From IMG/VR virus record IMGVR_UViG_3300048839_001229, positions 1 to 27,909 of that record: 27,909 nucleotides of DNA, one strand, 5' to 3'. Positions 1-27,909 of the stretch are shown here, piece after piece (the stretch's first letter is position 1; every line of letters starts with the position of its first letter). This DNA comes from a virus. A model generated the notes under the pieces. That model made no database searches, was not told the origin of the DNA, and saw only the letters and a program-made list of their open reading frames with translations. Both the position numbers and the translations under genes were made by a program.

Positions 1-402
1 GCCATTGCCATTGCAACACCAGAGGAAATTCCCGCCGGCTGTGGAGATATTTACCGCTTCAAACGCGCCGTTGGCGGAATCGCTGACCTTGGGCGGAACC
101 TCCCTGCTCCTGGACACGTCATAGATGCCGTAGTCAGTGCAGGCAAACATCTTGGAAAATCCCTTCAGCCCGTTGTAGACGAGCAACGAGCGGGTCCGCT
201 CGCCTTCCGGGACCGCAGCCCAAGGGGCACTGCCGCGACGGAGTTGAATGTCTCCAGGCCGCGGAAAGAAGTTGTCGAGGAAGATCGCGTCGTACTTCCC
301 CATCATGGCAAGCGGATCGCGGGCATTCCACCCGCCGACAGGTGCCGGCGAGCTGTTGCCGTAGGAGGTGGGAGAAGCCGCATTATTCGCCGGGAGGAAC
401 AT
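1..402 (-). CDS. Phage tail/stabilisation protein, N-terminal part (truncated by window edge)
   Basis: An open frame of exactly 134 codons runs from an ATG at 402 to the left edge of the window, so the C-terminus is missing. Its start overlaps the stop of the adaptor gene by one base (TGATG), and a GGAGG ribosome site lies about 8 bases upstream, so the two genes look translationally coupled. The protein begins MFLPANNAASPTSYGNSS and contains GWNARDPLAMM followed by DAIFLDNFFPRPGDIQLRRG. I recognise this pattern from the large tail or tail-hub proteins that follow the adaptor in podoviruses. The position directly after the head-tail adaptor supports a tail-tube or tail-stabilising role. The exact family is inferred from memory of the motif, not from a search. 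Confidence 0.75.
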   Translation of the reverse strand, partial: MFLPANNAASPTSYGNSSPAPVGGWNARDPLAMMGKYDAIFLDNFFPRPGDIQLRRGSAPWAAVPEGERTRSLLVYNGLKGFSKMFACTDYGIYDVSRSREVPPKVSDSANGAFEAVNISTAGGNFLWCCNGNG

Positions 403-2141
403 CACAACCTCCAGTTACCAGGGGAAACGAGAATTGCCGGGCCGACGCTGCGCGTGTCCCCATCCATGCTCAGGGTAGGCTTGGTGCCGTCCGCGCCGGA
501 GGCTTGGGCAAGGAGAATCTCAAACAGGCGGAAGTCTTCCGCGTAGGGAAATCCTTTTTCCTTTTTCCATACCCAGCGAAGCCCGGAGAGCAGGAGCGTC
601 GAATCGAGCAAGGAGATGTCAGTGTCGAGGGTGAAGGAGGGCTTGTAGACGTCAGTCGCTCCGGTCATGTCAACGCAGATAGCGGAACTGACATACTCGA
701 ACGCAAGGCAGTGCCCCGCTGGCATGGCCGGATGAATGAGGAGCTGCCCGCCACGAATCCTGTAGTGATGGTCAGGTCCGGTAGCCGGGGAAGCCTGACG
801 ACTCTGCCAATCCGACGGGTTGACCGGACCGGGGATGGCCTCTTGGTCCGTGCGATCGTGCAGGGTTTCGTTCAGAACGCGGTTGAAAGCGTGAGGCGCG
901 AGGACGGATAGTGCGCCTTGGAGTTCCCCTTCAATCGAAGGAAAGACTGTCTCGAAGGTTACGCCGGTCCAGTTACGACGGCTGGTGATGTACTCCCCGA
1001 CTTCGTTGAGGAGCCCGATCAGCTGCTCGATCATGTCATCATTGGCTGTGACGGCAACGGTCGGGCGTGGAAGGCCTTGGCGGCGGCAAAATTCCTGCAC
1101 GAGCTGGAGAAGGGTTTTTGCGTTGGCAGGCGGGACAGGGTGAGCAGTGGTCACAGGGCAGAGGGGGGTCGGGGGTTCGGGAGGTTCTTCCACTTCCTCC
1201 ACCGTAGCGGACACCGTGAAGGACAAGGTATGCTGGTATGCAGTGGAGGGGAAGGGTGCCGGGGACTCGGTCAAGAGGACTTCGACGGAGCTGGTGTAGT
1301 TCCCAGGAGCAGTGGCCGCACAGCCGACAGACAAAGAGATACTCCCGCCGCTGGGAAGCGTGGCGGCGTCCGGCGTGAAAGTGAACAGGGCGAAATCTTG
1401 ATCGCCGGTGATGCTGGTCACTGTGGCGGCGGAATGCTCGGTGCTGGGAGAGGAAAGGAGACTGTAGATCGGGATTTCGACGGGGGAAAAGCCGCCCGCC
1501 GGCGAGGGCGGGAAAGTAACCGCAAGCCCGCTGAGAACACTCTCGGACGCGGAGAGCGAAGGCATTGCATGAGGGAGATAGGAGTAAGTGACGACGAAGT
1601 ACAAGGAGGCCGGGGAAAAGTCTCCGATGGTGTAGACCCGGGTCGTGAGAGAGTCCGCCTCCAAGCCAGCTTGCTTGTTGGCAACAGCAATCACGCCGGG
1701 GGAGAAGCTCGGCAGACTCCCCGCACCGACTAGAGCGCTTTCAGTCCCGGGGAGTGCAGGGACAGTGGCAGCTGGCAAGTCTGTTTCGGAATACCAGTTT
1801 ACTATCGGGGTCCCTAGTCCGTCATCTGAGGTGGTGATGATCGAAGGGGCATCGGAAGTGAAGGCCGTTCCGCCGACGTTGTAGCTTACACGGAAAATGC
1901 TCTCCCCGCCGCAAGTAGCTGGACGCATCTGACGGAAAGCGCAACTGTAAACTTGAGGAAGAATGTTTACAGAGTGAAGGACGCCAGTGGCGGCCGGAAA
2001 CTTGGAGCCCGCAGCAACTTCCGATTCCGAAGTGGTAGGCGCGGAGACAACGGGAGTGGAGTCAGCATTGGCGTCGGAGACCAGAGTGCTGAAAGTTCCG
2101 AGGTACCAATTTTTAGTGCTGGTAGTTGTGCTGAAAGCCAT
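402..2141 (-). CDS. Ig-like domain protein fused to a phage head-tail adaptor
   Basis: The 579-residue product has two unlike halves. Residues 1-315 are rich in Ser, Thr, Pro, Ala and Val with beta-strand-like spacing, and residues 195-315 look like an Ig-like or choice-of-anchor repeat. A Pro/Glu-rich linker follows (about 315-340). Residues 341-579 begin with a helical segment (LLQLVQEFCRRQGLPRP) and resemble the small podovirus adaptor or tail-tubular-A protein that sits under the portal. There is no internal ATG near residue 340 that would make the adaptor alone, so the fusion appears real. The start at 2141 has a GAGAGG ribosome site. The gene lies between the HhH protein and the tail protein, which is the expected adaptor position. 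The Ig-like call is from composition and strand pattern only. Confidence 0.7.
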   Translation of the reverse strand: MAFSTTTSTKNWYLGTFSTLVSDANADSTPVVSAPTTSESEVAAGSKFPAATGVLHSVNILPQVYSCAFRQMRPATCGGESIFRVSYNVGGTAFTSDAPSIITTSDDGLGTPIVNWYSETDLPAATVPALPGTESALVGAGSLPSFSPGVIAVANKQAGLEADSLTTRVYTIGDFSPASLYFVVTYSYLPHAMPSLSASESVLSGLAVTFPPSPAGGFSPVEIPIYSLLSSPSTEHSAATVTSITGDQDFALFTFTPDAATLPSGGSISLSVGCAATAPGNYTSSVEVLLTESPAPFPSTAYQHTLSFTVSATVEEVEEPPEPPTPLCPVTTAHPVPPANAKTLLQLVQEFCRRQGLPRPTVAVTANDDMIEQLIGLLNEVGEYITSRRNWTGVTFETVFPSIEGELQGALSVLAPHAFNRVLNETLHDRTDQEAIPGPVNPSDWQSRQASPATGPDHHYRIRGGQLLIHPAMPAGHCLAFEYVSSAICVDMTGATDVYKPSFTLDTDISLLDSTLLLSGLRWVWKKEKGFPYAEDFRLFEILLAQASGADGTKPTLSMDGDTRSVGPAILVSPGNWRL

Positions 2142-2167
2142 AGCAGCCTCTCCCGTTGCCGTATTGG

Positions 2168-2779
2168 TTAGAGCTTTTTCGTGCCGGGTTGCAGGGCGGC
2201 CAAGGCGTCGACCTTCGCCCCGAGATCACGGAGCTGGCCTTCGAGCTGACCATTCCGAGCACGGAGGGTTTCGTTTTCCTGCCGAAGGCTGCCGATTTCC
2301 TCGGCAAGCTTGCCGCCGGAGACCGCCGCCGAGAGCCAGTCCACGGCTTTCTGTTTCAGAGCCCGGCCGCCCATGCCGATGCGCCGAAGGGCTTCTTCAT
2401 TGGCATGGGCGAGGTCTTCGACGGTCCTGATACGGAGGTCGAGGAGCATACGAACTTGTGCGGGGGACGCCGGCGGCCAGAGTTCGATGGCCGTCCCTTC
2501 CACGGGGCTTTCCCGGCCGGATTTCCAGTCCGCGAATGCACCTTTGAAGGCCTGGAACCATTCCCGCGGGAAACGACCTTCATCCACGTCCTGCCGGAGC
2601 TTGTCCAGCCATTCCTCGGCGACGCGCTCGATCCGATCCTTCGACCCCATCGGCGTGATCAGGGCGTAGGCAACGTCTTTGCTGACGTAGTGGCCAGCCT
2701 CGATGCTGGCGGCCCGGTCCTCTTCCGCACGGAACTCGAAGGTCACGTAAGGCGGGCGGGCTTCTGCGATTTGAATCAT
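2168..2779 (-). CDS. HhH-like and coiled-coil phage protein of unknown function
   Basis: I chose the ATG at 2779 because GGGAG lies six bases before it; a longer frame needs a TTG start at 2806 that overlaps the terminator tail. The 203-residue product starts MIQIAEARPPYVTFEFRAEE. Around residues 115-155 it reads ASPAQVRMLLDLRIRTVEDL and continues with LRRIGMGGRALKQKA, which looks like a helix-hairpin-helix unit. The last 45 residues (EEIGSLRQENETLRARNGQ) form a short coiled coil. Similar proteins sit between capsid and tail genes in other phages, where their role is unknown. It follows a terminator, so it should be made at lower level than the capsid. A role in head completion is possible but not shown. 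Confidence 0.7.
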   Translation of the reverse strand: MIQIAEARPPYVTFEFRAEEDRAASIEAGHYVSKDVAYALITPMGSKDRIERVAEEWLDKLRQDVDEGRFPREWFQAFKGAFADWKSGRESPVEGTAIELWPPASPAQVRMLLDLRIRTVEDLAHANEEALRRIGMGGRALKQKAVDWLSAAVSGGKLAEEIGSLRQENETLRARNGQLEGQLRDLGAKVDALAALQPGTKKL

Positions 2780-2804
2780 GAGATACTCCCACAAGTGCCC
2801 TCCC

Positions 2805-2832
2805 AAAAAAGGTCAGGGCCGAAGCCCTGACC
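2805..2832 (-). terminator. Rho-independent terminator with UUCG tetraloop
   Basis: Read on the minus strand, a perfect 9-bp stem (GGTCAGGGC with GCCCTGACC) closes a TTCG loop on a C-G pair and is followed at once by six T. This is a textbook intrinsic terminator. It lies after the 85-residue head gene and just before the next gene, so it should cut down transcription from the capsid genes into the neck and tail genes. Confidence 0.9.
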
Positions 2833-2857
2833 AACACCGTGGGAGGTGGGCGGTGGC

Positions 2858-2873
2858 AGGGGCCGAAGCCCCT
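2858..2873 (-). terminator. Second UUCG-loop hairpin upstream of the terminator
   Basis: A 6-bp stem (AGGGGC with GCCCCT) carries the same four-base loop as the terminator 30 bases downstream. It has no T run, so it is more likely an RNA-stabilising or pausing hairpin than a terminator by itself. It begins 8 bases after the stop codon of the small head gene. Confidence 0.6.
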
Positions 2874-2880
2874 TGAGAGG

Positions 2881-3138
2881 TTACAGCGGAGAGGTGGTCT
2901 TGCGAACCCAGCCGTATTCGCCGCTGGCAAAGGCGGCGTCGGCGGTGTAGCTGCCGGCGGCATCGGTCAGGGCGAAGGCGGCACTGACGGTGCAGGTACC
3001 GGTGGCCACGGCTTCACTGGCGCGAACGTAGACCCAGGTCTGGTTGGAATCGTCGATTTGGGCGGTGCCGAGCTTGAACTCCTTGTCGGCGGTGCGGCGG
3101 GAAGGGTTGGGACCCACCATCGGAATGACGAAAGGCAT
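2881..3138 (-). CDS. Small head protein, possible capsid decoration protein
   Basis: The 85-residue product starts MPFVIPMVGPNPSRRTADKE and has a good ribosome site (GAGGAG, 8 bases before ATG 3138). It is rich in small residues, Val and Thr, with no cysteine and no membrane segment, and contains stretches such as TWVYVRASEAVATGTCTVSA that look like beta strands. It follows the major capsid gene after a 68-base gap that contains a strong hairpin, and is followed by two UUCG-loop hairpins. A small all-beta protein encoded next to the capsid gene is commonly a head decoration or stabilising protein. That role is inferred from place, size and composition; I do not recognise the family. Confidence 0.65.
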   Translation of the reverse strand: MPFVIPMVGPNPSRRTADKEFKLGTAQIDDSNQTWVYVRASEAVATGTCTVSAAFALTDAAGSYTADAAFASGEYGWVRKTTSPL

Positions 3139-3164
3139 AGCGAATGCTCCTCAGTGTTGGTTGG

Positions 3165-3204
3165 AATCTCCGCGGGGTTACTATTGCATAACCCCGCGGA
3201 GATT
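3165..3204. repeat. Perfect 16-bp inverted repeat after the capsid gene
   Basis: The arms AATCTCCGCGGGGTTA (3165-3180) and TAACCCCGCGGAGATT (3189-3204) are exact reverse complements with an 8-base loop. The stem starts 2 bases after the stop codon of the capsid gene on the minus strand. There is no T run, so an RNA-processing or mRNA-stabilising hairpin is as likely as a terminator. The arm sequence belongs to a motif seen at several other places in the window. Confidence 0.85.
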
Positions 3205-3206
3205 CA

Positions 3207-4178
3207 TCAGGCCTTCATGACGCCCTGGAGGCTGCGGTTCGAGCAGGTCAGGTTGCCCATCCACAGCACCGGAACCACGGCGGCGTCCTGGTTGGTCGGA
3301 CGGAGTTCGTCCATCACGGCCATGTCAGCGTCCTTGTGGACGACGAGTTCCAGGTAGTCGGTGTTCAGGAAGTACGCCGAGTTGGTCGGAATACCGCTGC
3401 CGCCGTCGAAGATCACGTCCGCGTTCTTGTACTTCAGGGACACGAAGCCGGCGTTGGCCTTGGTCTCGTCGGTGTAGCGCTTGAGGGAGAGCTGCGACTG
3501 CTCGAAGAGCGTGAAGTAGTTGTTGTCCATCACGATCAGGTCGGGCTGGTCGTCGCCGCGGGTGAGGGCCAGCCAGAGCGGAAGCATCAGGCTTTCCATC
3601 GTGGTCGGGCCAGGGGTAATGGCGGCGCCACCTTGGAGCGGGGCCGCAGCGGACTGAACCTTGTTGCGCCAGAACGTCCAGGTCGACGAGTCGATGCCGC
3701 CGATCGTGCCGGTGCCTGCGTTGGCGACAATGGCCTGCAGGCCGTTGACCTGGTTGGCGAGCGTGCCGTCGCTGTACATGTCGGCGGAGAAGTTGTTCTT
3801 GAACGTGCGGATGGCGTTCTTGACGCGGGACTTCACCAGGTTGATGATGCGACTGTCACCGGCGTTGGTGCGGAGTTCGAGGCCGCTGGCAGTGACGTTG
3901 ATGGCGATCTGGCGCCACTGGTATTCGGCCGCGGAGATCACGTCGCTCGCGCCGATGTTCAGCACGTCATAGCCGCTGTAACGCTGATAGGTCGCGTTCT
4001 CGGCGTAGTCGAGCGGGGTGACGATGGACAGGCCGCCGTCTTCCTTGCGCACCTGCTTCTTGTCGTAGATCCGGCGGAGCAGGGCGTTGTTCTTGGAAAC
4101 GTTGTCGGTGATGTCCTTGCGGTGCTTGCGGAAGGTCGTCGAGACCAGTTCCGTGAAGACTGCGTTCGGAGAGGGCAT
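3207..4178 (-). CDS. Major capsid protein
   Basis: The 323-residue product starts MPSPNAVFTELVSTTFRKH and has AGGAG seven bases before its ATG. It contains LSIVTPLDYAENATYQRYSG, then SAAEYQWRQIAINVTASG and NFSADMYSDGTLANQVNGLQ, a pattern I know from podovirus-type major capsid proteins whose fold is of the HK97 group. The C-terminal part has NSAYFLNTDYLELVVHKDAD, typical of the region that packs at the subunit edge. The position between scaffold and a small head gene fits. Codon use is strongly biased to C- and G-ending codons, as expected for an abundantly made protein, and strong hairpins bound the gene downstream. The product should assemble into the procapsid around the scaffold. Confidence 0.93.
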   Translation of the reverse strand: MPSPNAVFTELVSTTFRKHRKDITDNVSKNNALLRRIYDKKQVRKEDGGLSIVTPLDYAENATYQRYSGYDVLNIGASDVISAAEYQWRQIAINVTASGLELRTNAGDSRIINLVKSRVKNAIRTFKNNFSADMYSDGTLANQVNGLQAIVANAGTGTIGGIDSSTWTFWRNKVQSAAAPLQGGAAITPGPTTMESLMLPLWLALTRGDDQPDLIVMDNNYFTLFEQSQLSLKRYTDETKANAGFVSLKYKNADVIFDGGSGIPTNSAYFLNTDYLELVVHKDADMAVMDELRPTNQDAAVVPVLWMGNLTCSNRSLQGVMKA

Positions 4179-4202
4179 GGCGTAGCTCCTGAAAGGTTCG
4201 GG

Positions 4203-5225
4203 TTACGCCCTGGAGCGAATTGCTGCCAGGGTCGCATTGAGCGTGTCGTCGATGCTTCCAACGGGAGCCGCTGCGCTCACCGCTTTGGGGCGGGTTGTGA
4301 CGTTCACGGAAGAGGCTTTGCGAGCCTCTTCAATTTTCCGCTTGGCTTCCACAGCCTTACTCGCCTCGGACTCCGCCGTCAGACGGGCTTGTTCCTTGGC
4401 GCGGGTGGCCGGGTTGGTCCAAACGGCCTTCTCGTAAGCGTCGGCGAGGGAACTTGCAGCACCCGCACGGAGCAGGGCAGCGATATCGCCGGCGACTTCG
4501 TCGAAGTATTGATGGGCAGGATCGGAGGCGAAGGTGTTGAGTTCTTCTTGGAGGGCCTGACGGGCGGCGTTGGCCTCGCGTGCCTCGCGTTCCATAAGAC
4601 GGGATTGTAGCCCTGCGAGCTGCGATTGCAAGGCGGCAACTTGCGGGTCGACGAAAGACGGCTCGCCGGAAAGGTTTTCGAGCGGCACCCCGTAGTCCTG
4701 CGCCAGCCGCTGGAAGAGCAGTGACTTCTGCTCGGGCGTTCCAGTGGCGAGGGTATGGTGGGCCTTCATCAGGCCGTCAACTTGGTCGAGAGGGCTGAGC
4801 CCGGCGGCCTGAAGCATCGGCATGTACGGGGAGAGGATTCGCTGAACGGATTTCCCGACCTCCGCATCGGCTTTGTAGCTTTCGATGCCGCGGAAAATGT
4901 CGTCTTCGCGTTTGAGGACTTCCCGCTGAACCTCCGGCGGAAGGGCCTGCCATTTGGCGGCAGCCTCCGGGCGCCAGGTTTTGGGTGGTGCGAGCTGCGG
5001 TTCCGGCGGCGGAGGTTCTTCGTCAGCCGGCTCGGAGGGGGCAGGTGTTTCCGCAGGTTCTTCCCCGCCTTCCGCCGGCTCCGCGGAGTCGCCCTCAGCC
5101 AGCTCGGGGAGATCATCCCCCTCCTCCACCACCTCGACAGGGGAAGCTTCTTCCCCGCCGAAAAGATCCGCCGAGATCGAGTCGACGGCGCTGGTCACAT
5201 CAAAATCTTCGTTTTCCGTTCCCAC
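4203..5225 (-). CDS. Capsid assembly scaffolding protein
   Basis: The 340-residue product uses a GTG start at 5225, with AAGGAG seven bases upstream. Residues 1-85 are very acidic and Pro-rich. They are followed by KTWRPEAAAKWQALPPEVQR and a long helical region. The C-terminal third has many Ala, Arg, Glu and Lys (EKAVWTNPATRAKEQARLTA) and ends in a short basic segment (ATLAAIRSRA). Acidic N-terminus, helical body and basic tail are the usual make-up of phage scaffolds, where the basic C-terminus binds the coat. It lies directly before the capsid gene. It would fill the procapsid during assembly and leave or be degraded before packaging. Confidence 0.85.
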   Translation of the reverse strand: MGTENEDFDVTSAVDSISADLFGGEEASPVEVVEEGDDLPELAEGDSAEPAEGGEEPAETPAPSEPADEEPPPPEPQLAPPKTWRPEAAAKWQALPPEVQREVLKREDDIFRGIESYKADAEVGKSVQRILSPYMPMLQAAGLSPLDQVDGLMKAHHTLATGTPEQKSLLFQRLAQDYGVPLENLSGEPSFVDPQVAALQSQLAGLQSRLMEREAREANAARQALQEELNTFASDPAHQYFDEVAGDIAALLRAGAASSLADAYEKAVWTNPATRAKEQARLTAESEASKAVEAKRKIEEARKASSVNVTTRPKAVSAAAPVGSIDDTLNATLAAIRSRA

Positions 5226-5236
5226 GGTAATTCTCC

Positions 5237-5647
5237 TTACTGTCGTTCCACAGTAGCAGTCACTCCGGACTGCATCTCACTTGCCAGTTGTTCAAGTTTC
5301 CGTGACGGCAAGTTTGCCACGAATTCTTCTGTTGTACGATCGAGCATTGCTTCGAAGGCGCTGTCGGCCGCCTCGGCCCGCCGACTTGCGTCATGGGTTT
5401 CCCCCGGCTCAAGCACCCGACAGCCATGCCGGCGCAGGTTTTCTTCGTGCGCCCTGCGCCCTTCGATGGTGCGGCCAGTAATCGGGCATTGATACGCGGG
5501 GTAATCCCCCCTGACGGCAGGTGCGCAAATCCGCCTCTCGGCAAACTCCCCGCAAGCGCACTTCTGCGGAGAGTCGTATTCCGCGAGGCGGAGTAGCCGC
5601 TCGAAAGTCGAATGGCAGGACGGGCAGCGGAAAAGGTAAGTAGGCAT
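5237..5647 (-). CDS. FmdB-type zinc ribbon protein
   Basis: The 136-residue product begins MPTYLFRCPSCHSTFERL, with a second pair in CACGEFAERRIC, giving the two CxxC/CxC knuckles of the FmdB-like regulatory zinc ribbon. In the middle, YQCPITGRTIEGRRAHEENL resembles a stretch found in phage proteins of this kind. The C-terminal 55 residues are helical and acidic. The ribosome site GGAG lies inside the last codons of the portal gene, so it is coupled to the portal. Zinc ribbon proteins in this place, between portal and scaffold, occur in other podovirus-like genomes. Their function is unknown; regulation of late genes or a minor head component are both possible. Confidence 0.8.
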   Translation of the reverse strand: MPTYLFRCPSCHSTFERLLRLAEYDSPQKCACGEFAERRICAPAVRGDYPAYQCPITGRTIEGRRAHEENLRRHGCRVLEPGETHDASRRAEAADSAFEAMLDRTTEEFVANLPSRKLEQLASEMQSGVTATVERQ

Positions 5648-5650
5648 GAG

Positions 5651-7669
5651 TTACTCCGCGGGGTTATTGCTGTTTAATCCGGCGGAATTTGCCACCGCAT
5701 GGGCAGCAGACTGCTCCCGCAACGCCACGCCGTATTCCTTCACCGCCAGCGACTTCTCCATTTCGATCTCTTTCATCGCCATCTTCTTCATCATGTCGAT
5801 TTCTTTCGCCGCGAAGCGTTTCTCCAGCTCAAACTCTTTCCTCGCCATTTCGAGTTCAAGCTCTTTTGCCTGAAGCTCCTCTTGAGCTTTGGCTAGCTGC
5901 TCTTGCGCCTTCGGGTCCTGTGCAGGTTGTTGGGGCGCCGCCATCTTGGCAATTTCATCCTCCACGTCCGTGCCGAAGCGATACCGCCGGGTAACTCCGA
6001 GAAGGATTGCCTTGGCCGCGTTGAAGGGGAGCGTGCCGCTCTGCACCATCGGCGCGATGCCGTTGAAGTACTGGGAAATCGCATTGAGAAACTCCCCCAT
6101 GTTCTGCTTGTCTTCGGTCGCCTCGGCGTCGACAGTGGAGTTGGTTTCCACTTCCACGCGATAGGCGCGGAGGGTGTCACTGCGGAGGAGAGCAGTAACT
6201 TCCTCCACGGAAGGTTGGGAGAGGATTGACTGAAGTTTCTCGAGCTGCGCAGCAACCTGCGGAGGGGCGTTCGGAGTTGCCTGAGCTTGCCCGAGAAGTG
6301 CCTGTGCCTGGGCTTTCTGCGCTTCGCTGGGGAGGGTGATGTCAGTCATCTCCCCAATGGTTTCCGGAGAGAGCTTGGTGCAGGCGATCTCCGTCATCAG
6401 GCGGAGGCAGTCCCTGACAAATACAGAGACCTTCTTCTGCATCCGCTTGAGGCGGAGGGTTCCCCATTGGTTTTTGATGTTCTGCGCCGTCGCGGTTTCG
6501 GAGGCGACGGAAGCACCACGCAGGATGTCGCTGATCCCTGTGATCTCGTAGATCACGGTTTTGACCTGCTCCCGTTGGATATAGAGCTGCTGCAGGACCG
6601 AGATCAGTTTCTCGATCGGCATCAGGTAGATGGCCTTTTCGAGGGAAAGGCCTTGCTGCAGGGCGGCGACGTTTTCTGCAGGGATGAGGGTGTTATCCTC
6701 CGAGGACAGGAGCTTGTCCAGGCCTTCAAGCGTCGAGTCGTAGAAGCCGCGAACCTTGAGCGCCTTCACGATGCGGTTGATGCGCAAGGTGATGGTGTTG
6801 AGTTCCTCCGCCTGCTGCCGGTACGCCTCGTACAAAGGGACGGGAGTGAGGTCTTTGATCTTGTCGAAGAAGGTCAAAGGCTTCGGGACGGGGAAAAATC
6901 CCTGCAGCCCGAGAGGGTCGTTCACGCGCTTGATCGGCGCTGCCGGTGCGGTCGGGGCAATGAACAGGACTTCCCGAGAAGCCTTATCCCAAATCTCGAA
7001 GACCTGGGCGAGCATAACCTCCCCATCATCCCCGTCGCCGGCGGAATCCCGCTCCTCCGAAGAGGATTCATTGGAGGCTTTGCTGGAGATCGTGAACTGA
7101 ACCTGCGCCCCGGAATCACCGAAATTGGACTTGAACTCCTCGCGGGACATGAAGTGCTCGCGAGCGACCCACGGCACATCGCGCCAATGCTTCGCATAAC
7201 CGTGGTAGAACCGATCCCAGGGCACAAATTCGCCGACAACCGTTTCGGAGGTGAGCTGCTCTTCGACGATCTGGGCATCGTAGCGGAACCACACCAGTCC
7301 CCGGCCCGGGACAAGGGCTTCAAGGACGGCCTGGGCGAAAAGTTCGTCCGCGGAAGGGGTGGCGTCCGAGCCGTTGTCAAGGAGATAGGAAAGCGTCCGC
7401 TGGATGACCAGAGCCCCGACCTTCGCGACTGGGCGGTCGTCGTGGAAGCGCCTGCGGACGTCAGGCCGCGGCAGGTTGTTGTACAGCGCCGGGGCGAGGG
7501 TTTCGGTATTGCTGTAGAGGATGTTGAACTGGGTGGTCTCGGCCCGCCCGCATTCGTAGAGGGTGACGAGATCCGCCGCGGACTGCCGCCAGTCCTTTTC
7601 CCGCTTGGCCGCGTCAGAGAGTTCCTGCAGCCAGCCAGCGACTTCGGTGGAAGGTGTTTGGGAGGGCAT
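5651..7669 (-). CDS. Portal protein (P22-like) with long C-terminal helix
   Basis: The 672-residue product starts MPSQTPSTEVAGWLQELSDA and has the length of large podovirus portals. The N-terminal half contains TTQFNILYSNTETLAPALYN and DVRRRFHDDRPVAKVGALVI, typical of the P22-type family. The middle (PVPLYEAYRQQAEELNTITL) would be the stem and wing region. Residues from about 585 to 655 are an almost unbroken charged helix, for example AKAQEELQAKELELEMARKE and MMKKMAMKEIEMEKSL. This matches the long helical barrel known at the C-terminus of the P22 portal. The ribosome site before ATG 7669 is weak (AGGA, 11 bases). It would form the dodecameric vertex through which DNA is packaged. Confidence 0.9.
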   Translation of the reverse strand: MPSQTPSTEVAGWLQELSDAAKREKDWRQSAADLVTLYECGRAETTQFNILYSNTETLAPALYNNLPRPDVRRRFHDDRPVAKVGALVIQRTLSYLLDNGSDATPSADELFAQAVLEALVPGRGLVWFRYDAQIVEEQLTSETVVGEFVPWDRFYHGYAKHWRDVPWVAREHFMSREEFKSNFGDSGAQVQFTISSKASNESSSEERDSAGDGDDGEVMLAQVFEIWDKASREVLFIAPTAPAAPIKRVNDPLGLQGFFPVPKPLTFFDKIKDLTPVPLYEAYRQQAEELNTITLRINRIVKALKVRGFYDSTLEGLDKLLSSEDNTLIPAENVAALQQGLSLEKAIYLMPIEKLISVLQQLYIQREQVKTVIYEITGISDILRGASVASETATAQNIKNQWGTLRLKRMQKKVSVFVRDCLRLMTEIACTKLSPETIGEMTDITLPSEAQKAQAQALLGQAQATPNAPPQVAAQLEKLQSILSQPSVEEVTALLRSDTLRAYRVEVETNSTVDAEATEDKQNMGEFLNAISQYFNGIAPMVQSGTLPFNAAKAILLGVTRRYRFGTDVEDEIAKMAAPQQPAQDPKAQEQLAKAQEELQAKELELEMARKEFELEKRFAAKEIDMMKKMAMKEIEMEKSLAVKEYGVALREQSAAHAVANSAGLNSNNPAE

Positions 7670-7683
7670 GGCGTTCGTGTCCT

Positions 7684-9162
7684 TTATTCGGTTGCCGCCA
7701 GTCTAGCCTGACGATGCTTTTCAATCAACTCGGAAATTGTCATTTCCCCCGGATTCTTCGGCAAGCGCGAAGTCGGTGGGGGCGTGATGCGGGGAATCCA
7801 GGGCCTCGACATGACGGCATAGCGCGTCTCGTCTGCGGCGTGATCCTCTCCGTCAGTGTCAAGGTCTTCCGAGTCGATTTCGTCGTGCTGAAGGACCGGG
7901 AGAGTGCGGATGGTGTCTTCGCAGCAGTCGCAGAAATACATCATCGGGACGCCAGCCTCGCCCGTAAGCCTTTGGCGTAGCTGTTCCCAGCCCGCTTTGC
8001 GTTTGTTGTCCGCGCGACGCCAAGAGCAACGGTGAATTGCCATAGTCTCACCGATGGAAGGTCCGCCGTCACGGATGAAAATAGCTGGATCAGCCACGCC
8101 ATATCGAATCCTCTCACCTTTTTCGCGGAGAACGATCCCATCCGCGACTTGATCTGCGGTCATTTTCAGGCCAACGTTCGGGCCTTTCGCCCCGTACCAC
8201 TCACGATACTTAACAAGGGCGCCTTTCGGCAGGGAACGTCCGGCGCACTCGTAGTCCTTGTCGAGGACAGCATACCAGCCCACACTGAAAGGCTTAGCCG
8301 AGCCCCAGTCAAAAGAGCGGAAGCGCAGAATACCTGGGTTTGCAAGCACAGGCGCAAAAGCTGCAGAGGGGAGAACATGGCGAGCCTCGTCCCATTCGTC
8401 GAAGAAGGCCCCGTCAACGATGTCCCAGTTCCCTTCGAGCCAGGCTTTGACAAGGGCTTCGGAGCCGGACTGGCGCAGGCGGAGAATGTAGGTCGGGTCA
8501 TTCCGCATGAGGAGCTGGTTATCCCCGATTTTTGACGGGATGAAGACGCGGTCGAGGGAGACGGTTTGCTTAACTCCGTCGATTTCGATTTCAGTGGATT
8601 CGGTGATAATCTCATAACCAGCTGGGTTCGGGTCGATGTAGCGTTTTTTGACCCAGTTGTGGCCCGCGCCGCCGGGGTTTCCGGTCAAGCGCATGCCGAC
8701 TGGAACACCCGCGCCGGAGCGTAGCGTTGCGCGGAGCTTGTCGATTGGGGCAGGGGAAGGGAAGTTGGTGACTTCCTCGACGTAAACGCGGGTGTAGGAG
8801 TGGCCTTGGTATTCCTCGGCGTCACTGTCGCGTTCGAGGTAGGCGAATTTAAGGCGGGCGCCGTTCGCCATTGTCCAGGTTTTCGCCTGCTCGTTGTACT
8901 TCGCGCCGAGCTTGGTGAAGATCTGCTTTGTCCGCGCGATGACCTCCGCGAGCTGGACAAGCTTTCGGCGGAAGAAGATACCAATCGCGGCTTCGCCGTA
9001 GAGGGATGAGTGCTGAAGCCAGTCCCCGATGGAGGATTCGGTCTTCCCCCCTCCCCGAGCTCCGCCGTAGAAGACCTCAAAGACCGGGCACTCAAGGAGA
9101 GCGGTCTGTGGGCCGGGCTGCGGTTGCCAGAGGATCTGCTGGCTGGAGGGGGGTAGGGGCAT
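7684..9162 (-). CDS. Terminase large subunit
   Basis: The 492-residue product has a Walker A loop GGARGGGKT at residues 33-41. A Walker B-like segment reads TRVYVEEVTNF, followed by the coupling motif LTGNPGG. The C-terminal half has FRSFDWGSAKPFSVGW and YGVADPAI, which supply the acidic residues expected of the RNase H-like nuclease domain. Together these give the ATPase that drives DNA into the head and the nuclease that cuts concatemers. The ATG at 9162 has no clear ribosome site. The frame stays open for 28 codons upstream without another standard start, so ATG 9162 is kept. It is separated from the small subunit gene by the CotH gene, which is unusual. Confidence 0.93.
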   Translation of the reverse strand: MPLPPSSQQILWQPQPGPQTALLECPVFEVFYGGARGGGKTESSIGDWLQHSSLYGEAAIGIFFRRKLVQLAEVIARTKQIFTKLGAKYNEQAKTWTMANGARLKFAYLERDSDAEEYQGHSYTRVYVEEVTNFPSPAPIDKLRATLRSGAGVPVGMRLTGNPGGAGHNWVKKRYIDPNPAGYEIITESTEIEIDGVKQTVSLDRVFIPSKIGDNQLLMRNDPTYILRLRQSGSEALVKAWLEGNWDIVDGAFFDEWDEARHVLPSAAFAPVLANPGILRFRSFDWGSAKPFSVGWYAVLDKDYECAGRSLPKGALVKYREWYGAKGPNVGLKMTADQVADGIVLREKGERIRYGVADPAIFIRDGGPSIGETMAIHRCSWRRADNKRKAGWEQLRQRLTGEAGVPMMYFCDCCEDTIRTLPVLQHDEIDSEDLDTDGEDHAADETRYAVMSRPWIPRITPPPTSRLPKNPGEMTISELIEKHRQARLAATE

Positions 9163-9285
9163 GTCGGGGGGCTTGGGGTTGTGCTTTTCGGGGAAGGTGT
9201 TGCGGGTGCCGATTGTCTCGGCGCCCCGGAGCCTGCCAGGTCAGGTGCGCGCCACCTTGGGGATGGGCGCGCGAGGGGGGTTAGA

Positions 9286-11601
9286 TTACAGCGGCCAGCC
9301 TCTCGACGGGCTGGCATAAGCAACACCATCCCACGTCCAAGACCCTTCCGTACCTGGGTCCGCATACTGAAGATCGGGATACGCGCCCTCAGTAACAAGC
9401 AAACCGCAAACCTCAAACCAATCCCCGATAGCCCATGCTGGTCCGGACGATGCCCCTCTGACCACAAGGTTCGCCTTTACGACGCCATCCTCAGCAACAA
9501 AAACCAATGGAGGAAGTGCTTTCATCACGCCGGCCTGAACCACGGTTTCAATGGTGCGCTGAGTGGACAGGGTTATGCTTGCCGAGTTCTTCTTTTCAGC
9601 GACAGCTTGCACGACGTGGTCTTTTGATGTGCGGATGACTGCAAGTAGCGTGTAGGTTTTACCCGCAACTAGTGGGCAGTTTGAGTAGTAAATACCAGAC
9701 AGGGCTGTTGCAGCGACACTAAAGGTGGAACGCAGCGCGTTTCCGCCAAGCGCGTTGCCAGCTTCAAGGGTGAGCGCCGCCGCGCCGCCGCCTTGCGTAA
9801 CCACCCCGTACCCAGTCGTTACTGTTTGCGGGCGAGGGTTTGTTACCAGGTTCTTTGCAACGAGGTATGGCATCCGGTGGTTAAGCCATTCCACCCTACG
9901 GCTAAACCACCGGACGACACTCTTAAAACGCTCGTAGCTATCCCCGGCGCGGGACCACTTCTCCGCGTCGTGGGTGGCAGCCACGGAAAGCGAAGCGGAC
10001 AGGCGCTCGGCCCAGGCCACGATTCCGTCTTTTCCGCGCAGCGCGGCATAAAGCACGGTCCAACGCTCAAGCATTACCGCCTGAAACGCGGGGTCTTCCA
10101 TCATGCGGTAAAACCAGACCCCTTTGCGCGTGTGCCACTCTCTTGCCGGCTTCACCCAGTCGCGGAATGTGTCTGTGGCGTTATGATAGCCATTGCTCAG
10201 GCTCAGGTCGCTATCCCACAGCGGACCAAGAAAGAGCTTCCCTTTTACTGCCCCCACATCTGGCAGCTTGTAGAGCTTTACAGAGCTGTAGAGGTTAGAG
10301 TCGGAGTTACACGTCACCTCAGAAACGAGAATCCAGTCAGCCCAAGACCGCATATCGACGTACTTAGCGTAGCCAAGCTCGGGGTCTTTGAAGTTTGCCC
10401 CCATCAGTGCGGCGTCAAAAGCATTCATGTGCGCAGACATATACGCTTGCTGAGCCGCGTCCGGGTCTTCCGGCTCCTCAAACTGCACCGGCACATTCGA
10501 CGGCACAGTACGCGCGCCAATCTTGCCTTGAGTCTCCATTCTCTGATTGACTTCGAGCATGTAAGTGCCCGACGCCGCATCTGTTGCCGTTTTTGACGGC
10601 GTGATTTGCAAGCGGTTTGCAGACGCCTTGACTGGCTCTGCGAGCTGATAAACGCCTTGATAAACTCCATCAACAAACACTTCGCACATGGCAACTTTTG
10701 GCGTCCACATGTTGAAAGTACGGCGGGCGATCTCGAAAGCCATAGCGTTGCGAACGAAGGTCTGATCGAAATAATTTGCAAGCAGACGATAGGTTTTCTC
10801 TGCGGGAAAGCCCATTAAGCTTGTTTCCGACGAGAACTTGAGGCGCATCGACTTTTTGGGGCTGGAGCCCCAGGTAGAGTTGCCATGCCCGCTAACAGTC
10901 ACCGCCACCGGCTCCGCTGTGCCTGGAATGTCAAAGCCGTTCGGCTCAACACTAATCGTACCGGGAAAATACGTGTCGGCGGCAGGCGGGAGCAGCGTGA
11001 TGCCGCCCAATTCCAGGCGAATCACCGGTAGGGTTGGGATGATGAGCGACGGGCGTGTCTCGCTTTGCCCCAACCGGGAAGTCAGCGCATCGAGCACTAC
11101 CCAGGTTGTTTCAGCACCGATTGTCCCTGCAAAAACCGAGCCGTCTTCTTTGACCGTAATGCCAACAACACCGGACGAGGCGACGCAAGGCACGGCAGAA
11201 GCTCTAGGCTTTGGCAGTCCTAGAGGCAGCGTGGCGAGCTTTTTCCCTGTCGTGATTGCGCCGCTAAGCGTACCTGAGAATTCGTACTGATCGCCGCGCA
11301 GGCGGACGGCGGCGTCAGTAGATGTAATTCCCGTCCATAGATCAAGCAGTGTCCAGCCCTGCGCCCCGGACTCCACACGAGAGGACGCGCGAACGCCAGC
11401 GATGCCGGTAATTGCCTCCCCGACGGTCGGGTCAAATACAACCCCCCCACCCGGGCCCGTCGTGGCCATGACCGGCATCGTCGCAGGGCCAACCCCATCG
11501 AACTCCGGCAGCCTATTATACCCCACAGGCAGCGGAGCCGCAGATTCATTCGTACCACTGAGCAAAGCCCCGCCTTGGGGATACCCGATAACTTGTGCCA
11601 T
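9286..11601 (-). CDS. CotH-kinase-domain virion/tail fibre protein
   Basis: The 771-residue product has three parts. Residues 1-225 are Gly/Ala/Val-rich and resemble a fibre or baseplate attachment region. Residues 230-560 are a CotH kinase-like domain. The signs are GNSTWGSSPKKSMRLKF at 240-256, NYFDQTFVRNAMAFEIA from 276, FVDGVYQGVYQLAEPVK at 309-325, NSDSNLYSSVKLYK near 432, and GPLWDSDLSLSNG near 459-471, which supplies the WDxD residues. Residues 595-771 look like a beta-sandwich carbohydrate-binding end (NLVTNPRPQTV). CotH proteins of spore formers are atypical protein kinases. The ribosome site AAGGA lies before ATG 11601. The gene is inserted between the two terminase genes, and its base composition and codon use look more AT-rich than its neighbours, suggesting separate acquisition. 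Confidence 0.85.
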   Translation of the reverse strand: MAQVIGYPQGGALLSGTNESAAPLPVGYNRLPEFDGVGPATMPVMATTGPGGGVVFDPTVGEAITGIAGVRASSRVESGAQGWTLLDLWTGITSTDAAVRLRGDQYEFSGTLSGAITTGKKLATLPLGLPKPRASAVPCVASSGVVGITVKEDGSVFAGTIGAETTWVVLDALTSRLGQSETRPSLIIPTLPVIRLELGGITLLPPAADTYFPGTISVEPNGFDIPGTAEPVAVTVSGHGNSTWGSSPKKSMRLKFSSETSLMGFPAEKTYRLLANYFDQTFVRNAMAFEIARRTFNMWTPKVAMCEVFVDGVYQGVYQLAEPVKASANRLQITPSKTATDAASGTYMLEVNQRMETQGKIGARTVPSNVPVQFEEPEDPDAAQQAYMSAHMNAFDAALMGANFKDPELGYAKYVDMRSWADWILVSEVTCNSDSNLYSSVKLYKLPDVGAVKGKLFLGPLWDSDLSLSNGYHNATDTFRDWVKPAREWHTRKGVWFYRMMEDPAFQAVMLERWTVLYAALRGKDGIVAWAERLSASLSVAATHDAEKWSRAGDSYERFKSVVRWFSRRVEWLNHRMPYLVAKNLVTNPRPQTVTTGYGVVTQGGGAAALTLEAGNALGGNALRSTFSVAATALSGIYYSNCPLVAGKTYTLLAVIRTSKDHVVQAVAEKKNSASITLSTQRTIETVVQAGVMKALPPLVFVAEDGVVKANLVVRGASSGPAWAIGDWFEVCGLLVTEGAYPDLQYADPGTEGSWTWDGVAYASPSRGWPL

Positions 11602-11610
11602 GGCAATTCC

Positions 11611-12102
11611 TTAAACAATTGCGTTGATGGTAGAGGCTTGCGCCCCATGAGCGGCGGCCCAGCTCTCCGCGGAGTCTGCTTTCCCCGGCAGCGCCACAAC
11701 GAAATTGGTTTGAACGTTGAGGTTTTGCTGCCGAGCGCCGTATCCGAGGGCCTTCGAGGCGATTTCCAGCCCCTTAAGAGCGAGATCAGCGGAGTTCGTG
11801 ATCGTGAGCTTCTCCAGCACCACGTCGAGGGACTTGTCCGCGAGGGCCTTGAACTTCTCTTCGATACTGAAAGCGATCGCGGGATCGACGAGTTCGGCCT
11901 TGCGAAGGGCCAGCCTCGCGAGAAAGGCGTCCGAGTTCATGACCCGCGAAACCCAAGGCGTCGTGTAGCCGAAGTGCGCCGCGATTTCGTTCTGGGAAAG
12001 CGCCGGATTCGCCACGATCAGGTCGATCATGGCGTCGTGGGTGTACTTGACTCGGGCGATGCTGTTCGCGGCACTTTCCGTGCCGATAAGCGGGGCTGAC
12101 AT
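11611..12102 (-). CDS. Terminase small subunit (helix-turn-helix)
   Basis: The 163-residue product has a helix-turn-helix at about residues 30-55 (LSQNEIAAHFGYTTPWVSRV), the form used by many small terminase subunits to bind the packaging site. The rest is mostly helical (EEKFKALADKSLDVVLEKLT), as expected for the ring-forming region. The C-terminus ends with AAAHGAQASTINAIV. A GGAGGG ribosome site precedes ATG 12102. It is the first gene of the leftward operon and lies beside a repeat-rich noncoding region that could hold its recognition site. A general transcription regulator is the alternative, but the place and length favour terminase. Confidence 0.8.
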   Translation of the reverse strand: MSAPLIGTESAANSIARVKYTHDAMIDLIVANPALSQNEIAAHFGYTTPWVSRVMNSDAFLARLALRKAELVDPAIAFSIEEKFKALADKSLDVVLEKLTITNSADLALKGLEIASKALGYGARQQNLNVQTNFVVALPGKADSAESWAAAHGAQASTINAIV

Positions 12103-12135
12103 GGCCGGGCCCTCCGTGGGCAGTTATTGGGTGGT

Positions 12136-12164
12136 AGCCTACACTGCGTTGGCGGATTAGTCAA
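12136..12164 (-). promoter_or_regulatory. Possible promoter of the leftward morphogenesis operon
   Basis: On the minus strand TTGACT (12164-12159) is followed after 17 bases by TAGGCT (12141-12136). The -35 is good (5 of 6) and the -10 poor (3 of 6). It lies 34 bases before the small terminase start and is the only sigma70-like pair I see in the right place for the operon. Confidence 0.4.
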
Positions 12165-12504
12165 GGACAATGGCTGGCGGCTGGGATGGCGAGGCCGGGG
12201 GAAAACTAGGGGCAAACTCCGCGGGATTAACCAGCCGTAACCCCCCGGAATTACCCGCCGAGCTTTTTCCTGCCCGCCACTGACCACCTCTGCAGACAAC
12301 CCCCCGCCGTCAGGGCTTGCCCCCCCCCCCCCACTCACTGCCAGCTACGCATTGTGAATTGCGAAGGGAAACTGGCGATGGAAACTGGCCGTGGCGAGTG
12401 GCCGCGGAAACTGGGAATGGGGGGCGGCCGTGGCGAGTGGGGTGGTAATGCCCGGTTAAGACCCCCGCCGACGACCCCCCACTGCCGGGAAGCCCCCCCC
12501 CCCC

Positions 12505-12519
12505 ATAGCCAGAGGCTAT
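12505..12519. repeat. GATAG/CTATC-type dyad, copy 1
   Basis: ATAGCC and GGCTAT are separated by three bases (AGA). First of five similar short interrupted palindromes in the central noncoding region. Confidence 0.65.
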
Positions 12520-12621
12520 CGAGCACCGGGCAGGCGTGGGCAGGCATGGGCAGGCGTGGGGCGTGCAGTCGGTCCGCACGCTGAACACGAATCATTCGTA
12601 TTCGCAGCCGCAACGCGAGCG

Positions 12622-12636
12622 ATAGCCGGAGGCTAT
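12622..12636. repeat. GATAG/CTATC-type dyad, copy 2
   Basis: ATAGCC and GGCTAT are separated by GGA. The preceding G makes GATAGCC on the left arm. Confidence 0.65.
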
Positions 12637-12724
12637 GGGACCAGGCATGGGGCTTGCTACGTGCGCGTGCGCAGGCGCAGGTTTCATGTATGCGCGCGGG
12701 GACAGGCGAGGGGCGGCAGCCGTG

Positions 12725-12741
12725 GATAGCGTGAGGCTATC
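12725..12741. repeat. GATAG/CTATC-type dyad, copy 3
   Basis: GATAGC and GCTATC are separated by five bases. The arms match exactly. Confidence 0.65.
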
Positions 12742-12823
12742 GGAAATGAGGGAAACTGGGGGATGACAAACTATCGGGATGAGGGGATGATTCGGGGTGT
12801 CGGCAGCGCAATGGGGTGCTCGC

Positions 12824-12842
12824 CGATAGCAGGACACTATCG
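12824..12842. repeat. GATAG/CTATC-type dyad, copy 4, just before a ribosome site
   Basis: CGATAG and CTATCG are separated by seven bases. It ends 12 bases before the GGAGG of the first rightward gene, so it could act as an operator or a leader hairpin. Confidence 0.65.
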
Positions 12843-12866
12843 CCCGGACTTTCTGGAGGTTTCATC

Positions 12867-13001
12867 ATGTTTCACATTTGGTTTAGCTGGACTGAATCGG
12901 TCAGCGAAGTCTTCGTTGAGGCTTTCACCAAAGAGGCTGCTCAGCGTACATGGGACGCACTCAATGAAGCTGGCGCGGTTATGCGCTCCACCCGTCCATA
13001 A
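12867..13001 (+). CDS. Small protein of unknown function (44 residues)
   Basis: The frame MFHIWFSWTESVSEVFVEAF continues with TKEAAQRTWDALNEAG and ends at TAA. GGAGG stands seven bases before the ATG, inside the 15-base leader GGAGGTTTCATCATG that is repeated exactly at the next gene. The product is a single acidic, amphipathic, mostly helical peptide. I do not recognise it. The strong ribosome site and its place as first gene of the rightward side make it a real gene more likely than chance. Confidence 0.7.
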   Translation: MFHIWFSWTESVSEVFVEAFTKEAAQRTWDALNEAGAVMRSTRP

Positions 13002-13030
13002 CATCATTCATTCGTCAAGGAGGTTTCATC

Positions 13031-13579
13031 ATGGCACGTAACGCACAAATCGCGGTTTCCCGCGTCGGTTTCGACGAACTGGTTTTCACGTTCGCCGATG
13101 GGCAGGATCTCCGCATTGACGCGGGGAAGCTCACGAATGACATCCGCCACGAAGCCATTATGCATGGCCTCAAGCAGAAGATCGGTGACGCGGCCGCTAT
13201 CGGCCGGAACCCGGAAACCGGCCGCTCGGCCACGCTCTCCGACAAGCGTGCTGCGATGCGCGCCGTCATTGAACGGCTCCAGGCCGGTTCATGGAATGCC
13301 GAGCGCGGGGAGGGTGGCGCACCGGCAGGCGGGTTGCTGTTCGCGGCCCTGGTGCGGATGTACGACGGGAAAAAGACCGAGGAGGATATCCGCGAGTTCC
13401 TCGCAGGGAAGGACGACAAACAGAAGGCCGCGCTGCGGAAGAATCCGCGAGTTGCCGAGATCATTGAACAGATCAAGGCGGAGCGCGCCGCCAACGGCGA
13501 CGACGGTGAGGAGCCCGGTGCGGAGCTGCTCAACGAGCTGGACGGGCTCGACGGCGACGACGAGAGCGCGGAGGGCTGA
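13031..13579 (+). CDS. Paralogue A of a duplicated phage protein family
   Basis: The 182-residue product starts MARNAQIAVSRVGFDELVFT, with GGAGG seven bases upstream in the repeated leader. It aligns along most of its length with the 181-residue product at 16963. Both carry a beta-rich N-terminus, then an LxxGxW segment (IERLQAGSWNAERGE here, IDRLYNGEWGVRRE there), then AALRKNPRVAEIIEQIKAER matching VALRNNPKVKPIVDRIESEK. Both end in an acidic LLxEL tail (AELLNELDGL). The function is unknown. Strand-rich start, helical middle and acidic tail would suit a DNA- or protein-binding phage factor, but this is inference. Confidence 0.85.
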   Translation: MARNAQIAVSRVGFDELVFTFADGQDLRIDAGKLTNDIRHEAIMHGLKQKIGDAAAIGRNPETGRSATLSDKRAAMRAVIERLQAGSWNAERGEGGAPAGGLLFAALVRMYDGKKTEEDIREFLAGKDDKQKAALRKNPRVAEIIEQIKAERAANGDDGEEPGAELLNELDGLDGDDESAEG

Positions 13580-13582
13580 GCC

Positions 13583-13816
13583 ATGACGACACAGCGTGAA
13601 AAACTGGAACTGGCAATGGAACAGCACTATGGCCCGGAGTGGGCTGTTGAGTTCGCATGCGACCAGCATTTAAGGCAATATGCCCGAGCATCGGATACTG
13701 CGACGCGCGCGAGAGTTCGCCGGAATATGCAACTCCATGCCCTCGAGCTGTGTGAGCGCATGGCGGCAGTATGCGTGACGGCAGGGCTGGTTACGGTGCC
13801 CGACGCCGACGCCTAA
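13583..13816 (+). CDS. Small phage protein of unknown function (77 residues)
   Basis: The product starts MTTQREKLELAMEQHYGPEW and continues with two helical stretches (RQYARASDTATRARVRRNMQ and LHALELCERMAAVCVTAGLV). GGAGG lies 8 bases before the ATG, within the last codons of the gene before it. It contains no motif I recognise. It is the last gene of its unit, since a strong terminator follows 23 bases after the stop codon. Confidence 0.75.
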   Translation: MTTQREKLELAMEQHYGPEWAVEFACDQHLRQYARASDTATRARVRRNMQLHALELCERMAAVCVTAGLVTVPDADA

Positions 13817-13838
13817 CCCCACCCCCCCCCACCAACCA

Positions 13839-13868
13839 AACCCCGACGCTAACCCCGTCGGGGTTTTT
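13839..13868 (+). terminator. Rho-independent terminator of the first rightward unit
   Basis: AACCCCGACG and CGTCGGGGTT form a perfect 10-bp stem with a 7-base loop, and three further T follow the two that pair. It lies directly after the 77-residue gene. Confidence 0.92.
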
Positions 13869-13986
13869 GCTTCTGGCCCGCCGATCCCCGATCCCGATCC
13901 CGATCCCGGCTCAGGCCCGTCCAGCCACGGCCGGGCTGGTTATTCCGCGGGGAAACCCCATCGGCGGCGATGCGCGGCGCCATGGA

Positions 13987-14035
13987 CCGCAAACGCGGTT
14001 TCCGTGGCATGCCGGAATGCCCGCAAACGCGGTTT
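13987..14035. repeat. Direct repeat CCGCAAACGCGGTTT, two copies
   Basis: The 15 bases at 13987-14001 recur at 14021-14035, start to start 34 bases. Each copy contains the dyad AAAC-GCG-GTTT. Between them GGCAT and ATGCC form a short hairpin. The layout fits a pair of protein-binding sites. Confidence 0.7.
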
Positions 14036-14181
14036 TCCGGCCCGTGGCGCCGTTTTCGCGTACGGGGTGGTGTATCGGTATTCCCGGCCCCCCGATCGGC
14101 CCGCCACGGCCCGCTATTGGGTTCTCGAGAATCATTCCCATCACCGGCCACTCGGCGCGCCCGCCCCAGCTCGCTCGCCAC

Positions 14182-14200
14182 CGATAGGCCCTGGCTATCG
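14182..14200. repeat. GATAG/CTATC-type dyad, copy 5
   Basis: CGATAG and CTATCG are separated by seven bases, the same spacing as the copy at 12824. Confidence 0.65.
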
Positions 14201-14250
14201 TCTGCCCGCCCCTCCATCGCTTTCCCCAATCCCCTCGGCGTTACCACCCG

Positions 14251-14268
14251 TTAATCCCGCGGAGAAAC
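14251..14268. repeat. Recurrent motif TTAATCCCGCGGAGAAAC, copy in noncoding DNA
   Basis: The 18 bases are identical to 22955-22972, where the motif leads into a ribosome site. Here no gene follows for 500 bases, so the sequence is not explained by a ribosome site alone. A 15-base reverse-oriented relative lies at 12216-12230. Confidence 0.65.
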
Positions 14269-14374
14269 CCCCTTTTCCCTCTTTCCTGCCCTCCTCCTGC
14301 CCGGAGTCCCATGGCCGTCCTGCGGAATCCTCCTGCGACCCCATGCGGAATCCCATGACTGTCCGCCGCGTTTT

Positions 14375-14520
14375 TCAGTTGTGAAGGGACACTACCCCCT
14401 CTATTCCCTTCTCCCGATTGGAACCCGTTTATGCACGGTCCCCCCGTAGTCCCTCCGATTTTTTTTTTTCAAGGGAGGGTCTATAGGGGAATAGAGGGGG
14501 CGGTGTCCCTCGACAATTGA
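14375..14520. repeat. Large imperfect inverted repeat with poly-T in the loop
   Basis: Arms 14385-14408 and 14487-14510 pair over 24 positions with 22 Watson-Crick pairs, one G-T and one mismatch. The pairing resumes outside a two-base internal loop (CAGTTGT with ACAATTG). Inside are a second hairpin, CCCTCC with GGGAGG, whose loop holds 11 T (14459-14469), and a small ACGG/CCGT stem. It could be a replication origin, a bidirectional transcription barrier, or the remnant of a small mobile element. Confidence 0.8.
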
Positions 14521-14530
14521 GAAACCGTAT

Positions 14531-14604
14531 GGACAGCCATGGGACCGTGCATAGGACCGCCAACGGACCGCGCATGGGACCGCCGGCAAACCCCCAAGGG
14601 ACCG
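14531..14604. repeat. Helically phased GGAC(C)G repeat array
   Basis: GGACAG at 14531 and GGACCG at 14542, 14554, 14565, 14577 and 14599 are spaced 11, 12, 11, 12 and 22 bases. This is close to one helical turn each, with one position skipped. The array ends 35 bases before the -35 of the promoter at 14639. TATGCACGGTCCC at 14430-14442 is an inverted copy of 14541-14553. Confidence 0.75.
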
Positions 14605-14638
14605 CGCGCCGCGCGAGGGAAAACTGCGGGCAAACCGC

Positions 14639-14667
14639 TTGCGCCACTGGGGGAGGATGGATAACGT
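14639..14667 (+). promoter_or_regulatory. Phage promoter with shared extended motif, copy 1
   Basis: TTGCGC and TAACGT are 17 bases apart. The wider motif (ACCGCTTG at 14634, CTGGGG at 14647, TAACGT at 14662) is matched with the same spacing at 16825-16858, which is the main support. It lies 120 bases before the 159-residue gene. Confidence 0.65.
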
Positions 14668-14786
14668 GGGATGGGGTTGGGGCTGCGCCGGCGGCAGGGT
14701 CAATCCATTGGGGGACAGGGCACAGGTTTCCCCCGAACTCCAACTGACAATTCAACACCCGCCGTCGAGCGGGAAGGGCAAACACA

Positions 14787-15266
14787 ATGGATGAACAGAA
14801 AATGCTGCTCCATGGCCTGTGGCGGAAAGCCTGGAAGGCCACCGAACCGATCCTGGTCCCATGCCGGACGAAGAGCAACGCGATCAAGCTTCGCTTCGCC
14901 TTGTACAACTCCGTTCGGTTTGTCCGGGCGGGGAAGGAGAATGCGGACGAAACGCTCCGCGAAGCGGCGGAGAACGTTTCCATCGGCACGCTGGAAGGAG
15001 ATCCGACGACGCTGGTTTTGCAGCGGCGGACGCTTTCCGAGACCATGAAGACAATCGCGGCGATTCTTGCCGACGAGGGGGCAGGCCCAGGTGCCGAGGT
15101 CGGGGCCGGAGGAAGCGCCTTCGGCCCGACCTTCGAACTCCCGGCAGAAGCCAAAACCGGGGAGCAGCTCCTGGCCGAGGCCTCACAGGAACGGTTGAAG
15201 CGCCTGCTCTCCGAACAGGAAGGCGAGCCGGCCGCCAGTCGAGTCACACCATACTACACCCGCTGA
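14787..15266 (+). CDS. Phage protein of unknown function (159 residues)
   Basis: The product starts MDEQKMLLHGLWRKAWKATE. Residues 25-50 contain KSNAIKLRFALYNSVRFVRA, a possible small alpha/beta or DNA-contacting stretch. Residues 95-125 are Gly/Ala-rich and probably flexible, and the C-terminal 35 residues are helical and charged (EQLLAEASQERLKRLLSEQE). The ribosome site is a loose GGAAGGG about 9 bases upstream. It is the first gene behind the promoter at 14639 and its stop lies just ahead of the next gene's ribosome site. No family is recognised. Confidence 0.75.
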   Translation: MDEQKMLLHGLWRKAWKATEPILVPCRTKSNAIKLRFALYNSVRFVRAGKENADETLREAAENVSIGTLEGDPTTLVLQRRTLSETMKTIAAILADEGAGPGAEVGAGGSAFGPTFELPAEAKTGEQLLAEASQERLKRLLSEQEGEPAASRVTPYYTR

Positions 15267-15283
15267 TGGGGAGGATTGAGGAA

Positions 15284-15658
15284 ATGACTGCACGATTCAA
15301 ACCGCACCACCCCGAGCACTATCCTGTAGCGTGGCACACCGCGGCCAAGCAAGCCCTCGCCGAGCCCGGGAGCTGGGTTTCCGTCGATTGGGCGCGGGGG
15401 CGGGCAGGCGCCGTGAGCCGAATGAAGCGCCTCCGGGCCTTCCGGGATGGGGTTGCAGCCTCTCCGCAGGCTATCCCCGGCGCGGCCGAGGCCCTGGCCA
15501 ATGGCCTGACACTCACCTTCCGCACCGTGCAGGCCGTGGGGGTGTGGGACGTGCAGCTGTGCTGGGCGCCTGCGCGAACCCGCGGGGAGGGGGAAGGGGA
15601 GTGGAAAGAGGATTTGGCCGCCGCTGCCGCCGTGGCGGGAAAGGGGGAATTGACATGA
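15284..15658 (+). CDS. Phage protein of unknown function (124 residues)
   Basis: I use ATG 15284, which has GGAGG nine bases upstream. An in-frame ATG at 15266 overlaps the previous stop but has no ribosome site. The product starts MTARFKPHHPEHYPVAWHTA and carries SWVSVDWARGRAGAVSRMKR, then RAFRDGVAASP and NGLTLTFRTVQAVGVWDVQL, a mixed alpha/beta pattern. The arrangement around WARGRAGAVSRMKRLRAF reminds me of small phage proteins found in early operons, but I cannot name a function. The stop overlaps the next start as ATGA. Confidence 0.75.
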   Translation: MTARFKPHHPEHYPVAWHTAAKQALAEPGSWVSVDWARGRAGAVSRMKRLRAFRDGVAASPQAIPGAAEALANGLTLTFRTVQAVGVWDVQLCWAPARTRGEGEGEWKEDLAAAAAVAGKGELT

Positions 15659-15873
15659 AAAGCCTGCTAAAAGCCTTATGCGAGCGTCTGCGTGCACGCC
15701 GCGATCACGTTACCAAAGAGATCGAGGTCCGAGGCGTTCTCTATGATCCAACTTACGGGCCTAGCAGCATTACAGAAACTATTACCATTATCGACTTTGA
15801 TAAGTTGCTGCAGGAAATAGATGAATTTGCAAAAGAATTTGCAGAAAAACCAGAGCCTGGGAGGCAATCATGA
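15655..15873 (+). CDS. Small phage protein of unknown function (72 residues)
   Basis: The ATG at 15655 overlaps the previous stop (ATGA). The product starts MKSLLKALCERLRARRDHVT, has a central beta-like stretch (EVRGVLYDPTYG) and ends in an acidic helix (DKLLQEIDEFAKEFAEKPEP). The base composition of 15700-15850 is clearly more AT-rich than the surroundings, which hints at a different origin. No family is recognised. Translation is probably coupled to the neighbours on both sides. Confidence 0.75.
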   Translation: MKSLLKALCERLRARRDHVTKEIEVRGVLYDPTYGPSSITETITIIDFDKLLQEIDEFAKEFAEKPEPGRQS

Positions 15874-16310
15874 CACGAGAGCTTGAATGCGTCGTTGCAG
15901 ACCTGAAACAGCAGGCGCGTGACGCCGAGAAAGAGCGCGACGCCCTGCGCGCCGAGCTTGATGCGCTGAAGGGGCAGGAGCCGTTCGATGCAGACGACCA
16001 TAACCGATTCCGAGAAGCGTTCGAGAGGGCGCTGCAAGACGGTAACTGGCCAAACACTAGAAAGGGGCATGGGTATCGCTCACCGAGGACTCAGATGGCG
16101 TGGGGTCTGGCGTTCTCTGCCGTCAATCACCTGCGACTCTACGCCCGCCCAATTCCTGCGAGTGTGCCGGAAGGGTGGCAGATGGTCCCGATTGAGCCGA
16201 CGCAGGAAATGCTGAAGGCTATGGAAGAGCAGTGGATGCGTGGGGCAAGTATTGATATGGCTCGTCGGGAGTACAAAGCAATGCTCGCCGCAGCACCGGA
16301 GGTGAAATGA
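15870..16310 (+). CDS. Phage protein with coiled-coil start and a common C-terminal phage motif
   Basis: The 146-residue product begins with a coiled coil (residues 1-35, with LKQQARDAEKERDALRAELD). The middle has NRFREAFERALQDGNW and SPRTQMAWGLAFSAVNHL. The C-terminus reads PEGWQMVPIEPTQEMLKAME and REYKAMLAAAPEV. The end matches a short module (W-x-x-V-P-x-E-P-T ... Y-x-A-M-L-A-A-A-P) that I know from the ends of many unrelated phage accessory proteins, a mark of modular exchange. Its function is unknown. Start and stop both overlap neighbours as ATGA. Confidence 0.8.
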   Translation: MTRELECVVADLKQQARDAEKERDALRAELDALKGQEPFDADDHNRFREAFERALQDGNWPNTRKGHGYRSPRTQMAWGLAFSAVNHLRLYARPIPASVPEGWQMVPIEPTQEMLKAMEEQWMRGASIDMARREYKAMLAAAPEVK

Positions 16311-16543
16311 TGCTGAATCCAACCACAGTAGTTAAGCAACTTGAGACTCTCGAATCCGACCTCGCCACCGCAGAGCAGGACTCCCGCCAGAAGCAGGCGC
16401 GGATTGAGCGGCTGGAAGGGATGGTGAAGGAGTTGCGGGAGGCGCTAGAAGTAGCCGTTCGGCAGAACGATTACGACATGCTGATGACCGGCGACGAATT
16501 ACGCTCTTGCGCGGAAATCCTCAAGAACACGGAGGATGCCTGA
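16307..16543 (+). CDS. Coiled-coil small phage protein (78 residues)
   Basis: The product starts MMLNPTTVVKQLETLESDLA and is nearly all helix with heptad-like spacing (QKQARIERLEGMVKELREAL). It ends SCAEILKNTEDA. Two ATG codons in tandem overlap the preceding stop, so the first or second may be used. It probably forms a dimer or binds a coiled-coil partner, perhaps the product of the gene before it, which also starts with a coiled coil. No function is known to me. Confidence 0.75.
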   Translation: MMLNPTTVVKQLETLESDLATAEQDSRQKQARIERLEGMVKELREALEVAVRQNDYDMLMTGDELRSCAEILKNTEDA

Positions 16544-16833
16544 TGCCCCCTCTCCTGCCCGGCTACGCCTACGCCGACACCCCGCACGAGCTGACCGTCC
16601 AGCGTCCCGGCTACCGCTACGGCTGCCACAGCGAGCGCCTCGCCGATCCCAGTCCCCGCGGAAAGCCCACGGCCTACACCGCCCATCCTTGGTCGGCGAA
16701 TGCCGGTCGCCTGGTGGTTACGGAATGGCTTAGGCTCCCCTGCGGCCACGACAACCGGGCGAACGACTCGGCCTGCCATGGCTGCGCCAATCGCGGCCCG
16801 GTCGCCGGGGAAGTTATGGCAAAAACCGCTTGA
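16543..16833 (+). CDS. Small protein with a zinc-knuckle-like cysteine cluster
   Basis: The ATG at 16543 overlaps the previous stop (TGATG) and has GGAGG eight bases upstream. The 96-residue product has a Pro/Tyr-rich first half (MPPLLPGYAYADTPHE). Later comes RLPCGHDNRANDSACHGCAN, whose C-x-H and C-x-x-C spacing suits one bound zinc. Its last codons overlap the -35 of the promoter at 16830. It may bind nucleic acid or protein; the family is not recognised. Confidence 0.75.
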   Translation: MPPLLPGYAYADTPHELTVQRPGYRYGCHSERLADPSPRGKPTAYTAHPWSANAGRLVVTEWLRLPCGHDNRANDSACHGCANRGPVAGEVMAKTA

Positions 16834-16858
16834 CTCGCTGGGGCAAGCCCGCTAACGT
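16830..16858 (+). promoter_or_regulatory. Phage promoter with shared extended motif, copy 2
   Basis: TTGACT and TAACGT are 17 bases apart. ACCGCTTG (16825), CTGGGG (16838) and TAACGT (16853) repeat the motif at 14634-14667 with identical spacing. The predicted start of the RNA falls at about 16865. Confidence 0.7.
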
Positions 16859-16864
16859 AGCCGC

Positions 16865-16909
16865 ATCGCCGCACCGTTGGGCATACCGGCAAGCACCCAA
16901 CGCGGCGAT
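16865..16909 (+). promoter_or_regulatory. 5' leader hairpin at the predicted transcript start
   Basis: ATCGCCG (16865-16871) pairs with CGGCGAT (16903-16909), and CGTTGGG (16875-16881) with CCCAACG (16896-16902), leaving a three-base bulge. That gives 14 pairs, beginning about where the RNA from the promoter at 16830 should start. A 5'-terminal stem usually protects mRNA; a terminator for the preceding unit is the alternative. Confidence 0.7.
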
Positions 16910-16962
16910 TTCCTTTCAATTGCCTGCCAACCGCAAAGCGCCAAAGGCGCATGGAGATCAAA

Positions 16963-17508
16963 ATGGCCAAGCAAGAACCCACCGTGGAAACCGTCACCAT
17001 GACTGACGGTCGTGTCGTCGACTTCGCCGGCAAGCGCAAGCTGCTCAAGGAAGCCATCGAAACCGCTGGCGGCGAAGTCCAGATCCGCCTGGACTTCCGC
17101 AACGGCGAAACCCGCCTCTTCACCATCCCGCACGCCATGCTGAACAAGTTCGCCGCCCACGGCGCCGAGCAGAAGCTCGGTGACGAGATCGCCGGCCTGG
17201 ACGATATCGAAGACTGCGTGCTCGCCGTCGACAACCTGATCGACCGCCTTTACAACGGCGAGTGGGGCGTCCGCCGCGAAGCGAATGGCATGGCCGGCAC
17301 CTCCGTCCTGGTCCGCGCCCTGGTCGAGCACACCGGCAAGACCGTCGAGGCGATCAAGGCCTTCCTCGCCAACAAGTCCCAGGCCGAGAAGGTCGCCCTG
17401 CGCAACAACCCGAAGGTCAAGCCCATCGTCGATCGCATCGAGAGCGAGAAGGCTGCGAAGAAGTCGTCCGTCGACACCGACGCCCTGCTCGACGAGCTGG
17501 CCGTCTAA
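16963..17508 (+). CDS. Paralogue B of a duplicated phage protein family, probably highly expressed
   Basis: ATG 16963 is preferred because GGAG stands six bases upstream; an in-frame ATG at 16951 lies on top of that site. The 181-residue product starts MAKQEPTVETVTMTDGRVVD. It aligns with the product at 13031 through the LxxGxW segment (RLYNGEWGVRRE), the conserved VALRNNPKVKPIVDRIESEK helix and the C-terminal LLxEL tail (TDALLDELAV). Codons are strongly biased to C- and G-ending forms. The gene has its own promoter, a protective 5' hairpin and a strong terminator, which together point to an abundant product. The function is unknown. Confidence 0.88.
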   Translation: MAKQEPTVETVTMTDGRVVDFAGKRKLLKEAIETAGGEVQIRLDFRNGETRLFTIPHAMLNKFAAHGAEQKLGDEIAGLDDIEDCVLAVDNLIDRLYNGEWGVRREANGMAGTSVLVRALVEHTGKTVEAIKAFLANKSQAEKVALRNNPKVKPIVDRIESEKAAKKSSVDTDALLDELAV

Positions 17509-17569
17509 CCGCGACCAGGCCTGGCCGGCAGGCGACGCCGGCTGACTCAAGGGAACAGACCTTGGCGAA

Positions 17570-17614
17570 CGCGGCCCCTGGGGATTGCCTCCCTCCAGGG
17601 GCCGCGGCGCTTTT
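17570..17614 (+). terminator. Strong intrinsic terminator after paralogue B
   Basis: CGCGGCCCCTGG (17570-17581) and CCAGGGGCCGCG (17595-17606) form a 12-bp perfect stem with a 13-base loop; GGCGC-type bases and four T follow. A second GC hairpin lies just upstream near 17525-17543. Confidence 0.8.
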
Positions 17615-17646
17615 GCTGGGCGTGGGGCGCGGGCGGGTAAAACTGT

Positions 17647-17676
17647 TTGACGTGGAGGGTTATTCCGCGGTATTAT
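17647..17676 (+). promoter_or_regulatory. Sigma70-type promoter of the long replication operon
   Basis: TTGACG (17647-17652) and TATTAT (17671-17676) are 18 bases apart, each 5 of 6 to consensus. It directly follows a terminator and precedes the first gene of the long unit by 58 bases. Confidence 0.75.
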
Positions 17677-17682
17677 TGCGGC

Positions 17683-17700
17683 GTAATCCCGATGGATTAC
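17683..17700. promoter_or_regulatory. Palindromic operator candidate at the transcript start
   Basis: GTAATCC and GGATTAC are separated by CGAT, a dyad with 7-bp arms. It begins 7 bases after the -10 and so covers the start point. The same TAATCC-N4-GGATTA spacing recurs at 27494-27509. Confidence 0.65.
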
Positions 17701-17733
17701 ACATTCCCCTTACCCACTGACCTGGAGCTTACA

Positions 17734-18030
17734 ATGGCCGATTCCCTTTACAAACGCCTGACCGACGCAGAGGCTGCCGCAGCGGCGGACCAATCCACTG
17801 CCCTCACCAACATGGCCGGGTTCGCCGCTGGAACCGATGATTGGAAGTATTGGTTCCAGATCCAGCACTCCCATGCAGCCCGCGCTGCCAGCATTGATGA
17901 AGAGCTGTCCTCGATGCTGTCCGTTGGCGCAGCCCCCTACCTCGCGCAGTTCGAGGCTGGCACGATCACCGTCCGGGAACTGGTCGATGCCTTGGCTGCG
18001 GTCAAGGCCGGGCTTCTCGCGCCGATCTGA
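17734..18030 (+). CDS. Small phage protein of unknown function (98 residues)
   Basis: ATG 17734 has GGAG eight bases upstream; a longer frame would start inside the promoter. The product starts MADSLYKRLTDAEAAAAADQ and is mostly helical with a WKYWFQIQHSHAARAASIDE segment. It ends in a second pair of helices (FEAGTITVRELVDALAAVKA). No motif is recognised. As first gene of the long unit it should be expressed early if this is the early operon. Confidence 0.75.
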   Translation: MADSLYKRLTDAEAAAAADQSTALTNMAGFAAGTDDWKYWFQIQHSHAARAASIDEELSSMLSVGAAPYLAQFEAGTITVRELVDALAAVKAGLLAPI

Positions 18031-18042
18031 TCTTTCCTTCAC

Positions 18043-18061
18043 GGCGGGCGGCCAGCCCGCC
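18043..18061 (+). other. Perfect hairpin between two early genes
   Basis: GGCGGGC and GCCCGCC form a 7-bp stem around a five-base loop. No T run follows, so pausing, partial termination or RNA processing is more likely than full termination. The next gene starts 26 bases downstream. Confidence 0.6.
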
Positions 18062-18086
18062 ACATCCTACAGACCTGGAGGCAACC

Positions 18087-18611
18087 ATGTCACACTTCAA
18101 CCCGCTCGAAGGCTCTTTCGACGACCTCGAAGAGCTGATGGATGAATCAGCGAGCCTTGCGGCGATGCCCAAAGCCGCGAGAGGCAAAGCCCCAACCCCG
18201 GACCTCGACGACCTCGACAGCTTGCTGGAGGAATCCACCGCCCTGGCGGGGGCTAAAAAAGCCAAGGCGCAGGGCCGGAAACTCACCGGCGAGCAGGCAG
18301 CACTGCTTGAAGTCAATCGCCTCGCGGCTGAAGCAGAACTGTGGATCACTCAGTCCTGCGTCGCGCACGTCACAGTCACCGGCTGCGCACAATGCCATAC
18401 CGAGCGAGAGGACTTCGCCGGATGGTACGCCTACCAGACCCAGCGGAAAGGGAAAGCCCGTCGGCTTCTCCGCGTGCATGCGCCGGAAGACTTTCTTCCC
18501 CGTACGCAGTACATCAGCCGCCACATCGCCGGGTGGTGCCCGACCTGCCTCGTTTCTCTCCCTGTCGCCACGCACGGCGATATCGACCTGCTCGAAACCC
18601 TCGCCAAATGA
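18087..18611 (+). CDS. Cysteine-pair (zinc-binding) phage protein of unknown function
   Basis: The 174-residue product starts MSHFNPLEGSFDDLEELMDE, with GGAGG five bases before the ATG. The first 60 residues hold two similar acidic leucine segments (DDLEELMDESASL and DDLDSLLEESTAL). The C-terminal half has VTGCAQCHTERE at about 91-102 and AGWCPTCLVSLP near 148-159. Two CxxC pairs about 53 residues apart suit a zinc ribbon. Between them are basic residues (QRKGKARRLLRV). It may bind nucleic acid; the family is not recognised. Confidence 0.8.
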   Translation: MSHFNPLEGSFDDLEELMDESASLAAMPKAARGKAPTPDLDDLDSLLEESTALAGAKKAKAQGRKLTGEQAALLEVNRLAAEAELWITQSCVAHVTVTGCAQCHTEREDFAGWYAYQTQRKGKARRLLRVHAPEDFLPRTQYISRHIAGWCPTCLVSLPVATHGDIDLLETLAK

Positions 18612-18619
18612 GGTCTGCC

Positions 18620-18847
18620 ATGCCCGATCAATTCTCCCAGGCAAATAAGCCTGCCCGTCTCCAGCGCCCGTACCGTGGTGGGGCAAGCAATCCCGATCAT
18701 TTCCGCTTCCCCAGGCACTCGGGGATTCGGCACCGCCAAGTCTTCACCGACCCGCCGCAGGTCCGCTTCGCCGAAGCCTGCGCATGGGTCGCGGTCGCAG
18801 CTCTTATCATCGTGTTTTTGTTCTTCGTTCTCGGACTGGAGTCCTGA
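18620..18847 (+). CDS. Small single-pass membrane protein (75 residues)
   Basis: ATG 18620 has GAGG six bases upstream. ATG 18608 overlaps the previous stop and would add four residues. The N-terminal 50 residues are polar and basic (NKPARLQRPYRGGASNPDHF). The C-terminal 25 form one membrane helix (EACAWVAVAALIIVFLFFVL). By the positive-inside rule the basic N-terminus should face the cytoplasm. Early phage membrane proteins sometimes act in host takeover or superinfection exclusion, but this role is not shown here. Confidence 0.75.
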   Translation: MPDQFSQANKPARLQRPYRGGASNPDHFRFPRHSGIRHRQVFTDPPQVRFAEACAWVAVAALIIVFLFFVLGLES

Positions 18848-18849
18848 TC

Positions 18850-19080
18850 ATGCCCTCCTATTTCCCCCAGACCCTCGTTCCGGCCTATGGCCGGGATTAC
18901 AAGTCCTCGAAAGAGGTCAAGGCGGATCTTCTCGCCGGAAAGGATTTCCGGGCAGAGCCCTCTGGCCAGATGTGTTCGATTCGAGACTTGCCCGTCGGCA
19001 CGGAAGTCCTCGTCCGCTACCGCGGCTTGCGGCAGGTGATGGTGTTCAAGGTCCCGGCACGCACGGACAAGGAGAGCTGA
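18850..19080 (+). CDS. Conserved small phage protein with DYKS motif (76 residues)
   Basis: ATG 18850 has GGAG eight bases upstream. The product reads MPSYFPQTLVPAYGRDYKSS, then KEVKADLLAGKDFRAEP and SIRDLPVGTEVLVRYRGLRQ. The VPAYGRDYKS...KDF pattern is one I have met in many small phage proteins of replication regions, and none has a function I know. The C-terminal half looks like a small beta barrel. It is packed within three bases of both neighbours. Confidence 0.8.
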   Translation: MPSYFPQTLVPAYGRDYKSSKEVKADLLAGKDFRAEPSGQMCSIRDLPVGTEVLVRYRGLRQVMVFKVPARTDKES

Positions 19081-19081
19081 C

Positions 19082-19282
19082 ATGGCCCGCCCTCGCAAGG
19101 TAACACCTTCCGTCGAAAAGACAATCTGCCTCGCGCGCGATCTGGTGCTCGCCGTGGACCTTGAACTCTACTCCGAACTCGAAGGACGCATCCCTTTCGG
19201 CGCCTGGCAGAGGTATGTCGAAGCCCTGATCCGCGAGGATCTCAATCGCCGGGGAGTGCTGAAAGGAGTTCACAATGGCTAA
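19082..19282 (+). CDS. Small putative DNA-binding protein (ribbon-helix-helix-like, 66 residues)
   Basis: The product MARPRKVTPSVEKTICLARD continues with LVLAVDLELYSELEGRIPFG and AWQRYVEALIREDLNRRGVL. A basic start, one strand (KTICLARDLV) and two helices match the order of a ribbon-helix-helix DNA binder. If so, it may be a phage regulator, for example of one of the operators noted here. The call rests on order and size only. Its end overlaps the next gene by 8 bases. Confidence 0.7.
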   Translation: MARPRKVTPSVEKTICLARDLVLAVDLELYSELEGRIPFGAWQRYVEALIREDLNRRGVLKGVHNG

Positions 19283-19547
19283 GACCGACCTCCGGCGCAT
19301 CCACGCGCAGGCCTTCGACGGGCAAAAGACCCCAATCGGCCGCCCGCGACACTATTCCCGGCTGCGCAATGCGCTCTCCCGCCTGTCGGCACTTGCCTTC
19401 GACCAGCTCTACCCCGGCGACGTGATCGAGCTTACCCGAAACGATCTCGGGACAGGTGCGGTGTTCATCGGCACGCTCAAGGTCTCCGTCGGCGGGATCA
19501 GGGCGGAGTGGGACTACAAAGCAATTGCACGAGGAGAGTTTCTATGA
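19275..19547 (+). CDS. Small phage protein of unknown function (90 residues)
   Basis: The start overlaps the end of the gene before it, with GGAG six bases upstream. The product begins MAKTDLRRIHAQAFDGQKTP and has a basic N-terminal half (GRPRHYSRLRNALSRLSALA). A C-terminal set of strands follows (DVIELTRNDLGTGAVFIGTL). The basic helix followed by a beta unit could bind nucleic acid. No family is recognised. The stop overlaps the next start as ATGA. Confidence 0.7.
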   Translation: MAKTDLRRIHAQAFDGQKTPIGRPRHYSRLRNALSRLSALAFDQLYPGDVIELTRNDLGTGAVFIGTLKVSVGGIRAEWDYKAIARGEFL

Positions 19548-19879
19548 ACCAGTTATCCCTTCACCGCGCGGCCCAGCACGCCGCACCGGCAGTCTGCCAT
19601 TGCCATGCCTATCCCTTCCCCCATCGCGCTGGCGGAGGGAAATGCGAAGGCCCGGCCCCCTACGTCTGCTCCGATTGCGGGCAAGCCTGCGAGGGCAAGT
19701 GGGCGGATGAAGGCTACGGCCGCACCGAATTCTGGGGCCGGGTCTCCATCCATGAAGCCTGGAGTTTTGAATCCACTTGCTGCGCGGCGCCGGTGTATGC
19801 GAATCGAGCCGGCCTGCCCTACGCCGACCCTCCGCCGATGCGGAAGCCCCGCCACCACTACCACCGGAGCGAAGAATGA
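19544..19879 (+). CDS. Cysteine/histidine-rich zinc-binding phage protein (111 residues)
   Basis: ATG 19544 overlaps the previous stop. Near the N-terminus stand VCHCHAYPFPHRAGGGKCEG and then YVCSDCGQACEGKW, with a further STCCAAP near residue 80. Eight or more cysteines and several histidines suggest one or two zinc sites. The segment CHCHAYPFPHRxGGGKC is familiar to me from phage accessory proteins of unknown role. The C-terminus is basic (MRKPRHHYHRSEE). A nucleic-acid-binding adaptor is possible. Confidence 0.78.
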   Translation: MNQLSLHRAAQHAAPAVCHCHAYPFPHRAGGGKCEGPAPYVCSDCGQACEGKWADEGYGRTEFWGRVSIHEAWSFESTCCAAPVYANRAGLPYADPPPMRKPRHHYHRSEE

Positions 19880-20319
19880 CCCTCGAAACCAAACCGACGA
19901 AGATCTACCTGGCCTGCCCGTACTCCGCGCCGGAGTTTTCCCTTCGGGAACTCCGCGCTAGGATCGCCAGCCGCGTTGCCGCCTTTTTCATGTCCCGCGG
20001 GCATGTTGTGTTCAGCCCCATTACCCACGGCCATGAGATCGCGGAGTTCCTTCCCCCGGCACTCGCCTATGACCATGATTTCTGGATGGCTCAGTGCCTT
20101 CCGATGCTGGAGAGCTGCGACGTACTTGTGGTGGTGCCGCTCGCCGGCTGGGAGCATTCCCGCGGAGTCGCCGCGGAGCGCGCTGTCGCAAAAGACCTCT
20201 GCCTTGCGGAAGTTTTCTGGTCGTTGAACTCCCCGACGGCTCTGCTCACTGACTACCGCGGGCAGGCTCTGGCCGATCAATCCCTCTTAACCCCCACCAC
20301 CCACTCAATCGAGGCCTGA
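19876..20319 (+). CDS. DUF1937-type nucleoside deoxyribosyltransferase-like protein
   Basis: The 147-residue product starts at ATG 19876, which overlaps the previous stop. It reads KIYLACPYSAPEF, then GHVVFSPITHGHEIAEFLPP, DHDFWMAQCLPMLESCDVLV and GWEHSRGVAAERAVA. These are the signatures of DUF1937, which shares the fold of nucleoside 2-deoxyribosyltransferases; the D-x-x-x-x-x-D/E segment and the SRGVAAE segment match the expected base and sugar site. Such enzymes may recycle or modify nucleotides for phage DNA. The actual substrate is unknown. Confidence 0.85.
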   Translation: MTLETKPTKIYLACPYSAPEFSLRELRARIASRVAAFFMSRGHVVFSPITHGHEIAEFLPPALAYDHDFWMAQCLPMLESCDVLVVVPLAGWEHSRGVAAERAVAKDLCLAEVFWSLNSPTALLTDYRGQALADQSLLTPTTHSIEA

Positions 20320-20321
20320 TT

Positions 20322-21683
20322 ATGTCACAAGACCTGAGCATGACGACCGACTATCCCGAAGAGTTGGCCGCATTCGAGCCGCTGCCCAAGCCGGTTTCGC
20401 CTGACAGCCTTCCCCCGGCGAAGCCGATGCCGAACCTCCAGCAAGGAACGGCGATCGAGAAGATGCTGGATTTCCTCGAAGACCCGTCGGCGAGGTTCTT
20501 CCTCCTCTCCGGCTATGCCGGGACGGGGAAAACCTTCTGCATCCAGCACCTGATCTCCAAGGTCCGCGGCCGGATGATCTTCACCGCCCCGACGAACAAG
20601 GCGACGAAGGTCATTCGCGATTCCCTTTCGTCCTCGGAATACAAGCCCGAATGCCGCACCATCTATTCGCTCCTGGGCTTGCGGCTTGAGGCCAACGGGG
20701 AAGTCAAGGAACTCGCGGTCCCGGAAGACCCGATCGACCTGACCCAATACCGCGCAGTCATCGTGGACGAAGCCTCGATGATCAGCTCCCTGCTCTTCGA
20801 GCACATCGCAAAGACGGCCAACGCGCAGAACTTGAAGTTCATCTTCATGGGCGATCCCGCGCAGCTCCCGCCGGTCAAGGAACTCCGCTCGCCGGTCTGG
20901 GGCGCGGCGCATTCCGTGGCGGAGCTGACTCAAGTCATGCGGTATGACAACCAGCTCCTTCGGCTCGCCACCGCTCTCCGCAAGGTCGTCGATCACCCTG
21001 CGCCGTCGGTTAAGCTCGAATCCGACAATGCCGGAGGCGAAGGGGTTTGGCGGCTGTCCTCCGGCGAGTTCGAGCAGCGCATCCTCGAAGCGGCGGACGC
21101 CGGGCTGTTCAGCCGGCCGAACTGCGCAAAGCTCGTTGCGTGGAGGAATGTGACGGTAGATGACTGGAATCGCCGCATCCGGGCCAGGATTTTTTCCAGT
21201 CCATCTGAGCTCTGGCTCCCCGAAGACCGCATCATCGTGATGGAGCCGGCGAAGGACCTGAACGATGAAATCCAGGCCACCACGGATGACGAAGGCCGGG
21301 TGAATCGCGTCGAGGAAGCCTGGCACCCGACATACGGTGAGTTCAAGTGCTACCGCCTGTCAGTCACCCTCGATGACGGGAAGCCTATCATCCTCTGGAC
21401 TCTCCACCCGGAATGGGAAGCTGCCGCCGCACGGAAGGCGGAGGAACTCGCCGCAGCAGCTCGCGCCAATCGCCGCCTGTGGGGGAGGTTTTGGGATTTC
21501 AAGGAGACCTTCCACCGCATCCGGCACGCCTACGCGATTACAGCTCACCGCGCGCAGGGCTCGACCTACGATACGGCCTTCGTGGATTGGCGGGATATCC
21601 TCCTAAACCGTAATCGCGGTGAAGCCTTCCGCTGCCTTTACGTCGCCTGCACCCGCCCGCGGACACGGCTCTTCCTCAACTAA
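20322..21683 (+). CDS. SF1B DNA helicase, RecD2/Dda-like
   Basis: The 453-residue product has Walker A GYAGTGKT at 64-71 and motif Ia TAPTNKAT from 88. Walker B is VIVDEASM with DE at 149-150, and motif III is GDPAQLPPV at 177-185. Near the C-terminus stand ITAHRAQGSTYD (motif V) and YVACTRPRTRLFL (motif VI). This set defines a 5'-3' SF1B helicase of the RecD2/Dda type, which in phages loads or moves at replication forks and removes proteins from DNA. About 40 Pro-rich residues come before the ATPase core. GAGG seven bases upstream supports ATG 20322. It is the likely replicative or recombination helicase of the phage. Confidence 0.92.
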   Translation: MSQDLSMTTDYPEELAAFEPLPKPVSPDSLPPAKPMPNLQQGTAIEKMLDFLEDPSARFFLLSGYAGTGKTFCIQHLISKVRGRMIFTAPTNKATKVIRDSLSSSEYKPECRTIYSLLGLRLEANGEVKELAVPEDPIDLTQYRAVIVDEASMISSLLFEHIAKTANAQNLKFIFMGDPAQLPPVKELRSPVWGAAHSVAELTQVMRYDNQLLRLATALRKVVDHPAPSVKLESDNAGGEGVWRLSSGEFEQRILEAADAGLFSRPNCAKLVAWRNVTVDDWNRRIRARIFSSPSELWLPEDRIIVMEPAKDLNDEIQATTDDEGRVNRVEEAWHPTYGEFKCYRLSVTLDDGKPIILWTLHPEWEAAAARKAEELAAAARANRRLWGRFWDFKETFHRIRHAYAITAHRAQGSTYDTAFVDWRDILLNRNRGEAFRCLYVACTRPRTRLFLN

Positions 21684-21759
21684 CTTCCTCGCGCGGGGTT
21701 GCGCGCCTGCTCGCCGGAGGCTACCATACCCCCGGCACCACCACTACAAGGATACCATC

Positions 21760-21975
21760 ATGACCGACCTTTCCACCCAAGTGCAACTGTGGCGGCAGAA
21801 AGCCCGCGAAGGCACGCTCACCCAAGATGACATGAAAGAGGCGCTGATCGCTCTGCGCGCGTCCCGGCAGGCGGCAGGGGCCGTCAGCGCCACTTCCCGT
21901 GCGGCGAAAGGCGAGGCTCGCGCGAAAAAGGCTATCAACAGCGATAGCTTGCTGAACGAACTCGACAACCTGTGA
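21760..21975 (+). CDS. Small phage protein with C-terminal LLxEL tail (71 residues)
   Basis: ATG 21760 has AAGGA seven bases upstream; the longer open frame overlaps the helicase gene and has no ribosome site. The product reads MTDLSTQVQLWRQKAREGTL, then TQDDMKEALIALRASRQAAG, a Ser/Ala/Lys-rich linker and the end INSDSLLNELDNL. Two helices, a flexible basic linker and an acidic hydrophobic tail suggest an adaptor. The tail resembles the ends of the two paralogues at 13031 and 16963. I recall similar small proteins in other phages, with no known function. Confidence 0.82.
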   Translation: MTDLSTQVQLWRQKAREGTLTQDDMKEALIALRASRQAAGAVSATSRAAKGEARAKKAINSDSLLNELDNL

Positions 21976-21989
21976 CCCCGGAGGCCGTC

Positions 21990-22958
21990 ATGCTCAGACC
22001 CATGTTCCCCCACACCATCGACAGTACGATGCTCGCCACCTTCCGGGCGTGCCCGCAGAAGTTCTTCCGCCAGTACGTTCAGCACTGGAAGCCCAAGGCC
22101 GAGTCCGTTCACCTAGTCGCCGGCGGGGCTTTCGCCAAAGGGATTGAGGTCGCGCGGAAGGCGTTCTTCGAGGAAGGCGCTTCCCATCTCACAGCGCAAT
22201 CCGCCGGGCTCAAGGCCCTGATCGAGCACTACGGCGACTTCGAGTGCCCGCCGGATTCCGCGAAGTCCCTTCACCGCACCGCCGGGGCGCTGGAATTCTA
22301 CTTCGAGCAGTACCCTTTCGACCAGGATGGCATGGACCCGGTCACCTTCCCCGACGGCCGGCGCGGGATCGAGTTTTCCTTCGCCGAGCCGCTCCCCTTC
22401 CGCCACCCTGTAACCGGGGACCCTATCCTCTACACTGGCCGAAGCGATATGGTGGCGAACTTCGCCGGTGGCGTCTACGTCGTCGACGAGAAGACAACCT
22501 CCTCCCTCGGGGCTAGCTGGCCTCGCCAGTGGGAAATGCGGGCGCAATTCACCGGGTATCTCTGGGCACTGCGGCGGATCGGTGTGGAGCCGGCAGGAGC
22601 CATTGTCCGCGGAGTCTCCATCCTCAAGACAAAGTACGACACCATGCAAGCCATTACCTATCGCAGCCCCTACGAGCTTGAGCGCTGGGAAGAGCAGACG
22701 TGCCGCGACCTTGCCAGAATGCAGCGGATGTGGGAAGAAGGCTGGTGGGACTACGCCCTCGACCACGCCTGCGCGGAGTATGGCGGGTGCTCGATGACGC
22801 AAGTCTGCAAGTCCTCAGACCCCGAAACATGGCTTCCCTCATACTTCGAGAAGCGGGTGTGGGACCCACTGCTGCGCAAGGAAATGACTGTCGAAGAGTA
22901 TGAAGCGAGCTGGGGGCATGAAGGGGAAATGAAACTCCCGGGTATTACCCTAGCTTAA
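21990..22958 (+). CDS. PD-(D/E)XK nuclease of the RecB/Cas4 type with probable Fe-S cluster
   Basis: ATG 21990 has GGAGG five bases upstream; a GTG at 21972 is less likely. The 322-residue product has D153 (GRSDMVANF), the D-E-K triad at 166-168 (YVVDEKTTSS) and QFTGYLWAL (Q186, Y190), the core order of RecB-family nucleases. C21 (FRACPQKFF) with C261, C267 and C273 (CAEYGGCSMTQVC) fits the one-plus-three cysteine layout of Cas4 and AddB, which hold a 4Fe-4S cluster. It probably resects DNA ends for recombination with the ATPase and ssDNA-binding protein encoded downstream. Confidence 0.88.
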   Translation: MLRPMFPHTIDSTMLATFRACPQKFFRQYVQHWKPKAESVHLVAGGAFAKGIEVARKAFFEEGASHLTAQSAGLKALIEHYGDFECPPDSAKSLHRTAGALEFYFEQYPFDQDGMDPVTFPDGRRGIEFSFAEPLPFRHPVTGDPILYTGRSDMVANFAGGVYVVDEKTTSSLGASWPRQWEMRAQFTGYLWALRRIGVEPAGAIVRGVSILKTKYDTMQAITYRSPYELERWEEQTCRDLARMQRMWEEGWWDYALDHACAEYGGCSMTQVCKSSDPETWLPSYFEKRVWDPLLRKEMTVEEYEASWGHEGEMKLPGITLA

Positions 22959-22972
22959 TCCCGCGGAGAAAC
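22955..22972 (+). promoter_or_regulatory. Recurrent motif TTAATCCCGCGGAGAAAC leading into a gene
   Basis: It starts inside the last codons of the nuclease gene and ends 6 bases before ATG 22979, so its GGAG can serve as ribosome site. The 18-base match to the noncoding copy at 14251 suggests an additional role. Confidence 0.55.
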
Positions 22973-22978
22973 TCCATC

Positions 22979-23293
22979 ATGACTACCACCTACTTCCTCG
23001 GCCCCCGCCTTCTCGGGACAAGCCCTTCCCTCCCGCTCTGGGACGACACGACGGTCAGCCCAATGTCCCTGGTCTTTATCTGCCCGGTGTGTGGGGAGGT
23101 CTGGGGGCGGATTGCGGTGGAAGGTCGGGAATGGCTTCCTGTTCGTCGTGGGTGTACAAAACACTCTTGGCTCGGGGATGTAGGGGGAAGTTTCCTCCCG
23201 CCTTGGCGGCACAGCTTTGACGAACTCCCGCCGGCTGTCCTCGCCTACGAAGTCAATCTCCGCCTCGCCGCCTTTCAGGAGCCGCCGACATGA
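22979..23293 (+). CDS. Small zinc-knuckle phage protein (104 residues)
   Basis: The product starts MTTTYFLGPRLLGTSPSLPL. SPMSLVFICPVCGEVWGRIA follows, with a CPxCG knuckle at about 35-39, and RRGCTKHSWLGDVGGSF near 57-73 could supply the second half (C-x-x-H). The rest is hydrophobic and Trp-rich. It sits between the nuclease and a small membrane protein. Its ribosome site GGAG is part of the recurrent motif. No family is recognised; zinc binding is inferred from spacing. Confidence 0.72.
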   Translation: MTTTYFLGPRLLGTSPSLPLWDDTTVSPMSLVFICPVCGEVWGRIAVEGREWLPVRRGCTKHSWLGDVGGSFLPPWRHSFDELPPAVLAYEVNLRLAAFQEPPT

Positions 23294-23424
23294 TCGAGTT
23301 TTTCCTTCTTTTCCTCGCCTTTCTCATTGCGGTGAGCCTCTCCGGGCACATCCTTGTCCTCGTCGCCATCGGCCTGATCAAAGCCGTTGACTACATCAAA
23401 TCCCTTTTAGGAGTCAATCCATGA
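23290..23424 (+). CDS. Very small membrane protein (44 residues)
   Basis: The frame MIEFFLLFLAFLIAVSLSGH continues with ILVLVAIGLIKAVDYIKSLL and ends GVNP. It starts at an ATGA overlap with the gene before and stops in an ATGA overlap with the gene after. Two hydrophobic stretches (residues 4-18 and 20-31) give one long or two short membrane helices. The exact coupling at both ends and an unbroken hydrophobic reading support a real gene. Its role next to a recombination ATPase is unknown; host membrane targeting is possible. Confidence 0.72.
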   Translation: MIEFFLLFLAFLIAVSLSGHILVLVAIGLIKAVDYIKSLLGVNP

Positions 23425-24251
23425 CCCAGCCCACCACTCTCCCAGGCGTCAATGTCATGCTCATGGGGCCTTCCGGCACCGGGAAAACCCACGCCATCGG
23501 CACCTTGGTCGACGCCGGAATCGAGGTATTCTACTTCGCCTATGAAGCCGGCGCAGAAACCCTGCTCGGCTACTTCACCGACCGCGGTCTCCCCATCCCG
23601 GACAATCTTCACATCTGCACAGTCCGCGCGCCGTCGGCATCCTTCCTGGAAATGGCAGACGCCGTGCGCTACGTCAACACCCTGTCCTTCGAGGGCCTGA
23701 TCAAGCAGGTCGACCCGGCGAAGTCCAAATACAACCAGCTGGAGCAATTCCTCCGAAACTTCAACAACGTCGTGGACGACACCGGAAAGGCTTGGGGTGA
23801 TGTGCAGACCTGGGATTCGTCCCGCGCTTTGGTCATCGACGGCCTCACCGGGCTGTGCGATTCCGCCATGAAGGCCTGCATCGGCGGGAAGTTCGCCCGG
23901 GATCAGAAGGATTGGGGCCTTGCACAAAACATCGTCGAGGGCATTCTCCGCAAGATCACGTCCGAATCCCGTTTCCACTTCATCCTCATTTCCCACGTCG
24001 AACGCGAGACTGACCCTAACGGCGGTGGTCTCAAGCTCATGGCCTCCGCGCTCGGCCGAGCCCTTGCCCCCAAACTCCCGGCGATGTTCTCTGACGTCAT
24101 CTTGGCCAAGCGTATCGGCCGGGATTTCTGGTGGGATACGGAAGACCCGGCAGCCGACCTCAAAACCCGGAACCTCCCGATTTCAGCGAAAATCCCGCCG
24201 ACGTTCGCCGCGATCGTCGAGAAGTGGAAGTCCCGTTCCGGCGCCGCATAA
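23421..24251 (+). CDS. RecA-fold ATPase, Sak4-like recombinase
   Basis: The 276-residue product has Walker A GPSGTGKT at 16-23, then a short strand pattern (IEVFYFAYEAGAETLLGYF) and a Walker B-like RALVIDGLTGLCDSA near 133-147. HFILISHVERETDPNGGG follows, where the histidine may act as sensor. This single RecA-like domain without the RecA DNA-binding ends matches the phage Sak4/AAA_24 group, single-strand annealing proteins that work with a partner ssDNA-binding protein. That partner is probably encoded next. The start overlaps the 44-residue membrane gene. It could pair with the nuclease at 21990 for annealing-type recombination. Confidence 0.85.
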   Translation: MTQPTTLPGVNVMLMGPSGTGKTHAIGTLVDAGIEVFYFAYEAGAETLLGYFTDRGLPIPDNLHICTVRAPSASFLEMADAVRYVNTLSFEGLIKQVDPAKSKYNQLEQFLRNFNNVVDDTGKAWGDVQTWDSSRALVIDGLTGLCDSAMKACIGGKFARDQKDWGLAQNIVEGILRKITSESRFHFILISHVERETDPNGGGLKLMASALGRALAPKLPAMFSDVILAKRIGRDFWWDTEDPAADLKTRNLPISAKIPPTFAAIVEKWKSRSGAA

Positions 24252-24268
24252 CACTTCCCATCGGAGGA

Positions 24269-24297
24269 TTGACACCTGCACGCAGCCATGTGACATT
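24269..24297 (+). promoter_or_regulatory. Possible promoter for the ssDNA-binding protein gene
   Basis: A perfect TTGACA (24269-24274) is followed after 17 bases by GACATT, a poor -10, but with TG one base before it (extended -10). The 147-base gap before the next gene and that gene's strong codon bias make an extra promoter plausible. Confidence 0.4.
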
Positions 24298-24398
24298 ACC
24301 TATCCCGCATGACGGTTTGTGGCTGACCTAAAGCGGGGCTTCACCAAGCCACACTCCTTTCTCAACTCGCTTTCCTTTTCCTTTCGGAGACCTTCATC

Positions 24399-24845
24399 AT
24401 GTTCAATCCCGACCAGTTCCTCGACATGGCCATCAACGACTCCAACAGCACCCAGACCGTTCCGGTGCCTGTCGGGGAGTACACGGCCATCGCCGGGGAA
24501 GTCAAGTGCCGCCAGTGGCAGTCCAAGGCCGATCCCTCCAAGTCCGGTCTCACCCTCGACGTGACCTGGGAGCTCGACGACGCGGCGGTCAAGCAGCTCC
24601 TCGGCCGTGACAAGGTGACCGTCAAGCAGGGCATCATGCTCGATCTCACCGATTCCGGCGGACTGGACATGGGCAAGGGCCGCAACGTCGGCCTCGGTCG
24701 CCTGCGCGAGGCGCTGAACCTCAACCAGCCGGGGCAGTCCTTCTCCTTCTCCATGATCCCCGGCCGGCTGGCGAAGGTCTCGGTCAGCCACCGCATCGAC
24801 GGCGAGAACATCTACGCTGAGGTCAAGGCCGTGGCCCGCATCTAA
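24399..24845 (+). CDS. Probable phage ssDNA-binding protein (DUF669-like)
   Basis: The 148-residue product starts MFNPDQFLDMAINDSNSTQT. It has VPVGEYTAIAGEVKCRQWQS, then LTLDVTWELDDAAVKQLLG, KQGIMLDLTDSGGLDMGKGR and NVGLGRLREALNLNQPGQSF. I know this pattern as DUF669, a small beta-rich phage family usually found beside recombinases and thought to bind ssDNA. Codons are as strongly biased as in the capsid gene, suggesting high expression. It lies behind the Sak4-like gene with its own possible promoter. GGAG about 8-9 bases upstream supports the start. An acidic C-terminal tail, common in SSBs, is absent. Confidence 0.8.
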   Translation: MFNPDQFLDMAINDSNSTQTVPVPVGEYTAIAGEVKCRQWQSKADPSKSGLTLDVTWELDDAAVKQLLGRDKVTVKQGIMLDLTDSGGLDMGKGRNVGLGRLREALNLNQPGQSFSFSMIPGRLAKVSVSHRIDGENIYAEVKAVARI

Positions 24846-24857
24846 TCGGCCGGCGGT

Positions 24858-25082
24858 TTAAGCGTGGCCCCCGGCTATACGGGGGCGCTTGAAGAGAGCG
24901 GACTCGACGTAAACCACCTCGAACGTCTCAGATGCCGGGCAGTGGTACAGGCGTAACCTGAGCTAGAGAGTCCGCTCCCTTCAAGCCCCGGCACCGCGAT
25001 CCCCATAGCTTCTTGTCGCGGGGCCGACGCCTCCCGGTCCTGCCGGGGCTTCCCTCAATCACGAAAGGCGCTTGCCCGTGAT
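24858..25082 (+). ncRNA. Candidate structured RNA with three-way junction and complementary loops
   Basis: A hairpin at 24867-24886 (7 GC pairs) is followed by a 19-bp stem P1 (24887-24905 with 24968-24986, one A-C mismatch). P1 encloses P2 (GACGT 24906-24910 with ACGTC 24923-24927) and P3 (TCAG with CTGA, then ATGCC 24932-24936 with GGCGT 24950-24954). The P2 loop holds ACCAC (24913-24917) and the P3 loop GTGGT (24942-24946), which are complementary. Three more stems follow: CCGCGA/TCGCGG, CCCGG/CCGGG and ATCACG/CGTGAT. There is no open frame with a ribosome site. The strand is assumed from the flanking genes. Confidence 0.6.
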
Positions 25083-25275
25083 ACCCGCAACTTCCCGGTC
25101 GAGTAGGGCTCCCCAGCAAACCGCCGAGTCGCCGTTATTTTTGGGGCCGGAATATCACGGTATGCGCCCGCCCCCAATCGCCCGCCACGCGCCGGATTTA
25201 CCCCGGTTTTGGCGGGTTTTTCGCGCCCGTAATCGGGCAATTTCCCCCACCAACCATAACCCCACGGAAAATCCC
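25083..25275. other. Leader before the ParB-methyltransferase gene
   Basis: No gene is supported. The frame that extends the downstream gene into this stretch reads as low-complexity Pro/Arg sequence with no ribosome site. A weak GCCCG/CGGGC hairpin lies near 25226-25239, and TAACCCCACGGAAAAT just before the start resembles the recurrent CCGCGGAG motif. Confidence 0.55.
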
Positions 25276-26646
25276 ATGAACACCGTCCAGCTCTCCTCCA
25301 TCATCATCAAAGCCAACCGCCAGCGCCAGGAATTCGACCCCGAGGCGCTGCAGGAACTCAGGAACTCCATCGAGGATCGAGGCCTCCTTCACGCCCCTGT
25401 CCTCCGCCGAGAAGGCGAGGATTGGGTACTCGTTGCCGGGGAGCGCAGGCTCAAGGCTATCGAGGAGATTTTCGCCCTTGGCGGGCAATTCACCTACAAC
25501 GGCGAGATCTTCGATAACGGCTACGTCCCCTTCACCGACCTCGGCTCGCTGTCCCTCCTTGAAGCCGAAGAAGCCGAACTCGACGAAAACCTCAAGCGCC
25601 GTGACCTCACCTGGCAAGAGCACGCGGCCGCTGTCGCCCGCCTCCACGCCCTGCGGCAAGCGCAAAAGGAGCAGACCTACGCGGAGCTCCCGCTTGCCAC
25701 GCAACGGGTTACACCTCCACCCGCCCAGACCGTCGCCGACACTGCCGAAGAGCTTACTGGCCGACGCGACGGCGGGTATCAAGACACCGTCCGGAAGGAA
25801 ATCCTCGTTGCGAAATACCTTGACAATCCTGTCGTCGCCAAGGCCAAATCCGCCGACGAGGCTTTCAAGCTCCTGCGGAAAGAGGAAGAACGGCAACGCA
25901 ACATCAAGCTTGCGGCAACGGTCGGCGCCACTTTCAATGCCGGCGAGCATCAACTCTTTCAGACGGATTTCCGTGAGTGGATGAAGCTCCCCGAAGCACA
26001 AGCTCGGTTCGACGTGATCCTGACCGATCCGCCTTATGGCATGGGGGCTGACGGTTTCGGCGATGCCGCGGGAAAGCTCACTGGCATCACCCATCAATAC
26101 GACGACTCCTACGAGACGTGGCAAGCTCTCATGCGGGAGTTTGCGCCGCTCTCCTTCGCCGTTACCAAACCCCAAGCCCATGCCTACGTGTTCTGCGATT
26201 TCGACCGCTTTCACGAACTCAAGTCCTTGATGGAAACCGCCGGGTGGTATGTCTTCCGCACACCGCTGGTCGTTCACAAGCTCAATTCCGGTAGAGTCCC
26301 CCTTCCTGACATGGGGCCGCGCCGCCAGTACGAGATCATTCTCTACGCGATCAAGGGGAAAAAGCCCGTCACGCATATCTATCCTGATGTTGTGGCAGTA
26401 TCCGGCGACGACAACCTCGGTCACGGCGCACAAAAGCCTGTTGCGCTGTTCCAGAACCTTCTCCAGCGCAGTGTACGGCCAGGGGACGAAGTCCTTGACG
26501 TTTGCGCTGGAACGGGGGTAATTTTCCCTGCGGCCCATACCTACAAGGTCAAAGCTGTTGGACTGGAAAAGGAAGCGGAATACTACGGGATCGCGCTCAA
26601 GCGCCTGGAGGATCTCCGGCAAGCGGAACAGCCCGCGCTCTTCTAA
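25276..26646 (+). CDS. ParB-like domain fused to DNA methyltransferase
   Basis: I use ATG 25276, because the ParB homology starts there (MNTVQLSSIIIKANRQRQEF); the ribosome site is weak (CGGAAA). Residues 1-130 form a ParB/Srx-like domain with VLVAGERRLKAI near 52-62. A linker of charged helices follows. The methyltransferase has DPPYGMG at 251-257 and the later AdoMet motif LDVCAGTGV around 407-415, before which GHGAQKPVALFQNLL stands. DPPY before the AdoMet motif is the beta-class order of amino-methyltransferases (N6-adenine or N4-cytosine). It may protect phage DNA from host restriction, with the ParB part guiding DNA binding. Confidence 0.88.
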   Translation: MNTVQLSSIIIKANRQRQEFDPEALQELRNSIEDRGLLHAPVLRREGEDWVLVAGERRLKAIEEIFALGGQFTYNGEIFDNGYVPFTDLGSLSLLEAEEAELDENLKRRDLTWQEHAAAVARLHALRQAQKEQTYAELPLATQRVTPPPAQTVADTAEELTGRRDGGYQDTVRKEILVAKYLDNPVVAKAKSADEAFKLLRKEEERQRNIKLAATVGATFNAGEHQLFQTDFREWMKLPEAQARFDVILTDPPYGMGADGFGDAAGKLTGITHQYDDSYETWQALMREFAPLSFAVTKPQAHAYVFCDFDRFHELKSLMETAGWYVFRTPLVVHKLNSGRVPLPDMGPRRQYEIILYAIKGKKPVTHIYPDVVAVSGDDNLGHGAQKPVALFQNLLQRSVRPGDEVLDVCAGTGVIFPAAHTYKVKAVGLEKEAEYYGIALKRLEDLRQAEQPALF

Positions 26647-26669
26647 TCACTGAACGGCAGGAGGCAACC

Positions 26670-26918
26670 ATGCAACGACGGAAAGGAGCTTCGACCCGTC
26701 AGGTCGGCGGCACCCACTACAAAAACAAGGCAGTGCAGACCTGGGACGTAGTGGATACGTGGTCGCGGGAGCAGCGCATCGGCTACTACCGCGGCAATGC
26801 CCTCAAATACCTGATGCGGATGGGGGACAAAGACCTTCCGGAGCAGGAAATCGGGAAGGGCATTCACTACCTGGAAAAGCTGCTCGAAGTGCTCAAGGAG
26901 GTTCAAAATGGAAGTTAG
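26670..26918 (+). CDS. DUF3310 family small phage protein
   Basis: ATG 26670 has GGAGG five bases upstream. The 82-residue product reads MQRRKGASTRQVGGTHYKNK, then AVQTWDVVDTWSREQRIGYY, RGNALKYLMRMGDKDLPEQE and IGKGIHYLEKLLEVL. VGGxHYxxxxxQxWD and the YxxGNALKYL segment are the DUF3310 signature, common in phage replication regions and sometimes annotated as nucleotide kinase without proof. The end overlaps the next gene by 11 bases, so the two are coupled. Confidence 0.9.
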   Translation: MQRRKGASTRQVGGTHYKNKAVQTWDVVDTWSREQRIGYYRGNALKYLMRMGDKDLPEQEIGKGIHYLEKLLEVLKEVQNGS

Positions 26919-27909
26919 ACCAGTCGGTCCATGCCCGGCGAAGATCATGATTGTCGGGGAATTTCCTGGGGAGCAGGAAGTTACCCGCGGCGAGCCGTTT
27001 GTTGGCTTCGCCGGGCAGGAGCTTTCCAAAATGCTCGGCGAAGCTGGTATTTCGCGGTCGGCTTCCTTTCTGACCAACGTGGTCCGCATCCGGCCGCCGG
27101 GGAACTCCATCGAAGCCTTCATCGCGGCGAAAAAGAAAGACATTACGGGGCAGCACATCATCTTTCGGGATAAGTTCGTGCTCCCCTGCGTCAGGGACGG
27201 AATCGAGCTTCTCAAGCGTGAGATCGAAATGTGCCGCCCGAATCTGATCATCGCCCTTGGCAACACGGCGCTGTGGGCTTTGACGGGGAAGTGGGGGGTG
27301 ACTTCGTGGCGGGGGTCGGTGATGCAGACCGACCTCCCCCTGGCCCTTGACTATGCCCCGAAGGTCGTTCCGGTCTATCCACCAGCGGCGATTCTGCGGC
27401 AATGGTCGTGGAGGCAGATAGCAGTGCAGGACCTGCGGAGGGCGGCAAAAGAAGTGAAAACGGCGGTGTATTCTCCGCCGGATTATCAATTCATAATCCG
27501 ACCGGATTACTCTACCGTACTGACAATCCTCTCTCAGTTGTACTCGCAGCTCCAGATCCGTGAAGGGAAACTCGCAGTTGACATTGAAACGCGCGCCGGG
27601 CACATTGCCTGCATCGGCGTGGCATGGTCGTCGCGGGAAGCTCTCTGCATCCCCCTAATGTGCGCGGAGCGGGCGGATGGGTACTGGCCGGTCGAGCAGG
27701 AAGCCACAATCGTTTTCGCCCTCTACCAGATCCTAACCCACCCGAATTGTCAGGTCATCGGCCAGAACTTCCTCTACGACGCACAGTACATCTGGCGGCA
27801 TTGGCATTTCCTGCCCAGACTTCACCGGGACACAATGCTCGCACAGCATGTGCTGTTCTCCAACCTCCCGAAAGGTCTCGACTTCCTCTCCTCGATGTAC
27901 TGCGAGCAC
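26908..27909 (+). CDS. Uracil-DNA glycosylase-like domain fused to DNA polymerase exonuclease (truncated by window edge)
   Basis: AAGGAG seven bases upstream supports ATG 26908; 334 codons are visible and the frame runs off the edge. Residues 8-170 resemble family 4 uracil-DNA glycosylases: GEFPGEQE (17-24), GEPFVGFAGQELSKML (28-43), TNVVRIRPPGN (56-66) and IALGNTALW. At the second catalytic motif the usual Y-H-P reads Y157-P158-P159 (VVPVYPPAAILRQ), so the key histidine is missing. Residues 220-334 start a PolA-type 3'-5' exonuclease: VDIET at 224-228 (Exo I) and N287 with D291 in QNFLYDAQ (Exo II). The polymerase domain presumably follows outside the window. It would be the replicative polymerase. 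Confidence 0.88.
   Translation, partial: MEVRPVGPCPAKIMIVGEFPGEQEVTRGEPFVGFAGQELSKMLGEAGISRSASFLTNVVRIRPPGNSIEAFIAAKKKDITGQHIIFRDKFVLPCVRDGIELLKREIEMCRPNLIIALGNTALWALTGKWGVTSWRGSVMQTDLPLALDYAPKVVPVYPPAAILRQWSWRQIAVQDLRRAAKEVKTAVYSPPDYQFIIRPDYSTVLTILSQLYSQLQIREGKLAVDIETRAGHIACIGVAWSSREALCIPLMCAERADGYWPVEQEATIVFALYQILTHPNCQVIGQNFLYDAQYIWRHWHFLPRLHRDTMLAQHVLFSNLPKGLDFLSSMYCEH
27478..27510. repeat. Cluster of TAATCC/GGATTA half-sites inside the polymerase gene
   Basis: GGATTAT (27480-27486), ATAATCC (27493-27499) and GGATTAC (27504-27510) give two overlapping dyads. The second has the same TAATCC-N4-GGATTA spacing as the operator candidate at 17683. The repeated codons for Pro-Asp-Tyr explain part of it. 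Confidence 0.5.

Follow-up and report, generated by a model that had tools for sequence, protein, structure and literature searches.

The window, meaning the whole 27,909-nt stretch of viral DNA analysed here (IMG/VR record IMGVR_UViG_3300048839_001229), holds a candidate structured RNA in a 430-nt gap between the gene for a 148-aa protein and the gene for a ParB-domain methyltransferase (Table 1). The gap lies in a replication/recombination module with a Dda-like helicase, a PD-(D/E)XK nuclease, a Sak4-like annealing ATPase and the 148-aa protein, which extends to the ParB-methyltransferase, DUF3310 and a UDG with DNA polymerase/exonuclease domains (Pfam, PHROGs). The name DUF669, given to the upstream gene in an earlier note on this DNA, is weakly supported: its Pfam model is touched by 6 of 17 relatives (best E 0.0097) and gives no match for the window's own copy, and we write DUF669-like throughout. 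Neither a sigma-70-like promoter nor a U-run terminator was found at the window copy of the RNA, and terminator prediction on the + strand called none in the window at the hairpin P4. Elsewhere in the window, a similar tail ends three separate proteins (...LLNELDGL, ...DALLDELAV and ...DSLLNELDNL; 13031-13579, 16951-17508 and 21619-21975), perhaps as a shared docking peptide.

Table 1. Features in and beside the gap that holds the candidate RNA (window coordinates)
Feature	Position	Strand	Basis
Upstream gene, 148-aa DUF669-like protein	24399..24845	+	weak Pfam match in 6/17 relatives
P0 hairpin, stem 24867-24873/24880-24886, loop GCTATA	24860..24890	+	sequence, centroid fold, homologs
P1, 5' strand of closing stem (GCTTGAAGAGAGCGGACTC)	24887..24905	+	fold; two-sided changes across relatives
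1x1 mismatch in P1, A24895.C24978	24895	+	C.C at equivalent place in L002-L008 and L015
P2, 5' strand (ACCAC; ATCAC in L041)	24913..24917	+	compensatory change in L041; MFE fold
P2, 3' strand (GTGGT; GTGAT in L041)	24942..24946	+	compensatory change in L041; MFE fold
P3, small hairpin of nested fold (CAGG cgtaa CCTG)	24948..24960	+	MFE fold; weakly supported
P1, 3' strand (GAGTCCGCTCCCTTCAAGC)	24968..24986	+	fold; model R1 match
P4, long terminator-like hairpin (AAGCCCCGGCA ... TGCCGGGGCTT), CCTCCC inside	24983..25051	+	sequence, homologs
P5, small conserved hairpin CACGAAAGGCGCTTGCCCGTG, separate from RNA	25060..25080	+	sequence and relatives
Downstream gene, ParB_N plus N6/N4 methyltransferase	25276..26646	+	Pfam and PHROGs

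The dominant feature of the gap is the closing stem P1, which spans 19 positions with 18 pairs and one A.C mismatch. P1-type stems in 10 shuffles of the 260 nt reached at most 11.5 pairs, so that the 19-bp stem with a single mismatch described in the earlier note is present and far above the shuffles. The domain it closes (24887-24986) has an MFE of -46.1 kcal/mol with a z of -5.03, a value that 0 of 200 shuffles equalled, and the wider region of 261 nt folds with a z of -3.83.

Relatives of the locus were gathered by searches with the 148-aa protein and with the methyltransferase, giving several dozen distinct ones. In the equivalent gap, after the Sak4/DUF669-like operon and before the ParB-methyltransferase, P1 is retained while its sequence changes on both sides. 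The nearest relative, L041, has a methyltransferase 98% identical to that of the window and DNA 94% identical over 3.1 kb; within the RNA, ACCAC becomes ATCAC together with GTGGT becoming GTGAT, and the other changes retain their pairs as G.U. A more distant set, L002-L007, carries P0 almost letter for letter and P1 in other letters (CTTAAG C AAGGGGATTCGC / GTGAGTCCCCTT C CTTAAG), with a C.C mismatch in place of the window's A.C, and its interior is a clean three-way junction of P1, P2 and P3. L014 has the same interior within a largely different P1, and L008 retains P1 and its mismatch behind a different P0. Stems that vary without compensation, which the earlier note had named as the sign against a structured RNA, are not what this comparison gave: P1 shows compensated changes, as do P2 and P3 in relatives. 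Comparative evidence backs the reading as a structured RNA built around a three-way junction.

The same gap also carries simpler forms. P1 is reduced to a plain hairpin in L015 (where the C.C mismatch is kept), L009, L020 and L023, an ordinary terminator occupies it in other relatives, and long stems enclose different, larger interiors in L282 and L309. These plain and exchanged interiors indicate that the locus often retains a strong stem-loop whose interior is exchangeable; many relatives have nothing more here than a short hairpin or a common terminator, so this group of phages can do without the interior. Among the plain-hairpin versions of P1, those of L016, L017, L026 and L296 share a constant loop, TTATGAG, with varying closing G/C stems. 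L018, L304 and L034 have a further small hairpin, in which the loop is constant (CGCGTAAGTG) and the stems differ (GCCCAC/GTGGGC, CCAGGGC/GCCCTGG). In L304, tRNA-like remnants (GCGGGGATAGCCCAG...GGTTCGAATCCAGCTCCCCGCACCA) stand at the RNA locus, about 50-145 nt past the end of the DUF669-like gene (at 3441), and L309 has them likewise; ARAGORN did not call the remnants of either.

To follow the three-way-junction core beyond this locus, we built a covariance model, R1, from L002, L003, L004, L006, L007 and L014 and ran it on loci preselected by a short loop pattern, with the paired arms mostly outside the pattern. R1 matched four unrelated contigs (L361, L366, L367 and L377) with E from 4e-9 to 2.5e-11, and the other 92 pattern-bearing loci of that scan gave nothing at E up to 1. 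A second model, R2, adds L536 (58 bits); the other pattern-bearing loci in the scan that yielded L536 gave no match at E up to 1. With R2, 1 of 245 genomes of one bacterial family had a core match (L484), which is probably the L377 prophage since score and length are equal; none turned up in 369 genomes picked by class from another group.

In the core alignment of 10 sequences, 95.5% of cells are paired and 16 of 29 pairs have changed on both sides; 0 of 500 shuffles did as well, and slid alignments gave at most 4 such pairs. The five closest members plus L014 by themselves have two-sided changes in 9 of 32 pairs, and in a hand alignment such changes occur in all five P2 pairs and all five P3 pairs. 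Some members are close kin, and we therefore count about five independent core lineages (the L002 group, L014, the L361 group, L377 and L536), to which the window pair and L008 add lineages of P1 only. Read on the + strand, the hand alignment contains G.U in 22 cells versus A.C in 7, an excess that points to an RNA read from that strand. The invariant letters of the core lie largely in loops (UGGUCGAG...CAGAGCCA...UACANA), as would be expected of a binding or tertiary-contact site.

The company that the core keeps is variable. Its neighbours elsewhere are a radical-SAM gene, small genes of unknown function or a gene for 94 aa, and in the unrelated phages it lies upstream of genes and without a U-run. 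RecT or Sak4 occurs within a few kb of it in L361, L367 and L377; around the L536 core, the DNA examined contains no recombination gene, and the 38-kb record of L536 contains no Sak4.

The window's own interior has a best fold in which ACCAC and GTGGT form the nested helix P2, followed by the small P3, whose strands (24948-24951/24957-24960) are kept in L041 with G.U for one G-C. The earlier note had drawn the interior as two hairpins (GACGT/ACGTC and TCAG/CTGA) whose loops carry ACCAC and GTGGT and could kiss, perhaps to join monomers. In the window this two-hairpin fold is about 9.5 kcal/mol worse than the nested one, the kissing pair not being counted, whereas in L041 it is the MFE (-42.9 versus -36.9 for the nested fold). 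The compensated change in L041 fits both folds alike, as ACCAC pairs with GTGGT in each. The core-bearing homologs, on the other hand, form nested P2 and P3 and lack both of those hairpins, and we favour the nested fold for the window because its architecture resembles that of the core members. The two segments are present and able to pair, most likely as strands of an ordinary helix in cis and not as a monomer-joining kissing pair. An RNA that instead kept both hairpins and linked their loops through ACCAC/GTGGT, a kissing-loop or pseudoknotted form that would be compatible with any function, appears unlikely to us.

Whether the window copy belongs to the core family can be judged from the same models. 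Both match its P1 only: R1 over 24889-24984 with 22.0 bits (E 0.0058, unfiltered) and R2 with 21.6 bits (E 0.039 among 27 sources). They skip the interior, and the UGGUCGAG...CAGAGCCA internal loop and a P3 of the CGUACANACG type are not matched in the window. When the interior was aligned to the core, 32 of 1000 shuffles were as good as the best alignment of the window and 9 of 1000 as good as that of L041 (14 comparisons, uncorrected). As an exact 17-mer, the window interior has one match, in L477, which has no wider similarity to the window. The window does have a long P1 with two-sided changes, and it occupies the same genomic gap as L002-L007 and L014, with a DUF669-like gene before and a ParB-methyltransferase after; P1, the preceding P0 hairpin and this position are all that it shares with core members. 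Because its interior is unmatched by the models and marginal in alignment, we do not file the window copy as a core member but regard its locus as homologous, the interior having diverged or been exchanged.

The extra hairpins that the earlier note placed on either side of the domain, P0 and P4, are present. P0 is near-identical ahead of P1 in L002-L007 and L041, and hairpins of other sequence take its place in L008, L009 and L282. Its outer pairs, AAGC/GCTT, overlap the first 4 nt of P1, which the earlier note took for a possible switch; the overlap recurs as AAG/CTT in L002-L007 but is absent in L008 and L014, and a conserved P0/P1 switch is therefore unsupported. P4 has no U-run in the window, whereas in L002-L007 it ends in one. 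The inner segments of P4, AGTTGCC and CTCCCT/CCTCC (anti-Shine-Dalgarno-like), are frequent despite differing stems, being found in the window, L002, L015, L017, L020, L024, L026, L282, L305, L307 and L340.

P5 also stands before the ParB-methyltransferase in relatives without the RNA. Its strict pattern occurs at 14 of 47 relatives' loci versus about 1 expected, with the hairpin form CACGAAAGGCNYTTGCCCGTG, the core GGCANTTGCC and arms that are CACG/CGTG or CATG/CATG, changing together; we saw it in the window, L003, L006, L010, L011, L018, L041, L051, L282, L290, L304, L305, L307, L311 and L340. P5 may serve the ParB-methyltransferase as an operator or parS-like site, or it may be a hairpin at a ribosome site. 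In L002 and L003, an HNH-like open frame (MNPRRYRKIYESRY...CTYCGGKPSCFDHVPPLA) starts exactly at the GTG/ATG that closes a small hairpin of the P5 type.

We propose that the early recombination operon (Sak4, DUF669-like) carries at its 3' end, on the + strand of the window, a compact domain of noncoding RNA about 100 nt long that acts in trans as a stand-alone RNA, a reading to which we give about even weight. In this proposal the long stem P1 would clamp a small, variable interior. In the relatives this interior is a three-way junction, whose P2 has an invariant internal loop (UCGA/AGAG) and whose P3 has an ACANA loop. The domain is flanked by P0 and P4. Since P4 in the relatives is a good intrinsic terminator, the RNA may be transcribed with the operon and then either be released by processing or stay attached, in both cases forming the early transcript's 3' end. 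A stand-alone RNA would present its junction to a partner in trans, either a protein or another RNA. That the core adjoins different genes in other phages speaks against control of any one gene and is what one would expect of an RNA that acts in trans or binds a protein; specific regulation of the ParB-methyltransferase, raised in the earlier note, finds no support in this distribution.

The main rival, which we consider less probable but still credible, is a 3'-end stabiliser or decorated terminator, in which P1 descends from the early operon's intrinsic terminator, the interior is ornamental and the element does no more than end or protect the mRNA. Plain terminator-type or C.C-mismatch hairpins in the same place in L010, L015, L020, L023, L299, L305 and L307 agree with it, as does the U-run of P4 in L002-L007; yet P1 of the window has no U-run, and unrelated phages carry the core, invariant loops included, ahead of genes and again without one. 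The succession in L002-L007 of an aptamer-like junction with invariant loops and, directly after it, a terminator-like hairpin would also suit a riboswitch or other cis-acting regulator of the gene downstream, with the junction sensing a ligand and P4 as expression platform. We think this improbable, because the genes downstream in the unrelated carriers differ (a radical-SAM protein, small unknowns and others), P1 and P4 share only a few nt and so give no evident mutually exclusive fold, and P4 of the window lacks a U-run. An inverted repeat acting at the level of DNA, as a cruciform, origin or recombination site, would adjoin Sak4 recombination genes as observed, and single-stranded DNA hairpins would covary too. 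The excess of G.U over A.C cells on the + strand and the position of the invariant letters, largely in loops, with stem sequences free to change, make such an element similarly improbable.

Returning to the trans-acting RNA, the recurrence of the core in a bacterial genome as well as five unrelated phage contigs, its covariation and its lack of a match in Rfam 15 indicate an undescribed, modular phage RNA family. Tentatively, and with slightly less than even confidence, we describe it as a new noncoding family whose members, about 95 nt long, use a clamp stem to display a three-way junction with an invariant internal loop. Unrelated phages would carry it as a module, the interiors would be swapped at one locus (core, window type, L008 type and plain loop), and its targets in trans would be phage recombination or the host. 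Small structured phage RNAs are poorly catalogued, and gaps such as this one look empty to most annotation pipelines; a family that is backed by covariation, spans several phage lineages and combines invariant loops with exchangeable interiors offers a concrete, testable RNA.

Catalogue searches gave no known counterpart. At the gathering threshold, Rfam 15 matched neither the window copy nor the relatives' RNA, permissive scans of the window copy and L361 gave chance-level matches only, and a tRNA/tmRNA search found none. At the DNA level, the named phages in the collection gave nothing or chance matches to the window region, the L002 core and the L536 core, and fragments of only 19-27 nt to L361. 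L377 weakly matched two Microcystis phages (E 3e-3), but within a coding gene, and from its context the match was judged a coincidence. Plasmids gave chance matches only, and short-motif pattern scans mostly so. A comparison by eye with the cores of K-turns, sheared loops and known ribozymes gave no fit. The literature found consists of general surveys of structured RNAs (PMC8040213, PMC2864571) with no report linkable to the motif; for the papers as for the catalogues, such a lack is not proof that it was never reported.

Three known systems invite comparison. The phi29 packaging RNA (Rfam Phage_pRNA), to which the earlier note likened the architecture, is also a phage RNA with a three-way junction. 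Its Rfam model does not match the window at the gathering score or at E up to 5, the window RNA lies in a replication/recombination region and not at a terminase locus, the complementary segments form a helix in cis in its homologs, and most non-syntenic carriers have the core beside recombination or unknown genes; a packaging role is unlikely. Transcription-attenuating riboswitches resemble L002-L007, where a junction with invariant loops precedes a terminator-like hairpin, but the phage RNA has no evident alternative fold, and in place of a constant class of downstream gene there are different genes in L361, L366, L367, L377 and L536. GOLLD and ROOL, which are large ornate RNAs found in bacteria and phages, gave no Rfam match to the window RNA and, at several hundred nt, are much longer than the ~100 nt domain, with which they share a structured form untied to one gene.
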